From: Demequina rhizosphaerae
GTDB taxonomy: Bacteria; Actinomycetota; Actinomycetes; Actinomycetales; Demequinaceae
Reading direction: 5' to 3'
Length of the DNA: 64,000 nucleotides
Assembly: GCF_000971255.1 (NCBI RefSeq)
Contig: NZ_BBMC01000006.1
Span: 124,001-188,000 of the forward strand
Positions 1-64,000 of the stretch are shown piece by piece (position 1 is the first letter of the stretch; every line of letters starts with the position of its first letter). A model generated the notes under the pieces. That model made no database searches and was not told the DNA's origin. It was given only the letters and a program-made list of their open reading frames with translations. The translations under genes and the position numbers were made by a program.

Positions 1-494
1 CGGCGTCGAAGGCGTGGAACCTGGCCGCCATCCCGGCCGCGGTGCTCGTGGGCGGGCCCGATGCGGCCGGGCTCGACGCGTACCGGTCGGGCAAGCACCA
101 CGGCCCCACGCAGCTCGGCGTGATCGCCCAGACGGCGGCGTACACGCACGGCGGGGAGTGGCTCGAGGCGATGCTCGCGGGGCTCGACCGCAACCGCATG
201 CTCGTGCGCGACCTCGTCGCGGAGCACCTGCCCGGCGTCGGCTACACGGTGCCCGAGGGCACGTACCTCACGTGGCTCGACTTCGGCGACATGCTGGGCG
301 ACGAGCCCGCGTACGCGCTCATCGACCACGGCCGCGTCGCGCTCAACAACGGCCCGTACTTCGGCACCGGCGGAGCGGGCCACGCGCGGCTCAACATCGC
401 CACCTCTCCGGAGATCCTCGAGGAGGCGGTGCGCCGCATCGCGACGGGCATCGCGCGGGCTCAGGACGCGGGCTTGTCCCAGGTGAGCGTGTAG
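1..494 (+). CDS. PLP-dependent aminotransferase / C-S lyase (MalY/PatB type), 3' part
   Basis: The gene is cut by the window edge; about 160 C-terminal residues are visible, reading in frame from base 3. It opens with SASKAWNLA, the motif around the PLP-binding lysine of the MalY/PatB cystathionine beta-lyase branch of class I/II aminotransferases. The later segments WLDFGD and ARLNIATSPEILEEAVRRI match the small C-terminal domain, including the arginine that binds the substrate carboxylate. Family members cleave the C-S bond of cystathionine or related cysteine conjugates in the cytosol. The 3' end overlaps the convergent methyltransferase by 34 bp. The family is clear; the exact substrate cannot be told. 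Confidence 0.88.
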   Translation, partial: ASKAWNLAAIPAAVLVGGPDAAGLDAYRSGKHHGPTQLGVIAQTAAYTHGGEWLEAMLAGLDRNRMLVRDLVAEHLPGVGYTVPEGTYLTWLDFGDMLGDEPAYALIDHGRVALNNGPYFGTGGAGHARLNIATSPEILEEAVRRIATGIARAQDAGLSQVSV

Positions 495-1132
495 CGCCAC
501 AGCAGCTCGCGGCGGTACTCGGAGCCGGGCAGGATGCGCTCCGCCGCCTCGCGCACGTCGCGGAACGAGTGCGTGGCCGGCCACCGGCAGTCGCAGCCGT
601 GGTCCCAGTAGCCGCGGAACAGCCGGTGGAACTTGTCGACGAACGTCGCCCACACGTCGCGCGGCAGGTCCTGCGGCCAGTTCGCGTTCGCCATGCCCAC
701 GACCAGCAGCCGGCCGCCGGGCGCAACCAGGTCGCGCAGGCGGGTCAGGCCCTCGTCGAGGTCGAGGTGGTGGAGCACCGCCGACGCGGTGACGACGTCG
801 TAGGTGTCGAGCGGCGAGGCCAGCGCGTCGCCCGCCCGGTATGTGATCGACGGCGACTCCGCGGGCTCCTCCTCCGTCGACGTCAGCAGCTCGACCGTGT
901 GGCCCTGCGCCCGCGCGCGGGCGATCGCGGCCGGGTCGACGTCGATGCCCGTCACCTCGAGCCCGCGCGCCGCGAGCCGGCGCGCGAGGTGCCCCTCGCC
1001 GCAGCCCACGTCGAGCGCGGTGCGCGCGTCGTCGGGGATGCTCCCGAGCAGCGGCGACATGTAGTGGATGTTGTAGTTCCAGCGCTGGTGGTCGGGGCGC
1101 TCCTTCGCGGCCTGCGGCGTCTCCTCGCTCAT
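461..1132 (-). CDS. class I SAM-dependent methyltransferase
   Basis: The protein has 223 aa. Residues about 35-75 carry SAM motif I, LDVGCGEGHLARRLAARG, followed by GIDVDP with the acidic residue that binds the ribose of SAM. The later segment YDVVTASAVLHHLD is motif IV/post-II of the Methyltransf_11/25 type. There is no membrane segment, so it is a cytosolic enzyme. The substrate is not evident from the sequence. The gene converges on the PLP lyase gene and overlaps it. The ATG at 1132 is the natural start. Confidence 0.85.
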   Translation of the reverse strand: MSEETPQAAKERPDHQRWNYNIHYMSPLLGSIPDDARTALDVGCGEGHLARRLAARGLEVTGIDVDPAAIARARAQGHTVELLTSTEEEPAESPSITYRAGDALASPLDTYDVVTASAVLHHLDLDEGLTRLRDLVAPGGRLLVVGMANANWPQDLPRDVWATFVDKFHRLFRGYWDHGCDCRWPATHSFRDVREAAERILPGSEYRRELLWRYTLTWDKPAS

Positions 1133-1194
1133 GACGCACCATCATCCCCCACCCGGGCTGGGACCTCGGTCCCGATCGTGGGAGAATCGCCCGC

Positions 1195-1785
1195 GTGAGC
1201 GAGAGCGTGTCGAGGCTGGGCCGCGCGGCCGGCGCCGCCGCGCTGTCCACGTTCTCCGCGCTGGCCCTCCACGTCCTCGCGGGCGGCCACACGCCCACGC
1301 TGCTCGCCGTCGCGGCGCCGCTCGGCGCCTCGTTCGCCGTCGCCGCGCAGCTCGCGGGCCGTCCGCTCGGTCGCTGGCGCCTCGCCGCGATCGTCGCCGC
1401 CAGCCAGCTCGCGCTCCACACGTCGTTCTCCGTGGGCGCCGCCGCACCGGTCGCGCTCGAGGGGCACGCGGCCCATGACCCGTCGGCCATCGCGGACGCC
1501 GTCGCCGGCTCCGCGGTCCACGCGCACGCCGCGTCGATGCCGCTCGCGCACGCGCTCGCCGGCGCGCTCACCTACGTCGGCATCCGCCGCGCCGGCGCGG
1601 CGCTCCGCGCGCTCGCCGCCCTCGCCGCGCTCGTGTCGCGCGCGCTGCTCGCAGGCCTGGCGATCGGCCCCGTGCCCGCGCTCGCCCCCGCCGCCCGCAT
1701 CGTCCCGACGCCGCGCGCGCCGCGCCGCATCGTCCCCCACGCGCTCGTCTCCCGTGCGAGCCGCGCCCCTCCCGTGACCGCCTGA
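1195..1785 (+). CDS. hypothetical multi-pass membrane protein
   Basis: The protein has 196 aa and starts with GTG. A -10-like GAGAAT lies 7 nt upstream of the start. Residues about 8-180 are rich in Ala, Leu and Val and form four or five hydrophobic segments with very few charges, so it is probably an integral membrane protein. His residues occur in the loops (ALHVLAGGH, GHAAH, HAHAASMPLAHA), which may matter because the next genes encode a copper chaperone and a haem peroxidase. Near the C-terminus the segment RIVPTPRAPRRIVPHA is encoded by two copies of the GCATCGTCCC decamer 30 nt apart. I do not recognise a named family; a copper role is inferred from context only. Confidence 0.6.
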   Translation: MSESVSRLGRAAGAAALSTFSALALHVLAGGHTPTLLAVAAPLGASFAVAAQLAGRPLGRWRLAAIVAASQLALHTSFSVGAAAPVALEGHAAHDPSAIADAVAGSAVHAHAASMPLAHALAGALTYVGIRRAGAALRALAALAALVSRALLAGLAIGPVPALAPAARIVPTPRAPRRIVPHALVSRASRAPPVTA

Positions 1786-1878
1786 GCAGCCCACCCGCGC
1801 GGATCCCGCGCACCCCCTTTCAGGCAAGCCGCGCGCCGGCACGCCCTCGCACGCGCGCGCACCCATCACAGGAGAGTC

Positions 1879-2376
1879 ATGTCCACCCGTCCCCGCTTCC
1901 TCGCCACCGCCGCCGTCGCGCTGGCCTCCGCCGCCGCCCTCGCGGGCTGCGCGTCCGACACCGCCTCCTCGGAGGCCTCGCTCACGGTCGAGGACCCCTG
2001 GGTCAAGACCGTCGAGTCCGGCATGACCGCGGCCTTCGCCACCCTCACCAACACCACCGACGCCGACCTCACCGTCGTCGCCGCCTCCTCCGACGCCGCC
2101 CCGATGATCGAGCTCCACGAGGTCGTCGACGGCGACATGCAGGAGAAGGACGGCGGCTTCACCGTCCCCGCCGGCGAGACCCTCACGCTCCAGCCCGGCG
2201 GCTACCACCTCATGCTCATGGGCGTGGAGGAGCCGATCGTCGCGGGCGACGAGGTGGCCTTCACGCTCGAGCTCGAGGACGGCTCGACCGTCGGCTTCAC
2301 CGCGACCGCGAAGGACTTCGACGGCGCCAACGAGGACTACGACGGCGAGTCGATGGACGCGGAGTCCTCGCACTGA
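1879..2376 (+). CDS. copper chaperone PCu(A)C, lipoprotein
   Basis: The protein has 165 aa. An N-terminal lipoprotein signal ends in the lipobox LAGC with Cys24, so the mature protein is anchored outside the membrane. The PCu(A)C fold follows. Its copper-binding His/Met set is visible as H80, M87, H110 and M112 (HEVVDGDM and GGYHLMLM), close to the family pattern H-Xn-M-X21-H-X-M. PCu(A)C proteins bind Cu(I) outside the cell and pass it on, for example to cytochrome oxidase. The C-terminal tail is acidic. The SD-like AGGAGAG lies just before the ATG. The gene ends 2 bp before the Dyp peroxidase gene, so the two are almost certainly cotranscribed. Confidence 0.9.
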   Translation: MSTRPRFLATAAVALASAAALAGCASDTASSEASLTVEDPWVKTVESGMTAAFATLTNTTDADLTVVAASSDAAPMIELHEVVDGDMQEKDGGFTVPAGETLTLQPGGYHLMLMGVEEPIVAGDEVAFTLELEDGSTVGFTATAKDFDGANEDYDGESMDAESSH

Positions 2377-2378
2377 TC

Positions 2379-3632
2379 ATGCGCGACTCCGCTCGACACG
2401 GTCCCAGCCGGCGGCAGCTCCTCTTCGGAGGGGCCGCCGTCGGCGCCGCCGCGGCCGCCACGCTCGGGGCCGAGCGCGCGGGCCTGCTCCCCGGCTCGGA
2501 CGCCGGCCCATCCGCCGATACCGCCGGCATCAACGGCGAGCGCATGGTGCCGTTCCACGGCGCCCACCAGGCGGGCGTCACGTCGACGCCCGGCGCGCAC
2601 GCCACGTACCTCGCCTTCGACCTGCTGCCCGGGACCGACCGGGACCGTCTCGCCGCGTGGCTGCGGCTCCTCACGGACGATGCGGCCCGCCTCACGCAGG
2701 GCCGCGGCGCCCTCGCGGACCTCGAGCCCGAGCTCGCCGCGCGCCCGGCGGGGCTCACCGCGACGTTCGGCCTCGGCCGCGAGGCCGTGGCGCGCGCCGG
2801 CGCGGAGGTCCCCGCGTGGCTCGGCCCGCTGCCCGCCTTCGAGGAGATCGACGCGCTCGAGGAGCGCTGGTCCGACGGCGACGCGATGGTCCTGCTGCAC
2901 GGCGACGACCCGACCGCGATCGCGCACCTCGCGCGCATGATCGTGCGCGACTCGCGGTCCTTCGCGTCGCTGCGCTGGCGCCAGAGCGGCTTCCGGCGGG
3001 CGTACGGCTCCGACGCGCAGGGCACCACGATGCGCAACCTGTTCGGCCAGGTCGACGGCTCGACCACGCCCAAGCCCGCCGACGACGCCTTCGGCGCCGC
3101 GGTGTGGGCCGGGGACGAGGCTCCCGCGTGGCTGCGCGGGGGCACGTCGCTCGTGCTCCGGCGCATCGCGATGGACCTCGAGGGCTGGGACGAGGTGGGC
3201 GTCGAGGGGCGCGAGGCCTCCGTGGGTCGACGCCTGTCCGACGGCGCGCCGCTCACCGGCGGCTCCGAGCACGACCCGATCGACCTCGAGGCGACCGACG
3301 CGAGCGGGTTCACGGTCGTCAACCCGGCCGCCCACTCGGCCCGCGCCCACGTGAGCGACCCCGCCCGGGGCATCGTGCGCATCGGCTACAACTACGACGA
3401 CCCGGTCGAGGCCGGGGCGGTCGACACCCAGGGCCGGCCCGCCGTGTCCAACGTGGGGCTCCTGTTCGGCTCGTGGCAGCGCGACGTCGACGCGCAGTAC
3501 GTCCCGATGCAGCGCCGCCTCGCGCAGGCGGACCTGCTCAACACGTGGACGACGCCCATCGGCTCCGCGGTCTTCGCGATCCCTCCGGGCTGCGAGGAGG
3601 GCGGCTTCGTCGGCGAGACGCTCTTCGCCTGA
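2379..3632 (+). CDS. Dyp-type haem peroxidase, Tat-exported (EfeB-like)
   Basis: The protein has 417 aa. It begins with a twin-arginine signal (SRRQLLFGG, Arg11-Arg12) and an Ala-rich hydrophobic stretch, so it is exported folded with its haem. NLFGQVDGST corresponds to the Dyp GXXDG motif; the Asp is the catalytic acid. The His of NPAAHSARAHV fits the proximal haem ligand, and IVRIGYNYDD matches the conserved region with the distal Arg. Length agrees with the family. It lies 2 bp downstream of the copper chaperone, a pairing common in actinobacteria. Its substrate is unknown. EfeU and EfeO genes are not present here. Confidence 0.9.
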   Translation: MRDSARHGPSRRQLLFGGAAVGAAAAATLGAERAGLLPGSDAGPSADTAGINGERMVPFHGAHQAGVTSTPGAHATYLAFDLLPGTDRDRLAAWLRLLTDDAARLTQGRGALADLEPELAARPAGLTATFGLGREAVARAGAEVPAWLGPLPAFEEIDALEERWSDGDAMVLLHGDDPTAIAHLARMIVRDSRSFASLRWRQSGFRRAYGSDAQGTTMRNLFGQVDGSTTPKPADDAFGAAVWAGDEAPAWLRGGTSLVLRRIAMDLEGWDEVGVEGREASVGRRLSDGAPLTGGSEHDPIDLEATDASGFTVVNPAAHSARAHVSDPARGIVRIGYNYDDPVEAGAVDTQGRPAVSNVGLLFGSWQRDVDAQYVPMQRRLAQADLLNTWTTPIGSAVFAIPPGCEEGGFVGETLFA

Positions 3633-3660
3633 TCGGGTAGCGGCCGGAAGGGGTCGCCCG

Positions 3661-3666
3661 TAGCCT
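3661..3666 (+). promoter_or_regulatory. -10 box TAGCCT of a likely leaderless transcript
   Basis: TAGCCT ends 6 nt before the ATG at 3673, and no Shine-Dalgarno sequence is seen. The spacing predicts transcription starting at or next to the start codon. This arrangement recurs in the window. Confidence 0.55.
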
Positions 3667-3672
3667 CGTCGC

Positions 3673-4569
3673 ATGAGCACAACGGGGTGGTCGGGTCCCG
3701 CCGCCGACATCGCCGTCACGCAGTCCGCGGTCCGCTCGCTGCTCGAGCGCGATCACCCCGACCTCGCGTCGCTGCCCCTGGGGGACGCGTACGAGGGCTG
3801 GGACAACGTCACGATCCGGCTCGGCGACGCGCTCGCGGTGCGCATCCCGCGCCGCGCGCACGCCGCGCAGCTGATCGAGCGCGAGCACGTGTGGCTGCCC
3901 CGCCTCGCGCCCGCGTGGGACTTCGCGGCGCCCGTGCCCGAGCGCATCGGCGGCCCGTCCGACGAGGTGCCGTGGGCCTGGGCCGTGGTGCCGTGGCTGC
4001 CCGGCGTGCCCGCCTACGACGAACCGCTCAGCGGCCGGGGCGCCGCGGACCTCGGCCGCGCCCTCGCGCGGCTCCACGCCCCGGCCCCGCCCGAGGCGCC
4101 CCGCAACCCGTTCCGGTCGTCCCCGCTCGCCGAACGGGCCGAGCGCTTCGACGACCGCGTCGAGCGGCTGCTCGAGACGGGGGTCGCGCTCGACGCGGAC
4201 CTCGCGCGCGAGCACTTCCACGCGGGAGCGGTCCAGCGGCGCCCGCTCGAGACGTGGGCGCACCTCGACCTGCACGGCGCGAACGTGCTGACCCGACGCG
4301 GGCGCCTGGCCGGCATCCTCGACTGGGGCGACCTGGGCGTCGCGGACCCCGCGACGGACCTCGGGCAGGCGTGGTGCCTCGTGGGCAGCGCGCGCGTGCG
4401 GGACCTGCTCAAGGGCTACGACGATGCCGTCACGCCGCTCGACGAGGCGGCGCTGCTGCGGATGCGCGCCGAGGCGCTCGCCTACGCGGTCACGCTCGCG
4501 TCGCTCGAGGAGCAGCCGTACCGGGACGCGGGCAGGCGCGCGCTGGCCGACCTCGACGTCGCTGGCTGA
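3673..4569 (+). CDS. aminoglycoside phosphotransferase (APH) family kinase
   Basis: The protein has 298 aa. It has the APH/choline-kinase fold: an ATP-binding N-lobe, the catalytic loop HLDLHGANV (H-x-D-x4-N intact) near residue 197, and the metal-binding motif ILDWGDLGVADPATDLG. Such kinases phosphorylate small alcohols including aminoglycosides, but most chromosomal members do housekeeping or unknown work, so resistance should not be assumed. A similar but catalytically degraded relative lies at 8832-9731. The start follows a TAGCCT box with no SD, suggesting leaderless expression. Confidence 0.85.
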   Translation: MSTTGWSGPAADIAVTQSAVRSLLERDHPDLASLPLGDAYEGWDNVTIRLGDALAVRIPRRAHAAQLIEREHVWLPRLAPAWDFAAPVPERIGGPSDEVPWAWAVVPWLPGVPAYDEPLSGRGAADLGRALARLHAPAPPEAPRNPFRSSPLAERAERFDDRVERLLETGVALDADLAREHFHAGAVQRRPLETWAHLDLHGANVLTRRGRLAGILDWGDLGVADPATDLGQAWCLVGSARVRDLLKGYDDAVTPLDEAALLRMRAEALAYAVTLASLEEQPYRDAGRRALADLDVAG

Positions 4570-4580
4570 GGGCCGAGGCT

Positions 4581-5414
4581 TCAGGCGCCCATCTTCTGGA
4601 GGAAGGGCTCGAGCTCGACCCAGTTCTCCTCGTCGCTGCGGTCGTCCCGCCACAGGGACATGTACTCGGCCTTGGTCTGCTCGGAGGCCTCGTTCCACAC
4701 GCGCAGCGCGTGCTCGAGGTCCTTGTGCCAGTAGCCGACGATGCGGAAGTGGGTGAGCGGCAGGCCGTACCCGCGACGCAGCATCGTGCGGATCGCGCGC
4801 GAGTCCTTCGCCTCGCACGCCACCCAGATGTACGCGCCCGCCTCGCGGTCGAGGAAGCGGTCCTCGAGCGCGATCAGCGCGTCCTTGAGCACCGAGGCGC
4901 GCACCCCGTTGCCGCCCAGCCGCCACTCGATGGTCGCGGTGGCGGCGGTGGGCAGGTCGCGGGCCTCGGCCATGTCGGCGAGCTCGACGACCACGTGGAA
5001 CTCCTCGTCCGCGTCGGCCTCCGCGAGGATGCGCGCGATCGCGGGCAGCGCGGTCGCGTCGCCGACGAGCACGCGCGTGCCCGCGCCCTCGGGCGCCTTG
5101 TAGTAACCCTTCGAGTCCGACACCTCGGTGCGGTCCCCGGGGCGAGCCGTGCGGGCCCACGTGGCGCCCGGGCCGTCGCCGTGGATGAAGACCTCCATCT
5201 CGAAGCCGTCCTCGACGTGCCCGCTCACCGTGTAGTGGCGCGCGCTGTGCCCGTCCGCATCGGCGGTCTCCGCCCCCACCTCGACGTGCACGCACTCGTC
5301 GGGGGTGCCGTCCGAGACCCACGCGCCGGGATCGTCGAGACGCAGCCGCACGCGCATCATGTGCGACGTCACGACCTCGGTCGCGGTGATCGTGGCGGCG
5401 TGGACGGTCTCCAT
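4581..5414 (-). CDS. siderophore-interacting protein (FAD/NAD(P)H ferric-siderophore reductase)
   Basis: The protein has 277 aa from the ATG at 5414. It matches the SIP/ViuB family: an FAD-binding beta-barrel (METVHAATITATEVVTSHMMRVRL; ARHYTVSGH as the RxYT flavin motif; FIHGDGPGATWA) and a C-terminal NAD(P)H domain with VLVGDATALPAIARIL. These enzymes reduce ferric siderophores in the cytosol to release iron. A GTG at 5465 would add 17 residues but lies inside a near-perfect iron box, so the ATG at 5414 is the better start. Repression by an IdeR/DtxR protein under iron sufficiency is expected. Confidence 0.9.
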   Translation of the reverse strand: METVHAATITATEVVTSHMMRVRLRLDDPGAWVSDGTPDECVHVEVGAETADADGHSARHYTVSGHVEDGFEMEVFIHGDGPGATWARTARPGDRTEVSDSKGYYKAPEGAGTRVLVGDATALPAIARILAEADADEEFHVVVELADMAEARDLPTAATATIEWRLGGNGVRASVLKDALIALEDRFLDREAGAYIWVACEAKDSRAIRTMLRRGYGLPLTHFRIVGYWHKDLEHALRVWNEASEQTKAEYMSLWRDDRSDEENWVELEPFLQKMGA

Positions 5415-5450
5415 GGGGCTCCGTTCAGGGGATTCGCGGGGGCCTGCGAG

Positions 5451-5469
5451 GAAGGTGAGCCTCACCTCA
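5451..5469. promoter_or_regulatory. DtxR/IdeR-type iron box
   Basis: The core AGGTGAGCCTCACCT (5453-5467) is a perfect palindrome about its central base and fits the IdeR/DtxR operator TTAGGTTAGSCTAACCTAA well. It sits 37 bp upstream of the ATG of the siderophore-interacting protein, where a repressor would block transcription. Confidence 0.8.
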
Positions 5470-5566
5470 CCGTTGCAGTGTAGACCACATCCGCAACGGC
5501 GACGTTGCCTAATTCAAACGCACGAAATGCGGGCGTCACAACGTTATGCGCGGCTATCGTGTGGCC

Positions 5567-6133
5567 GTGGCCTTCGCTCCCCTTCACACCTCCAGACTCG
5601 TGCTCCGCCCGTTCACGGCGGCGGACGCCGAGGACTTCGCCGCGCGCCGCTCCGACCCCGAGACCGCCATGTACCAGGCCTGGCGGATCCCCTACTCGGT
5701 CGAGAAGGCGCTCGCCCTCATCGAGGAGAGCGAGAAGCACGACGGCCCGATGCCGGGGCACTGGTACCAGCTCGACGTGCAGCGCGTCGCCGACGGCCGC
5801 ACCGTGGGCGACGTCGCCGTGTACCTGCACGAGCACGGGCACACCGCGGAGATCGGCTACACCCTGCACAGCTGGGCGCGGCGCAAGGGGTACGCGACCG
5901 AGGCCGCCGCCGCGCTCATCGACCACCTCGTCGACGTCACCGGCGTGCACCGCGTCGAGGCGTCGACCCACCCCGCCAACGAGCGCTCGATCCAGGTGCT
6001 CAAGCGGCTCGGCTTCGAGGCCGAGGGCGTCAAGCGCGAGGCCTTCTGGGTCGAGGACGAGGTGTCCGACGACGCGATCTTCGGCCTGCTCGCACGGGAC
6101 TGGCGGTCGCGCCGCGACCTCCTGGGGATCTGA
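5567..6133 (+). CDS. GNAT acetyltransferase, RimJ/RimL-like
   Basis: The protein has 188 aa from the GTG at 5567; an ATG at 5546 would give 195 aa. TATCGT (5555-5560) ends 6 nt before the GTG, a leaderless-type promoter, which favours the shorter form. The N-terminus TSRLVLRPFTAADAEDF is typical of the Acetyltransf_3 group that acetylates protein N-termini. The acetyl-CoA loop is visible as HSWARRKGYATEAAAALI, and ASTHPANERSIQVLKRLGF is the usual C-terminal motif. The protein is cytosolic and its substrate is unknown. It is divergent from the siderophore protein gene and shares its short promoter region. Confidence 0.85.
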   Translation: MAFAPLHTSRLVLRPFTAADAEDFAARRSDPETAMYQAWRIPYSVEKALALIEESEKHDGPMPGHWYQLDVQRVADGRTVGDVAVYLHEHGHTAEIGYTLHSWARRKGYATEAAAALIDHLVDVTGVHRVEASTHPANERSIQVLKRLGFEAEGVKREAFWVEDEVSDDAIFGLLARDWRSRRDLLGI

Positions 6134-6154
6134 CTTCACGGAATCTTCACGGAA
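6134..6154. promoter_or_regulatory. tandem CTTCACGGAA repeat, likely OmpR-family operator
   Basis: CTTCACGGAA occurs twice (6134-6143 and 6145-6154) with an 11-bp period, one helical turn. This is how OmpR/PhoB-family dimers bind. It lies about 60 bp before the DUF2202 gene, and an OmpR-family regulator is encoded directly after that gene. Confidence 0.65.
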
Positions 6155-6216
6155 GCGCCCCGAGGCGCTTCACACGGCGGCGATGGACTGGGGTCATCCG
6201 AGGGAAGGAGACCCCG

Positions 6217-7026
6217 ATGACCACGCACACCACGCGCCTCGCGCTCACCGCCGCCGCGGCCGGAGCCGCGCTCCTCGCCGTCCCGGTCGCCGCCTGGGCG
6301 GGCGCCGGGAACGGCGGCAGCGACGACGACGCCGGGAACGGCACGCAGACGCGCATCGAGTCCGGGATGGGCATGATGAGCGGCTGGGGCCGCACCGACG
6401 ATGACGACGGCACCACCGGCCGACGCGGCGGCATGGGCATGGGCCGGTCCGCGGGCGCCGGCGCGGGCGCCGGCATGGGCGTCGGGGACGGCAGCTGCCT
6501 GGACGATGCGGTGGTCGAGGGCGACGCGACCGATGCCGACGCCGCCTCGCTCGCGGCGATGGCCGACGAGGAGCGCATGGCCCGCGACCTCTACCTCGAG
6601 CTCGCCGACGCCTGGGACCTGTCCACGTTCGACAGGATCGCGGCCGCGGAGGACCGCCACCTCGACGCTGTCGTGCGACTGGCCGACGCGCACGGGCTCG
6701 ACGACCCGACGGAGGACGCCGAGGCCGGCGTCTACGCCGACGCGGACATCCAGGCGCTGTACGACGAGCTGCTCGCGCAGGGCTCGGAGTCCGAGACCGC
6801 CGCGCTGGGGGTGGGCGCGCTCGTCGAGGAGACCGACATCGCGGACCTCCGGGCCCAGGACGTCGACTCCGACGCGATCGCCTCGACCTACGCGCGGCTC
6901 GAGCACGCGAGCGAGCACCACCTCGCCGCGTTCGTGCGGGCGCTCGACGCCGCCGGCGCCACGTACTCGGCATCGGTCCTGGATCCGGCGGAGGTGGAGG
7001 ACATCACGGGCGTCCCCGCTCCGTAG
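6217..7026 (+). CDS. DUF2202 ferritin-like secreted protein
   Basis: The protein has 269 aa. An N-terminal signal peptide (LALTAAAAGAALLAVPVAAWAGA) is followed by a disordered Gly/Met/Asp-rich stretch (about residues 30-95, with GMGMM and GMGMGRS), then an all-helical DUF2202 domain. The domain has the ferritin-like pattern MADEERMARDLYLEL, AAEDRHLDAV and EHASEHHLAAF, with Glu and His at metal-binding spacing. The Met-rich linker suggests contact with metal ions such as Cu(I). A clear SD (GGAAGGAG) precedes the ATG. The tandem repeat upstream and the two-component system downstream suggest that the system controls this gene. The biochemical role of DUF2202 is not established. Confidence 0.8.
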   Translation: MTTHTTRLALTAAAAGAALLAVPVAAWAGAGNGGSDDDAGNGTQTRIESGMGMMSGWGRTDDDDGTTGRRGGMGMGRSAGAGAGAGMGVGDGSCLDDAVVEGDATDADAASLAAMADEERMARDLYLELADAWDLSTFDRIAAAEDRHLDAVVRLADAHGLDDPTEDAEAGVYADADIQALYDELLAQGSESETAALGVGALVEETDIADLRAQDVDSDAIASTYARLEHASEHHLAAFVRALDAAGATYSASVLDPAEVEDITGVPAP

Positions 7027-7027
7027 G

Positions 7028-7723
7028 ATGACGAGCGTGGCGGGACGCACCGTGCTGGTGGTCGACGACGAGGAGAACATCCGTGGCCTCGTCGGCGGCT
7101 ACCTGCGCCGCGACGGCTTCGAGGTCGCGGAGGCCGCGAGCGGCGAGGACGCCCTCGCGGTCCTGTCGCGCGACCCCGTCGCCCTCGTCCTGCTCGACGT
7201 GCGGCTGCCCGGCATCGACGGCGTCGAGACCCTGCGCCGCATCCGCCGCACCTCGGACGTGCCCGTCCTCATGCTCACGGCCCGCGCCGAGGAGGCCGAC
7301 CGCATCGTCGGCCTCGAGGTGGGCGCGGACGACTACGTGACGAAGCCGTTCAGCCCGCGCGAGGTGGTCGCCCGCGTGCGGGCCATCCTGCGCCGCGGCG
7401 ACTCCGGGGGCCGCTCCCCCGACCGCCTCGACGTCGCGGACGTGAGCATCGACCTCGGCGGCCGCGAGGTCACCGTCGGCGGCGCCCCCGCGACGCTCAC
7501 CGCGCTCGAGTTCGACCTGCTCGCCGCGCTCGCCTCCGCGCCGGGCCGCGTCTTCACCCGCCGCCAGCTCATCGAGCGCGTGTGGGGCTGGGACTTCTTC
7601 GGCGACGAGCGCATCGTCGACGTGCACGTCCGGAAGCTGCGCCGCGCCCTCGGCGACGACGCCGAGCACCCGCGCCTGCTCCACACGGTGCGCGGCGTCG
7701 GCTACAAGCTGGCGACGCCGTGA
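7028..7723 (+). CDS. OmpR/PhoB-family response regulator
   Basis: The protein has 231 aa. The receiver domain (residues about 7-118) has the acidic pair D13-D14, the phospho-acceptor D57 in LLDVRLPGIDG, T84-region MLTARAEEADRI, and K in YVTKPFSPRE. The C-terminal winged helix has LTALEFDLLAALA, TRRQLIERVWG and VDVHVRKLRRAL. The start may be ATG 7028 or GTG 7037; TAGGAT (7024-7029) ends 7 nt before the GTG, so a leaderless GTG start is possible. The gene overlaps the histidine kinase gene by a GTGA junction. It is the likely reader of the tandem repeat at 6134-6154. Confidence 0.93.
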   Translation: MTSVAGRTVLVVDDEENIRGLVGGYLRRDGFEVAEAASGEDALAVLSRDPVALVLLDVRLPGIDGVETLRRIRRTSDVPVLMLTARAEEADRIVGLEVGADDYVTKPFSPREVVARVRAILRRGDSGGRSPDRLDVADVSIDLGGREVTVGGAPATLTALEFDLLAALASAPGRVFTRRQLIERVWGWDFFGDERIVDVHVRKLRRALGDDAEHPRLLHTVRGVGYKLATP

Positions 7724-8799
7724 GCACCGTGCGCGGGCGGCTGCTCGCCTCGCACCTCGCGGTCGCCGCGGTCGGCGTGGTCGCGCTCGTCGCGGTCGGC
7801 AGCGTGGTCGCGAACGTCACCGTCAACCGCCGGATGGGCGGCGCGCGCGGGGCGATGATGGGCCAGGAGAGCGCGCGCGACCTCCTCGCGGACGTGCTGC
7901 CGCTCGCGCTCGGATGGGGCGCCGCGGCCGGCCTCGCCGGCGCCGCGGTCGCCGCGCTGCTGATGTCGCGCCGGATCGCGGGCCCGCTCGCGGCGATCCG
8001 CGAGGCCACCCGCGCCATCGCCGCCGGCGACTACACGCGCCGCGTGCCGCGGCCGCCCGAGGAGGAGCTCGCGGCCGTCGCGGCCGACGTCGACGCGCTC
8101 GCCGCGCGCCTCGCCGACGGCGAGGCCCGCCGGGTCCGGCTCGTCGACGAGGTCGCGCACGAGATGCGCACGCCCCTCACCACCATCCGCGGGTCGATGG
8201 AGGGCCTCATCGACGGCGTCGTCGACCCCTCGCCGGAGGTCTACGAGCGCGTCGCCGGCGAGGCCGCACGCCTGCAGCGCCTCGCGGAGGACCTCTCGAC
8301 GCTCTCGCGCGCCGAGGAGAGCGCCCTCGCGCTGAGGACCGGGCCGGCGGACCTGGCGGCGCTCGCCCGCGAGGCCGCCGATCGGCTGCGCCCGCAGTTC
8401 GAGCACCGGGGCGTGACGCTCGAGGTGGCCGCGGCCGCCCCGGCGGCGGTGACGGTCGACCGCGACCGCATCGCGCAGGTGCTGGTCAACCTCCTCGGCA
8501 ACGCGCTCGCGCACAGCCCGGACGGCGGGGCGGTGCGGGTGACCGTCGCGGTGCGGGGAGACGATGCGGTGGCCGAGGTCGTCGACGAGGGCGACGGGAT
8601 CGCGCCCGAGGACCTCGACCGGGTCTTCGAGCGCTTCTACCGCGGCTCGGGGTCCGGGGAGCGTCCCGGCCGCGGCATCGGCCTCACGATCGCCCGGTCG
8701 CTCGCCCGCGCACACGGCGGCGACGTCACCGTCGCCTCGCCGGGGCGGGGCCGCGGCGCCACGTTCGCCCTCGTGCTGCCGCGCGCCGAGGAGGCGTGA
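7720..8799 (+). CDS. sensor histidine kinase
   Basis: The protein has 359 aa. Two membrane helices (about residues 8-32 and 66-87) flank a short extracytoplasmic loop of only about 33 residues that contains GGARGAMMGQ. A HAMP domain follows, then the H-box DEVAHEMRTPL with the phospho-acceptor H147. The ATPase domain has N (LVNLLGNALAHS), G1 (VVDEGDGIAPED), F (RVFERFYRG) and G2 (GRGIGLTIARSLA) boxes. The GTG start overlaps the regulator's stop codon, so the two are coupled. The small loop suggests sensing within or near the membrane; Met and His in or near it fit a metal stimulus, but this is a guess. Confidence 0.93.
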   Translation: MSTVRGRLLASHLAVAAVGVVALVAVGSVVANVTVNRRMGGARGAMMGQESARDLLADVLPLALGWGAAAGLAGAAVAALLMSRRIAGPLAAIREATRAIAAGDYTRRVPRPPEEELAAVAADVDALAARLADGEARRVRLVDEVAHEMRTPLTTIRGSMEGLIDGVVDPSPEVYERVAGEAARLQRLAEDLSTLSRAEESALALRTGPADLAALAREAADRLRPQFEHRGVTLEVAAAAPAAVTVDRDRIAQVLVNLLGNALAHSPDGGAVRVTVAVRGDDAVAEVVDEGDGIAPEDLDRVFERFYRGSGSGERPGRGIGLTIARSLARAHGGDVTVASPGRGRGATFALVLPRAEEA

Positions 8800-8831
8800 C
8801 GCGACCCCCCGCCGCCGCTAGGGTGGCACGC

Positions 8832-9731
8832 ATGCTCCCAGGTACGCGCACGGAAGAACCCCTGGTGGTGACGGACGAGACGGTCCGCGCGCTGATCGAC
8901 GACCAGTTCCCGCACCTCGCGGACGTCGAGCTCGGCCGCCGGTACACGCTCGAGGACCACTTCGCGATCCGCATCGGCGACCACCACGGCGCGCTGTTCC
9001 CGCGCCTCGCGGCCGACGACGCGCTGTTCGAGCGCGCCGCCGGCCTGGTCGCCCCGCACCTCGACACGTGGGCCTTCCCCGTCAGCGCTCCGATCGAGCG
9101 GGGCCGCCCCGGCCGCGGCTTCCCGTACCACTGGGCGCTCGTCGACTGGGTGTCGGCGTCGACCGCGGCCTTCGTGCCGCTGCACTCGTCCTCCGCGCGC
9201 GACCTCGGCGCGGCGCTGCGCGAGGTCCACACGCTCGCACCCGCCGACGCCCCGGAGAACCCCCGGACGGCGCCGCCCCTCGCCTCCCTGCTCGAGGACT
9301 GGGAGCGGCTGCTCGTGTTCGCCTCGCTGCGCGGCGCCCCCGAGAACCGCGTGCTCGACGTCGAGGCGGCCGACGCGCTCTTCCGCACCGGCGTCGCGAC
9401 GCGCGTCGACGTGCCGCCCACGTGGACCCACGGGCGCCTCGAGCCGCGCTCGATCCAGTCCGACCGCGGCCGCTTCGCGGGGCTGCTCATCTGGCACAAC
9501 TTCGGCGCCGGCGACCCGGCGGCCGACCTGGGCGGCGCCGCGACCGTGGTGCCGCTCGACATGCGCGACGAGCTCTACGGCGGCTACGGCGAGGTGAGCG
9601 CCGCGACCGCGTGGCGCGCGCAGTCGTACCAGCTGCTCGCCGCGATGCGGCACATCCAGCTCGACGACCCGTTCCTCGCGCGCATGGCGTGGGAGCGGCT
9701 CATCGAGCTCGGCCTCGCGCACGAGGCCTGA
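8832..9731 (+). CDS. APH-fold protein with degraded active site (probable pseudokinase)
   Basis: The protein has 299 aa and aligns along its length with the APH-family gene at 3673-4569: VRALIDDQFPHL, WALVDWVSAS, ARDLGAALREVHTLAP, ENPRTAPPL. The catalytic loop HxDxxxxN is changed to H200-G-R-L-E-P-R-S, losing both Asp and Asn. The metal motif is LLIWHNFGAGDPAADLG, with the key DWGD replaced by WHNF. The fold seems kept while catalysis is unlikely. The start ATG follows TAGGGT by 7 nt, a leaderless-type promoter. It might bind a small ligand or protein; nothing in its surroundings shows which. Confidence 0.75.
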   Translation: MLPGTRTEEPLVVTDETVRALIDDQFPHLADVELGRRYTLEDHFAIRIGDHHGALFPRLAADDALFERAAGLVAPHLDTWAFPVSAPIERGRPGRGFPYHWALVDWVSASTAAFVPLHSSSARDLGAALREVHTLAPADAPENPRTAPPLASLLEDWERLLVFASLRGAPENRVLDVEAADALFRTGVATRVDVPPTWTHGRLEPRSIQSDRGRFAGLLIWHNFGAGDPAADLGGAATVVPLDMRDELYGGYGEVSAATAWRAQSYQLLAAMRHIQLDDPFLARMAWERLIELGLAHEA

Positions 9732-9785
9732 GCCGCTCTCCCTCCCCTCCCGCTCTCCCCACCCTCGCTGCCCGCCAGCGCCGTC

Positions 9786-9835
9786 GCCTCGCCTCGCCTC
9801 GCCTCGCCTCGCCTCGCCTCGCCTCGCCTCGCCTC
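9786..9835 (+). repeat. (GCCTC)10 pentanucleotide tandem repeat
   Basis: Ten uninterrupted copies of GCCTC lie in the 137-bp gap between the pseudokinase gene and the lipoprotein gene, about 34 bp before the lipoprotein start. A perfect array this long can gain or lose units by slippage and so change promoter spacing. Confidence 0.95.
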
Positions 9836-9868
9836 GACAGCCCGCCTATCAGGCGCGATGCTGGGGAC

Positions 9869-10297
9869 ATGCGGGCGACGATGCGGCGGACCGGGCGGGC
9901 GCTTGTGCTCGTCTGGGCGGCCGCCGCGCTGGCGGCTTGCGGCGCGCTCTCGGGCTCCGACGAGCCGTGGAGCGAGCCCTCCGACTACACGTACGAGGCG
10001 ACCATCACGGTCTTCGGCCCGTCCGCGGGCCGGTGGCGCGTCACCGTGCGGGACCACGAGGTCGCCGCGGTCGAGCCCCTCGACGAGCTCGCGAGGTCCT
10101 CGGGCGTGATGCTCGAGGACTTCTCGACCTTCGCCGACTACGAGGACTGGCACGCCGAGGCCCTCGAGCGCGGCGCCGCGGTCAGCCGGCTCGCACGGAC
10201 GCATGACGGCGCCCTCAAGAGCTACGAGTACGACGGCGACGAGCAGGCGGCCGACGACGAGTACCTCGTCGTGGTGTCAGAGGTCACCGTCCCGTGA
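9869..10297 (+). CDS. small lipoprotein, DUF6174-like
   Basis: The protein has 142 aa from the ATG at 9869; ATG 9881 is an alternative. The signal ALVLVWAAAALAACG ends in a lipobox (LAAC), so the protein is exported and lipid-anchored. The mature part begins YTYEATITVFGPSAGRWRVTVRDHEVAAVEPL and later has TFADYEDWHAEALERGA, a pattern seen in DUF6174-type proteins. That assignment is tentative. The C-terminus is acidic. The GCCTC array lies upstream, so expression could vary between cells. Confidence 0.7.
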   Translation: MRATMRRTGRALVLVWAAAALAACGALSGSDEPWSEPSDYTYEATITVFGPSAGRWRVTVRDHEVAAVEPLDELARSSGVMLEDFSTFADYEDWHAEALERGAAVSRLARTHDGALKSYEYDGDEQAADDEYLVVVSEVTVP

Positions 10298-10347
10298 TCG
10301 GTGCGCATCCTCGCCGGTAGCGGCCCGGACGTGGGACAGTAGGCCGC

Positions 10348-10827
10348 ATGGACATCTTCGAGACCCCGCTCCCCGGAGTCGGCGTCCGCTACGAGTTCAC
10401 CGCGGAGGGCGGCGACCACGTCGGGGTGGTGGTCCGTCGCGACGGCAAGCGCGACCTCGCGTTCTACGATCGCGAGGACCCGGACGCGTGCCGCGGCACG
10501 GTCGAGCTGTCCGAGGGCGACTCGGGCAAGCTGGCGGACCTGCTCGGCGGGACGAACATCATCGCCCGCCTCGAGGACCTGCGGCACACGATCGTGGGGC
10601 TCGCGATCGAGTGGGTGACGATGCCCGCGGCCGGCGGGCTCGTGGGCCGGTCCCTCGCGGAGGGCCGGATCCGCACGGAGACGTCCGCCTCGGTCGTCGC
10701 GGTCATCCGCGGCGATCAGGGCATCCCCGGCATCGAGCCGTCGTTCATCTTCGAGCCGGGGGACGTCGTCCTGGTCCTGGGCTCCGACGAGGCCGTGGAC
10801 CGCGCGGCCGCGATCCTCACGGGCTGA
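10348..10827 (+). CDS. TrkA-C (RCK) regulatory subunit of a K+/H+ antiporter (KhtT-like)
   Basis: The protein has 159 aa. The N-terminal part (MDIFETPLPGVGVRYEF) and the C-terminal TrkA-C domain (AGGLVGRSLAEGRIRTETSASVVAVIRG, PSFIFEPGDVVLVLGSDEAV) match the cytosolic KhtT-type subunit that gates a CPA2 antiporter, usually in response to nucleotides or ions. It ends 3 bp before the antiporter gene, so both are surely made together. The partner at 10831-12072 confirms the role. Confidence 0.88.
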   Translation: MDIFETPLPGVGVRYEFTAEGGDHVGVVVRRDGKRDLAFYDREDPDACRGTVELSEGDSGKLADLLGGTNIIARLEDLRHTIVGLAIEWVTMPAAGGLVGRSLAEGRIRTETSASVVAVIRGDQGIPGIEPSFIFEPGDVVLVLGSDEAVDRAAAILTG

Positions 10828-10830
10828 GCC

Positions 10831-12072
10831 GTGATCGCCGCGACCGCACCCGTGACGGGCCTGCGTGTCGCAGTGGAGGGCGCCCACGGCGACATCGCGC
10901 TGGTGTTCATCGAGCTCGGCATCATCTTCCTCGTCCTCGCACTGCTGGGCAGGCTCGCGGGCCGCATCGGGATCCCCTCGATCCCGCTGTACCTGCTCGC
11001 GGGCCTCGTCATGGGCGAGGGCGGGTTCATCCCCATCCGCGCGGGCGAGGAGTTCCTGTCCATCGGCGCGCAGATCGGCGTCGTGCTGCTCCTGCTGCTC
11101 CTGGGCCTCGAGTACTCGCCAGACGATCTCAGGGTGGGCATGCAGACCACCTGGAAGGCCGGCATCCTCGACCTCGTGCTCAACGCGACGCCGGGCTTCG
11201 CCGTCGGGCTCATGATGGGCTGGTCGGTCACCGCGTCGGTGCTCCTCGCGGGCGTCACCTACATCTCCAGCTCGGGCATCATCGCGCGGCTGCTCGACGA
11301 CTTCGACCGCCTCGCGAACCGCGAGACGCCCGTGATCCTCAGCCTGCTCGTGATGGAGGACATCGCGATGGCGCTGTTCCTGCCGATCCTCGCGGTCATG
11401 CTCGTGGGCGCGACGCTGCTGCAGGGCGCGGTCGCGGCCGCCATCGCGATCGCGATCGTCGCGGTGGCCTTCCTCTTCGCCATGCGCTTCTCGCGCCAGC
11501 TGTCGACCGCGGTGCACTCGCACTCGCGCGAGCTGCTGCTGCTCAGCGTGCTCGGGCTGGCGTTCCTGGTCGCGGGCCTTGCCGAGGCGGTCCAGGTGTC
11601 CGCCGCGGTGGGCGCGTTCCTCCTCGGGCTCACGCTGTCGGGCAACGTCGCGGACCAGCTCCGCGGGCTCATGCCGCCGCTGCGCGACGTGTTCGCGGGC
11701 ATCTTCTTCGTGTTCTTCGGCATCGGCATCGACCCGCGCGACCTGGGACCCGTGGCCCTGCCCGCGCTCGGCCTGGCCGCGGTCACGCTGGTGACGAAGG
11801 TGATCACCGGGGTGTGGGCGGCACGCCGGGTGGGCATCGGCCCCAAGGGCCAGTGGCGCACCGGCCTGTCGCTCGTGCCGCGCGGCGAGTTCTCGATCGT
11901 CATCGCCGGGCTCGGCGTCGCGGGCGGCGCGCAGCCGCTGCTGGGTCCGTTCGCGGCCGCGTACGTGCTCATCCTCGCCGTCGCCGGCTCGGTGCTCATG
12001 CGCTACGCCGACCAGATCCCCCATCCGCTCAAGGCGGCCGCGGCACGGTCACGACCACGCCCGGCCGTGTGA
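10831..12072 (+). CDS. CPA2-family cation:proton antiporter (KhtU-like)
   Basis: The protein has 413 aa with about twelve hydrophobic segments. SIPLYLLAGLVMGEGGFIPI and GVVLLLLLLGLEYSPDDL are hallmarks of Na+/H+ exchanger family PF00999 in the KefB/KhtU branch. Internal motifs include SSSGIIARLL and FFVFFGIGIDPRDL. Such antiporters expel K+ or another monovalent cation in exchange for protons at the inner membrane, for pH or osmotic control. It ends near residue 413 without an RCK domain of its own; that domain is on the separate upstream protein. The start is GTG, 3 bp after the upstream stop. Confidence 0.9.
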   Translation: MIAATAPVTGLRVAVEGAHGDIALVFIELGIIFLVLALLGRLAGRIGIPSIPLYLLAGLVMGEGGFIPIRAGEEFLSIGAQIGVVLLLLLLGLEYSPDDLRVGMQTTWKAGILDLVLNATPGFAVGLMMGWSVTASVLLAGVTYISSSGIIARLLDDFDRLANRETPVILSLLVMEDIAMALFLPILAVMLVGATLLQGAVAAAIAIAIVAVAFLFAMRFSRQLSTAVHSHSRELLLLSVLGLAFLVAGLAEAVQVSAAVGAFLLGLTLSGNVADQLRGLMPPLRDVFAGIFFVFFGIGIDPRDLGPVALPALGLAAVTLVTKVITGVWAARRVGIGPKGQWRTGLSLVPRGEFSIVIAGLGVAGGAQPLLGPFAAAYVLILAVAGSVLMRYADQIPHPLKAAAARSRPRPAV

Positions 12073-12089
12073 GACGATGGGCCATCGTC
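12073..12089. promoter_or_regulatory. 17-bp inverted repeat between antiporter and MFS genes
   Basis: GACGATGG and CCATCGTC flank a single base. A further GGACGATGC decamer variant follows at 12110-12118. The site could be an operator for the MFS gene or a weak hairpin after the antiporter gene. No T-run follows. Confidence 0.4.
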
Positions 12090-12193
12090 CCGCCGGGCCT
12101 CACCCGAAGGACGATGCGCCGGCCACGTCGCGCAGTTGGCGTGGCTTCCGCGCGAGGACGCGCGAGATGTTCTTCTCCCTGTGAGGTTCCGTC

Positions 12194-13534
12194 ATGCTCA
12201 CCCCCTACCGGGGCATCCTCGCCCTGCCCGGCGCCCGCGCGTTCACCGCCTGGGGCCTCGTCGCGCGCATCCAGATGGGGCTGACGGGGCTCGCCACCTT
12301 CCTGCTCGTGCAGATCGAGTACGGGCGCTACGAGTACGGGGGCATGGTGGTCGCCGCGATCGCCGTGTCGTACGCGCTGGTGTCGCCGCAGGTGGGCAAG
12401 CTCGTCGACGCGTACGGGCAGTCGCGCGTGCTGCGGATCGGCTACGCGATCGCGATCGTCGGCCGCATCGCCATGATCGCCGCGGCCCTCACGCACCAGC
12501 CGATCTGGGTGCTCCTGCTGCTCACGCCGCTGTTCGCGGCGGGCGGCACGCAGTCGACGCACACGCGCGCCCGGTGGACGCACATCGTCCCCGACAAGGA
12601 CGCGCTCAACACCGCCTTCTCGCTGGAGTCCTCGCTCGAGGAGGTCCTGTTCATCGCGGGTCCCGCACTCGCCACGGTCCTCGCCACGCAGGTCGACTCG
12701 TGGGTGCCGTCCGCGATCGCCGTCGTCACGCTCGCGATCGGAGGCTACGGCTTCCTCTCGCTCAAGGCGACCGAGCCGCCCGCGCGCCGCGCGGATGCGC
12801 GCCGCTTCCAGGCCGAGCACGAGCACAGCACCGCGCTCGTCATCGACGGCACGCTCGAGCGCATCGGGCTGCCGCCGAAGCCGCGCGGCATGCGCCGCTA
12901 CCGGGGCGCCCTGCGCGGCCACCTGCTCGTCACCACGCCCGCGCTCGTCGTCACGACGGTGATCTTCGGCACGCAGGGCGCGATGTTCGCCTCGGTGGAC
13001 GCGGCTACCGTGGCGTTCGCCGAGGAGCTGGGCCACAAGGACATGGCGGGCCTCGTGCTCGCCGTGTGGGCCGTCGGCTCGCTCGTGGGCGGTCTCGCGT
13101 ACGGCTCGCGCGTGTGGGCGCGCACGCTCGCCTCGCGCCTCCTGTGGGGCGTGTCCGTCACCGGCGTGGGCGCCGTCTCGTTCATGTTCGCCCCGGGCCT
13201 GCTCGCCCTCGGCCTCCTCATGTTCCTCACCGGCCTCGCCATCGCCCCGACCATGGCGGTGGGCGACGGCGTCACGCACGCGCTGGTGCCGCGGTCGCGC
13301 CTCACCGAGGGCATGACCTGGACGCGCACGGGCATGGACATCGGGATCGCCGCGGGCGCGTGGCTCGCGGGGGCCATCATCGATCGCCACGGTGCGCAGG
13401 GCGGCTTCCTCGTGACGGCGTGCGCGGGCCTGGCTGGCGTCGCCATCGCCGCGGTCTCGTGGCGCTACCTGCGCTCGCGCCGCGCCTACGAGGAGATGAT
13501 CACGCGCGACGACGCGATCCCGGTCGCGGCGTAG
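12194..13534 (+). CDS. major facilitator superfamily transporter
   Basis: The protein has 446 aa with about twelve hydrophobic helices in two halves joined by a charged cytosolic loop (about residues 197-235, ARRADARRFQAEHEHS). YALVSPQVGKLVDAYGQSRVLRIG resembles the MFS A-motif loop, and GWARTLASRLLWG-like positive loops follow the positive-inside rule. No feature identifies the substrate. It is an inner-membrane exporter or importer. The 120-bp upstream gap holds an inverted repeat that could bind a regulator. Confidence 0.8.
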   Translation: MLTPYRGILALPGARAFTAWGLVARIQMGLTGLATFLLVQIEYGRYEYGGMVVAAIAVSYALVSPQVGKLVDAYGQSRVLRIGYAIAIVGRIAMIAAALTHQPIWVLLLLTPLFAAGGTQSTHTRARWTHIVPDKDALNTAFSLESSLEEVLFIAGPALATVLATQVDSWVPSAIAVVTLAIGGYGFLSLKATEPPARRADARRFQAEHEHSTALVIDGTLERIGLPPKPRGMRRYRGALRGHLLVTTPALVVTTVIFGTQGAMFASVDAATVAFAEELGHKDMAGLVLAVWAVGSLVGGLAYGSRVWARTLASRLLWGVSVTGVGAVSFMFAPGLLALGLLMFLTGLAIAPTMAVGDGVTHALVPRSRLTEGMTWTRTGMDIGIAAGAWLAGAIIDRHGAQGGFLVTACAGLAGVAIAAVSWRYLRSRRAYEEMITRDDAIPVAA

Positions 13535-13558
13535 GACGCCTCGGGGCCCGCACGGCCG

Positions 13559-13564
13559 GATAAT
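13559..13564 (+). promoter_or_regulatory. -10 box GATAAT of a likely leaderless transcript
   Basis: GATAAT ends 6 nt before the GTG start at 13571 and no SD is present. This is one of the best matches to the -10 consensus in the window. Confidence 0.55.
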
Positions 13565-13570
13565 GGGCGC

Positions 13571-14077
13571 GTGATCCGAGACGCCGTCCCCGCCGCCGAC
13601 GCGGCCCGCATCGCCGAGATCTACGGCCACTACGTCGCGCACGACACGGCCACCTTCGAGACGGAGCCCGTCTCGACGGACGAGATCTGGGCACGCATCG
13701 CGCGGGTGCAGGAGCGCGGGCTGCCGTGGCTCGTCGCGGAGGCCGACGGGCGCGTCGTCGGCTACGCCTACGCCGCCCCGTTCCGCGACCGCGCCGCGTA
13801 CCGGCACACGCTCGAGACGACGATCTACCTCGACCCCTTCGCGCGCCGCATCGGCCTCGGGACGACGCTGTACACGTCCCTGCTCGACCGGCTCCGCGGT
13901 CTCCAGGACACCGACCACGCCCCGGTCCGCTCGGTCATGGGCGTGATCGCGCTGCCCCATCCAGGATCCGTGACGCTGCACGAGCGCCTCGGCTTCCGGC
14001 ACGTCGGCACGATCGCGGACGCGGGCTTCAAGCTCGACCGCTGGATCGACGTCGGCTACTGGCAGCTCATGCTCTGA
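13571..14077 (+). CDS. GNAT acetyltransferase, phosphinothricin acetyltransferase-like
   Basis: The protein has 168 aa. It matches the Pat/Bar/YncA group: MIRDAVPAADAARIAEIYGHYV, TATFETEPVSTDEI, GYAYAAPFRDRAAYRHT, the acetyl-CoA loop ARRIGLGTTLY and LHERLGFRHVGTIADAGFKLDRWIDVGYWQL at the C-terminus. Members acetylate amino acids or analogues such as methionine sulfone, using acetyl-CoA in the cytosol. Whether this one uses phosphinothricin is not shown. It overlaps the convergent AbiEi-like gene by 11 bp. Confidence 0.88.
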   Translation: MIRDAVPAADAARIAEIYGHYVAHDTATFETEPVSTDEIWARIARVQERGLPWLVAEADGRVVGYAYAAPFRDRAAYRHTLETTIYLDPFARRIGLGTTLYTSLLDRLRGLQDTDHAPVRSVMGVIALPHPGSVTLHERLGFRHVGTIADAGFKLDRWIDVGYWQLML

Positions 14078-14798
14078 GGTCGGGGTCCCGGACCCACCGG
14101 CCCAGCCGTTGGAAGCGTGTGCGCTCGGCCGCGGAGTGTCGTCGCTGCCCCCGCGCCACCGCATCGATCTCGGCGTCGGACACGCCGCGCATCAGCCGCT
14201 CGACCGCGTCGCGCGCGCGGTCCGAGCTGCCCGACCGCCAGGGGCTGTGGAGCAGGTCCAGCACCGTCTGGATCTGGCTCGCGACGCGGACGGGCCCGAG
14301 CTCGCCGACCATGCTCATGACGTCGGGTCCCCACGTGCGCTCGTCTCCGCGCCGCAGGCGCCACAGCGGGCTGCCCAGCACGCGCTCGTCCCGCGTGTGG
14401 AACTCGACCAGGGTGCCGAGCTCATCCAGGCGCCGCGCCCTCGTCTGGCGCGGCACCGTCACGTGCATGAATGCGCTGGAGCGGGGCGTTGCGCCGTGCA
14501 GCGACGCGGCGGTGAGGCCCGACACGTACGGCGCCTCGAGCCCGAATCGGGCTGCGGCCACGCGCCATCCCGCCTCCTCGGCGCCCGGCAGCCACGCGCG
14601 GTCCGCGCCGTCCGGCACCGCGACATGGATGCCCCGAGCGATCGTGACGATCCGCCCGCCCGCGCGCAGCGCTCGCAGCCGCCGGCCGGGATCGCCGATC
14701 ACCGCGCGCAGGTCGGCCGTCGCGAAGAGCGGAAAGGCGGGCGGCACCTTGGACGCTGCCCCGCCGCACACCTCGGCCCATCCTTCGTGCTCGCGCAT
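14067..14798 (-). CDS. AbiEi-like type IV antitoxin / transcriptional regulator family protein
   Basis: The protein has 243 aa from the ATG at 14798, which has a good SD (GGAGGGGGAG); an ATG at 14858 is possible. The N-terminal winged helix is seen in FPLFATADLRAVIGDPGRRLRALRAGGRIVTIARGIHVAV, as in AbiEi antitoxins: a DNA-binding helix pair followed by the conserved GxY/H-V turn. The middle part (PYVSGLTAASLHGATP) also matches. No AbiEii nucleotidyltransferase toxin is next to it. Actinobacteria carry many such stand-alone members, whose role is unclear. A 14-bp inverted repeat near its promoter may be an autoregulatory site. Confidence 0.65.
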   Translation of the reverse strand: MREHEGWAEVCGGAASKVPPAFPLFATADLRAVIGDPGRRLRALRAGGRIVTIARGIHVAVPDGADRAWLPGAEEAGWRVAAARFGLEAPYVSGLTAASLHGATPRSSAFMHVTVPRQTRARRLDELGTLVEFHTRDERVLGSPLWRLRRGDERTWGPDVMSMVGELGPVRVASQIQTVLDLLHSPWRSGSSDRARDAVERLMRGVSDAEIDAVARGQRRHSAAERTRFQRLGRWVRDPDLRA

Positions 14799-15119
14799 CG
14801 GCTCCCCCTCCCCGGCGCAGGGACCCGAGACTGTGTGCGCGAGGCTCCCGCTATTCATGCACGATGGTGCAGCGTGGGCGATCCGCACGGCGCCCCCGTC
14901 CGCGTCCCGAGGGGACCACGGCCGCGCCCGAGGGGCCGGGGACATCGCCTCCGCCGGCCGTCGCCTGCCCCGGCCGTCGCTTCGTGCATAAATCACGGGA
15001 GCGTCTGCCATCCACACTCGGCACAGGTGGTGACAGGAGACAAACCGGGCGCAAAAGGGCTGTTCAGGGCTAGGATGCGAAGGTGCCCTGCGGGGCGCGG
15101 AACCTTGAGGGGGGTTCTC
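14799..15119. promoter_or_regulatory. divergent promoter region between AbiEi-like gene and prepilin gene
   Basis: This 321-bp gap has no convincing gene. It holds the inverted repeat TGCAC-GATG-GTGCA at 14858-14871 and CGTGCATAAATCACG near 14990, both possible operators. TAGGAT at 15071-15076 is a -10-like box for the prepilin gene, and GAGGGGGG ahead of the ATG at 15120 is its ribosome binding site. Confidence 0.5.
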
Positions 15120-15524
15120 ATGAGGGGGAAGTTCACGCGCGCCGACGAGGGTTTCACGCTCGTCGAGCTGCTGGTGACGATGGTGATCATCGCGGTCCTG
15201 GCGGCGCTGGCGCTGCCGCTGTTCCTGACCCAGAGGCAGAAGGCCAACGACACGGCGGCGAGGGCAGACCTCACGTCGCTCGGCACGGCGATCGCCGCCG
15301 AGTACAAGGAGTCGAGCGCGGCGCCGTCCGTCGGAGTGGACGCGGACCAGTACAAGGTCGAGGCGAACTACGTCGCGAACGTGTCCGACGGCGTCGAGTT
15401 CCAGGCCTTCGTGCCGGGCGACGAGACGACGTGGTGCGTGTGGGTCAAGCACGCCGCGGGCGACGTCGCCGCCACGGGCATGCAGTACTCGGCGGCCGGC
15501 GGGCTCGGCGCCGGCACCTGCTAG
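15120..15524 (+). CDS. type IV prepilin-like protein (orphan)
   Basis: The protein has 134 aa. After a short basic leader ending in Gly comes FTLVELLVTMVIIAVLAALALP, the type III signal: a prepilin peptidase cuts between G and F, and the Glu at +5 is needed for assembly. A polar globular part with two Cys (TTWCVWVK and the terminal GTC) could form a disulfide. No other pilus or secretion gene is present, so any assembly machinery must be encoded elsewhere. A strong SD precedes the ATG. Confidence 0.85.
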   Translation: MRGKFTRADEGFTLVELLVTMVIIAVLAALALPLFLTQRQKANDTAARADLTSLGTAIAAEYKESSAAPSVGVDADQYKVEANYVANVSDGVEFQAFVPGDETTWCVWVKHAAGDVAATGMQYSAAGGLGAGTC

Positions 15525-15561
15525 CGCCTACGCGGCCTCTGCCTCGCGCCTACGCGGCCTC
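15524..15561. repeat. 22-bp spaced duplication at a gene 3' end
   Basis: GCGCCTACGCGGCCTC occurs at 15524-15539 and 15546-15561, offset by 22 bp. It duplicates the minus-strand tail ending in EAA-stop of the DUF1801 gene, so two successive in-register stops exist. Confidence 0.85.
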
Positions 15562-15984
15562 AGCGGCGCGGGCGACGAGCTCCGCGATCGCGCTCTCCTC
15601 GTCCTCGGAGAGCGAGACGAGGGCGTACGACGTCGCCCACATCGCGCCGTCGTCGAGCGCCGCGACGTCCTCGAAGCCGAGCGTGGCGTACCGGGACTTG
15701 AACTTCTCCGCGGGCTTGAAGAAGCACAGCACCTTGCCGTCCTTCGCATAGGCGGGCATGCCGTACCAGGTGCGGGGCGCGAGCGCGGGGGCCACCCGCG
15801 TGACGATCGCGTGGACGCGCTCGGCCAGCGCCCGGTCCGCGTCCGGCATCTCCGCGATCTTCGCGAGGACGTCCTCCAGGTCGGCGGCGGCCTTGTCTGC
15901 GCTCTTGGCCCGCTTGGCGGCGGCGCGCCTCTCGGCCGCCGTCTCCTTCATCGCGGCGCGCTCCTCGTCGGTGAACTCGCTCAT
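15550..15984 (-). CDS. DUF1801-family protein (YdhG-like)
   Basis: The protein has 144 aa. The N-terminal 40 residues are a charged, probably coiled helix (DEERAAMKETAAERRAAAKRA). The rest matches DUF1801/YdhG: RVHAIVTRVAPALAPRTWYGMPAYAKDGKVLCFF, KSRYATLGF. The Bacillus relative is called an iron chaperone (Fra), but a general function is not proven. Its last codons and stop are duplicated just downstream as a 22-bp tandem repeat (15524-15561). Confidence 0.78.
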   Translation of the reverse strand: MSEFTDEERAAMKETAAERRAAAKRAKSADKAAADLEDVLAKIAEMPDADRALAERVHAIVTRVAPALAPRTWYGMPAYAKDGKVLCFFKPAEKFKSRYATLGFEDVAALDDGAMWATSYALVSLSEDEESAIAELVARAAEAA

Positions 15985-15997
15985 GGCTCCGATCGTG

Positions 15998-16034
15998 CCA
16001 CGGCCCGGGCCTCGCGGGGAGGTCCGGGCCGTGG
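15998..16034 (-). terminator. stem-loop downstream of metE
   Basis: Perfect 11-bp arms (CCACGGCCCGG and CCGGGCCGTGG) enclose a 15-nt loop, between the metE stop and the DUF1801 start. No T-run follows, as is common for GC-rich actinobacterial terminators. Confidence 0.5.
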
Positions 16035-16051
16035 CGACGTGCGGCGGAGCG

Positions 16052-18376
16052 CTACGCGCGGACGGCGCGCGTGGCCTCCATCATGTGCTCGAGCGTCGCG
16101 GTGGTCTCCGCGTACGCGCGCGTCTTGAGGCCGCAGTCGGGGTTGACCCACAGCTGCTTGCCGGGGATCGACTCCTTGGCGAGCGAGAGCAGCTCGGTGA
16201 TCTCCTCGGTCGAGGGGACGCGCGGCGAGTGGATGTCCCACACGCCCGGGCCGATCTGACGCTCGTAGCCGTGGCCCTTGATGGCGGGCAGCACCTCCAT
16301 GCGCGAGCGGGCCGCCTCGATCGAGGTGACGTCGGCGTTGAGGCCGTCGATCGCGTCGATGATCTCGCCGAACTCCGAGTAGCACAGGTGGGTGTGGACC
16401 TGGGTGTCGTCGTGAGCGCCCGAGGTCGCGAGCCGGAACGAGCTCACGGACCAGTCGAGGTACGCCGCCTGATCCTTCTTCTTCAGGGGCAGCAGCTCGC
16501 GCAGCGCCGGCTCGTCGACCTGGATGATGCCGATGCCGGCCGCCTCGAGGTCGCGGATCTCGTCGCGGAGCGCGAGCGCCACCTGGTTGGCGGTGACGCC
16601 GAGCGGCTGGTCGTCGCGCACGAAGGACCACGCGAGAATCGTCACGGGTCCCGTGAGCATGCCCTTCATCGGCTTGTCGGTCAGCGACTGCGCGTAGGCC
16701 GTCCAGCGCACGGTCATCGGCTCGGGACGCGTGACGTCGCCCCACAGGATCGACGGCCGCGTGCAGCGCGAGCCGTACGACTGCACCCAGCCGTTGACGG
16801 TGACGTCGAAGCCGTCGAGCAGCTCCGCGAAGTACTGGACCATGTCGTTGCGCTCGGCCTCGCCGTGCACGAGCACGTCCAGGCCGAGGTCCTCCTGGAG
16901 CTTCACCACGCGGGCGATCTCCGCCTTCATCGCCTCCTCGTAGGCGGCGTCGTCGATCTGGCCCTTCGCCCACGCGGCGCGCGCCTTGCGGATGTCCTGC
17001 GTCTGCGGGAACGAGCCGATGGTCGTGGTCGCCAGCTCGGGAAGCGCGAACCGCGCGTCCTGGGCCGCGGCACGCACCGAGTACGCCGGCCGGTCGAGGT
17101 CGGCGTCCGAGACGGCCGCGAGCGCGTCGCGGACGTCCGCCTTGTTGGTGCCCGGGTGCGCCTTGCGCGACGCGAGCGCGGCACGCGAGGCGGCGAGCGC
17201 ATCGGCCACCGCCTCCTCGCCCTGCTCGCGCGCGGTCGCGAGGGTGACGACCTCCGCCACCTTCTCGTCCGCGAACGCGAGCCAGCTGAGCAGCTCGGCG
17301 CCCAGGTGCTCCTCGCCCTCGAGGGTGTGGGGCACGTGGAAGAGCGACGTCGAGGTGGACACCGCGACCGTCGCGCCGAGCGCCTCGACCTCCTTGGCCT
17401 TGCGGAGCGCCTCGTCGAGGTCGGTGCGCCAGATGTTGTGGCCGTCCACGACGCCCGCGACCACGGTGACGCCGGAGAGGTCCGTGCCCGAGGGCACGCC
17501 GCCGCGCACGAGGTCGAGGCCGATCGCCTCGACGCCGGAGTCGCGGAGCACCGGGAGCGCGTCGTCGAGCGCGTTGTACGGCGCCGCCACGAACAGCGCG
17601 GGACGGTTCGCGAGGGTCGCCAGCGAGCCGTAGACCTTGGCGGCGTTCGCGAGCACCTCGTCGCGGTCCGCATCGATGTCCGCCACGAGGATGGGCTCGT
17701 CGATCTGCACCCACTCCGCGCCGGCGGCCTTGAAGGCCTCGAGGAGGTTGCCGTAGACCTCGAGGGCGTCCTCGAGGCGGTCGATCGGGCGGAAGCCCTC
17801 GGGCGCCTCGTCGCTCGGCTTGGACAGGTACAGGAACGTCAGCGGGCCGGTGATGACCGGGCGGGTGAGGTAGCCCGCCTCCTTCGCCTCGACGAACTCG
17901 TCGACCCAGCGGGTGCTCGACTGCGCGAAGACCGTCTCGGGGCCGATCTCCGGAACGAGGTAGTGGTAGTTCGAGTCGAACCACTTGGTCATCTCGAGCG
18001 GCGCCTTGTCGCCCACGCCGCGGGCGATGGTCGAGTAGCCGGCGAGGTCGACGCCGCCGTCCGCGTCGCGCAGGTCCGCGAAGCGGGTGGGGATCGCGCC
18101 GAGCGTCACCGCGGCGTCGAGGACGTGGTCGTAGAACGAGAAGTTGCTGGGGATCGCCGACGCGTCCTTGTCGAGGCCGAGCTCGGCGAGGCGGGCGAGG
18201 TTCGCCAGGCGCAGCTCGCGCGCCGCGGACTCGAGCTGGTCCGCCGTGGTCGCGCCCTTCCAGAAGGACTCCAGCGCCCGCTTGAGCTCGCGCATTCGGC
18301 CGATGCGGGGGTAGCCCAGGATGGTGCCGCCCGGGAAGGTGTGCGCAGGGACAGAGACGTTGTTCTGCTCAGACAT
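16052..18376 (-). CDS. metE: cobalamin-independent methionine synthase
   Basis: The protein has 774 aa, the full family length. The N-terminal barrel begins with ILGYPRIGRMRELKRALESFWKG. The C-terminal barrel carries the zinc and homocysteine site: HTHLCYSEF and VNPDCGLKTR supply the His/Cys/Cys ligands. GSFPQT and the ILAWSFVRDD segment are also conserved. It transfers the methyl group of 5-methyltetrahydrofolate-polyglutamate to homocysteine in the cytosol. metF, which makes the methyl donor, lies 1.2 kb upstream on the same strand. A good SD (GAGGA) precedes the ATG, inside a CCTCATGAGG palindrome. TTAGTCT near 18455 is a possible -10; no cobalamin riboswitch was seen. Confidence 0.97.
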   Translation of the reverse strand: MSEQNNVSVPAHTFPGGTILGYPRIGRMRELKRALESFWKGATTADQLESAARELRLANLARLAELGLDKDASAIPSNFSFYDHVLDAAVTLGAIPTRFADLRDADGGVDLAGYSTIARGVGDKAPLEMTKWFDSNYHYLVPEIGPETVFAQSSTRWVDEFVEAKEAGYLTRPVITGPLTFLYLSKPSDEAPEGFRPIDRLEDALEVYGNLLEAFKAAGAEWVQIDEPILVADIDADRDEVLANAAKVYGSLATLANRPALFVAAPYNALDDALPVLRDSGVEAIGLDLVRGGVPSGTDLSGVTVVAGVVDGHNIWRTDLDEALRKAKEVEALGATVAVSTSTSLFHVPHTLEGEEHLGAELLSWLAFADEKVAEVVTLATAREQGEEAVADALAASRAALASRKAHPGTNKADVRDALAAVSDADLDRPAYSVRAAAQDARFALPELATTTIGSFPQTQDIRKARAAWAKGQIDDAAYEEAMKAEIARVVKLQEDLGLDVLVHGEAERNDMVQYFAELLDGFDVTVNGWVQSYGSRCTRPSILWGDVTRPEPMTVRWTAYAQSLTDKPMKGMLTGPVTILAWSFVRDDQPLGVTANQVALALRDEIRDLEAAGIGIIQVDEPALRELLPLKKKDQAAYLDWSVSSFRLATSGAHDDTQVHTHLCYSEFGEIIDAIDGLNADVTSIEAARSRMEVLPAIKGHGYERQIGPGVWDIHSPRVPSTEEITELLSLAKESIPGKQLWVNPDCGLKTRAYAETTATLEHMMEATRAVRA

Positions 18377-18534
18377 GATTCCTCATGAGGATGGTGCGCG
18401 GCGGGCTCGCCATTGCGCTTGGTCGACGCGCGCAGCGCCGAGTTGCGCGGTCAGACTAACCCGTCGCGACGCTCTCCGCCAGGGGGGATGTCCACCGACT
18501 GGACGCATCGTCCCACTTCGCGGACACGTGTCGA

Positions 18535-19032
18535 TCAGTCCGCGGAGGCCTCCGCGTCGCGCATCTCGACGACCCGGATGAGCGCCCCCGTGCGGCTGCG
18601 CCGCTCGCCGCGGCCCACCACCGTCATGCCGAGCCCCTGGTAGACGGCGATGTTGCCGTCCTCGTCCTCGCGCACGAGGCACGACAGGCCCGCAAGTCCC
18701 GCGGCCCAGGCGTCCGCGCGCAGCGCACGCACGAGCGTCGCGGCGTGCCCGTTCCCCCGCTCCTCCGGCACGACGCCGAGCCGGCCGAAGTAGCGCGAGC
18801 CGTCCGCGGCGGGGTGGTGCTTCGCCATGGCGACGGCGCGGCCGTCGACGCGGAGGAGGGCGACGCGGGTGCCGCCGGCCATCTCCTCGCGGAGCGTGTG
18901 GGCGGTCTCGGTCATCGCGCCCGACGGCAGCCCCGTGGCCGCGTACTCGGCGAAGGCGCGGTGCATCACCGCGACCGCCTCGGCCGCGTGCTCGGGGCCG
19001 GCGTCGAGGACGACCTCGACGCCGCGGCTCAC
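18535..19032 (-). CDS. GNAT acetyltransferase
   Basis: The protein has 165 aa. It begins VEVVLDAGPEHAAEAVAVMHRAF and has the GNAT core FGRLGVVPEERGNGHAATLVRALRADAW, containing the acetyl-CoA binding pattern (R/Q-x-x-G-x-G/A). The end is NIAVYQGLGMTVVGRGERRS. The GTG start overlaps the stop codon of the OsmC gene (GTGA), so translation is coupled to it. The substrate is unknown. Confidence 0.8.
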   Translation of the reverse strand: MSRGVEVVLDAGPEHAAEAVAVMHRAFAEYAATGLPSGAMTETAHTLREEMAGGTRVALLRVDGRAVAMAKHHPAADGSRYFGRLGVVPEERGNGHAATLVRALRADAWAAGLAGLSCLVREDEDGNIAVYQGLGMTVVGRGERRSRTGALIRVVEMRDAEASAD

Positions 19033-19469
19033 GCGGAGGGGCGCGGCTCGGCCTCGACGAGCGCGACCGGCACGCCCGCCTCGACCGTGCGGGACACGGT
19101 GCAGTGCTTCTCGTGCGAGGCGCGCAGCGCGGCGCCGATGCGCTTGCGCGCGGCGTCGCCGGCCTCGCCCTCGGGGAACGCGAGGTCGAAGAGCACGCGG
19201 ATGTCCTCGAGGATGTTGGCGCCGTCCTCGGTCACCTTGTCGGCCGAGGCGGTCACCTCGAAGCGCTCGGGCTCGGCGCGACGCGTCGTCATGGCGTCGA
19301 CGTCGATCGACGAGCAGCCGGCGATCGCGGCGAGCATGAGCTCGACGGGCGACAGCAGGCCCTCGCCGCGGCCGAAGCGCAGCTGGGCGCCGTCCTGGCC
19401 GGTGGCGACGTAGACGCCCTCGGACTCGCGGGTGAGGGTCACGGATCGGGGGGTGGCGGTGCGCGTCAT
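19029..19469 (-). CDS. OsmC family protein
   Basis: The protein has 146 aa. It has the OsmC/Ohr fold with two conserved Cys, C52 in LMLAAIAGCSSIDVDAM and C123 in HEKHCTVSRT. These reduce organic hydroperoxides in peroxidase members of the family. The spacing fits the OsmC/YhfA branch more than Ohr. The gene is the first of a two-gene unit with the GNAT enzyme, and lies between metF and metE on the same strand. Confidence 0.87.
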   Translation of the reverse strand: MTRTATPRSVTLTRESEGVYVATGQDGAQLRFGRGEGLLSPVELMLAAIAGCSSIDVDAMTTRRAEPERFEVTASADKVTEDGANILEDIRVLFDLAFPEGEAGDAARKRIGAALRASHEKHCTVSRTVEAGVPVALVEAEPRPSA

Positions 19470-19532
19470 GGGTCGATGGTCGCACGACCGCGGGGGTGCC
19501 GCGGACGTCCGCGCCGCCGACCGCGACGCGGG

Positions 19533-20420
19533 TCAGTCGCGGACCAGTCCCATCGCGTCGACGAGCTCGAGCGCGGCCGCGTGCTGGTTGAACGTGATGA
19601 TGTGGATGCCGGGGGCGCCGGCGTCGAGCAGGCCCCGCGACAGCCGCGCGGCGTGCGCCACGCCCGCCGCCCGGGCCGCCGCATCGTCCTCCGCGACCTC
19701 GAGCTCGGCGAACAGCTCGTCGGGCGTCGGGACGCCGGTGAGCTCGGCGGCCCGCTTGGCGCGGCGCAGGCTCACGAGCGGCATGACCTCGGGGATGACC
19801 GGCAGGTGGATGCCGTCGGCGGCGGCGTCCTCGACGAGCGCGACGTACTGGTCGACCTCGTAGAAGACCTGGGTGATGGCGAAGTCGGCGCCGGCGTCCT
19901 GCTTGGCGCGGAGCACGTCGAGGCCGAGCTGACGGAAGCGCTCGATCGCGTGCTGCGCGGGGAAGGCGGTCACGCCGACGCTGAGGTCCTGCACGCCGTG
20001 GGCGCGCGCGACCTCGCGCAGCAGGGTGACGAGCTCGGAGGCGTAGAGCAGCCCGTCGGGGTGGGGACGCCAGTCGACCTGGCCGCGGGGCGGGTCGCCG
20101 CGCAGCGCGAGGAAGTCGCGCACGCCCTCCGCGAGGTAGGTCTCGATGACCTCGACGAGCTCCGCGCGGGACTGGTCGACGCACGTGAGGTGCGCGAGCG
20201 GCGGGATCGTGTGCTGGACCGCGAGCCGGTGCACGACGGAGCGCGACGTGCCGCGCGTGGTGCCCGAGGCGCCGTAGGTGATCGACATGAAGTCGGGCCG
20301 CGTCGCCGCGAGCAGGTCCATGGTCTCCATGAGGGTCGACTCGGCGGCGGGGGTGCGGGGCGGGAAGAGCTCGTAGGAGAGCGTGCGGCGCCCGGCGGCG
20401 AGCAGGTCACGGATCGTCAT
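19533..20420 (-). CDS. metF: methylenetetrahydrofolate reductase
   Basis: The protein has 295 aa, the bacterial MetF length. The barrel starts with LSYELFPPRTPAAESTL (catalytic Glu in YELFPP). FMSITYGASG, LAHLTCVD, FLALRGDPP and ADFAITQVFYEVDQYV are family motifs for FAD and folate binding. It reduces methylenetetrahydrofolate to methyltetrahydrofolate, the donor used by MetE. The ATG at 20420 has no clear SD; TATGGT lies 9 nt upstream. The gene is divergent from tag. Confidence 0.95.
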   Translation of the reverse strand: MTIRDLLAAGRRTLSYELFPPRTPAAESTLMETMDLLAATRPDFMSITYGASGTTRGTSRSVVHRLAVQHTIPPLAHLTCVDQSRAELVEVIETYLAEGVRDFLALRGDPPRGQVDWRPHPDGLLYASELVTLLREVARAHGVQDLSVGVTAFPAQHAIERFRQLGLDVLRAKQDAGADFAITQVFYEVDQYVALVEDAAADGIHLPVIPEVMPLVSLRRAKRAAELTGVPTPDELFAELEVAEDDAAARAAGVAHAARLSRGLLDAGAPGIHIITFNQHAAALELVDAMGLVRD

Positions 20421-20554
20421 GGCGCGCTCACCATACCCGGCGCCCGCGGACCCGGCCAGAGGGGTGATGACCCCGGCCCCGCGCCGACGAGAAGTGCCTC
20501 CCGGTGCCGAAAACGGCGGCGGCCGCCGTCGCATCGTCCCTGCACACTGGTCCC

Positions 20555-21127
20555 ATGATCACGGAGACGAACGACCTCGTCCGCTGCTTCGGCGCGGGCG
20601 ACCCGCTGTACGAGCGCTACCACGACGAGGAGTGGGGGTTGCCGGTCCACGGCGACGCGGCGCTGCTCGAGCGCATCGTGCTCGAGGGGGCGCAGTCGGG
20701 CCTCGCGTGGATCACCATCCTGCGCAAGCGCGAGGGCTACCGCGAGGCGTTCTCTGGCTTCGAGCCGGACGCCGTCGCCGCGTTCGGGGAGGGCGACGTC
20801 GAGCGGCTCATGGCGGACGCGGGGATCGTGCGCAACCGCCGCAAGATCGAGTCGGCGATCGTCAACGCGCGGGCGACGGTGGCGCTCCGGGAGTCGGGCA
20901 CGAGCCTCGACGAGCTGTTCTGGTCGTTCGCGCCGGCGCCGCGGGCCGTCGCGCCCGCCTCATGGGCGGAGGTCCCCGCCTCGACCCCGGAGTCCGTCGC
21001 GCTCGCCAAGGAGCTCAAGCGCGCGGGCTTCGTCTTCGTGGGGCCGACCACGATGTACGCGGCGATGCAGGCATGCGGCCTGGTAGACGACCACATCGCG
21101 GGATGCGTCGCCGCACGGGCGGGCTGA
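20555..21127 (+). CDS. tag: DNA-3-methyladenine glycosylase I
   Basis: The protein has 190 aa. It matches Tag: RCFGAGDPLYERYHDEEWGLPVHGD near the start, the zinc-site Cys/His pattern, LEGAQSGLAWITILRKREGYREAF, and KRAGFVFVGPTTMYAAMQACGLVDDHIAGC at the C-terminus. It removes 3-methyladenine from alkylated DNA. ATG 20555 is chosen over TTG/ATG sites further up because family proteins begin near here. A GCATCGTCCC decamer sits 15 bp before the start. Confidence 0.93.
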   Translation: MITETNDLVRCFGAGDPLYERYHDEEWGLPVHGDAALLERIVLEGAQSGLAWITILRKREGYREAFSGFEPDAVAAFGEGDVERLMADAGIVRNRRKIESAIVNARATVALRESGTSLDELFWSFAPAPRAVAPASWAEVPASTPESVALAKELKRAGFVFVGPTTMYAAMQACGLVDDHIAGCVAARAG

Positions 21128-21216
21128 GGCGCGCACGCGATGCGCACCGGCGCTCACGCCCGTCACACCGCGCAACGTCCATCGCACTGGCGCATGGCGC
21201 CGCGCGCTGGCGCGAG

Positions 21217-21248
21217 TTGTCCACATTTGTATCCACTTGATGTGGATA
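21217..21248. promoter_or_regulatory. DnaA-box-like site and 19-bp inverted repeat
   Basis: TTGTCCACA (21217-21225) matches the actinobacterial DnaA box. Just beside it, TATCCAC and GTGGATA flank 5 bases (21230-21248). The pair lies in the gap between tag and the Nudix gene and is unusually A+T-rich for this DNA. It might be a regulator operator or a single DnaA site. Confidence 0.45.
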
Positions 21249-21293
21249 TGTCCGATTTCGCGCGCGTGCACGCTCGAAGCATGCGCGCCGTCG

Positions 21294-21806
21294 TCAGCAG
21301 TAGGCGCGACGGTGACGCTCGATGGCGTCCTCGAGCAGCGCCTCGACGATGCGCTTGTCGGCCGGCAGCCACGGCACGTCGCGCCAGCCGCCGGGCTCGA
21401 GCCAGCGCAGCTCGTCGTGGTCCTCGAGCGGGCGCGGCTCGACCGCGGCGCCGTCCGCGCCGGGCAGGATCCTGGCCCACCACACGCGCATGACGAGCCG
21501 CTCGAGGTCGGCGTCGCCCGGGCGCAGCATCCACACCGGGTCGTCGCCGCACGAGTCCTCGACGCCGTGCCCGTCGTCGGGCCCGATCACCTCGTCGCCG
21601 ATCTCCACCTCGACCCCGAGCTCCTCGCGCAGCTCGCGGCGCAGGGCGTGCTCGGCCGTCTCGCCGCGCTCGACCTTGCCGCCGGCGAACTCCCACAGGC
21701 CAGCGAGCGCGGACGGCGCGCTCCGGCGGGCCGCGAGCAGGCGGCGCGGGGCGTCGAGGGAGTCGGTGATCGCCGCGGCGACCACGAGGCGGGTGTTGAC
21801 AGGCAC
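21294..21806 (-). CDS. Nudix hydrolase (MutT-like, 8-oxo-dGTP diphosphatase type)
   Basis: The protein has 170 aa. The Nudix box GGKVERGETAEHALRRELREELGV is complete (G-x5-E-x7-R-E-U-x-E-E-x-G-U). The start VVAAAITDSLDAPRRLLAARRSAPSALAGLWEF is typical of MutT proteins that clean oxidised nucleotides. A small insert (DDGHGVEDSCGDDPVWM) follows the box. It lies 16 bp after gcvH on the same strand and may be its last cotranscribed neighbour. The start is GTG. Confidence 0.88.
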   Translation of the reverse strand: MPVNTRLVVAAAITDSLDAPRRLLAARRSAPSALAGLWEFAGGKVERGETAEHALRRELREELGVEVEIGDEVIGPDDGHGVEDSCGDDPVWMLRPGDADLERLVMRVWWARILPGADGAAVEPRPLEDHDELRWLEPGGWRDVPWLPADKRIVEALLEDAIERHRRAYC

Positions 21807-21822
21807 GGGGACCGCCCGTCTG

Positions 21823-22206
21823 CTACTCGGTGAGCGCCGCGTAGGCCTCGGCGTCGAGCAGGTCGGTCGCGGTCTCGGAGATCTCGACCTTGAAGATCCA
21901 GCCGTCGCCGTACGCGTCGGAGTTGAGCGTCTCGGGAGCGCCCTCGAGGGCCTCGTTGACCGCGACCACGGTGCCGGACACGGGCGAGTAGAGCTCGCTC
22001 ACGGCCTTGGTCGACTCGAGCTCGCCGCAGACCTCGCCCGCGACGACCGTGTCGCCCACGCGCGGCGCCTCGACATAGACGATGTCGCCGAGCGCCTGCG
22101 CGGCGTGCTCGGTGATCCCGACGGTGACCTCGGCGCCCGCGTCGGGCTCACCGGACACCCACTCGTGCTCGGCTGAGTAGGCGAGCTCCTCGGGAACGTT
22201 CGACAT
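21823..22206 (-). CDS. gcvH: glycine cleavage system H protein
   Basis: The protein has 127 aa. It carries the lipoyl domain; the lipoylated Lys is K67 in [28 protein letters not shown] at the start and [26 protein letters not shown] are diagnostic. H shuttles the aminomethyl group from GcvP to GcvT. It lies 66 bp downstream of gcvT. gcvP is 15 kb upstream on the same strand. Confidence 0.97.
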
Positions 22207-22272
22207 GGCAACCCCTCTCTGGGGACGGCGGCAGTGGTGCGGCGGCGCCGGCGGTCCGGCCCTGGGACGAGC

Positions 22273-23403
22273 CTACGAGGCCCGCGAGTAGAAAGGTAGC
22301 GCGGTCACGGTCATGTCCTCGCGTCGGCCGCGCACGTCGATGCCGACGACGGTGCCCGGCTCGGCCAGCGTCGCAGGCACGTACGCCATCGCGATCGGGC
22401 GGCCGAGCGTCGGCGAGGGCGCCCCGGAGGTCACCACGCCCACGGTCTCGCCGTCGGCGTCGAGCACGCCGTAGCCGGCGCGCGCCGCGCGGCGGCCGTC
22501 GCCGAGCAGCCCGACGAGGACGCGCGAGGGCCCCTCGACCTTCGCGCGCAGCAGCGCCTCGCGGCCCACGAAGTCGCCGCGCGGCTTGGTCGGGGTGCCG
22601 AACACGACGATGCGCCCGAGCCCCGCGTCGAAGGGGGTGGTGTCGCGGGTGAGCTCCTGGCCGTACAGGGGCATCCCGGCCTCGAGACGCAGGGTGTCGC
22701 GGGAGGACAGGCCGCACGGGACGAGCCCGTCGTCGGCTCCGGTCGCGAGCGCGAGGGCCCAGACGGCCGCGGCCTCGTCGGCGTCGACGAACAGCTCGAA
22801 GCCGTCCTCGCCCGTGTAGCCGGTGCGCGCGACGAAGGCGTGGATATCGCCCTCGAGCAGGACGTTCGCGGCGGAGTAGTACCGCATCGCGTGGATGTCG
22901 TCGTCGCCGCGGGTGCACATGCGGGCCACGATGTCCTCGGCGCGCGGGCCCTGGACCGCGATGAGGGCCACCTCGCGGGAGATGTCCTCGAGGCTCGCGT
23001 CGAAGCCGGCGAGCCGGTCGGTGAGCTCGGCGACCACGACGTCCTTGTTGGCCGCGTTGGCGACGATGAAGAAGTGGTCCCAGTCGCGGCGGTAGACGAT
23101 GAGGTCGTCGATGACGCCGCCCTCGGGCGTGCACAGCATCGTGTACTTCGCGCCCCACAGCGCCACCGCGGAGATCCGGCCCACGAGCGCGTGGTCGAGG
23201 AACTCGGCGGCCTGGGCGCCGCGGATCGAGATCTCGCCCATGTGGGAGAGGTCGAACAGCCCGGCGGCCGTGCGGACGGCCGTGTGCTCGGCGATGTCGC
23301 CCGTGTAGCGCACCGGCATCTCCCATCCCGCGAAGGGGACGAGCGTCGCTCCGAGCGCGACGTGCTGGTCGTGGAGCGGGGAGCGCAGGGTGGCGTCTGA
23401 CAT
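22273..23403 (-). CDS. gcvT: aminomethyltransferase (glycine cleavage T protein)
   Basis: The protein has 376 aa. It begins LRSPLHDQHVALGATLVPFAGWEMPVRYTGDIAEHTAVR, has FDLSHMGEISIRG with the catalytic-site Asp region and GYTGEDGFELFVDADEA, and ends with MTVTALPFYSRAS. It moves the methylene group from the H protein to tetrahydrofolate and releases ammonia. The gene starts only 26 bp after the end of the kinase/MoxR operon, so read-through from that operon is possible. Confidence 0.97.
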   Translation of the reverse strand: MSDATLRSPLHDQHVALGATLVPFAGWEMPVRYTGDIAEHTAVRTAAGLFDLSHMGEISIRGAQAAEFLDHALVGRISAVALWGAKYTMLCTPEGGVIDDLIVYRRDWDHFFIVANAANKDVVVAELTDRLAGFDASLEDISREVALIAVQGPRAEDIVARMCTRGDDDIHAMRYYSAANVLLEGDIHAFVARTGYTGEDGFELFVDADEAAAVWALALATGADDGLVPCGLSSRDTLRLEAGMPLYGQELTRDTTPFDAGLGRIVVFGTPTKPRGDFVGREALLRAKVEGPSRVLVGLLGDGRRAARAGYGVLDADGETVGVVTSGAPSPTLGRPIAMAYVPATLAEPGTVVGIDVRGRREDMTVTALPFYSRAS

Positions 23404-23429
23404 GCCGCCCAGCGTATCGGCGCGGGGCG

Positions 23430-23966
23430 CTACAGCAGCGCCAGCGCGACCGCGACGGCGCCGGCGAGGGCGCCGATCCCGCCCGCGACCGCGAGCCCCG
23501 TCCGGCGTCGCCGGGATCGCGCCGCGGCGGCGCGCCGCTCCTCGCGGCCGGACTCGTCGAGCACCTCGGGGGCCCGCTCGGTCGTGCGCGGCGGCTCGGG
23601 CCACACGCCCGCCCCGGCGGCGTCCTGCGTGTGACGGATGCGGGGGTAGTAGTGCTGCGGCGAGCCGCCGAAGTCCCCGGCGCGGGTCGGCGGGACGCCG
23701 CCCGCGGATCGCAGCCGGGCCTCGAGGTCCGGCGGCGGGCGTAGTGCGCCATCCTCGCGGCGCGGCGCCCGGTCGTCGGCCGGGCGCGTCGACACCTCGG
23801 CCGGGTCCGGCTCCGCGGGCTGGGTGGCGCTCTCGGCGATGCGCCGCCGCGACATCCGCGTCGGGTCCGCCGTCGCGCGGTCCGAGACCGCGGTGTCGTC
23901 GGCCGGCGGCTCCTCGCCGGCGCGGGCGCGGCGGGCGGAGACCCGGGTCTCGTGGTCGTCCGTCAC
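23430..23966 (-). CDS. tail-anchored hypothetical protein at the end of the FHA/PP2C operon
   Basis: The protein has 178 aa. About 150 residues are polar and rich in Arg, Pro, Asp and Ala with little predicted order. They end in a basic stretch (REERRAAAARSRRRRTG) and one terminal membrane helix (LAVAGGIGALAGAVAVALALL). This is a tail-anchored layout with the N-terminus in the cytosol. Its many Thr residues could be kinase targets, which is speculation. The GTG start overlaps the PP2C stop (GTGA). I recognise no family. Confidence 0.6.
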   Translation of the reverse strand: MTDDHETRVSARRARAGEEPPADDTAVSDRATADPTRMSRRRIAESATQPAEPDPAEVSTRPADDRAPRREDGALRPPPDLEARLRSAGGVPPTRAGDFGGSPQHYYPRIRHTQDAAGAGVWPEPPRTTERAPEVLDESGREERRAAAARSRRRRTGLAVAGGIGALAGAVAVALALL

Positions 23967-24784
23967 GCGTCGCCTCGCCTCCGGGCGCTCGGCGTGGTGT
24001 CCTCGTGCTCGTCCGCGCCCCACACCGGCCACGGGGCGGCGTCCGCCTCGTGCGGCGTGGTCGACGTCGCGTCGGCGACCACGACGGTGACGTTGTCCGT
24101 CGCGCCGCGGCCGAGGGCGAGGTCGACGAGCGCGGCGGCCGCGGTCGCGGCGTCGCCGATCAACCCGGCGATCTCGCCGATCTCGCGGTCCTCGACCTCC
24201 TTCATGAGGCCGTCGCTCGCCACGATGAGCCGGCGTCCGGGCACCTGCGGCACGAGCCAGGCGTCCATCTCGAGGATGTCGTCGCCGATCGCGCGCGTGA
24301 GGATGTTGCGGTCCGGGTGGACGAGCGCCTGCGCGGGCGTGATCCGGCCGGCATCGACGAGCTCCTGCACGTGGGAGTGGTCGACCGTCACCTGGCGGAG
24401 CTCGCCGCCGTCGAGCGCGTACGTGCGCGAGTCGCCCACGTTGATCACCATCCACCACGGGCTGCCGCCGTGCATGACCGCGACAGCGCCGGTGAGGGTG
24501 GTGCCGGACGCGGCCCCCACGTCCGCCTGCACCGCCGCGACGTTGCGCCGCGCCTCGAGGTGCGCACGCGCGACGTCGTCCGGCGTGACCGGAGCGGTTC
24601 CGACCAGCGGCTGGAAGGCCGCCATCGCCGCCCAGGCGGCCTCCGCTCCGGCGAGGTGCCCGCCCATGCCGTCGGCCACGACAAACACGGGGGTCTCGGC
24701 GATGAACGCGTCCTCGTTGCGGGCGCGGCCGCCGACCGCGGTCACCCCCGCGCCCGCGACGTCCGGCGAGGAGTCCCCGCTCAC
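23963..24784 (-). CDS. PP2C-family Ser/Thr protein phosphatase
   Basis: The protein has 273 aa. Metal-binding motifs are present: NEDAFIAETPVFVVADGMGGHLAGAEAA, SGTTLTGAVAV, VINVGDSRTYAL, LIVASDGLMKEV and GRGATDNVTVVVAD. This is the bacterial PstP type without a membrane segment. A C-terminal tail of about 35 residues is acidic and polar. It should reverse phosphorylation by the kinase encoded at the head of the operon (37557-38636). The GTG start overlaps the FHA gene's stop. Confidence 0.93.
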   Translation of the reverse strand: MSGDSSPDVAGAGVTAVGGRARNEDAFIAETPVFVVADGMGGHLAGAEAAWAAMAAFQPLVGTAPVTPDDVARAHLEARRNVAAVQADVGAASGTTLTGAVAVMHGGSPWWMVINVGDSRTYALDGGELRQVTVDHSHVQELVDAGRITPAQALVHPDRNILTRAIGDDILEMDAWLVPQVPGRRLIVASDGLMKEVEDREIGEIAGLIGDAATAAAALVDLALGRGATDNVTVVVADATSTTPHEADAAPWPVWGADEHEDTTPSARRRGDA

Positions 24785-26733
24785 GCGGTGCCTCGGCGTC
24801 GGATCTCGACCTCGACATCGCCGAGGATGAGGCGGCCCGCGACGGCCGTGGGCACACCTGCGGGCACCTGCGTCTCGCGGCCGTCCGCGTCGACGAGGAA
24901 CGTGCCGTTGGTCGAGCCGAGGTCCTCGACCCACCACGTGCCGCGCTGAAGCACGAGCCGGGCGTGGGACTTCGAGACGGTGCGCGTCGAGTCCGCGAGG
25001 TCCAGCCGCCGCGTGCCGTCGACCGGCGGCATCCCGCCGAGCCGGCCCAGCAGCACCGCCGCGGCGTCGAAGCGGTGCGTGCCGCCCTCGGACGTCACGA
25101 GCTCCCAGGCCTCGCGCTGCCGGGTCGACACCTGGGTGCGGTCGTCGTGCTCGGGCGCGGGGGACGATGCGGCGGGCGCGGGCGCGGTCTCCGGCGCGGC
25201 AGCGGGCTCGGGGGTGGGCGGCGCGACGGGCGGCGGCGCGATGACGGACGGGCGCTCCGCCTCCGGGGCGGGCGGTGCCGGCGGAGCGGCCAGGTCGGCG
25301 GGCGGCTCGGGCGCGACGACGGGCTCGGGCGCCTGCGGCATCTCGAAGGTGGGGACCGTGGAGGGGGCGCGCGGCGGCGCGGCAGCCCCGCCGCGCATGT
25401 AGGGGCTGATCGGCATGGTGGGCGTCGGCTCGACGTACGGAGGTGCGGCGGGCTCCTCCGTGGCGGCCTCCGGCTCGGCGGCGGCCTCCGGCTCAGCGGC
25501 GGCCTCGGGGGCGGGCGGCGCGGAGGCGACCGCGGGCTGGACCGTGGTCTCGGTGGTGGTCTCGGGCGTCGGCTCGGGCGTCGGCTCGGGCTCCGCGGCG
25601 GGCTCGAAGGCCGGCACGGTCGCGGCGGCGGCCTCGGCCGTGGGCGCGGGCTCCTCCGCGAGCGGCTCGTCGGAGCCGAGCGCGGCCGTCCATGCGGCGG
25701 CCTCGGCGGGCAGGGTGCGGGGGGCGAGATCGGCGAACGGGGAGCGGCGCGCCACGGCGGGCGGCTCGTCGGCGAGGTCGCGCGGCGCGAGCGAGGCGTA
25801 GGGGGACCGGCGGGTCGGCAGCGGCTCGGTCGTCGGGGCGGGCTCCGGCTTCGCCTCGGCGACCACCTCGGGCTGCTCCGCCGCGGGCGCCGGCTCGGGC
25901 TCCGGCTCGACGAGCGCCTCGGGCGCCGGCTCGGGCTCCACGGCCTCAGCCTCCGCGGCCTCGGGCTCGGGCTCGGCGGCCGCGGTGCCGGGCATCGGCT
26001 CGTCATCGGGGTAGCCGTCGCTGCCGGTGAAGGGCTCGACCGGGTACATCGCGGCGACGTCGGGCCGGTCCTCGGGCGCGCGCGACCACAGCGCGGCGGC
26101 GGGGGTCGCGCCCCACTCGGGGGCCTCGACCACGGCATGCTCGCGCGTGTCGGCGGCGGGCACGGTCGCGAGCACCGCATCGTCCGCGGGCACGTCGGCC
26201 TCCTCGTCCTCCTGCGCTGGTGCGCGCACGGGAACCGTGCCCGAGACGGGGCGCACCATGGAGGACCAGCCGACGATCGCGGCCCACAGGCCGGGGGCGA
26301 GCGCGGCGAGCACGGGCAGCGCGCCGGACAGGGAGTGGTCGAGCCCGAAGCGATGCGTCTGCACGATCCACAGCACCCACGAGGTCACCGAGGCGACGCT
26401 CGCGATCGCGAGGCCGGCGAGCGCGATCGAGACGGAGCCGGCGAGGTAGGCGCCGTACACCCAGGAGGCCAGGCCCAGCCCCGTGGCGACGCGCGCCGCG
26501 ACGGTGCCGGCGACGGTCGACTGCGTGAGCTGCGCGAACTCGGCGTGGCGGGCGACCGGGATCCAGGCGCGCGCCTGACGCGCGCCGACCTTCCGGAAGA
26601 TCGCGCCGAGCGCGAGGCCCATCCACACGAGGCCGACCGCGTACGCGAGGACGAGCAGCCCGACCACCGCGATCCCGGTGAAGCCTTGCACCGTCGTCGC
26701 GCCGACCACCTCGGTCATGAGCCCTGCCGTCAT
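24781..26733 (-). CDS. membrane protein with long Pro/Ala/Glu linker and C-terminal FHA domain
   Basis: The protein has 650 aa. Residues about 12-180 hold four or five hydrophobic helices (GIAVVGLLVLAYAVGLVWMG and others) that resemble a DUF805/large-pore-like membrane module not named here. Residues about 190-545 form a low-complexity linker rich in Pro, Ala and Glu. The last 100 residues are an FHA domain: VLLGRLGG, TVSKSHARLVLQRG, WVEDLGSTNGTFLV, which binds phosphothreonine. A strong SD (GGAAGGAG) precedes the ATG. It probably ties kinase signals to the membrane. The gene sits 16 bp after the transglutaminase-like gene. Confidence 0.82.
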   Translation of the reverse strand: MTAGLMTEVVGATTVQGFTGIAVVGLLVLAYAVGLVWMGLALGAIFRKVGARQARAWIPVARHAEFAQLTQSTVAGTVAARVATGLGLASWVYGAYLAGSVSIALAGLAIASVASVTSWVLWIVQTHRFGLDHSLSGALPVLAALAPGLWAAIVGWSSMVRPVSGTVPVRAPAQEDEEADVPADDAVLATVPAADTREHAVVEAPEWGATPAAALWSRAPEDRPDVAAMYPVEPFTGSDGYPDDEPMPGTAAAEPEPEAAEAEAVEPEPAPEALVEPEPEPAPAAEQPEVVAEAKPEPAPTTEPLPTRRSPYASLAPRDLADEPPAVARRSPFADLAPRTLPAEAAAWTAALGSDEPLAEEPAPTAEAAAATVPAFEPAAEPEPTPEPTPETTTETTVQPAVASAPPAPEAAAEPEAAAEPEAATEEPAAPPYVEPTPTMPISPYMRGGAAAPPRAPSTVPTFEMPQAPEPVVAPEPPADLAAPPAPPAPEAERPSVIAPPPVAPPTPEPAAAPETAPAPAASSPAPEHDDRTQVSTRQREAWELVTSEGGTHRFDAAAVLLGRLGGMPPVDGTRRLDLADSTRTVSKSHARLVLQRGTWWVEDLGSTNGTFLVDADGRETQVPAGVPTAVAGRLILGDVEVEIRRRGTA

Positions 26734-26749
26734 CCCCGTGCTCCTTCCC

Positions 26750-29287
26750 TCAAGCCCCACGCCGTCGTGCCGAGGACGAGCCCGGCGCCGTCGACACGAG
26801 GCGCCACCGCTCATCGACGTGCACGCCCTCATGGCCCGGCGCGGCCGTCGTCACGTCCCTCCGGCCCAGCAGCGAGCGGGTCGAGAGCCGTGCGCCGAGC
26901 CTACGCCACCACCCCTGTCGCGCCCGGAGCTCCGCGCGGTCGGCCGCCAGCATGTCCCAGGCGCGCCGCGCATCGTCCCTCTCGACGCCCTCGCGCGTGA
27001 ACGTGGCCCTGTCCGCGAGCGCCGCGAGCGCGACGCCGTTGGCGGTGCCGTAGGCCTCCGCGACCTCGCGCCGGGTGGCCAGCGGCATCGGCGCGAGGCC
27101 CGCGTCGAGGCCGAGGTCGACGTACTCGTCCCAGCCGCCCTCCGCGGCGGCGCGCGGCGCGGCGCGGCGCCGGCGCGAGCGGCGGACCGCCTTGGCCACG
27201 AGGATCGCGAGCAGCGGGCCCAGCAGCAGCGCGAGGACGAGCGCGCCGCCGAGCGCGACCCGCACCCAACCCGTGAACCACGAGGCGCCCGTCTCGACGA
27301 CCGGCGCGGCCTCGCCTCCGCCGCTGCGGCCCTTGAGCGCCGCGACGGCCTCGATGGGCTCGGCGCGGTCCGGGTCGGTGGCGGTCGGCAGCTCGGGCTC
27401 GCGCTGCGTCGCGACCGTCGGCGACACGGGGTTCTCGTGCTGGGGGCTCACGTCCACGGGGATCCAGTCGCCCGCGCCGGACCGCACCTCGGTCCACACG
27501 CTCATGTTGCGACCGCGGCAGACCTCCTGGCACACGGGCGGCGTCCAGTCGTGGACGTCCGTCTCGGCGATGCGCACGCCCACGACGACGCGGGCGGGGA
27601 AGCCGAGCTCGGCGGCCAGCAGCGCGACCGCGACCGCGAACTGCTCGTCGTCGCCCACGGCCGCGACGAGCTGCGCGTCGGACGCGCTCGCCCCCGCCTC
27701 GGCCTCGCGCTCGACCAGCGCGGCGAACAGGCGGTCGATCCGGTCGTACGAGTGGCCCGCCGCGGAGGGCTCGAAGGCGTAGTCGCCCAGGTCCGTCACC
27801 CAGCGCGGCGACCCCTCCGCGGCGAGCGCGTGGCTGAGGTAGCCGCGGGCGCGCAGCCTCTCGACCAGCGAGGCGAGGCCCGCGCCGTCGCGGGTCACCC
27901 CCTGGTCCTCGACCCACTCGCGCAGCGACTCGGGGATGAGGTCCGCGGGAACGCCGGAGGCGCCGGGGGAGTCGCCCGCGTCCACGAGCGTCACGTCCGC
28001 GGGCGCGGCGGCGGTGATGCGCAGCTCGTCGCCCGCGGCGACCCCGCCGTCCACCGTGACGACGCCCGCGGTCGCCTCGGGCGAGTAGTAGAAGCCGTCG
28101 GCGAGCGCCGCGGCGCGGGGCCCGCCGAACGCCGCGCCGCCGAGCGCGCCGGGCAGCGGCGTCCACGGGCCCTCGAGCCCCTCGACGGTCACGGTGAGCG
28201 ACACGGTCGCGTCGCCGTCGACCGGGAGGGCCGACGGCACGCGCTGGAAGCGGAGCGGCGTGTAGCCGTCGGGGGCCACGGCCGTGAACTCGCTGCCGTC
28301 GAAGAACGGCAGGGTCGCGACGCGGAGGCGGTCGGCGTCCCCCGTGACGGCGCCGACGGAGAACAGGGGCGCGTCGTAGCGCTCGTCCGTGAGGTACCCG
28401 CGGTAGGTCGACAGCGGCGACACCGAGCGGTCGACCACGAGCCGCGGCTCGATCGTCGTGCGCGCCACGTCCCGGGGCTGCGACTGCGCCGCCGGGACGG
28501 CGACCGCGGTGCCGATGAGGACGGCCCCGACCAGCACCGTCGTGCCGAGGATCGCGCGCCCCAGGGCGCGGCCGGGCGCACGCTCGCCGCGGATCCCGCC
28601 GCCCGCGGCGCGCAGCGCGCGGCGGCGCTCGTCGGCCATCCGCCACAGCATCCACGCGAGCGTCGCGCCGAGCGCGCCGAGGCCGATGAGGATCTCGCGG
28701 CTCAGCCCCGCGAAGGGCTCGGGCAGCGCCGACAGGCCGGTGCGGGCGGCGGGCCCGATCGCGATCGCGACCGCGAAGGCCGCGCCGCCGACCGCCGCCG
28801 CGGCTCCCCACCAGCGGGCGCGCGTGCCGAGCCAGACGATCCCGGCCGCCGTCGCGACGACGAGGGCGAGCGGGACCGCGAGCGTCGCCCCGTACTCGCC
28901 GAGCGGCACGGGGAGCGTGACCACGTCCTTCCATCCGGTGACCGGCGCGCGGATCGCCTCGACGAGCGCGTTCGCGAACGCCTCGGGCGCCGCGGTCGCG
29001 CCCGGGATCGCGACGAGCACCGCCGTCGCGAGATAGCCCGCCGAGGCGAGCGCCAGCAGCAGCACGGGCCCGCGCCGCAGGACGACGGTGAGGACGCCCG
29101 CGAGGAGCCCGACCGCGAGGCCGAGGACGACGACGAGCCCGTACGTCGACACGATCGCGTCCGTCGGGAGGTACACGCGCCGCAGGGTCAGCCAGACCGC
29201 CTCGACCATCGTCGCCGCGTAGAGGCACGCGGCCACGAGCACCGCGGTCGGCACCCGCCGCCGCGCGTCGCCCTCCGCCGCGCTCAT
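26750..29287 (-). CDS. TgpA-like membrane protein with degenerate transglutaminase domain
   Basis: The protein has 845 aa. Six or so membrane helices lie in residues 10-250, then a large extracytoplasmic part with a transglutaminase-like domain (about 490-650), another helix near 685 and a cytosolic tail with DUF4129-like sequence. In active members the nucleophile motif is like G-x-C-E-x-F-A and the His motif H-A-W-x-E. Here these read GDDEQFAVAVALL and MSVWTEV, so Cys and His are absent; Asp in WIPVDVSPQ is kept. It is likely a binding or scaffold protein. The gene overlaps DUF58 by four bases, as in most MoxR-DUF58-TgpA sets. Confidence 0.85.
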   Translation of the reverse strand: MSAAEGDARRRVPTAVLVAACLYAATMVEAVWLTLRRVYLPTDAIVSTYGLVVVLGLAVGLLAGVLTVVLRRGPVLLLALASAGYLATAVLVAIPGATAAPEAFANALVEAIRAPVTGWKDVVTLPVPLGEYGATLAVPLALVVATAAGIVWLGTRARWWGAAAAVGGAAFAVAIAIGPAARTGLSALPEPFAGLSREILIGLGALGATLAWMLWRMADERRRALRAAGGGIRGERAPGRALGRAILGTTVLVGAVLIGTAVAVPAAQSQPRDVARTTIEPRLVVDRSVSPLSTYRGYLTDERYDAPLFSVGAVTGDADRLRVATLPFFDGSEFTAVAPDGYTPLRFQRVPSALPVDGDATVSLTVTVEGLEGPWTPLPGALGGAAFGGPRAAALADGFYYSPEATAGVVTVDGGVAAGDELRITAAAPADVTLVDAGDSPGASGVPADLIPESLREWVEDQGVTRDGAGLASLVERLRARGYLSHALAAEGSPRWVTDLGDYAFEPSAAGHSYDRIDRLFAALVEREAEAGASASDAQLVAAVGDDEQFAVAVALLAAELGFPARVVVGVRIAETDVHDWTPPVCQEVCRGRNMSVWTEVRSGAGDWIPVDVSPQHENPVSPTVATQREPELPTATDPDRAEPIEAVAALKGRSGGGEAAPVVETGASWFTGWVRVALGGALVLALLLGPLLAILVAKAVRRSRRRRAAPRAAAEGGWDEYVDLGLDAGLAPMPLATRREVAEAYGTANGVALAALADRATFTREGVERDDARRAWDMLAADRAELRARQGWWRRLGARLSTRSLLGRRDVTTAAPGHEGVHVDERWRLVSTAPGSSSARRRGA

Positions 29288-30651
29288 CCGCGGGCCGCCC
29301 CTCGCGCGAGCAGCTGGCGCAGGTCCTCGAGCACGCCGAGGCTCACGAGCTGGAGCCCCCCGAGCACGTGCGTGCGCGGCTCGGAGGACGGGTCGCACAC
29401 GACCGCGCCCACCGCGACGTCGGCGGGGAAGCGCAGCGCGGCCGTCCGCAGCCGCTCGTGCGCGAGCGCGGAGCCCGTGACGAGCACCGCGAGCGACGTC
29501 CCCGGGTCGTCCTCCGCGACCATCCGCGTCACGGTCCCGAGGTCCATCGCGGCGTGGGTCGACTCGACAGGGGTGAGGTCGTCGAGCAGCGCGCGAGGCG
29601 CATCCACGCGCAGCGCGCGCAGGGAGCGCACCGAGGCGCGGGCGAACTCCGGCACCTCGCCGCTGAGCACGACCCGCACCTCGCGGCCGTCCCGGATCGC
29701 GCGCGTGCCGAGCGACGCGACCGCGCTCACCGCCATCTCGAACTCGTCGTCGTCACGGTACGACGCGGGGTCCACGTCGAGGACGAGCATGAGCAGCGAG
29801 CGGCGCGTCTCCTCGAACTGGCGCACCATGAGCGTCCCGGTCTTCGCGGTCGACTTCCAGTGGATGTGGCGCTGCGCGTCGCCGCGCTGGTACTCGCGGA
29901 CGGCGTGGAAGGAGATGTCCTCGTTGGTGAGGATGCGCACCGCCTGGCCCTCGAGGTCGCGGATCCAGCCGAGCGAGGTGCTCGGCACCTCGACGGTGCG
30001 GGGGTGCACGTACAGCGGCCGCATCTCGTCCCACGCGAGGTGGCGCCGCAGCAGCCGTAGGGGGTCCGTGCGCGTCGAGGCCGCCGGGCCCACCTCGACG
30101 ATGCCGCGCGGGCGGGGCGGGATCACGACCCGCTCGGCCCAGCGGGCCCCGGCGCGCAGCAGCGGCACGTGCAGCTCGACGAGCGCCTCGCCCACGGGCA
30201 GCTCGACGCTGCCGGGCAGCGCCGCGTGCCGGCCGGCGTTCTCGACGACGATCTCGCCGGCGGCCTCCTCGCCGGCGACCACGGCGTCCCGCTCGAGCGC
30301 GAACTCGACCCGGTAGCGGACGTCGCCGAGGAGGAACGGCACCGCCGCGACGAGCAGCACCGCCCCCACCACGCCGCCGACGAGCGCCTCCTCCCAACCC
30401 AGCGCGAGCCCGAGCGCGAGCCCGGCCAGGGCCCAGCCCGCGACGACCCAGCCCGCGGGCGTCACGACGGAGCGCGCGGCGGACCAGGCGTCCGCGAGGA
30501 CGTCGCCGGCGGCCCGCGCCGCGCTGTCGATGCGCAGCCGCGCCCCGACCGCCCTCGCGCGCGGGACGTCGGCGACCTCCGTGCGCGTCGAGTACGTCCC
30601 GGTCACGCCGCTGCGTGTCCGGGTCGCGGTGCGGTCGGGGCGCTCGCTCAC
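29284..30651 (-). CDS. DUF58 (vWA-like) protein
   Basis: The protein has 455 aa. Two membrane helices lie near residues 68-105 (GWVVAGWALAGLALGLALG and AVLLVAAVPFLLG). The DUF58 signature follows: VREYQRGDAQRHIHWKSTAKTGTLMVRQFE, then LLMLVLDVDP as the start of a vWA-like fold. DUF58 proteins accompany MoxR AAA+ ATPases and are thought to work with them in metal insertion or maturation of partners. The GTG start overlaps the moxR stop. The cytosolic N-terminal 60 residues are Arg- and Thr-rich. Confidence 0.9.
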   Translation of the reverse strand: MSERPDRTATRTRSGVTGTYSTRTEVADVPRARAVGARLRIDSAARAAGDVLADAWSAARSVVTPAGWVVAGWALAGLALGLALGWEEALVGGVVGAVLLVAAVPFLLGDVRYRVEFALERDAVVAGEEAAGEIVVENAGRHAALPGSVELPVGEALVELHVPLLRAGARWAERVVIPPRPRGIVEVGPAASTRTDPLRLLRRHLAWDEMRPLYVHPRTVEVPSTSLGWIRDLEGQAVRILTNEDISFHAVREYQRGDAQRHIHWKSTAKTGTLMVRQFEETRRSLLMLVLDVDPASYRDDDEFEMAVSAVASLGTRAIRDGREVRVVLSGEVPEFARASVRSLRALRVDAPRALLDDLTPVESTHAAMDLGTVTRMVAEDDPGTSLAVLVTGSALAHERLRTAALRFPADVAVGAVVCDPSSEPRTHVLGGLQLVSLGVLEDLRQLLARGAARG

Positions 30652-31607
30652 GCGAGGTCCTTCTGGCTGGGCGGCGGGGTGTCGAGCAGGATCTGGCCGA
30701 TGACGGCGCCCTGGGTGACGCCGTCGAACTCCGCCTCGGGGTCGAGGATGAGGCGGTGCGCGAGCACCACCTCGGCGAGCGCCTTGACGTCGTCCGGCAC
30801 CACGTAGTGGCGGCCGTGCGCGAGCGCCCACGTGCGGCTCGCGCGGGCGAGGGCGAGCGCGCCGCGCATGGACGCGCCGAGCCGCACCTGGGTCGCAGTG
30901 CGGCTCGCTCCGACGATGCGGGCGATGTAGTCCGAGATGAGCGGGTGCTGCTGCACGTCGTGGGTGAGCGCGGACATCGCGGTGATGGCGTCGAGCTCGG
31001 CGATGGCGGGCACGGTGACGCGCGTGGGCCGCCCGGGCTCGAGGATCCGCAGCGTCGCGGCGTGGTCGGGGTAGCCCAGCGACGTGCGCATGAGGAAGCG
31101 GTCGAGCTGCGCCTCCGGCAGCGCGTAGGTCCCCGCCTGCTCGACCGGGTTCTGCGTCGCGATCACCATGAACGGCGCGCCCACCTCGCGGGAGACGCCG
31201 TCGACCGTGACCTGCCGCTCCTCCATCACCTCGAGCAGCGCCGACTGCGTCTTGGGCGACGCGCGGTTGACCTCGTCCGCGAGCACGACGTTGGCGAACA
31301 CGGGCCCGTGGTGGAACTCGAAGCGCCCCTGGTCGTAGACCGTCACGCCCGTGACGTCGCCGGGCAGGAGGTCGGGAGTGAACTGGATCCGCGTGCTCGT
31401 GCCGCGGACCGTCTCCGCCATCGCGCGCGCGAGCGACGTCTTGCCGGTGCCCGGCACGTCCTCGAGCAGGAGGTGGCCCTCCGCGATCATCGCCGTGAAG
31501 GCGAGCTCGACCACGTGGCGCTTGCCCACCACGGCCCGCTCGACGTTGTCGGCGAGCTTGCCGAAGGTGGTCTCGAACCACTGCGTGTGCTCGGAGGTCA
31601 GGGCCAC
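30648..31607 (-). CDS. MoxR-family AAA+ ATPase
   Basis: The protein has 319 aa. The Walker A motif is LLEDVPGTGKTSLARAMA, Walker B is VVLADEVNRASPKTQSALLEVMEE, sensor 1 is FMVIATQNPVEQAG, and LDRFLMRTSLGYPD follows. MoxR ATPases act as chaperones that mature or load partner proteins. Here the partners are probably DUF58 and the giant exported protein. A strong SD (AAAGGAGG) is 5 nt before the GTG start, 43 bp after the giant gene. Confidence 0.95.
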   Translation of the reverse strand: MALTSEHTQWFETTFGKLADNVERAVVGKRHVVELAFTAMIAEGHLLLEDVPGTGKTSLARAMAETVRGTSTRIQFTPDLLPGDVTGVTVYDQGRFEFHHGPVFANVVLADEVNRASPKTQSALLEVMEERQVTVDGVSREVGAPFMVIATQNPVEQAGTYALPEAQLDRFLMRTSLGYPDHAATLRILEPGRPTRVTVPAIAELDAITAMSALTHDVQQHPLISDYIARIVGASRTATQVRLGASMRGALALARASRTWALAHGRHYVVPDDVKALAEVVLAHRLILDPEAEFDGVTQGAVIGQILLDTPPPSQKDLA

Positions 31608-31650
31608 AGCGGCCTCCTTTCGTGTGGGCCCCGGCGGGGCCGGACGCCGC

Positions 31651-34600
31651 TCATGGCGTCACCGTCGGATCGGGCTCGGGGTCGGGCGGGGCGCCGCCGC
31701 ACGTGACGTCGGCGCTGGTCCAGTCGGCGATGCCCGCGAGCGCCGCCTGGAACGTCACGACGACGCGCGCGGACCGCATGAGCGCCGCGTCGGTGGTCGG
31801 GGCGCCGTCCGCGTCCAGCATCGTCACCACCGGGGACAGGTCCGCGGCGGCGCCGCCGAGCGTGACCGTCGGGACGGTGCCCACCGTGCAGGCCGGGAAC
31901 GTGACGGTGGGCCGGTACTGCGCGCCCGACTCGGGCGTCACGGGCGTCGTCTGCTCGGAGCACGTGCGCTGCCCGCCGCCGAAGTCGACGCAGTAGTACG
32001 CGGCCACCGACACGGCGCGGCCGGCGACCATGACGTCCGCGAACGACCGCGAGGTCGACCCGTCCGAGCCGCGGTACCAGAGCTCGAGGCCCGGACGCGG
32101 CTGCCACTGGGGCTCGCGCTCGAGCGCGGTGGTGCACGACGTCCCGGTGCCGTCGCATGTCGACGCCACGCGGTAGCCGCGCTGGAGCACCGGGGCGCCG
32201 GGGTCGGTGAAGGCGGCGAACACCACGTCGCGGGTCTCCGCCTGCCCGTAGGTCTGGCCGTCGGCGCGGCTCTCCGCGCACACCGTCACCGTGTTGGTCG
32301 CGTTGGCGTCGACGGGCACGGTGAACGATGCGGTGCCGCCCGACGCCTGCGTCGTCGCGTCGCAGCGGCCGCCGACCATGCGCCCGACCCACGTCGCGGA
32401 GCCGACGCCGCCGGCGGTCACGGTCGCGGTGATGGTGGCCTGGTCCGCGCCCGTCGTGTACGCGTGGGTCGCGCCGTCGATCGTGGGCCGACCGATGCCG
32501 TGGGCCGTGATCGTGACGGCGGCGCCGGCGGCAGCCGCGCCGTCCACGGGCGGCAGGTCGAACGCGGTGAGCGGCGTGAGCACGACGTCGACCGGCGTGT
32601 TGGAGCCGATCGCGACGCCGTCGAGCCGCTGCGTGCCCGCCCCCACCGCGACCGTCTGCTCCGTGCCGGCCGCCGCGATCCGGATCGCGCTCGTCGACGC
32701 GTCGGCGATCTCGAGCACGAGGTCGATGCGCTCGCCGTCGCCCGACGTGACCGACGGCGTCCACGACGCCACCGTCGGCGGCGCGGGCGGCGCGTACGCC
32801 CAGGCCGTGACCGATGCGGCCGCGCGCGAGCGGCCCACCGCGTTGACCGCGTACACGGCGTAGGTGTCCTTCGCGCCGTTGGCGAGCCCGGTGATCGCGG
32901 GGCACACGCCCGAGGCGGTGCAGGTCGCTACCGTGACGCCCCCCGACACCACCTCGAAGCGCTGGAGCGCGGGGTACGCGCCGGACGCCCCGCCGGGCGC
33001 GACGGCGAGCGTGACGGAGCCGTCCCCGTAGTCGACCTGGGACACGCCCCCGGGGGCCCGCGGGTAGCCCTGGAGGTCGAGGCTGATGCTGCCGGAGCGG
33101 TCGGCGGCGCTCACGCGGCCCTGCGCGTCGCGGACCCGGAAGACGGCCTCGCACACGCCGCCCGGGGCGTCGGAGGTCCAGGTGACGCGCACCTTGTCCG
33201 CGCCGGTCGCCTGGAAGCGGACGTCCGGGCAGTCGCCCGCGGCCTTGACGTCCACCACCTCGAGCGGGGTGCCGGGCAGCGGGTTGACCTCGCCGGCCGC
33301 GCCGACGACGTCGAGCGTGCAGCTGTCCCCGTCGGCCTGCGAGCAGCGCTCGACCACGGAGCCGCCCTTGGGCAGCTCGGAGGGCGCGGGCCCGACGACG
33401 AGGGACAGCACGCGCGGCTGCACCTCGGGGTGGTCGGGCAGGGACACGGTGACGGACTCCGCGCGCCCGGGCGCCGCATCGTCCCTCGCCACGATGGTGA
33501 GGCGGGCGCCGTCGCGCCGCACGTCGAAGAGCTGGCCCGAGTAGGTGGCGGCGACCTGGACGTCGGACGCCGCGGCACCCTCGGGCCACCGCACCATGCG
33601 GCCCAGGTCGAACGCCGCGGCGTCGCCGGGGGAGATCTCGAGCGACGCGCTCACGAGCGTGGGCACCGGGTCCGCCGGGACGACCGTCACCGGGATCGGC
33701 AGCACGGTCCACGCGTCCTGGCCCGCGAGCCGGACGGCCACGAGGCACGTGTCGGTGTACGGCGCGCCGCTGCCCGCGTCGTAGCGGACGGTCGTGCCGG
33801 CGACGGCGGTGCACGCGGCCTGCTCGCGCGCCCCGCCGGCGACGACCTGGGCGCCGTCGAGCTCGACCGCGGTGCCGTCCGGCGCCGCGAGCAGCGGCGC
33901 CACGTCCACGCTGACCGAGGCGCCCTCGTCGACGGTCACGTGCGCGTCCTCGCGCAGCGCGAGCCGGAGGTCCTGGCCGCCGAGCACCCGCAGGAAGCCG
34001 TACCCGACGGACGTGTCGCCCGCGAAGTCCGTGCCTTCGACGCGGAACGGGACGATGCGGGTCGCGTCGGGCAGCGGTCCCGAGATCTCGGAGCCCGCCA
34101 CCGCGAGGTCGTCCTGCTCGCCCCAGAGCGACAGGCGCAGGGTGGCGGCGTCCCCGCTGGCCCACGCGACGGTGCCGGCGAGCACGTCCACGCCGGTGGG
34201 GAAGGCGTCCCTGGTCTCGAGGGTGAGCACCGTGTCCGCCACGATCGGGGTGTCGGTGACCCGCTCGCGCACGGCCTTGAGGACGATGCGCCCCTGGGCG
34301 AGCGAGCCCGTCGCGTTGCGGGCGGTGTAGAGGTAGGCGAAGGTGCCGACGTCGGGGCCGACCTCGAAGGTGACGACGCCGTCCGCGAGCTGGTCGGCCG
34401 TGTTGAGGCTCGCGGGCAGCAGCGCCGCGAGCGCCGCGCGCTCGTCCGTGCCCTCGGCCGCGTCGGGCCGCACGTCCACGAGCTCGAGGTCGCCGCCGGT
34501 GAGGTCGAGGTCGTTCGCGAGCGGCTGCACCACGACCCTGCGTCCCGAGCCCGCCTGCACCTGGACGAAGTCGGTGTACGTGACGGGCGCCGGGTCCGCC

Positions 34601-37560
34601 TCGACGGCGACCACGCCCACGCGCGCGGTCGCGGTCGCGGTGCGGCCGCGGGCGTCGATGACCCGGAAGTCGAATTCGTCCTGGCCCGCGAAGCCCGCTA
34701 CCGACGCGTAGACGAGGGCCGCGCCGTCCGCGCTCACGCGGGCCGCGCCCTCGCCGGGCTGGGTCACGACCGCGTCGAGGCGCACCTCGTCGCCGTCGGG
34801 GTCGAGGCCCGTGCCGTCGAACTCGAGCCGCACCTCCTCGCCCGACGAGGCCCGCACCGCGAGGTCGCGCGGCGTGGGGGCGGCGTTCTCGGAGCCGTCG
34901 GTCACGGTCACGACGATCACGCCGGTGTCGCGCTGCGACGGGAAGCCGAGCACGTACGACGCGTACGGGATCCGGTACGTCCCGGGGCTGTCGGGCGCGA
35001 GGATGCGCACGAGCGGTCCGGCCGCGAACGCGAGACCGCCGCCCTGCGGCGCCTCGACCGAGCCGGCGTCGAGCGCGATGACCGCGCCCGCGGCCGCGAC
35101 GTCGTTGTCGAGGACGCGCACGTCGACCTGCCCGCCCGCGCGGACGGTGATGGCGTCGTCCGCGACGAGCGGCGGCGCGGGGACCGCCGAGTCGAGCAGG
35201 ATCACGGTGATCTCGCCGCGCACGGTCATCGCCGCCCGGCCGGATCCGTCGGAGACGGTGTACGACACGACGCCGAGCAGGCCGGGCTGGCCGTCGCCCG
35301 TGGTGCCGGACAGGCGCAGGGCGCCGTGGCCGACGATCGAGGCCTCGACGCGGGCGCCGTCCGTGGCGTCGACGGACGCGTCGGAGAGCAGCAGCACGCG
35401 GCCGCCCGGGTTGGTGACGGCGTCGATGACGTCGACGGTGACGTCCTCGTGGGGCCGCACGAAGGCGGTGAGCGGCACGGTGGCGAGCGCCTCGTCCTCG
35501 GGTGCGAGGACCGTGACGCGCGCGGTGCCGCGCGCCTGCACGGCCCCGTCGACCACGGTGACGTCGACCGTGTAGGTGCCGGGCAGCTCGGCCTGGAAGA
35601 GCACGCCGGACGCGTCGGGGGAGACCTCGACGGTCGCGGAGTCGACCGGATCGACGCTCGCCTCGGTGACGGTGGGGGCGCCCGCGCCGCCCGCGACCCG
35701 GTCCGCGAACGCGATCGAGGTCCGCACGCCGGCCAGCGCGGTGACGGCGAGGGGCTCCACGGTGAGGCGCGGCTCGCCGACGACGGTGACGCGCAGCGTG
35801 CGGCTCGCCGTCGCGCCGCGCGCGTCCGCGACCGTGACCTCCACCTCGATCTCGCGCGTGGCGCCGCCGTGCCGGATGACGACCGTGCCCGCGGGCGACG
35901 CGGCGACCGCGACCTCCGGGTCCTCGGACACGGCGCTCTCGACGTAGACCGGGTCGCCCTCGGGGTCGACCCATCCCTCGAGCACGTCGACGGTGACGGT
36001 GCCGCCGGACTCGACCTGGGGGGCGGGCCACTCGGCGACGCAGCCCGGGACGCCGCACCATTCCGGGGCCGTGTTGCCGCGCGCGACGTCGAGGGTGACG
36101 GTCGCCGGCTCGGACAGCCCCTCCGGCCCGGATCCGTCCGAGATCGCGTACGTGAAGGACGCCGATCCCTTGGCACCCGCCTCGACGGTGGCGACGAGCG
36201 ACTGGCCGTCGTCCCCGATCGCCACCGAGGCGAACGAGCCGTCGGGCTGCGTGAGGCTCGCCGGGTCGATGGTGAGGAGGTCGCCGTTGGCGTCGTGGTC
36301 GTTGAGCAGCACCGGGAGGCGCACCTGGCGTCCCGAGCGCACCCCCAGCGCATCGTCCTCCGCGACGGGCGGGCGCGGGTCGCGCACCTCGGTCGAGACG
36401 TCCTGCTGCTCCTCCGCCGCCGTCGTCTGCTCGTCGGGCACCCAGTCCTGCGACGAGCGCACGAGCGTGCCCGAGGGCACCTCCCACACCCATCCCGAGC
36501 GGGCCTCGTTGAGGACCATGCGCGAGCCGTTCGAGCGCAGGGACGGCTCGCGCCGTTCGCCGAGCGTGCCGCCCCCGTAGTCGAGCGGGATCGTGGGCCC
36601 CGAGGAGCTCCACAGCGTGCCCTCGCCGTCGCCGTCCGGCAGCCACGCCGCGTAGACGACGCCGGCGAGCTCGGTCGGGGCCGCCGGGACGCCCGCGACC
36701 GCGTCCGAGCCGAAGACGCGTGCGGCCGCGCCGCCGTCGGCGGGCACCACGACGAGGCCGCGGCCGTCCGCGATCCGCACGTCCCCGCCCGCGGCGGGCC
36801 GCTGGAGCCGGGCGTCGGCGTCGGTGCCGGTCACGGTCGCGCCGTCGACGCCCTCGCGCCACAGCTCGGCCGTCTCGGCCTCGAGCAGCACCCAGTCGGA
36901 TCCCGCGAAGGACACCTGGTAGCTCCCGCCCTCGGGGGCGTCGGGCACCGCGTCGATGCCGGCGACGGCTCCGTCGACGTCCGCCCGCACCACGCCGCCG
37001 AGCGTCGGGGAGTACGCCGCGACGTGACCGTCCTCGGTGACCGCGACCGCGACCGCGCGGAGCCCGTCGTCGGAGTCGAGCAGGAGCTCGCGCGGCTCGA
37101 GCGCGGTGCCGTCGGAGATCCGCCCGGCGAGCACGTCGCCGTCGGCGGCGAGGTACGCGACCACGTCGCCCTCGGCCGCGATCGCCGTGGTGCCCGCGGG
37201 CGTGTCGACGGCGCCCTCCGCGCCCGCCTCGAGGTCGACGGGGCGGCCGGCGTCGAGCTCGGTCACGGACGTGTAGCCGGCCGACAGGACGAGCAGGCTG
37301 CCGTCGTGCTGGAGGATCTCGGACGGCGAGTCGACCTCCTTGACGGTGTCGACCTCGGCGAGCTCCGTGTTGACGCGCGCGTAGCGCTCCCCGGCGCCGG
37401 TCTGCAGCGCCCACACGGTCGGGTCGACCGCGACGGCCTCGCGCTCGTCGAAGCCGGGCGCGACGATCGCGCCGACCGTGGCGGCCGCGAGGACCACGCC
37501 CGTGACGATGCGTCCGGTGCGGCGGCGGCGCGCGGCGGTGGCGCGCCCGACGTCCGTCAC
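31651..37560 (-). CDS. giant exported protein with beta-propeller-like head and Ig/Fn3-like repeats
   Basis: The protein has 1969 aa. Residues 13-35 are one membrane helix after an Arg-rich start, so most of it lies outside the cell, tethered or cleaved. Residues about 40-370 repeat short beta blades with W/D patterns. From about 400 on come bacterial Ig/cadherin-like repeats with the AEDDALGVRSGRQVRLPVLL and LLNDHDANGD type motif, at least nine by eye. From about 1500 to 1950 there are Fn3-like modules (APGGVSQVDYGDGSVTLAV). Paired Cys occur near the end. It ends in PDPEPDPTVTP without an LPXTG motif. It is the likely client of MoxR/DUF58. The GTG start overlaps the kinase stop codon. Confidence 0.85.
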   Translation of the reverse strand: MTDVGRATAARRRRTGRIVTGVVLAAATVGAIVAPGFDEREAVAVDPTVWALQTGAGERYARVNTELAEVDTVKEVDSPSEILQHDGSLLVLSAGYTSVTELDAGRPVDLEAGAEGAVDTPAGTTAIAAEGDVVAYLAADGDVLAGRISDGTALEPRELLLDSDDGLRAVAVAVTEDGHVAAYSPTLGGVVRADVDGAVAGIDAVPDAPEGGSYQVSFAGSDWVLLEAETAELWREGVDGATVTGTDADARLQRPAAGGDVRIADGRGLVVVPADGGAAARVFGSDAVAGVPAAPTELAGVVYAAWLPDGDGEGTLWSSSGPTIPLDYGGGTLGERREPSLRSNGSRMVLNEARSGWVWEVPSGTLVRSSQDWVPDEQTTAAEEQQDVSTEVRDPRPPVAEDDALGVRSGRQVRLPVLLNDHDANGDLLTIDPASLTQPDGSFASVAIGDDGQSLVATVEAGAKGSASFTYAISDGSGPEGLSEPATVTLDVARGNTAPEWCGVPGCVAEWPAPQVESGGTVTVDVLEGWVDPEGDPVYVESAVSEDPEVAVAASPAGTVVIRHGGATREIEVEVTVADARGATASRTLRVTVVGEPRLTVEPLAVTALAGVRTSIAFADRVAGGAGAPTVTEASVDPVDSATVEVSPDASGVLFQAELPGTYTVDVTVVDGAVQARGTARVTVLAPEDEALATVPLTAFVRPHEDVTVDVIDAVTNPGGRVLLLSDASVDATDGARVEASIVGHGALRLSGTTGDGQPGLLGVVSYTVSDGSGRAAMTVRGEITVILLDSAVPAPPLVADDAITVRAGGQVDVRVLDNDVAAAGAVIALDAGSVEAPQGGGLAFAAGPLVRILAPDSPGTYRIPYASYVLGFPSQRDTGVIVVTVTDGSENAAPTPRDLAVRASSGEEVRLEFDGTGLDPDGDEVRLDAVVTQPGEGAARVSADGAALVYASVAGFAGQDEFDFRVIDARGRTATATARVGVVAVEADPAPVTYTDFVQVQAGSGRRVVVQPLANDLDLTGGDLELVDVRPDAAEGTDERAALAALLPASLNTADQLADGVVTFEVGPDVGTFAYLYTARNATGSLAQGRIVLKAVRERVTDTPIVADTVLTLETRDAFPTGVDVLAGTVAWASGDAATLRLSLWGEQDDLAVAGSEISGPLPDATRIVPFRVEGTDFAGDTSVGYGFLRVLGGQDLRLALREDAHVTVDEGASVSVDVAPLLAAPDGTAVELDGAQVVAGGAREQAACTAVAGTTVRYDAGSGAPYTDTCLVAVRLAGQDAWTVLPIPVTVVPADPVPTLVSASLEISPGDAAAFDLGRMVRWPEGAAASDVQVAATYSGQLFDVRRDGARLTIVARDDAAPGRAESVTVSLPDHPEVQPRVLSLVVGPAPSELPKGGSVVERCSQADGDSCTLDVVGAAGEVNPLPGTPLEVVDVKAAGDCPDVRFQATGADKVRVTWTSDAPGGVCEAVFRVRDAQGRVSAADRSGSISLDLQGYPRAPGGVSQVDYGDGSVTLAVAPGGASGAYPALQRFEVVSGGVTVATCTASGVCPAITGLANGAKDTYAVYAVNAVGRSRAAASVTAWAYAPPAPPTVASWTPSVTSGDGERIDLVLEIADASTSAIRIAAAGTEQTVAVGAGTQRLDGVAIGSNTPVDVVLTPLTAFDLPPVDGAAAAGAAVTITAHGIGRPTIDGATHAYTTGADQATITATVTAGGVGSATWVGRMVGGRCDATTQASGGTASFTVPVDANATNTVTVCAESRADGQTYGQAETRDVVFAAFTDPGAPVLQRGYRVASTCDGTGTSCTTALEREPQWQPRPGLELWYRGSDGSTSRSFADVMVAGRAVSVAAYYCVDFGGGQRTCSEQTTPVTPESGAQYRPTVTFPACTVGTVPTVTLGGAAADLSPVVTMLDADGAPTTDAALMRSARVVVTFQAALAGIADWTSADVTCGGAPPDPEPDPTVTP

Positions 37561-38636
37561 CCGCCGCCCGCCAGGGTCATCACGAGCACCGTCGTCACGG
37601 TGGCCGCCGCGGCGGCGCCGAGCGCCCACGCGACGATCGTCCGCGGGGTCGCGTGGGGCGGGCGGGCGAGCGTGCCGGTCGCGGTCGCCCGCCGCCGCTG
37701 CGCGATCGGGACGTGCGAGCGGACGGGCCCGCGCGGCGCATCGTCCACGGTCACGCGCGAGGCCTGCGCCCACGCGTCGGTGGGCACCTCGAGGGGCGTG
37801 ACGGGCAGGCCGAGGTCGCGCTGCACGGCCTGGAGCGCCTGCCCGAACGCGAGCGCGCTGGGGAAGCGGTCGCCGGGGTCGCGGCGCATGCCGCCCGCGA
37901 GCGCGTCCTCGAGCGCGGCGGGCACGTCGTCGCGCCCGGTGGCGCGGTAGCGCGCCTTGAGGATCCGCGCCTTGAGCTGGTCCGGCGGGAGGCGGCGGTC
38001 GGGCTCGTCGAACGGGCTGTGCTGGGCGAGCAGCGTGTACACGGTCGCGGCGAGCGACCACACGTCCGATGCGACGGTGCCGGAGCTCATCCGGTCGATC
38101 ACCTCGGGCGCGCTCCACGGCGGGCTCATCGCGACGTCGTCGGCGTCGCCGGCCATCACGGCGGTCGCGACGCCGAAGTCCGACAGCACGGGATGCCCGA
38201 ACTGGGTGACGAGGATGTTGGACGGCTTGATGTCGCGGTGCAGCATGCCGATGCGGTGCGCCGCCTCGACGGCGGAGGCGATCTGGACCCCCACCGCGAG
38301 CACGTCGGCGACCGGGATCTGCTCGGCGCGGTAGCGGTTCGCGAGGGAGCCGGGGCAGTACTCGACCACCATGAACGGCCGGCCGTCGCCCGACACCGAC
38401 GCCTCGTGCACCGTGAGGATCGACGGGTGCGCGCTCAGCGCGGCCATCACGTCCGCCTCGACGCCGAGGGCGCGCGCGGCAGCATCGTGCACGCGCGCGT
38501 GGAGCACCTTCACCGCGACCTGGCGGCGCGGCATGTCCTGCTGGAACAGGAACACGTCCGCGAAGCCGCCCTGCCCCAGCGGGCGCACGTAGGTGTACCC
38601 GGGCAGCACCGGCGGCTGGAGGGGCTGACGCGTCAT
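37557..38636 (-). CDS. Ser/Thr protein kinase (PknB type), membrane-anchored
   Basis: The protein has 359 aa. The kinase domain (residues about 14-280) has the glycine loop PLGQGGFADVFL, K43 in AVKVL, catalytic HRDIKPSNIL, DFG in LSDFGVAT, and PPWSAPEVID as the APE motif. A juxtamembrane basic stretch follows, then one helix near the C-terminus (IVAWALGAAAAATVTTVLVMTLA) with almost no extracellular part, so it lacks PASTA sensor repeats. It heads the operon that includes the PP2C phosphatase and the FHA reader. Confidence 0.95.
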   Translation of the reverse strand: MTRQPLQPPVLPGYTYVRPLGQGGFADVFLFQQDMPRRQVAVKVLHARVHDAAARALGVEADVMAALSAHPSILTVHEASVSGDGRPFMVVEYCPGSLANRYRAEQIPVADVLAVGVQIASAVEAAHRIGMLHRDIKPSNILVTQFGHPVLSDFGVATAVMAGDADDVAMSPPWSAPEVIDRMSSGTVASDVWSLAATVYTLLAQHSPFDEPDRRLPPDQLKARILKARYRATGRDDVPAALEDALAGGMRRDPGDRFPSALAFGQALQAVQRDLGLPVTPLEVPTDAWAQASRVTVDDAPRGPVRSHVPIAQRRRATATGTLARPPHATPRTIVAWALGAAAAATVTTVLVMTLAGGG

Positions 38637-38733
38637 GGCCCTCCGAGCCCGGGGTGGCGGCGGGACGGCGACGGGCTCATGCCGACAGCGTAGCCACCGG
38701 ACCGCCCGTGGCGACGGTGCGCGGGGCCGTGCC

Positions 38734-41583
38734 TCAGGCCTCGTACTCGTCGAGCGGCGGGCACGCGCAGACGAGGTTCCGGTCGCCGTGCGCGTTGTCG
38801 ATGCGGCGCACCGGCGGCCAGTACTTGTCGAGCCGCAGCGACGGCACCGGGAACGCGGCCTGCTCGCGCGCGTACGCCTGGTCCCAGCCGTCCGCGACCA
38901 CCATCGCCATGGTGTGCGGAGCGTGGCGCAGCGGCGAGTCCGCGGCGGCGATGTCGCCGCGCTCGACCGCGGCGATCTCCTCGCGGATCGCGATCATCGC
39001 GTCGATGAAGCGGTCGATCTCGACGAGGTCCTCGGACTCGGTCGGCTCGACCATGAGGGTGCCCGCGACGGGGAACGACATGGTGGGCGCGTGGATGCCG
39101 AAGTCGATGAGGCGCTTGGCGATGTCCTCCGCCGTGATCCCCGTGGCCTTGGTGAGGGGGCGCACGTCGAGGATGCACTCGTGCGCGACGAGGCCGCCGG
39201 GGCCGCGGAACAGCACCGGGTAGTGCGCGTCGAGGCGAGTCGCGACGTAGTTGGCCGCGAGGACCGCGGTCTCGGTCGCGCGGCGCAGTCCGCCGTGGCC
39301 CATGAGCGCGATGTACGCCCACGAGATGGGCAGCACGCCCGCGGAGCCGTACGGCGCCGACGACACGGGCGCGCCCTCGCGGGCGAGCTCGGCGGGCGAC
39401 TGCACGGGCGCGAGCGAGCGCGGCAGGAACGGCACGAGGTGCTCCGCGACCGCGACCGGGCCGACGCCGGGGCCGCCGCCGCCGTGCGGGATCGCGAAGG
39501 TCTTGTGGAGGTTGAGGTGCGAGACGTCGCCGCCGAAGTGGCCCGGCTTCGCGACGCCCACGAGCGCGTTGAGGTTGGCGCCGTCGATGTACACCTGGCC
39601 GCCCGCATCGTGCACCGCCGCGCACACCTCGCCCACGTGCTCCTCGTAGACGCCGTGCGTGGACGGGTAGGTGATCATGATGCAGCTCACCTTGCCGTCG
39701 TTGAGCGCGAGCTTGGCGCGCAGGTCGGCGAGGTCGATCTCGCCGTCCGCGGCGGTCGCGACCACGACGACGCGCATGCCGGCGAGCACCGCCGAGGCGG
39801 CGTTGGTGCCGTGCGCGGAGGCGGGGATGAGGCAGATGTCGCGGTCCGACTCGCCGCGCGAGCGGTGGTACTCGCGGATCGCGAGCAGGCCCGCGTACTC
39901 GCCGCGCGAGCCCGCGTTGGGCTGCACGGAGACGGCGGCGTAGCCGGTGATCTCCGCGAGCCAGCCCTCGAGTTGGGCGATCATCTCGCGGTAGCCGCCG
40001 GTCTGGTCAGCGGGCGCGAACGGGTGGATCTGCGCGAAGCCGGGCCAGCTCACGGCCGCCATCTCGACGGCGGAGTTGAGCTTCATCGTGCACGAGCCGA
40101 GGGGGATCATCGTGCGGTCGAGCGCGAGGTCGCGGTCCGCGAGGCGGCGCATGTACCGCATGAGCGACGTCTCCGAGCGGTGCGCGCTGAAGATCGGGTG
40201 CTGGAGGTAGTCCGAGGTGCGGCGCAGGCTCACGGGGATCGTCACCGTCGGGCCCGTGTAGACGGGACGCTCGGCGCGGCGGTCGAGGATCGCCTCGAGC
40301 AGCGCGGTGAGGATCTCCGGCGTCGTGCGCTCGTCGCACGCGATCGCGACGGCGTCCGCGTCGAGGCGGCGCACGTTGATGCCGCGGGCGGCGATGCGGG
40401 CGACCACCGAGTCCGCGCCGCGCGGCACCTCGACGACGATCGTGTCGAAGAAGTGGTCGTGGCGGACCGTGGCGCCGCGCGCGCGGAGCGCGTCGGCGAG
40501 CGTCGACGCCATCGTGTGGACGCGCAGCGCGATCTCCCGCAGGCCCTCGGGGCCGTGGTAGACGGCGTAGAAGCTCGCGATGACGGCGAGCAGCGCCTGC
40601 GCGGTGCAGATGTTCGACGTGGCCTTGTCGCGGCGGATGTGCTGCTCGCGGGTCTGGAGCGCGAGGCGGTACGCCGGGTCTCCGTCGGCGTCCACCGAGA
40701 CGCCCACGAGGCGGCCGGGGAGCTGGCGCTCGAGGCCCTCGCGGACGGCGATGTAGGCGGCGTGCGGGCCGCCGAAGAACAGCGGGACGCCGAAGCGCTG
40801 CGTCGAGCCGACCGCGATGTCCGCGCCCAGCTCGCCCGGCGCCTTGATGACGCACAGCGAGAGGATGTCGGCGGCGACGGTGACGAGCGCGCCGGCCTCG
40901 TGCGCGAGGTCGATGAGCGTGGAGACGTCGCGCACCACGCCGGTCTGACCCGGCTGCTGGATGACGAGGCCCACGAGGTCGTCGGGGGCCTCCCAGCCCT
41001 CGCCGAGCTCCTGGACCTCGAGCGGCAGGCCGATCGCCTCGGCCTGCGCGCGCACCACCTCGACGGTCTGCGGGAGGCACTCGGCGTCGAGCACGATGCG
41101 GCCGCCGTCCTTGCCGCGGACGGCGCGGCGCATGAGGAGCACGGCCTCGGAGACCGCGGTGGCCTCGTCGAGCAGCGACGCGCCCGCGACGGGCAGCGCG
41201 GTGAGGTCGGAGACCATCGTCTGGAAGTTGAGCATCGCCTCGAGGCGGCCCTGCGAGATCTCCGCCTGGTACGGCGTGTAGGCGGTGTACCAGGCCGGGT
41301 TCTCGAGCACGTTCCGCTGGATCGCCATCGGCGTGATGGTGTCGTGGTAGCCCATGCCGATCATCGACACCTGCACGGTGTTGCGGGCCGCGAGGCCCTG
41401 GAGGGCGGTGAGCACCTCGGCCTCCGAGCGCGGCTCCGGCAGGACGAGCACGTCGTCGCCGCGGATCGACGCCGGCACGGCGGCGTCCACCAGGGTGTCC
41501 AGGGAGGCGTGCCCGACGGCGGCGAGCATGGTCTCGAGGGCGGGGGCGTCGGGTCCGATGTGGCGGTCGGCGAAGGAGGTCAC
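38734..41583 (-). CDS. gcvP: glycine dehydrogenase (decarboxylating), P protein
   Basis: The protein has 949 aa from the GTG at 41583, the usual length. It begins [17 protein letters not shown], the family N-terminus. The PLP-lysine motif [21 protein letters not shown] is near residue 700. It decarboxylates glycine and loads the H protein. An ATG at 41601 would add six residues, but AAGAAT ends 6 nt before the GTG, which favours a leaderless GTG. The kinase operon lies between it and gcvT/gcvH. Confidence 0.96.
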
Positions 41584-41691
41584 CGGCCCATTCTTGCGCA
41601 TCGTGCCCGGTGCTCCGCCTTGGTGTGGCGCATCGGACAGCGCGGGGCGCGCCTCGCGCGGGCATGCGGCCTGCCCCCGACGCCCGGGCAC

Positions 41692-41697
41692 TAGCCT
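41692..41697 (+). promoter_or_regulatory. -10 box TAGCCT of a likely leaderless transcript
   Basis: TAGCCT ends exactly 6 nt before the GTG start of the glycosyltransferase at 41704, with no SD. Confidence 0.55.
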
Positions 41698-41703
41698 GAG
41701 GGC

Positions 41704-42747
41704 GTGAAGGTGACCATCCAGATCCCGTGCCTCAACGAGGAGACGACGCTGCCGCTCGTGCTCGACACGATCCCGGCGTCCCTCCCGGGCGTCGACGTGA
41801 TCGAGGTGCTCGTCATCGACGACGGCTCGACCGACCGCACCGCGGAGGTGGCTCGCGCCCGCGGCGCGACGGTGATCCGGCACGCGCGCACGATGGGCCT
41901 CGCCCGGTCCTTCCGCGACGGCGTCGACCACGCGCTGCGCCACGGGGCGGACGTCGTCGTCAACACCGACGGCGACAACCAGTACCCGCAGGAGCGCATC
42001 GGCGACCTCGTCGCGCCGATCCTCGCGGGCGAGGCCGAGATCGTCATCGGCGACCGCCAGACCCACAAGATCGCGCACTTCTCGGCCTTCAAGAAGACGA
42101 TGCAGCGCTTCGGCTCGTGGGTGGTCAACCGGGCGGCGGGCACGGACCTGCCGGACGCGGCGTCCGGCTTCCGCGCGTACTCGCGCTTCGCGCTGTACCG
42201 CCTCAACATCGTCACGCAGTTCAGCTACACGATGGAGACGATCATCCAGGCGGGCAACAAGCGCCTGGCGATCACGTCGGTCCCCATCGACACCAACCCG
42301 AAGACCCGCGAGTCGCGCCTGTTCTCCAACATGTTCGAGCACATGCTGAAGTCGGGCCAGGCGATCCTGCGCTCGTACATCATGTTCCGGCCGTGGGGCA
42401 TCTTCGCGTCGCTCGCGACGCTGTTCGGGGTCCTCGGCGTGTTCCCGTACGTGCGGTTCGCGGTGCTGCGCGCGCTCGGCGACGAGGGCAACCACATCCA
42501 GTCGCTCATGCTCGGCGGCGCGCTCATCTCCGGCGCGCTCATCGCGGTGGCGCTCGGCGTGCTCTCCGACCTGCTCAAGACCAACCGGATCCTCGCGGAG
42601 GACCAGCTCGAGCGGCTCAAGGAGCAGCAGTACGGCCCCGTGCGGCCGATCACCGCCGCCGCACCGGACGAGGCGCCCGAGGTCACCCCTCCCGCGGAGC
42701 CGATCCGCGGGACGGACGCCCGGCGTCCCGACGTCGCGCGCCGATAG
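41704..42747 (+). CDS. GT2 family glycosyltransferase with membrane tail
   Basis: The protein has 347 aa. The GT-A domain begins [22 protein letters not shown], with [15 protein letters not shown] and the metal-binding [13 protein letters not shown]. Two membrane helices follow (about 228-250 and 270-292: [19 protein letters not shown] and [19 protein letters not shown]). This is the layout of dolichyl/polyprenyl-phosphate sugar transferases. It probably adds a sugar to a lipid carrier at the membrane for surface polysaccharide. Its 3' end overlaps the convergent flippase-like gene by 65 bp. Confidence 0.88.
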
Positions 42748-43609
42748 CGGTCCCGACCCCGAGGCCCGCCGCGTCGGCCGCGGTCATGAGGAAGCGGCTC
42801 ACGAGCGCGAGGCTGAGCGCCTGCGCGGGCGTCGCGACGGGCGCGAGCGCGAGCACCAGGGCCGCCTCGCGTGCGCCCGCACCCGCCGGCGCCACGACCA
42901 CGAGGAAGCCGACGAGCCACGCGAAGGCGAACGCGCCGGTCGCGACCGCGAGGCCCGCGCCGGGGGCGAGCTCGCGCAGCAGCAGCCACGCGTGCACGCC
43001 CAGCACCAGCCACATGAGCGTCGACCACGCCGCGGAGGCGAGCAGCGCGCGCCCGCCGACGTGCGCCGGCTCCTCGGTGCGCCGCGTCACGCGGAAGGCG
43101 AGCGCCACGACGCGCGCGAGCACCGGCGGCACCAGCAGGACCGCGAGCGCGGCCGCGACGACGAGCACCCACCAGTAGGCCGCGAGCGCGTCCGGCACCG
43201 CGAGGACCAGCCCCACCGCGCCCACGACGGCGGACGTCACCACGCCGACGACCATCGCGACGATCGACCCCGTCATCGCGCGGGGGCGGCTCACGCCGTG
43301 GTCGCGCGCGAACTCCGCCTGCGCGAGCACGGGCCACACGGACCCGGGCACGTACTTGCCGACCTGGGACAGCAGGAAGACCCGCATCGCCTCCGCGACG
43401 GTCGTGTCGAGGCCGATCGCGCGCATCACCGCGCGCCACGACATCGCGTTGACCCCGAGCGCGACCATGCACGCGACGAGCGATCCCGCGACCGCGCCCC
43501 ACGTGAGGTCGCGGAGCGCCGCGGACACCTCGTCCCAGTTCGACACCACCGCCCACGCGAGCAGCCCGACGGCGACCGTGAGGAAGCCCCATCGCAGCGC
43601 GCGCCTCAT
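42683..43609 (-). CDS. LPG-synthase/flippase-like integral membrane protein (UPF0104 type)
   Basis: The protein has 308 aa with about eight hydrophobic helices. The motif [19 protein letters not shown] is the hallmark of the lysylphosphatidylglycerol synthase transmembrane family (PF03706), and [19 protein letters not shown] is the second conserved block. Members without a soluble domain are thought to move lipids or lipid-linked sugars. Its place beside polysaccharide genes fits that. The ATG overlaps the epimerase stop codon (ATGA). Confidence 0.87.
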
Positions 43610-44472
43610 CGGGCCTGCCGCTCCCACATGTCGGCGATGCCCTCGGCGAGCGGCACGCGCGGCTCCCAGCCGAGGGCGTCGCGCGCGAGCGCGACATCGA
43701 GCCACGTCGAGTCCGGGTCCACGCCGCGCGACTGCAGCCGCTCGATGCGCAGCGCGTCCCCTACGGCCTGATCGAGGAGCGCGAGCAGCTCGGACAGCGA
43801 GGTGGGCACGCCCGAGCCGACGTTCACCACGGGCGGCGCGTCGGGCCTCGCGACGATGCGCGCGACCGCGTCCACCACGTCGTCGGCGTGGACGTAGTCC
43901 CGGGCCACCGCGCCGTCGCCGTGCAGCGTGATCGCCTCGCCCGCGCGGACCGCGCGCATCCAGATCGCGAGCACACCCTGGCCGTGCGCGCCGCGCTGGC
44001 CGGGACCGTAGGCGTTCGCGATCCGCACCGCGGTGGAGGCCGGCCCGGCGTCGACGAGGATGCGCTCCTGCGCGAGCTTGTACGCGCCGTAGGCGTTCGG
44101 CGGCGCGGGCGCGTCGGACTCCGCGTAGGGCGGCACAGCGGGCCGGCCGTAGACGGCGCCTCCCGAGGACAGCAGGACGATGCGCGGCGGAGCGGGGCGC
44201 GCGGCGGCGGCCGTCGCGAAGGCGCGGAAAGCGTCGAGCTCGGCCTCGACCGCGCGCGGGTCCTCGGCCGCGACGGTGGGCGTGATGCCGCCGGCCGCCC
44301 ACACGATCACCGGGACATCGGCGGCCCGCGGCGCGAGCGCATCGTCCACGAGGACGGGATCCTGCCTGGTGAAACCGGTGACGCGGGCGCCGCGGGAGGC
44401 GAGGCCGGAGAGGATCGCGGAGCCGAGGAAGCCGCCGGAGCCGACGACGGCCACGTCATACACTGTGCTCAC
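43606..44472 (-). CDS. NAD-dependent epimerase/dehydratase (SDR)
   Basis: The protein has 288 aa. The Rossmann start is VAVVGSGGFLGSAILSGLASRG (GxxGxxG type), the catalytic Ser is in IVLLSSGGAVYG, and the YxxxK pair is in NAYGAYKLAQE. Late motifs VRIANAYGPGQR and NVGSGVPTSLSELLALL fit the extended SDR sugar-nucleotide epimerases. It likely acts on a nucleotide sugar for the neighbouring transferases. The GTG start leaves only 33 bp to the divergent GT4 gene. Confidence 0.87.
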   Translation of the reverse strand: MSTVYDVAVVGSGGFLGSAILSGLASRGARVTGFTRQDPVLVDDALAPRAADVPVIVWAAGGITPTVAAEDPRAVEAELDAFRAFATAAAARPAPPRIVLLSSGGAVYGRPAVPPYAESDAPAPPNAYGAYKLAQERILVDAGPASTAVRIANAYGPGQRGAHGQGVLAIWMRAVRAGEAITLHGDGAVARDYVHADDVVDAVARIVARPDAPPVVNVGSGVPTSLSELLALLDQAVGDALRIERLQSRGVDPDSTWLDVALARDALGWEPRVPLAEGIADMWERQAR

Positions 44473-44505
44473 CCACCCACCCCTCGACGTATCGGATGTC
44501 ATCCT

Positions 44506-45687
44506 ATGGCCGCGCCTCGCGTGCTCGTCCTGACGTCGACGCTGCCCGCGCGGATCGGTGACGGCACGCCCGCCTTCGTCGCGGATCTGTCGCGCGAGCT
44601 GGGCCGGGAGTTCGACGTGCGGGTGCTCGCGCCGGCGGTCCCGGGCGGCGCGGAGCGCGAGCGGCTGAGCGACGCGGTCGAGGTGGTGAGGTACCGCTAC
44701 TTCCCGTCGCGGTGGGAGGACCTCGCCGACGGCGCGATCCTCGAGAACGTGCGGTCGCGCCGGTCGCGCATGGCGCAGGTGCCGTTCCTCCTGGGCGGGA
44801 TGGCCGCCGCGGTGCGGCGCGAGATGCGCGACTTCCGGCCCGACGCCGTGCACGCCTTCTGGATCATCCCCCAGGGGATCGTCGCGCACCGCGTCGCGCG
44901 CTCGGTGCCCACGGTGGTGACGACGCTCGGGGGCGACCTCTACGCGCTCGACAACGCGCCGGCCCGCGCCGAGAAGTCGCGCGTGGTGCGCGACGCCGCC
45001 GCCGTCACCGTGATGAACGCCGACATGCGCGAGCGAGTGCTGGCGCTCGGCGCGGACCCGGCGACCACGCACGTCATCCCCATGGGCGCGCGCTTCGTGC
45101 AGGTCGAGCACGACGACCGGCAGGTGACCAAGCCCGCGACGTGGAAGCACCCGGTGCACCTGCTCGCGGTGGGCCGGCTGGTCGAGAAGAAGGGGTTCGA
45201 CGTGCTGCTCGAGGCGCTGCGGCGCTCCCGCGCGCGCATCGACCTCACGATCGTGGGCGACGGCCCCGAGCGCGCGCGGCTCGAGGCCCTGGCGGAGGGG
45301 CTGCCCGTGACGTTCCGCGGCCAGCTGAGCCGCGCGGAGCTCGACGCGGCGCTCGCGCGGGCCGGCATCGCGGTCTTCCCGTCGCGCCGGGCGGCGTCGG
45401 GCGACCAGGACGGCCTGCCGGTGGCGATGCTCGAGGCGATGGGCGCGGGCTGCGCGATCGTGGCCTCGGACCTGCCGGGGCTCAACGAGGCGATCGAGCC
45501 CGGCCGCTCGGGAGTGCTCGTGCCCGAGGGCGACGCCGGCGCGCTCGCCCGCAGCCTCGAGGTGCTGGCCGAGGACCAGGAGCTGCGCGCCGCGCTCGGC
45601 GTCGCGGCCCGCGAGCGGTCGCGCCGCTACTCCGTCGAGGCCGTGGGTGCCGACTACCGGGAGCTGTTCCGCTCCGTGCTGCGCTGA
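44506..45687 (+). CDS. GT4 family glycosyltransferase
   Basis: The protein has 393 aa with a GT-B fold. The N-domain begins RVLVLTSTLPARIGDGTPAF; the C-domain has LLAVGRLVEKKGFDVLLEALR, LTIVGDGPERARLEALA and the nucleotide-sugar motif GLPVAMLEAMGAGCAIVASDLPGLNE with the EX7E pattern. It transfers an activated sugar to a glycan or lipid acceptor at the cytosolic face. The restriction-modification genes begin 73 bp after its stop, and base composition drops there. Confidence 0.9.
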   Translation: MAAPRVLVLTSTLPARIGDGTPAFVADLSRELGREFDVRVLAPAVPGGAERERLSDAVEVVRYRYFPSRWEDLADGAILENVRSRRSRMAQVPFLLGGMAAAVRREMRDFRPDAVHAFWIIPQGIVAHRVARSVPTVVTTLGGDLYALDNAPARAEKSRVVRDAAAVTVMNADMRERVLALGADPATTHVIPMGARFVQVEHDDRQVTKPATWKHPVHLLAVGRLVEKKGFDVLLEALRRSRARIDLTIVGDGPERARLEALAEGLPVTFRGQLSRAELDAALARAGIAVFPSRRAASGDQDGLPVAMLEAMGAGCAIVASDLPGLNEAIEPGRSGVLVPEGDAGALARSLEVLAEDQELRAALGVAARERSRRYSVEAVGADYRELFRSVLR

Positions 45688-45753
45688 GCCGCACCAGGAA
45701 TCGCACTGTAGTTGGCGCGCGCCGCAAGCAACCCGATCTATTTCCTGCTATTT

Positions 45754-45770
45754 CACTGGCATGACCAGTG
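45754..45770. promoter_or_regulatory. inverted repeat over the start codon of the RM endonuclease gene
   Basis: CACTGG and CCAGTG flank five bases that include the ATG (45761). A protein bound here would block both transcription and translation of the putative nuclease. CTATTTC occurs twice just before it, with a 10-bp period. Confidence 0.5.
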
Positions 45771-46741
45771 TGCCAGCTAATACCAGCCGTTCAGTCGAGG
45801 ATCGATTCATCGGGTCCGTTGGAGGAATGCTGTCTCGACCCGACTTCCTGCTGCCGCTCGCAGCGGCAGACCGCCAGTTTCGCGAGCACTACTACGGGCT
45901 CAACTCCGCAGCGCTGCTTGAGGACCTGTTCTACGACGCGCTCGGCAACTACATCAAGCAGGTCGAGCCTGCCACCGCGCTCGTCCGCCCACCGGCCGGA
46001 CAGAAGGGCTGGGACTACGAGTACGAGGGGGTGAAGTTCTCGCACAAGGTGGCTCAGTCGATAGGAGCGATCGCCGCGATCTGGGACGCGACGATCGTCG
46101 TAGACCGATGGACGGTCAATGAGCCAGTGGTGTACTCCGTGACCGAGAATGCACCGGCCAAGGGCATTCGCGTCACCCTGCCTACGGGCTCCGAAATCCG
46201 GACGCGATCGCTCGCTTCGCTGAATCGCAATGACCCGCTCGGCGGACGCTCGATTCTCATGGTCGAGTGGCCCCAGTCCTCGCGCACACCCAAGTTGATT
46301 TCCGCGTTCCACGGCGGCGCAAACGACTCCGTTGGCGCGGTCCTGCCGTTTGCGCAGGCGTGGGCTTCGATCACGGATGCGGTGACTCCGAACCGAGCGA
46401 TCAACGAGATCGACTTCCTCGTGAGCGCTCGCGCGCTTTCCAAGAGCGAGTTGCAGGCCCTCGCTCAGGAGGCACCGATCGACATTGCCGCCAAGGTACG
46501 CGCCGGCTTCTATGTCTTCCCACGCAGTGAACTCGTCGATCTTGAGGTCGAACGCAACAACCGGGCGGTGCTGATTCCCAAGCGCATCGTCGAGCAACTC
46601 GTGGCGAATGCCCGCGCGTTCGGACATTTCGTTCCGATGCCGCGCTGGTACGGACCGTACGCCGCCGACACGCCTCCAGACATGTACCTCGCCCAGCGCC
46701 GGGAGTTCGACCTGCGCTTCAGCGCCCGCGGCGCACATTGA
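45761..46741 (+). CDS. probable type II restriction endonuclease
   Basis: The protein has 326 aa and matches no family I can name. It is called a nuclease because it directly precedes a C5-cytosine methyltransferase, and because GWDYEYEGVKFSHK resembles a PD-(D/E)xK core (acidic pair then a beta-strand with Lys). LLEDLFYDALGNYIKQVEP before it fits a helical start. Base composition is clearly lower in GC than its neighbours, a sign of transfer. It has no signal or membrane helix. The cognate site cannot be predicted from sequence alone. Confidence 0.6.
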   Translation: MTSVPANTSRSVEDRFIGSVGGMLSRPDFLLPLAAADRQFREHYYGLNSAALLEDLFYDALGNYIKQVEPATALVRPPAGQKGWDYEYEGVKFSHKVAQSIGAIAAIWDATIVVDRWTVNEPVVYSVTENAPAKGIRVTLPTGSEIRTRSLASLNRNDPLGGRSILMVEWPQSSRTPKLISAFHGGANDSVGAVLPFAQAWASITDAVTPNRAINEIDFLVSARALSKSELQALAQEAPIDIAAKVRAGFYVFPRSELVDLEVERNNRAVLIPKRIVEQLVANARAFGHFVPMPRWYGPYAADTPPDMYLAQRREFDLRFSARGAH

Positions 46742-46787
46742 AACCGCTGGTAGTTGAGCCGTACTAGCTATTGTCTGGACCGACAGG

Positions 46788-46793
46788 TAAGCT
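46788..46793 (+). promoter_or_regulatory. -10 box TAAGCT before the methyltransferase gene
   Basis: TAAGCT ends 6 nt before the GTG at 46800. It would give the methyltransferase its own leaderless transcript, separate from the nuclease gene, as RM systems often need. Confidence 0.5.
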
Positions 46794-46799
46794 TTCAGC

Positions 46800-48089
46800 G
46801 TGTTCACTTTCATCGACCTCTTCGCCGGCATCGGAGGCTTCCACCACGCGCTCAGTGGGGCAGGTGGCCAGTGCGTGTTCGTCAGCGAGATCGATGAACA
46901 GGCGAAGCGAATCTACGAGCAGAACTGGGGCGACCACGTCACACCCAGAGAGGGCCGTCCGCTGCTCGAAGGCGACATCATCCCGTTGACTGACCCTGAG
47001 GTCCAGCACATCCCCGACCACGATGTGCTTGCCGCCGGCTTCCCATGCCAGCCCTTCTCGAAGAGCGGCTTCCAGCGCGGCATCAACGAGACTCGCGGAA
47101 CGTTGTTCTTCAACATCGCAAAGATTTTGGAGGCAAAGCGGCCCCGCGTGATCATTCTCGAGAACGTTAGAAACCTCGCAGGTCCACGCCATCGCGAGAC
47201 GTGGAGCACGATTATTCGGACCCTGCGGGACCTCGGCTACAAGGTGAGCGACACGCCCACCGTATTCTCGCCGCACCTCCTTCCACCGGAGCTCGGGGGC
47301 ACACCCCAGATCCGCGACCGCGTCTTTATCGTCGGCACCCATGTTGGGCGGGAGCGTGCGTGGGCGGAAGCCGACTCAACGCCCACACTCGAGCGCAAGC
47401 CCGTGGACGGCTGGAACCCGAGCATGTGGGACCTGGACACTCACGTTCTCCTAGACGAATCCGAGGTCCCATCAACTGGGCCGCACCGGCTCTCGGCAGA
47501 GGAGATCCGCTGGATCGACGTGTGGGACGACTTCGTCACGACGCTCCTAGAAGTCCGAGATGGAACACCGCTACCGGGGTTCCCGATCTGGGCCGACGAG
47601 TTCCGGGACGTCCCTGCGATCACTTCCTCGACTCCGAAGTGGAAGGCAGATTTCCTGCGCAAGAACTCCGAGTTCTACGTCGAGCACAGAGACGCCATTG
47701 ACACCTGGCTGGCACGCCACGGCGGTCTCGCCGGCTTCCCGCCCTCGCGCCGCAAACTCGAGTGGCAAGCTCAGGATGCACCTTCGCTTTGGGCCACCGC
47801 CATGCACTTCAGGCCGAGTGGAATCCGGGCCAAGAAGCCGACGTATCTTCCCGCTATGGTCGCGATCACCCAGACATCGATCATTGGACCTCGACGTCGT
47901 CGCATTACGGTCCGTGAGGGCGCTCGACTCCAGGGCCTACCTGACACATTTTCATTCGAAGGCCAGCCCCAGTCAGCCAGTTTCAAGCAGTTGGGCAATG
48001 GCGTGTCCGCCGGAGTGGTTGGTTTCATCCTGCGTGAGTCAGGCGCGCTGGAACTGCTCGCCGAACAAACCCAAGCGGGAGCCGCGTAG
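46800..48089 (+). CDS. DNA (cytosine-5) methyltransferase of a type II RM system
   Basis: The protein has 429 aa. The C5 motifs are in order: I FTFIDLFAGIGGFHHAL, IV GFPCQPFSKSG with the nucleophile C83, VI VIILENVRNL, VIII PQIRDRVFIVG, a variable target-recognition region (about 190-345), IX REGARLQGLPDTF and X FKQLGNGVSAGVV. It protects host DNA from the upstream nuclease. There is no N-terminal HTH extension. The gene has lower GC than its neighbours. Its stop codon ends at the base just before the rmlB stop codon of the opposite strand. Confidence 0.93.
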   Translation: MFTFIDLFAGIGGFHHALSGAGGQCVFVSEIDEQAKRIYEQNWGDHVTPREGRPLLEGDIIPLTDPEVQHIPDHDVLAAGFPCQPFSKSGFQRGINETRGTLFFNIAKILEAKRPRVIILENVRNLAGPRHRETWSTIIRTLRDLGYKVSDTPTVFSPHLLPPELGGTPQIRDRVFIVGTHVGRERAWAEADSTPTLERKPVDGWNPSMWDLDTHVLLDESEVPSTGPHRLSAEEIRWIDVWDDFVTTLLEVRDGTPLPGFPIWADEFRDVPAITSSTPKWKADFLRKNSEFYVEHRDAIDTWLARHGGLAGFPPSRRKLEWQAQDAPSLWATAMHFRPSGIRAKKPTYLPAMVAITQTSIIGPRRRRITVREGARLQGLPDTFSFEGQPQSASFKQLGNGVSAGVVGFILRESGALELLAEQTQAGAA

Positions 48090-50078
<1,989 letters not shown>

Positions 50079-50121
50079 TTAAATGTGCGAGACGTCCCGG
50101 GCGAGCGCCGCGGATAACGCT

Positions 50122-50127
50122 TACATT
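50122..50127 (+). promoter_or_regulatory. -10 box TACATT for glgP
   Basis: TACATT ends 7 nt before the GTG at 50135. This supports GTG 50135 as the glgP start over ATG 50156. Confidence 0.5.
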
Positions 50128-50134
50128 GGCCAGT

Positions 50135-52594
50135 GTGAACGACTTCCCGCCTCCCATGGCCGCGCCCGACCACACCGTCGAGGCCTTCACCTGGCATTTC
50201 CTGCACGAGATCAACTTCGGGCAGGGCACGGACCTGTACCGCGCGTCCACGAACGACAAGTACCTCGCGCTCGCGCGGACGGTGCGTCACTACCTCGCGG
50301 CCCGCTGGCTCGTGAACCTGCGCCACCAGTACGAGACCCAGTCGAAGGCGGTCGCGTACCTGTCGGCGGAGTTCCTCCTGGGCCCGCAGCTCGAGAACAA
50401 CCTGCTCGCCGCGGGCCTCGAGGACATCGCGGCGCAGTCGCTCGCCAACCTCGGGATCGACATCGACGAGCTGCGCGGCGTAGAGGTCGAGCCGGGCCTG
50501 GGCAACGGCGGCCTCGGCCGCCTCGCGGCGTGCTTCATCGACTCGCTCGCGACGCTCAACGTGCCCTCGGTGGGCTACGGCATCCGGTACGAGTACGGCA
50601 TCTTCCGCCAGACGTTCGTCGACGGCAAGCAGGTCGAGAAGCCCGACAACTGGCTCGCGATGGGCTCGCCGTGGGAGATCGCCCACCCGGAGAACGCGGT
50701 CGAGGTGAGCTTCGGCGGCCACGTCGAGGACGAGGGCGAGGGCCGCCGCTGGGTGCCCGAGTGGTCCGTGCTGGGCGTGCCCTACAACTACATGGTCCCC
50801 GGCTACCTCAACGGCCGCGTCAACACGCTGCGCCTGTGGAGCGCGGAGGCGACCAAGGCGTTCGACCTCAAGATCTTCAACGCCGGCGACTACGCCCAGG
50901 CGGTGCGCGCGCAGACCTTCGCGGAGAACATCTCCAAGGTGCTCTACCCCGAGGACTCGACGCCGCAGGGCAAGGAGCTGCGCCTCCAGCAGCAGTACTT
51001 CTTCGTCGCGTGCTCGCTGCGCGACTTCATCGAGACGGTGCTGCCGGAGGACTACGACCTGCACCGCCTGCCCGAGCGCATCGTCTTCCAGCTCAACGAC
51101 ACGCACCCCGTCATCGCGGTGCCCGAGCTCATGCGCCTCCTCATCGACGAGCGCGGCTGGGACTGGGACGAGGCGTGGGCCGTCACGCAGCAGGTGTTCG
51201 CGTACACGTGCCACACGCTGCTGCCCGAGGCGCTCGAAGTGTGGTCCGTCGACCTGCTCGGCCGCCTGCTGCCGCGCCACCTCGAGATCATCTACCGCAT
51301 CAACGAGGAGTTCCTCGTGAAGGTGCGCGAGGCGTACCCGGGCGACGAGCTGCGCGTGCGCCGCATGTCGATCGTCGCGGAGCAGCCCGAGCGCGCCATC
51401 CGCATGGCGCACCTCGCGACCGTGGCGGGCCACAAGGTCAACGGCGTCGCGGAGCTGCACTCGCAGCTGCTCGCCGACAAGGTGCTGCACGACTTCGCCG
51501 AGATGTGGCCCGAGAAGTTCACCAACGTCACCAACGGCGTGACGCCGCGCCGCTTCGTAAGGCTCGCGAACCCGAGCCTGTCGGGACTCATCACGGAGGC
51601 GATCGGCGACGGCTGGATCACCGACCTCGAGCAGCTGCGCGGCCTGGAGCCGCTCGCCGAGGACGCCGAGTTCCGGCGCCGCTTCCGCGAGGTCAAGGGC
51701 TTCAACAAGCGCCAGCTCGCGGAGACGCTGTGGGTGCGCGACGGCGTCGAGCTCGCGGGCGACGCGATGGTCGACGCGATGGTCAAGCGCCTCCACGAGT
51801 ACAAGCGCCAGTCGCTCAAGCTGCTCCACATCGTGTCGCTGTACGAGGGCATCACGTCGGGCCGCATCCCGCTCGAGTCGGTCACGCCGCGCACGTTCGT
51901 GTTCGGCGCGAAGGCGGCGCCGGGCTACGTCCGCGCAAAGGAGACCATCGAGCTCATCAACGCGGTGGGCCGCACCATCAACGAGGACAAGGCCCTCGAG
52001 GGGCGTCTCAAGGTGGTCTTCCCGCCCAACTACAACGTCACGCTCGCGGAGCGGCTCATCCCCGCCGCCGACCTGTCGGAGCAGATCTCGCTCGCCGGCA
52101 AGGAGGCATCCGGCACGGGCAACATGAAGTTCGCGCTCAACGGCGCGCTCACCATCGGCACGGACGACGGCGCGAACGTCGAGATCCGCCAGCTCGTGGG
52201 CGACGACAACTTCTTCCTGTTCGGCATGACGGAGCCGGAGGCGGCCGCGCTGCAGTCGAAGGGCTACGACCCGGGCTCGTACTACGAGTCGGACCCGCAG
52301 CTGAAGGCCGCGCTCGACATGATCGTCTCGGGCGTCTTCACGGACGGCAACCGCGACGGCGCGGCGGGCTCGATCTTCTCGAGCCTCACCGAGCGCGACC
52401 GCTTCATGGCGCTCGCCGACTTCCGCTCGTACATGGACGCGCAGGACCGCGTCGACGCGGCGTACACGGACCACGAGGCGTGGAGCCGGTCCGCGGTGCT
52501 CAACGTGGCGCGCAGCGGCTTCTTCTCCTCGGACCGATCGATCCGCGACTACCTCGACCGGATCTGGGGCGCGCACCCCGTCGACAACGGCTGA
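50135..52594 (+). CDS. glgP: glycogen/alpha-glucan phosphorylase
   Basis: The protein has 819 aa, the usual GT35 length. [48 protein letters not shown] and the PLP site [20 protein letters not shown] with K665 are all present. It uses phosphate to release glucose-1-phosphate from glycogen ends in the cytosol. That product also feeds RmlA, which is encoded divergently next door. Start GTG 50135 follows a TACATT box. Confidence 0.96.
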
Positions 52595-52659
52595 ACGCGC
52601 ATCGCCCCTGGCAGGTCGGCGCGCCTGCCACCTGCCGCGGCGACGGATCGATGTCGCTT

Positions 52660-52701
52660 CGGTCCGTCATGCGGGTCGGAACCGACCCGCATGACGGACC
52701 G
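52660..52701. repeat. 42-bp perfect palindrome after glgP
   Basis: Two 20-bp arms, the left CGGTCCGTCATGCGGGTCGG, are perfect inverted repeats around a central AA. A degenerate relative lies at 59825-59866, also after a plus-strand gene. It could act as a transcription terminator or be a REP-like element. No T-run follows. Confidence 0.9.
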
Positions 52702-52810
52702 CCGGGCCATGCCTCCGACCGCGAGGCTGGCGCGGCGGGAGGCAGGCTGGCGCGGCGGGTACGCGGGGCTGCAGCGGGGCGCAGGGGGACGATGCGGCGG
52801 CCGCCTGCCG

Positions 52811-53314
52811 TCAGCGCGCGGCGAGCGCCTCCCGCGCGGCGACGATCACGCCCTCCGCGCCCGCCTCGACCTGCGCGAGCGTGGTGCGGAAGTCCTCCAT
52901 GCCGCCGTACCAGGGGTCGTCGATGTCGAGCACGTGCTCGTCGAGCCCGTCGACCGCGGGCGCCTCGGGGTCGAACTCGCGGTACATCCGCACCACCGGC
53001 CGGTCGGTGAGGTCGCGCAGGCGGCGGGCGTGCCCGGCCGTCATCGCGAGCACGAGGTCGGCGGAGCCGAGGTCCGCGGCGGTGACGCGCCGGGCCGCGC
53101 GGCGGGGCACGATGTAGCCCGCGTCGCGCAGCACGGCGGCCGCGCGGCGGTCGATGGGGTTGCCGTGCTCCTCGGAGCTCACGCCCGTCGACCACACCTC
53201 GACCACATCGCCCAGCCCCGCGTCGGCGAGGCGCGCCTTGAGCACCACCTCCGCCATCGGGGAGCGGCAGATGTTGCCGGTGCACACGGTCATGATGCGG
53301 AACGGGGAGGCCAT
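52811..53314 (-). CDS. low-molecular-weight protein tyrosine phosphatase
   Basis: The protein has 167 aa. The P-loop is VCTGNICRSPMAE with C11 and R17 (C-x5-R-S), and DIDDPWYGG holds the general-acid Asp. It removes phosphate from tyrosine, often on regulators of polysaccharide export; the rml genes lie 3 kb away but no tyrosine kinase is seen here. The start ATG at 53314 leaves 7 bp to the CYTH-CHAD gene, so the pair is probably cotranscribed. Confidence 0.92.
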   Translation of the reverse strand: MASPFRIMTVCTGNICRSPMAEVVLKARLADAGLGDVVEVWSTGVSSEEHGNPIDRRAAAVLRDAGYIVPRRAARRVTAADLGSADLVLAMTAGHARRLRDLTDRPVVRMYREFDPEAPAVDGLDEHVLDIDDPWYGGMEDFRTTLAQVEAGAEGVIVAAREALAAR

Positions 53315-53321
53315 GGCCCCA

Positions 53322-54878
53322 TCATCCCTTGCCGCCCCCGCGCCCCTTCCCGTCACGATCCCGCCGCGTCCAGCCGGCCACCCGCGGCCGCGACGCGCGC
53401 TCCCACGCGTCGCGCTGCGCGTCGAGCGCGTGCCTGGCGCGCGTGTGCTCGCCCGCCGCGAGCACGCCATAGGTGAAGGACGGCTCGCCCGCCTCGTGAG
53501 CGTGCCTCGCCTGGCTCCGCAGCAGGTCCGCGAGCGCGATCGCGTCGTGCTGCGTGCCGAGCGCCTCCTGCACCCCGTCGAGCCGGCTCGCGAGGCGACG
53601 GGCGCGGTGCCCGAACACGGGCTCGACGGCCTCGGCCGCGTAGCGGGCCCGCTTGGCGGCCTTGCGCGCCTCGTGCAGCAGCTCGTCCCGGTGGGCCGCC
53701 GGGGCGGCCGCCGCGGCCGCATGCCTCCGGTCCACCCGCCTCCACGCGCGGCGCACGTGGCGTCGTAGTTCGCGGTCCGCGCGACGGCGCGCGCGCGGCG
53801 TGAGCGGCGGGTCGGCCGCGAGCGCCTCGAGCCCGCGCAGCAGCGCCAGGTAGCGCGGCCCCGCCATCTTCTCGGTGGCGAGCCGCCAGGCCTCGCGGTA
53901 CTCAGTCGTGGCGCCCCCCACGAGCTCCTCGCGCACCGGGCCCACCACGAGCGCGCCCGGCAGCGCGTCGATCGCCGCCGCGAGGCGGTCGCGCCGCACC
54001 TCCGCGTCGCGCGCGACCCCCAGCACCCTGCCCCACCAGCGGAGCTCGTAGCGCAGCGGCTCCGTCACATCGGGGTCGAGCAGCGGACCGAAGCTCGCGA
54101 GCGCGGCACGCAGCCGGCGGGTCGCCACCCGCGCCCGGTGCACGGAGTCGGGAAGGTCGCGCCGCACGTCGGGGTCGCGCCGCGCCAGCTCGTCGACCTG
54201 CGCGCGCAGGTACGCCGCGACGACGTCGCCCGCGGTCGGCCGGTCCGGGATCGCCGGCTCGGGCTCCTCCTCGAGGGCGAGCGCGCGGGCGAGCTTGGGG
54301 CGGGACGATGCGGCGGTCGCGCCCGCCTCGACGAGCGCCTCGACCACCCGGCCCAGCAGCGCATCGTCCCCTTCCACGGCCTCGGCCTCGATCTCCGCCC
54401 ACCCGCGGTCGCCCTCCCGGTCGCCGAGCCCGGTGGCGGCGACCTCGTCGCGCGCGATCGCGACGAGCGGGGCGCCGGCCCGGTCGCGCAGCTCGGTGAC
54501 GCGGCGCCGGGTGACGAGGCGCGCCACGGGGACGAGCGGCTCGCCCAGCGCGAGCCCCGTGACGAGCGCCGTCAGCGCGGGGGGCGACTCCTCGCCGGAC
54601 CCGAGGGGACGCTGGATCTCGGTGCGGGAGCCGTCGCCGGCCGGGAGCTTGAGGTGCCAGCCGGGCTCGTCGTCGCCGGTGCGGCGGCGCAGGGTGACGC
54701 CGCGGCGCAGCAGGCGCAGGTCCGCGGTGTCGAGGTAGAGGGCGTCGAGCTCGACGGCCGGGAGGTCCGCCGCGGCGGCGACGCCGGCCTCGCGCAGGTC
54801 GTCGCGTCCGGCCAGGTCGGGAAGGTCCCAGCCGCGCGGCGCCTCGAGCGTGACCTCGAGCTCCCGGTGCTCGCTCAT
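53322..54878 (-). CDS. CYTH-CHAD domain protein
   Basis: The protein has 518 aa. The N-terminal CYTH domain has the E-x-E-x-T start HRELEVTLEAP, with DLPAVELDALYLDTADLRLLRRGVTLRRR, and later charged strands of the triphosphate tunnel. The C-terminal CHAD domain (about 215-490) is helical and His/Arg-rich (VHRARVATRRLRAALASF, LLHEARKAAKRARYAAEAV), which binds polyphosphate. It may hydrolyse triphosphates or target polyphosphate granules. The two copies of the decamer at 54302 and 54361 fall in the linker between domains. Confidence 0.9.
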   Translation of the reverse strand: MSEHRELEVTLEAPRGWDLPDLAGRDDLREAGVAAAADLPAVELDALYLDTADLRLLRRGVTLRRRTGDDEPGWHLKLPAGDGSRTEIQRPLGSGEESPPALTALVTGLALGEPLVPVARLVTRRRVTELRDRAGAPLVAIARDEVAATGLGDREGDRGWAEIEAEAVEGDDALLGRVVEALVEAGATAASSRPKLARALALEEEPEPAIPDRPTAGDVVAAYLRAQVDELARRDPDVRRDLPDSVHRARVATRRLRAALASFGPLLDPDVTEPLRYELRWWGRVLGVARDAEVRRDRLAAAIDALPGALVVGPVREELVGGATTEYREAWRLATEKMAGPRYLALLRGLEALAADPPLTPRARRRADRELRRHVRRAWRRVDRRHAAAAAAPAAHRDELLHEARKAAKRARYAAEAVEPVFGHRARRLASRLDGVQEALGTQHDAIALADLLRSQARHAHEAGEPSFTYGVLAAGEHTRARHALDAQRDAWERASRPRVAGWTRRDRDGKGRGGGKG

Positions 54879-54927
54879 CCCTCCGGTCTAGCAGGCGGGA
54901 CGGCGGCGCGTGCGGCGGGGCGCCGGG

Positions 54928-55302
54928 TCAGCGGGACGTGCGTCCCCGGAGCCGGTCGATCTCGCGCCTCTCGCGCTTGGTGGGACGGCCCGCGCCGCGG
55001 TCGCGCTGGCCGAACGGCGAGGCGAGCTCCTTGGGCGGGGGCGGCGGGCTGTGGTCGAGGTAGGCGGACTGCGCGACGGGAGCGCCCACGCGCTTGGTGA
55101 GGAGCTGGCGCACCTCGACGATGCGGAGCCGCTCGCCGCCGCGCACCTCGACGGTGCTGCCGACCCCGACCTTCTGCGCGGGCTTGGCCCGCTCGCCGTC
55201 GATGCGGACGTGGCCGGCGCGGCACGCGGCGGTCGCCTGCGAGCGCGTCTTGTACAGGCGCACCGCCCACACCCACGCGTCCACCCGCACCGACTCGGCC
55301 AT
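54928..55302 (-). CDS. S4-domain RNA-binding protein (Hsp15-like)
   Basis: The protein has 124 aa. The S4 domain is at the N-terminus: VRVDAWVWAVRLYKTRSQATAACRAGHVRIDGERAKPAQKVGVGSTVEV. The C-terminal half is basic with KELASPFGQRDRGAGRPTKRERREIDRLRG, as in the HslR/Hsp15 group that helps recycle stalled 50S subunits. It is cytosolic. Confidence 0.9.
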   Translation of the reverse strand: MAESVRVDAWVWAVRLYKTRSQATAACRAGHVRIDGERAKPAQKVGVGSTVEVRGGERLRIVEVRQLLTKRVGAPVAQSAYLDHSPPPPPKELASPFGQRDRGAGRPTKRERREIDRLRGRTSR

Positions 55303-55345
55303 CCGTCGAGGGTACGCCCGCAGCGCATCGTCCCTGGGCCACGCC

Positions 55346-55351
55346 TACGCT
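55346..55351 (+). promoter_or_regulatory. -10 box TACGCT of a likely leaderless transcript
   Basis: TACGCT ends 7 nt before the ATG at 55359, and no SD is present. A GCATCGTCCC decamer lies just upstream at 55325-55334. Confidence 0.45.
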
Positions 55352-55358
55352 GAGGGGC

Positions 55359-55985
55359 ATGGACACCCTGCTCGAGGTGATCGGCTGGATCGGCACCATC
55401 CTGGTGGTGCTGTCGCTCACGCAGTCGCGCGTGATGCGCTTCCGGTGGATGAACCTCATCGGCTCGCTGCTCGCGACGCTATACAACGGCGTGATCGGGA
55501 TCTGGCCGTTCTTCGCCATGAACCTCGCGATCAGCATCATCAACACGTACTGGATCCTGCGCCTCAACCGCGAGCGCCACGACCCGGGCGTGTACAAGGT
55601 GCTCCCGATGGACCCCGAGGACCCGTTCCTCCAGCACGTGCTCGCGGTGCACGCCAAGGACATCGCCGCGCACCAGCCCGACTTCACCGCGAAGGCGCTC
55701 GGTGCCGCGCGGCGGGCGACCTTCCTGGTGACGCGCGGGGACGAGGCGGTGGGCGTGGTCGCGGTGCGCGACGAGGGCGCCGGCACCGGGCTCGTCGAGC
55801 TCGACTGGGTCAAGCCGCGCTTCCGCGACTTCACGCCCGGCGAGTTCGTCTACCGCGACTCGGGCGCGCTCACCGCGGCCGGGTTCCGCCGCGTCGAGAT
55901 CGAGACGCACGAGGCGCTCGACCGCGAGTACCTGCGCAAGGTCGGGTTCAGCACGCAGGGCACCCGCTGGGTGCGGGACCTCTAG
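55359..55985 (+). CDS. YgjV-like membrane domain fused to a GNAT-like domain
   Basis: The protein has 208 aa. Residues 1-75 hold three short helices (LLEVIGWIGTILVVLSLTQ, MNLIGSLLATLYNGVIGIWPFF, INTYWILRLNRE) as in YgjV-type membrane proteins. Residues about 85-208 look like a soluble alpha/beta domain with AARRATFLVTRGDEAVGVVAVRD and LDREYLRKVGFSTQGTRWVRDL, like the end of a GNAT fold, though the acetyl-CoA loop is not obvious. It may be a membrane-bound sensor or enzyme; the function is unknown. Confidence 0.7.
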   Translation: MDTLLEVIGWIGTILVVLSLTQSRVMRFRWMNLIGSLLATLYNGVIGIWPFFAMNLAISIINTYWILRLNRERHDPGVYKVLPMDPEDPFLQHVLAVHAKDIAAHQPDFTAKALGAARRATFLVTRGDEAVGVVAVRDEGAGTGLVELDWVKPRFRDFTPGEFVYRDSGALTAAGFRRVEIETHEALDREYLRKVGFSTQGTRWVRDL

Positions 55986-56034
55986 GCCTCCCGTGCGTGC
56001 CGTCCGTCCCGCGAACGCGTGACAGACTTCTGAG

Positions 56035-57120
56035 GTGAACCGCACCGTCCACTTCGCCTCCGACAACTACGCCTCCGTCCACCCCGAGGTCATGGCCGCC
56101 ATGGCCGCGGCCAACGAGGGCCACGACGTCGCGTACGGCGCCGACGCCGCCACCGCGGCCTTCGACGCGGCCATCGCCTCCACCTTCGGCGACCACGCCC
56201 TCGGCTTCCCCGTCTTCAACGGCACCGGCGCGAACATCGTGTCGCTCATGGCCCTCAGCCCCCGCTGGGGCGGGATCGTCGCGTCCGAGCACGCGCACAT
56301 CAACGTCGACGAGAACGGCGCGCCCGAGCGCGTCGGCGGCCTCAAGATCCTGCCGCTGCCGTCGACCGACGGCCGCCTGCACCCCGATCAGCTCGCCCGC
56401 TACGCCGGCGACCTCGGCGACGAGCACCGCGCGCAGCCCGTCGTCCTGTCGGTCACCCAGTCGACCGAGCTGGGCACCGTCTACCCGCTCGACGCGATGG
56501 CGGACCTCACGTACGCGGCGCACGAGCTCGGCATGCGCGTCCACATGGACGGCGCCCGCATCGCCAACGCCGCCGCCGCGCTCGGCGTGAGCCTGCGCGA
56601 GGCGACCGCCGGCGCGGACGTGCTGTCCTTCGGCGGCACCAAGAACGGCGCGATGCTGGGCGAGGCCGTCGTCGTCCTGGCCGAGGACCTGCGCGCCAGC
56701 CTGGCCCACGACCTCCCGTACCTGCGCAAGTCGACCATGCAGCTCGGCTCGAAGATGCGGTACGTCTCCGCGCAGCTCACCGCGCTGCTCGCCTCCACGG
56801 ACGTCGCGGGCGAGCCGCTGTGGCTGCGCAACGCGCGCCACGCCAACGCCATGGCCGCGCGCCTGCGCGCCGCGCTCGCGCCGCTCGCGCAGGCGGGGGT
56901 GCTGCGCTTCACGCAGCCGACCGAGTCGAACGCCGTCTTCGTCGAGCTGCCCCGCACCGCCGCCGACGCGGTCCGCGCCGCCTTCCGCTTCTACGACTGG
57001 CAGGCGGGCGCGACGCCCGGCACGGTCGAGGCGCGCTGGATGTGCGCGTGGGACACCAGCGAGGAGGACGTCGACGGCTTCGCGCAGGCCATCACCGACG
57101 CGCTCGAGGCCGCCCGCTGA
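56035..57120 (+). CDS. low-specificity L-threonine aldolase family protein
   Basis: The protein has 361 aa with PLP fold type I. FASDNYASVHPEVMAAMAAANEGHDVAYGAD is the family N-terminus, VHMDGARIANAAAALG binds PLP, and FGGTKNGAML holds the PLP lysine, K203. It cleaves L-threonine or other beta-hydroxy amino acids to glycine and an aldehyde, which links to the glycine cleavage genes in this window. The start is GTG. The gene overlaps the next by 1 bp. Confidence 0.92.
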   Translation: MNRTVHFASDNYASVHPEVMAAMAAANEGHDVAYGADAATAAFDAAIASTFGDHALGFPVFNGTGANIVSLMALSPRWGGIVASEHAHINVDENGAPERVGGLKILPLPSTDGRLHPDQLARYAGDLGDEHRAQPVVLSVTQSTELGTVYPLDAMADLTYAAHELGMRVHMDGARIANAAAALGVSLREATAGADVLSFGGTKNGAMLGEAVVVLAEDLRASLAHDLPYLRKSTMQLGSKMRYVSAQLTALLASTDVAGEPLWLRNARHANAMAARLRAALAPLAQAGVLRFTQPTESNAVFVELPRTAADAVRAAFRFYDWQAGATPGTVEARWMCAWDTSEEDVDGFAQAITDALEAAR

Positions 57121-57506
57121 TGGCCGCCGCCTGCCCCTGCGGCTCCGGCGCATCGTTCGCCGACTGCTGCCGCCCGTATCTGCGGGGGCAGGCCGAGGCA
57201 CCCACCGCGGAGGCGCTCATGCGCTCGCGCTACACGGCCTTCGTGCGCCGCGACGCGGGCTACCTCGCCCGCACCTGGCACCCCTCGACGCGCCCGCTCG
57301 ACCTGGGGGCCGGTCTCGACGACGTCGAGTGGCGCGGGCTCGAGGTCCTCGCGACCGAGGGCGGCCGCGAGGGGGACGACGCGGGCACCGTCACCTTCGT
57401 CGCGCACCACGCGACCGGCGTGCTCGCGATGGACGCGCTGCGCGAGACCAGCCGGTTCGTGCGCGAGGACGGCCGCTGGCTCTACGTCGACGGCGACGTC
57501 GCGTAG
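57120..57506 (+). CDS. YchJ family protein (SEC-C zinc motif)
   Basis: The protein has 128 aa. The SEC-C motif CPCGSGASFADCC at residues 5-17 binds zinc. A second region, APTAEALMRSRYTAFVRRDAGYLARTWHP, defines the YchJ/UPF0225 NTF2-like domain. The function of YchJ is unknown. The ATG overlaps the last base of the aldolase stop, so it is coupled to that gene. Confidence 0.88.
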   Translation: MAAACPCGSGASFADCCRPYLRGQAEAPTAEALMRSRYTAFVRRDAGYLARTWHPSTRPLDLGAGLDDVEWRGLEVLATEGGREGDDAGTVTFVAHHATGVLAMDALRETSRFVREDGRWLYVDGDVA

Positions 57507-57568
57507 ATCACATCCGCAGCATCGTTCCTGGCAAAGTTGCCTCACGGGGGCAAAGGGGACGCTTCGGA

Positions 57569-57585
57569 GGTGCCCCCGGGGCACC
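57569..57585. promoter_or_regulatory. 17-bp inverted repeat before the phosphate transporter gene
   Basis: GGTGCCCC and GGGGCACC flank one base, about 50 bp before the PiT start; a related GTGCCC...GGAGCACC follows at about 57596. It could be an operator for the transporter or a hairpin after ychJ. Confidence 0.45.
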
Positions 57586-57637
57586 CTGTGACGATGTGCC
57601 CACGGAGCACCCCTGAACTTCCCTCACAATGGAGGCC

Positions 57638-58852
57638 GTGACCGAACCCCTGCTTCTCGCGGTCGTGGTGCTGACCGCGCTCGCCTTCGACTTCACCAAC
57701 GGGTTCCACGACACCGGCAACGCCATGGCGACCTCGATCGCCACCCGAGCGCTCAAGCCCAAGCAGGCCGTGCTCCTCTCCGCGTCGTTGAACCTCGTGG
57801 GCGCCTTCCTCTCGCTGACCGTTGCGGCGACGATCGCCAAGGGCATCGTCGACGCCGGCATCATCACCCTCGACGTGGTCCTCGCCGGACTCGTGGGCGG
57901 CATCGTCTGGAACCTCGTGACATGGCTGTTCGGGATACCGTCCAGCTCGTCCCATGCGCTCATCGGAGGTGTGGTCGGCGCGGCCCTCGCGGCCGCCGGC
58001 ACCTCGGGCGTGCTGTGGTCCGGCCTCGCCGCGAAGGTCCTCATCCCCGCGCTGGTCGCGCCGCTGGTCGCGATCCTCGTCGGCTCGATCGGCACGCGGC
58101 TCGTCATGCACTTCACGCGGGACGTGCCCGAGGACCAGAACGAGCGCATGTTCCGTTGGGGCCAGATCGGCTCGGCGTCGCTCGTCTCCCTCGCGCACGG
58201 CACGAACGACGCGCAGAAGTCGATGGGCATCATCCTGCTGGCGCTCATCGCCGCGGACGCGGTGCCCGAGGACTCGGGCGTCCCGTTCTGGGTGGTCCTG
58301 TCGTGCGCCCTCGCGATGGCGATCGGCACGTACCTGGGCGGCTGGCGCGTCATCCGCACGCTGGGCAAGGGCCTCGTCGAGCTCGAGTCCCGCCAGGGCA
58401 TGGCGGCGGAGACCTCGTCCGCCGCGGTCATCCTGCTGTCGAGCCACTTCGGCTACTCGCTGTCGACCACGCACGTCGCGACCGGCTCGATCCTGGGCTC
58501 GGGCGTCGGCAAGAAGGGCGCCGCGGTCCGCTGGTCGGTCGCCGGCCGCATGTTCATGGCGTGGCTCATCACCGTGCCCGCCGCCGGCCTCGTCGGCGCC
58601 GCCGCCTACGGCCTCGACGTGTTGGTGGGAGGCACCGCCGGCTCGTACGTCGTGTTCGCGGTGCTCGTGGCGGTGTCGTTCGGCATCTGGCTGTGGTCGC
58701 GCCGCGAGCCGGTGGGCCACCACAACGTCAACGACGAGTGGGAGCCCGAGGCCGACAACGAGTCGATCGTGGCCGAGTCCGTGGTCGACCACGACATGGA
58801 GCTGCTGACGGTCGCCGCCGACCACGAGCAGCCGCGGGAGGAGCAGCGATGA
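57638..58852 (+). CDS. PiT-family inorganic phosphate transporter
   Basis: The protein has 404 aa from GTG 57638, with about ten helices. The PiT signatures occur in both halves: FDFTNGFHDTGNAMATSIATR and SLAHGTNDAQKSMGIILL (GxNDxxN type). It imports phosphate as a metal-phosphate complex with protons. ATG 57629 is an alternative, but CACAAT (57625-57630) ends 7 nt before the GTG, suggesting a leaderless start. The acidic C-terminal tail (about 45 residues) is cytosolic. It overlaps the next gene by ATGA. Confidence 0.93.
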   Translation: MTEPLLLAVVVLTALAFDFTNGFHDTGNAMATSIATRALKPKQAVLLSASLNLVGAFLSLTVAATIAKGIVDAGIITLDVVLAGLVGGIVWNLVTWLFGIPSSSSHALIGGVVGAALAAAGTSGVLWSGLAAKVLIPALVAPLVAILVGSIGTRLVMHFTRDVPEDQNERMFRWGQIGSASLVSLAHGTNDAQKSMGIILLALIAADAVPEDSGVPFWVVLSCALAMAIGTYLGGWRVIRTLGKGLVELESRQGMAAETSSAAVILLSSHFGYSLSTTHVATGSILGSGVGKKGAAVRWSVAGRMFMAWLITVPAAGLVGAAAYGLDVLVGGTAGSYVVFAVLVAVSFGIWLWSRREPVGHHNVNDEWEPEADNESIVAESVVDHDMELLTVAADHEQPREEQR

Positions 58853-59085
58853 GCGAGTTCGTGGAGTGGGGCGCCCTGGGCCAGGTGGTCCTGTTCGGCC
58901 TCCTCGTGGGCGCCGGCCTGCCGGCCATGTTCGCGCTCGGCGTGCGGTCCCTCGCGGGCCCGGGCGCGCGCGGCGACGACGGGCAGGTGCCGCTCGTGCG
59001 CCGGGTCGTCGCCTACGCGTGCTTCAGCACCGTCGTGCTGGCCGTGCTCGGCGCGGTCGCGTACATCGCCGCCGGCGGTCACTGA
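58849..59085 (+). CDS. small two-helix membrane protein downstream of PiT
   Basis: The protein has 78 aa with two helices (ALGQVVLFGLLVGAGLPAMFALG and YACFSTVVLAVLGAVAYIAAG) joined by a polar loop. The ATG overlaps the PiT stop, so the two are translated together. Such small proteins follow PiT genes in other actinobacteria and may be an accessory subunit. That role is inferred from position. Confidence 0.78.
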   Translation: MSEFVEWGALGQVVLFGLLVGAGLPAMFALGVRSLAGPGARGDDGQVPLVRRVVAYACFSTVVLAVLGAVAYIAAGGH

Positions 59086-59152
59086 GCGCGGGCCGCACGG
59101 CCGGCCACCTCATCGTCCTGCCCCACGACCTCCCTCGTGATGGACTGGAGGG

Positions 59153-59782
59153 GTGGACGGTGAGAGCCCCGGCGGGGCGCCACCGGAGGACGCCCAGGCA
59201 CGCGCCCGGGTGGACTCCGCCTTCGCGGCCCAGCCCCGCACGCGCTTCCTTCCCGAGGGCGCCCGCTTCGCGGCGGACGTCGATGCGCCCCTGCAGATCG
59301 GCTACGGCCAGACCAACAGCCAGCCCCGCACGGTCCGGGACATGCTGCACCTGCTCGACGTCCGGCGCGGGATGCGCGTGCTCGATGTGGGCGCGGGCTC
59401 GGGCTGGACGACGGCGCTGCTGGGGGAGCTGACCGGCCCGGAGGGATCCGTGCTCGGCACCGAGATCGTCCCCGAGCTCGTCGACTTCGGGTCCGCCAAC
59501 GTGGCGGGCGCCGGCGTGCCGTGGGCGCGCCTCGTGCCGGCCCTGCCCGGCGTGCTCGGCGCGCCGGACGAGGCGCCGTTCGACAGGATCCTGGTGTCCG
59601 CGATGGCGCGCGGGCTGCCGGTCGAGCTGGTCGCGCAGCTGCGTCCCGGCGGCGTGATGGTCCTCCCGTCCGACGGGACGATGCTGCGGGTGGTGCGCGG
59701 CTTCCCGCCCCGGGAGGATGTGACCGATGCGGAGGTCACCGAGCACGGCTCCTACCGCTTCGTGCCGCTGCTGGGCGGCTGA
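59153..59782 (+). CDS. protein-L-isoaspartate O-methyltransferase-like protein
   Basis: The protein has 209 aa. The family motif GYGQTNSQPRTVRDMLHLLD corresponds to GQTISQPxxV, and motif I is VLDVGAGSGWTTALLGELTG. VMVLPSDGTMLRV follows. PCMT enzymes methylate isoaspartate in damaged proteins for repair. The GTG start has a weak -10-like box, TGGACT, 6 nt upstream. A palindromic element follows at 59825. Confidence 0.87.
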   Translation: MDGESPGGAPPEDAQARARVDSAFAAQPRTRFLPEGARFAADVDAPLQIGYGQTNSQPRTVRDMLHLLDVRRGMRVLDVGAGSGWTTALLGELTGPEGSVLGTEIVPELVDFGSANVAGAGVPWARLVPALPGVLGAPDEAPFDRILVSAMARGLPVELVAQLRPGGVMVLPSDGTMLRVVRGFPPREDVTDAEVTEHGSYRFVPLLGG

Positions 59783-59824
59783 CGGCGCTCGCGCCCCGAC
59801 CCGTAGGGCGGATCGATGGCGGAA

Positions 59825-59866
59825 CGGTCCGCCATCCGGGTCGGAACCGGCACGTCTGGCGGACCG
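59825..59866. repeat. degenerate copy of the 42-bp palindrome
   Basis: CGGTCCGCCATCCGGGTCGG is followed by AA and a right arm matching its complement at 16 of 20 positions. Left arm, centre and flanking GATCGATG are shared with the element at 52660-52701. It lies 43 bp after the PCMT gene. Confidence 0.8.
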
Positions 59867-59946
59867 ATCCCGATCCGATCCGACAGGCGGGATCGCCGAT
59901 CGGCTCAGAGCGACCCGGCACACCCACAGCGCGAGACAAAGAAGAA

Positions 59947-59971
59947 GGCCCCCGGGGATACCCCGGGGGCC
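59947..59971 (-). terminator. hairpin terminator, best read on the minus strand
   Basis: GGCCCCCGGGG and its complement flank ATA. On the minus strand the stem is followed by TTCTTCTTTG, so it fits a Rho-independent terminator for transcripts arriving from repeat X1. It also could end plus-strand read-through from the PCMT gene, less well. Confidence 0.75.
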
Positions 59972-59976
59972 ATTCT

Positions 59977-60366
59977 GTTGGTGGGTGGTTCGGAGAATCC
60001 TGGTACCTGGGGTGACACCCGGGGTCGGATGTCCGTTTCCCACGGCGACCCGTGCGATTTCCCACGGCACGGCCGCCGCAACGCGATCTGCCAGGCACGA
60101 GACGTCCGCTACACGGCCGGCGGCTTCAGCAACAGCATCCGCAGGGAGGATCGGTCGGATCCGTCAGCCATGCCGCCGGCTGGCCGTCAACCAGGTCAAG
60201 CTCGCCACCCCGGAGCAGGTCTGCCGGTGGAACAACAGCGCCCGCACCGCGGGATCGGGACGCGGACCGGCTCCAAGTCGAGGATGCTCACCGCGCTGAC
60301 CTCAGTCGTCCCAAGCCGGCAGCTGCCGTACAGGAAGGCTGAGCGGAACGAAACTCAGGCCGATTC
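59977..60366 (-). repeat. repeat X, copy 1 (390 bp)
   Basis: It aligns without gaps to 63501-63890. The first 68 bp are identical; the rest has many substitutions. Both copies end on the minus strand at a terminator hairpin 6-90 bp further on. In one minus frame, after a shared TGA, about 50 codons read AVAEAAGRVADV then GNGHPTPGVTPGTRILRTTH. Differences between copies there fall largely at third positions, a hint of former or present coding. Confidence 0.8.
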
Positions 60367-60657
60367 ATATACCGCTTCGCAGCCGCCACCTCACACCTCC
60401 ACAAGCACTCTCACCATTGGACAGGACTCACAGAAGAAACGGACCAAGGAACGGGGGGCAGGACAATCCCAATCATGGAAAGGGCCTGCCCTGGAATCGA
60501 TTGACTCTGACCGCCACGCCCGGGGGTCCTCCCGGTGTCCAGGAAACCCGGTCAGGCTCCACACGCCCTCTAGGAAACACTGGGCGCTTCAATCGACCAT
60601 CTTGAGCACTCGGAAGTCATCCGTGCGAGGGCTAAGCCGGCGTCGCAGGGCAAATCG
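60367..60657. other. unique spacer, no feature seen
   Basis: About 290 bp between repeat X1 and the next minus-strand gene. GC is lower than the chromosome average. I see no open reading frame with coding character, no promoter I trust and no match to the other repeats. Confidence 0.5.
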
Positions 60658-61299
60658 TCATTGGCTCGCCTCGTAGCGATCGCGGTGCTCCGCGAGCTTC
60701 GCCACTTCGTCGATGCCCGCAACGAACTCATGACCGCCAACGACGAGTTGCTGGAGGTCATCGTCGACGCGGCCGAACTCGACTTCTTGCCATTGATGGT
60801 TCGCCGGACTCCTCAACGGCCTGAAGCCGACGGCCCAATACCTGGCGACGAGAACGCCATCAGGGCCATACCCGAGTAGGTAGTGGCCGGAGCGCCTGAG
60901 GGCCCGCGGGCAGAGCAGCCATTGGGCGATCGAATATTGACGCGAGGCGATAACGAACCACGCTCGCGCGCGCGAAGTCGCCGCTCCACACGGACAGTGC
61001 GCCATCAAAGCGCCGCCGGTAACGGAGAGTAAGCATCCGTCGAGCGCCTTTCGCCGGGATCTCGGCCCTCTCCGCGTGCTTATCCACCAGATGAGTCCTC
61101 CAAGGTGATCCGACACCCAAGTCCAGTCAGGCCCGAAGTCCGAATACGAGGTTCGGTACTCCTCCGAGGGAATCAGCGATGTCTGCTGACCTGCCCCGAT
61201 GAATTGGTCCACTTCGGCTGCGAGTAGTTCGGGATCTCGGGGGCCTCGAGGGCGATCTGGACCGGTCCAGCCAGAGTATTGGTAGTCACTCTCATCCAC
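60658..61299 (-). CDS. hypothetical protein of the Y-repeat array
   Basis: The ORF has 213 codons from a GTG that overlaps the end of the preceding ORF. The first 38 codons lie in repeat Y (copy A); the same frame in copy B gives a similar peptide, but in copy C it is broken by a stop. The C-terminal half has coding-like composition (GHYLLGYGPDGVLVARYWAV, DEVAKLAEHRDRYEAS). An internal start with the SD-like GGAGGAG near 61157 is therefore possible. There are several Cys (HCPCG). I recognise no family; immunity-type proteins are one option, unproven. Confidence 0.45.
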   Translation of the reverse strand: MDESDYQYSGWTGPDRPRGPRDPELLAAEVDQFIGAGQQTSLIPSEEYRTSYSDFGPDWTWVSDHLGGLIWWISTRRGPRSRRKALDGCLLSVTGGALMAHCPCGAATSRARAWFVIASRQYSIAQWLLCPRALRRSGHYLLGYGPDGVLVARYWAVGFRPLRSPANHQWQEVEFGRVDDDLQQLVVGGHEFVAGIDEVAKLAEHRDRYEASQ

Positions 61300-61385
61300 C
61301 CCCTCTCACTTCAGACCGGCTGCCGTGACGGGGTGTCGTGGCTGCCTGCTCGGCACAGTAGCGCGCGAACGCCGCCGGGGTCTGC
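61188..61385 (-). repeat. repeat Y, copy A
   Basis: Imperfect direct repeat with copies B (61531-61704) and C (62461-62659). On the minus strand it carries the tail of one ORF (ARYCAEQAATTP), a Shine-Dalgarno GAGGGGG, and an ATG at 61295 that starts MRVTTNTLAGPVQIALEAPE (40 codons in this copy). So the repeat spans a gene-gene junction. Confidence 0.85.
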
Positions 61386-61530
61386 ATCAGCAGTCCCGTA
61401 ACTGCGAAGATCGCTCGAGACGACGGGTCACGAACAGCCCGCCTCCTCTCCTCGCCATGTGCCCACTCGCCGACAGCCAAGTTCCCTCGGCCCGTTCCAG
61501 AACTGCTCGCCGGCCTCTCACAGGGCACCT
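61386..61530. other. short unique cassette between Y copies A and B
   Basis: This 145-bp stretch is unique. On the minus strand two frames stay open through it from copy B: one of 83 codons (61387-61638) and one of 116 codons (61292-61642) that ends inside copy A with YCAEQAATTP. It looks like the shrunken remains of a gene cassette. Confidence 0.4.
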
Positions 61531-61704
61531 GACCTGCCCCGATGATTTGGTCCACGTCGACTGCGAGTGGGTCGTGATTCCGGGGCCCTCGAGGGCGATC
61601 TGGACTGGTCCAGCCAGCGTGTTGGTAGTCACCCTCATCCACCCCCTCTCACGTCAGACAGGCTGCCGTGGCACGGGTGTCGTAGCTGCCTGCTCGGCAC
61701 AGTA
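61531..61704 (-). repeat. repeat Y, copy B
   Basis: Same layout as copy A. The ATG-initiated frame MRVTTNTLAGPVQIALEGPG differs from copy A mainly by synonymous changes in its first half. At 61702 it runs directly into a partial copy of repeat X at the shared GTA, a recombination-type joint. Confidence 0.85.
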
Positions 61705-61850
61705 CGGCGGTGGAGCAACCAGCAACTGCGCGGCGAACTCGGGACGCGGACCCGCTCCAGGCCGTGGGTGGCTACCGCACCGACCTCGAACCATCCCGCC
61801 GGCACCAGCCGGACAGGAAGACTGAGCGGAACGAAAGTCAGGCCGATTCA
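61702..61850 (-). repeat. repeat X, partial copy 3 (149 bp)
   Basis: It aligns without gaps to 63742-63890; the last 77 bp (61774-61850) are identical. On the minus strand it begins ATGAATCGGCCTGACTTTCG and its frame runs into copy B, ending YCAEQAATTPVPRQPV. The other 241 bp of X are missing. Confidence 0.85.
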
Positions 61851-62447
61851 TCCGACCGCGAATGGCACCAGCAATAGTCCACATGCAAGCGTGGTGCCCC
61901 ACGTTGACGGCGCACGAAGGACGCCCATAGAACCGCTTAGGGTCAGCCTCAGAGAACGCCTGTTCGGAACCCCGCGGATGAACGACGCCCCGTCGCCGTA
62001 TGCAATTACTGGCACTCCGAGACTTTGCGCCAGATCGTGCGCTGCTTGAACCTTGTCTCCGACATGAGATGCCTTGCCACGGGATGCATCGGTAAACACG
62101 ACGGTCGTGTCGCCCAACTCGATGCCGATGCCGCTCGCCAAGGGAGGAAGGTGAAGCCGCGTGATCGCGCCAATTGGAACTCGCTCCGCAATCAATAGCG
62201 CGCGTATCTCAATGTCATCGCCTGAGAGTCGCACTCCGCGCCTTCGGATGGATCCGAAGAACACCCCGGCAAGTAGCGCGAGCACAAGAGCAGGCAACTT
62301 CCCGATCCCCGGCGGGAGCGTCGCAGCCATCCCTACGTACACCACGAGCAGCAGCACTGATCCAACGGCGGTGCTCACCCGCTCTTGGATCGTTGGGCGC
62401 ACCAGCCAGACGTGCGCCTCTTCCAAGACACCGACGCCGTCACTCAT
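61848..62447 (-). CDS. small membrane protein with PH-like domain
   Basis: The protein has 199 aa. Two helices at about 25-67 (VGSVLLLVVYVGMAATLP and LPALVLALLAGVFFGSI) precede a domain with VRLSGDDIEIRALLIAERVPIGAITRLHL and TTVVFTDASRGK, like bacterial PH domains. A last hydrophobic stretch is at the C-terminus. It would sit in the membrane with the PH-like part in the cytosol. Its ATG overlaps the stop of the 42-codon ORF begun in repeat Y copy C (ATGAGTGA), so it is translated with that peptide. It fills one cassette of the Y array. Confidence 0.65.
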   Translation of the reverse strand: MSDGVGVLEEAHVWLVRPTIQERVSTAVGSVLLLVVYVGMAATLPPGIGKLPALVLALLAGVFFGSIRRRGVRLSGDDIEIRALLIAERVPIGAITRLHLPPLASGIGIELGDTTVVFTDASRGKASHVGDKVQAAHDLAQSLGVPVIAYGDGASFIRGVPNRRSLRLTLSGSMGVLRAPSTWGTTLACGLLLVPFAVG

Positions 62448-62568
62448 CGAAAATTCCAGCGACCTGCCCCGATAACTTGGTCCACGTCGACTGCGAGTTG
62501 ATCGTGATCTCGGGGGCCTCCAGGACGATCTGGACTGGTTCAGTCAGAGTGGTGGTACTCACCCTCAT
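62440..62568 (-). CDS. short leader-type ORF in repeat Y copy C
   Basis: The ORF has 42 codons and reads MRVSTTTLTEPVQIVLEAPE then a polar end, IFDE. Its SD (GAGCGGG in this copy, GAGGGGG in the others) and start are conserved in all three Y copies, and substitutions keep the frame open. Its stop overlaps the start of the PH-like gene. It may be a leader peptide or the stub of a gene whose remainder was replaced. Confidence 0.35.
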   Translation of the reverse strand: MRVSTTTLTEPVQIVLEAPEITINSQSTWTKLSGQVAGIFDE

Positions 62569-62659
62569 CCACCCGCTCTCACGTCAGACCGGCTCCGGTG
62601 ACCCGGGTGTCGCAGTCGCATGCTCGGCACAGTAGCGCGCGGATGCCGCCGAGGTCCGC
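62461..62659 (-). repeat. repeat Y, copy C
   Basis: Third copy, about 80% like A and B by eye. The upstream ORF tail here reads ARYCAEHATATPGSPEPV. On its right side it joins the truncated transposase gene, with no target duplication or inverted ends visible. Confidence 0.85.
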
Positions 62660-63256
62660 GTCTTGCCGTTCAACGAGATCCCCATCGCCGAGGGCACGCT
62701 CCGCATCGCCTTCGCCGCCACGGACCCGCGTGGCGGAGTCTCATGCCCACTGCGCGAGCAGGTCGTCGCGCAGATCGAGGACGCCAAGCTTCGCAACAAG
62801 CTCACCGACCGCATGAACGACGGCAAGACCCGCCGCCGCATCACCAAGCCCCCCGTCATGCCCGGTCCGATCTGCACCAGTCCGCAACTGACGCACAAGG
62901 TCGGGCTCGACGACACGACCGGCAAGTACTACCAGGACTACGCCTACAAGTCGCCCAAGTGGTACAAGATGTACGGCCAGCGCAACCAGGTCGAGACGTT
63001 CAACAAGGACGTGAAGGCCAACGGCATGAGCGACACCAAGCGTCGCCGCGTCCGCGGCTTCGCCAAGCAGGGCATCCTCGCCGCCATGTTCTCCGCCGCC
63101 ACCAACGTCAAGCGCATCAACGCGTTCCTCGCCGTCCAGCGCGCCAACGCACAGACCAGCCCCAAGGACCCCGGACCGTCCGGCCATCCAGGCCGCGGCA
63201 ACGGCGCCTCGGTCCTCGGCGAGGACCTCTCGCCACCCGAACAGCTCGCCGCGTAG
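62645..63256 (+). pseudogene. 3' fragment of a DDE transposase
   Basis: About 200 C-terminal codons remain, open from an in-frame TAG at 62633 to 63256. YGQRNQVETFNKDVKANG holds the last acidic catalytic residue (Glu) and RRRVRGFAKQGILAAMFSAATNVKRINAFL matches the end of IS1182/ISNCY-like transposases. The part with the first two Asp residues is missing. No start codon with an SD is seen and no terminal inverted repeats were found. It is probably an inactive remnant left by an insertion next to repeat Y. Confidence 0.65.
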
Positions 63257-63380
63257 CCGGCGGCCACCGGAACAGAACAGCAGCGATCGCCTCCGGACCC
63301 GCAAGGGCCGGAGGCGCAAGCATGCCCGGAAACAGCCCAAACAGCCCCGACACACCTCTACATAGGCGCACAAAGCAGAA

Positions 63381-63410
63381 GGCCGCCCCCGACATCAGTC
63401 GGGGGCGGCC
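63381..63410. terminator. strong bidirectional hairpin terminator
   Basis: GGCCGCCCCCGAC and its exact complement flank ATCA. TTCTTGCGTT follows on the plus strand and TTCTGCTTTG on the minus strand, so it can end both the transposase fragment and transcripts from repeat X2. Confidence 0.85.
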
Positions 63411-63500
63411 TTCTTGCGTTGGATTCTCGCCAGAACCGCCCCTCCGGGCGATCCTGGCGGGCATTTACCCAACCGCGGGGGCTCGTTGAACGAACCACCC

Positions 63501-63890
63501 GTTGGTGGGTGGTTCGGAGAATCCTGGTACCTGGGGTGACACCCGGGGTCGGATGTCCGTTTCCCACGACGTGCGACGCGATTTCCCACGGTTCGACCGC
63601 CGCACTGCGATCTACCAGGAACGCGACGTCTTCGACGCGGCGGGCGACCTCGGCGACAGCAACCGCCGTGACCATCGGTCCGATCGGTCAGCGCAGCCGG
63701 TGGCGGAACCTCAGGCAGGTCGAGCCCGCCACCCCGAGTGCGTACGGCGGCCGGGTAGCCAGCGCCTGCCCGGCGGGCTCGGGATGCACACCCGCTGCAG
63801 ACCGAGGCTGCCGACCGCACCGACCTCGAACCATCCCGCCGGCACCAGCCGGACAGGAAGACTGAGCGGAACGAAAGTCAGGCCGATTCA
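63501..63890 (-). repeat. repeat X, copy 2 (390 bp)
   Basis: Full-length partner of 59977-60366. Its minus frame after the shared TGA reads AVAEVARRVEDVAFL and then the identical GNGHPTPGVTPGTRILRTTH block. CGTGGGAAA occurs twice within about 25 bp in both copies (once in the variable part, once in the identical block), possibly protein-binding sites. The remaining 110 bp to the window end show no clear gene. Confidence 0.8.
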
Positions 63891-64000
63891 CCTCGCTCGA
63901 CCTGCCCACGCGGGCCCGTGACGGTGTAGACAGAGCGAAGGACAGGCCGACGGCACCAACCGGGTTGCCTGTCACGCGCGACCACCAAGGAGTGCGAGAT

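Follow-up and report, generated by a model that had tools for sequence, protein, structure and literature searches.

Orphan CDI and Rhs loci contain C-terminal toxin tips that are detached from their carrier gene and accompanied by cognate immunity genes, in sets that differ between relatives (Poole et al. 2011, PMC3150448). Insertion sequences (IS) that disrupt orphan genes have been noted in such loci, and orphan CdiA-CT regions mostly lack translation starts (PMC3150448). A general question is how the tips of polymorphic toxins shuffle between loci and persist once they are detached from a carrier gene. In Escherichia coli, rhs loci carry the ISAs1-like H-repeats, so that an IS-like element is associated with Rhs tips. 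These loci differ from the one described here in that they hold a full Rhs gene and that their element belongs to another transposase family.

Here, we analyzed a stretch of 64,000 nucleotides of Demequina rhizosphaerae (genome G000), hereafter the window, and compared the array found in it with other genomes, including that of Demequina maris NBRC 109392 (G044). Like the orphan Rhs/CDI modules described previously (PMC3150448), those of Demequina consist of detached tips and immunity genes, in varying sets, behind a shared 5' block that would permit recombination. However, this 5' block is the end of an IS3-family element and not a stem (VENN or Rhs core), and the tail of the IS may offer a start. 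Furthermore, no match to the Rhs core was obtained in D. rhizosphaerae, D. maris, or G009, three of the four carrier genomes; the fourth, G057, has one on another contig. Rhs-core arrays occur in the same genus, in G003 (L174) and G016 (L170), and include related families (the TNT pair and a homologue of one gene of the window). The orphans of these arrays carry an Rhs-core fragment, whereas here an IS end stands in its place. Our literature search found no IS3-ended toxin arrays, which is no proof of absence.

We propose, with a probability of about 0.6, that the locus is a mostly decayed orphan toxin/immunity array of the Rhs/CDI type, in which each recognizable module starts at the right terminus of an IS3 element and were rearranged by recombination between IS ends and deletion adjacent to the IS.

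The repeats are the right ends of an IS3-family element

The initial annotation had described three ~0.2-kb direct repeats, each with a YCAEQAATTP-type tail and a Shine-Dalgarno-like stretch, separated by unrelated DNA. All of this was confirmed, at the coordinates given there. The repeats (A, B, and C; Table 1) are 74-85% identical to the repeat reference copy, and six copies were found in the genome of D. rhizosphaerae. They represent right ends of an insertion sequence of the IS3 family, and each comprises the last codons of OrfB, a tail of ~115 bp, and the terminal repeat. YCAEQAATTP is the end of OrfB, the short ORF behind it lies in the tail, and the outer boundaries of the repeats are transposon termini. 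Plain IS debris lacking a conserved reading frame, which had been set against the initial proposal, is therefore a correct description of the repeat taken alone, but not of the cassettes.

A complete copy of the element is present at locus L008 of the same genome. Its OrfA (6766-7062) overlaps OrfB (5894-6772) by a few bases and matches HTH_Tnp_1. OrfB contains an rve (DDE) core and an HTH_21 domain, and matches the IS3 equivalog (NCBIfam NF033516) at 2e-66, with 224.7 bits for a cut-off of 160. The ends are inverted and of the TG...CA type (IRL TGTCCTGCCCC, IRR TGACCTGCCCC), and the sequence begins with TGTCCTGCCCC and finishes with GGGGCAGGTCA. A copy lying between unrelated genes of D. maris (L027) has a 4-bp GGCC target duplication on both sides. 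The right boundary defined in this way coincides exactly with the point at which repeats A, B, and C end. The organization in OrfA and OrfB, the rve domain, the TG...CA inverted ends, and the 4-bp duplication are common to the IS3 family, to which we assign the element. Two features set it apart from the rest of the family: toxin modules are associated with its right end, and the subfamily was detected in Demequina alone, with no match outside the genus above the threshold used among 396 genomes of the order.

Repeat B resembles the complete IS copies more closely than it resembles A or C. Hence, it is unlikely that the three repeats are simple tandem duplicates of one another. In G057 (L029:6237-7726), the right terminus of the IS is itself duplicated in tandem over 45 bp, and two immunity-like genes each lie near an IS remnant.

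Table 1. Features of the array in the window and the complete IS copy of the same genome
Feature	Position	Strand	Remarks
Protein methyltransferase gene, flanking landmark	59153..59782	+	D. maris orthologue beside array; four other species have it near tRNA-Leu and the FHA gene
D-unit 1, 392-bp non-coding repeat	59977..60368	+	Right after terminator hairpin
Left-end remnant of the same IS (IRL TGTCCTGCCCCCCG and OrfA start)	60370..60465	-	98% to IS positions 8-103
Module A, frameshifted immunity gene	60658..61090	-	103 residues 74% to L008 148-aa immunity protein, 1e-54; 5' part out of frame
Module A, toxin-tip end (last 32 residues)	61091..61186	-	Abuts IS terminus; 75% to L008 tip C terminus, 2e-14
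Repeat A, IS3 right end (OrfB end, tail, terminal repeat)	61187..61398	-	Outer terminus 61187; 89% to complete IS in L008
Remnant between A and B, no assignment	61399..61529	-	Based on the sequence and its listed ORFs
Repeat B, IS3 right end	61530..61704	-	Outer terminus 61530; 98% to complete IS
Partial D-unit (right part)	61702..61851	+	Abuts 3' end of 199-aa gene; 87% to D-unit 2
Module C, 199-aa membrane protein	61848..62447	-	Stop codon inside D-unit end; homologues in G047 (1e-21) and G016 (6e-6)
Short ORF of repeat C (42 aa)	62440..62568	-	36 codons of IS tail and 6 residues; stop overlaps 199-aa gene start (ATGA)
Repeat C, IS3 right end	62460..62663	-	Outer terminus 62460; 87% to complete IS
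DDE-type transposase, C-terminal 197 residues	62663..63256	+	82% to residues 467-663 of full-length L026 protein; weak DDE_Tnp_1_6 match
D-unit 2	63501..63890	+	100% identical to D. maris copy
Complete IS copy	L008 5770-7123	-	1354 bp

Modules in the window

The 213-codon ORF (60658-61299, minus strand) had been regarded as one cassette gene, which was not borne out. It is a composite, in which IS tail makes up residues 1-38, the end of the L008 toxin tip is matched by residues 38-69, and the immunity protein of that locus by residues 109-211; the stretch between these two matches is out of frame. The immunity gene has a distant relative in G057 (2e-8).

Module C was described initially as a membrane "PH-like" gene coupled to the short ORF. 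The overlap and the membrane protein are there, but the "PH-like" label is unproven, since the 199-aa protein has no Pfam match and its single-sequence structure model (pLDDT 43) is too poor for use. Its homologue in G016 sits in an Rhs tip/immunity array, after an Rhs-core fragment with its tip. Module C probably encodes an orphan immunity protein. Judging from the sequence, the module copy of the window is probably non-functional, with module A frameshifted and module C lacking a toxin.

Modules behind the IS right end at other loci

It is well supported that toxin tips and/or immunity genes directly follow the right end of this IS at several loci, in four species. In L008, the complete IS is followed by an intact module, with a tip of 211 aa and an immunity protein of 148 aa. 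A degenerate tip that follows a 2247-aa Rhs gene of G003 shares 40% identity with the L008 tip along 55 residues; the L008 tip has no match in Pfam, NCBIfam, or plasmids, and its PDB matches are at chance level only. At a second locus of the same genome (L007), a Tox-REase-7 domain (3e-14) lies directly after the IS right end and is accompanied by a HEAT-like partner; a toxin of this type is also paired with a HEAT-repeat protein in Aeromicrobium. In D. maris, at the locus matching that of the window (L028), a TNT domain (2e-29) lies directly behind the IS end, and its immunity gene has a relative in the Rhs-core TNT module of G003 (8e-11). In G009 (L030), a tip and immunity pair lies directly behind a diverged IS (72% DNA identity); both members have their homologues side by side in a pair on a Cronobacter plasmid, in an orphan-immunity region (1e-12 and 1e-7). 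Finally, an immunity homologue follows an IS remnant in G057. The pairs of L007, L008, L028, and L030 touch or overlap at the stop and start codons, and conserved pairs occur elsewhere.

These modules thus include recognized toxin tips without a stem, with the immunity gene directly downstream, as in described orphan modules. Unlike those, they do not follow a full Rhs/CDI gene and carry no stem fragment at the 5' end, and the best reading is that they share the IS end as a common 5' block in place of Rhs-core fragments. The orphan array with shared ends proposed initially therefore stands, except that the shared end is that of an IS3 element rather than a toxin stem or a conserved N terminus. 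The initial report of no known toxin domain remains correct for the window, which holds only the 32-aa tip remnant, but domains sharing the repeat exist elsewhere in the same genome (Tox-REase-7) and in D. maris (TNT).

The interest of these observations is that a single IS end recurs beside toxin/immunity modules that are unrelated to each other, at few loci and in one genus. Tox-REase-7 was found in 2 and TNT in 4 of the 44 Demequina genomes, and the sole Tox-REase-7 copy of D. rhizosphaerae and the sole TNT copy of D. maris are both at the IS end. As a control, we examined distant IS3 relatives from other bacteria, and none of the 28 ORFs that follow them had a toxin domain. If modules made up 0.5-1% of sites, a fraction that is assumed and not measured, the chance that at least 4 of 9 right ends meet one would be roughly 1e-7 to 1e-6. 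No toxin module was seen behind repeat B or behind the right end of the D. maris L027 copy. The independently verified module families number only ~4, a small count from one genus. We also observed lipoprotein and trypsin-like genes behind an IS right end at L010:4689-6208, the lipoprotein gene being a possible orphan immunity gene; L010 may thus be a further right end with no toxin module.

Variation of the locus across Demequina

The module content at the matching locus differs between species, as the initial annotation had anticipated for its cassettes. In D. maris, an array of ~7 kb with the TNT and a second toxin-like gene lies between the methyltransferase gene and an FHA gene, the latter beside a tRNA-Leu(CAG) that marks the locus (L008:8924-9010, L028:3833-3919, L200:8197-8283). 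In four other species (G024, G022, G019, and G041), the methyltransferase gene and the FHA gene beside this tRNA are close together and the array is absent. The second toxin-like protein of D. maris (L028:7718-8587) has an apparent signal peptide of its own, and part of it is similar (6e-13) to a stretch of the G024 Rhs locus. As annotated, its 5' end runs into the TNT immunity gene, which makes its true start uncertain.

The two flanks that are joined in D. maris are on different contigs in D. rhizosphaerae, each with its own IS-linked module, which points to rearrangement. At L008, the IS sits inside a transposase gene, has the toxin on its right side, and the other half of the transposase gene is missing there. 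The toxin-linked IS copies of L008 and G009 have no target duplication. Two IS copies of D. rhizosphaerae are split at contig ends and their left flanks cannot be paired. Four contigs of this genome (C4, C7, C10, and C13) end inside the IS3 element, so that IS copies were collapsed or split in the assembly.

Possible origins of the array

The distribution of the modules is consistent with a process in three steps. Copies of the IS would have landed near toxin tips and become shared blocks of homology. Homologous recombination between IS copies could then have swapped the DNA beyond the right end. Finally, deletions starting at the IS terminus would have removed the toxin from its 5' side, leaving the immunity gene. 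The tip residues that are left after the IS terminus, 211 in L008, 32 in module A, and ~6 in module C, form a series that fits such IS-adjacent deletion, with the toxin lost 5' first. The absence of target duplications at L008 and G009, the interrupted transposase gene, and the flanks on different contigs would argue for recombination, although age or deletion can also remove target duplications. A genus in which one IS repeatedly supplies the shared 5' block, in genomes where no Rhs core is detected, is a clear natural test of such a process, because module exchange should track the IS copies.

Alternatively, the region beside tRNA-Leu could be a landing site that collects IS, transposons, and dead toxin modules, the IS end having no role in the movement or expression of modules. 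We consider such neutral accumulation unlikely, though the most serious competitor to recombination and deletion at IS ends. Mobile remnants are indeed many (the DDE transposase, the D-units, an integrase fragment), other IS3-type transposases also occur near Rhs loci in Demequina, the modules of the window are broken, and the tail ORF is free of coding constraint. Against it, the neighboring modules stand to the right of the IS and share its orientation, in four species and for several unrelated toxin families. Moreover, neither the L007 copy nor the G009 copy lies at this tRNA locus, and no toxin was seen beyond the four left ends examined (L025, L026, L027, and L030). Left of the G009 IS copy, a giant secreted stem gave no match to the Rhs loci compared.

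The consistent position of modules beyond the right end, the intact pairs after a complete IS in L008 and G009, and the related modules at two loci of one genome could also suggest one-ended capture. The transposase would pair the left end with a surrogate right end past the module and move the IS together with toxin and immunity gene, just as ISEcp1 mobilizes resistance genes. This is improbable, since we found neither a surrogate right end, when searching for sequences close to the terminal consensus, nor a duplication flanking the whole unit, and since the left flank of the L008 copy is one half of an interrupted gene whose other half is absent on the far side.

The IS tail and its short ORF

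In our preferred reading of recombination and deletion at IS ends, the tail of the element may allow the translation of a detached tip, because it holds a Shine-Dalgarno-like sequence and has start codons that could be used in two frames. Toxins are fused to it in two different frames; Tox-REase-7 and TNT are in-frame fusions to the frame of the short ORF. One could go further and suppose that detached tips would be transcribed from the IS and receive their start codon from it. Together with the toxin and its immunity gene, the IS might then form an addiction module that stabilizes the transposon or the island without any secretion stem. We give this idea a very low probability.

The short ORF itself is IS tail and not a conserved protein. 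The initial annotation had noted that changes in its first half are synonymous between repeats A and B, and our counts of codon changes agree for this pair (4 synonymous, 0 non-synonymous). The other pairs lack a synonymous excess (A versus C, 4:5; B versus C, 2:5; A versus the G057 copy, 4:10) and the ATG is missing from the D. maris and G057 copies, so we reject coding constraint beyond the A/B pair. The idea that the toxin system itself has the repeats as its conserved coding ends, an upstream tail and a conserved N terminus, could draw on the A/B pair and on the in-frame fusions. It is refuted by the D. maris L027 copy, a complete IS that terminates in this very sequence, lies between unrelated genes, and is flanked by a target duplication; the loss of the ATG, the codon counts, and the fusions in two frames also speak against it. 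Caution is advisable in general, as a short conserved ORF at a junction of this kind can turn out to be the tail of a transposon.

Other mobile elements and repeats

The DDE-type transposase fragment of the window belongs to a three-gene element at L026:3640-8344, which encodes a 663-aa DDE-type transposase and proteins of 400 and 505 aa, possibly recombinases. Another fragment of the DDE gene lies beside tRNA-Leu (L008:7007-8674). We found no Rfam match to structured RNA in L009 (the window from ~59 kb on), L028, or L007. The D-unit, a non-coding repeat of ~390 bp with sharp ends, has no match in plasmids, and further copies are present at L007:4306-4694 and L028:8940-9329. Two copies lie just after terminator hairpins, one copy is shared without a mismatch by two species, and in several copies the right end of the unit faces the 3' side of toxin/immunity modules.
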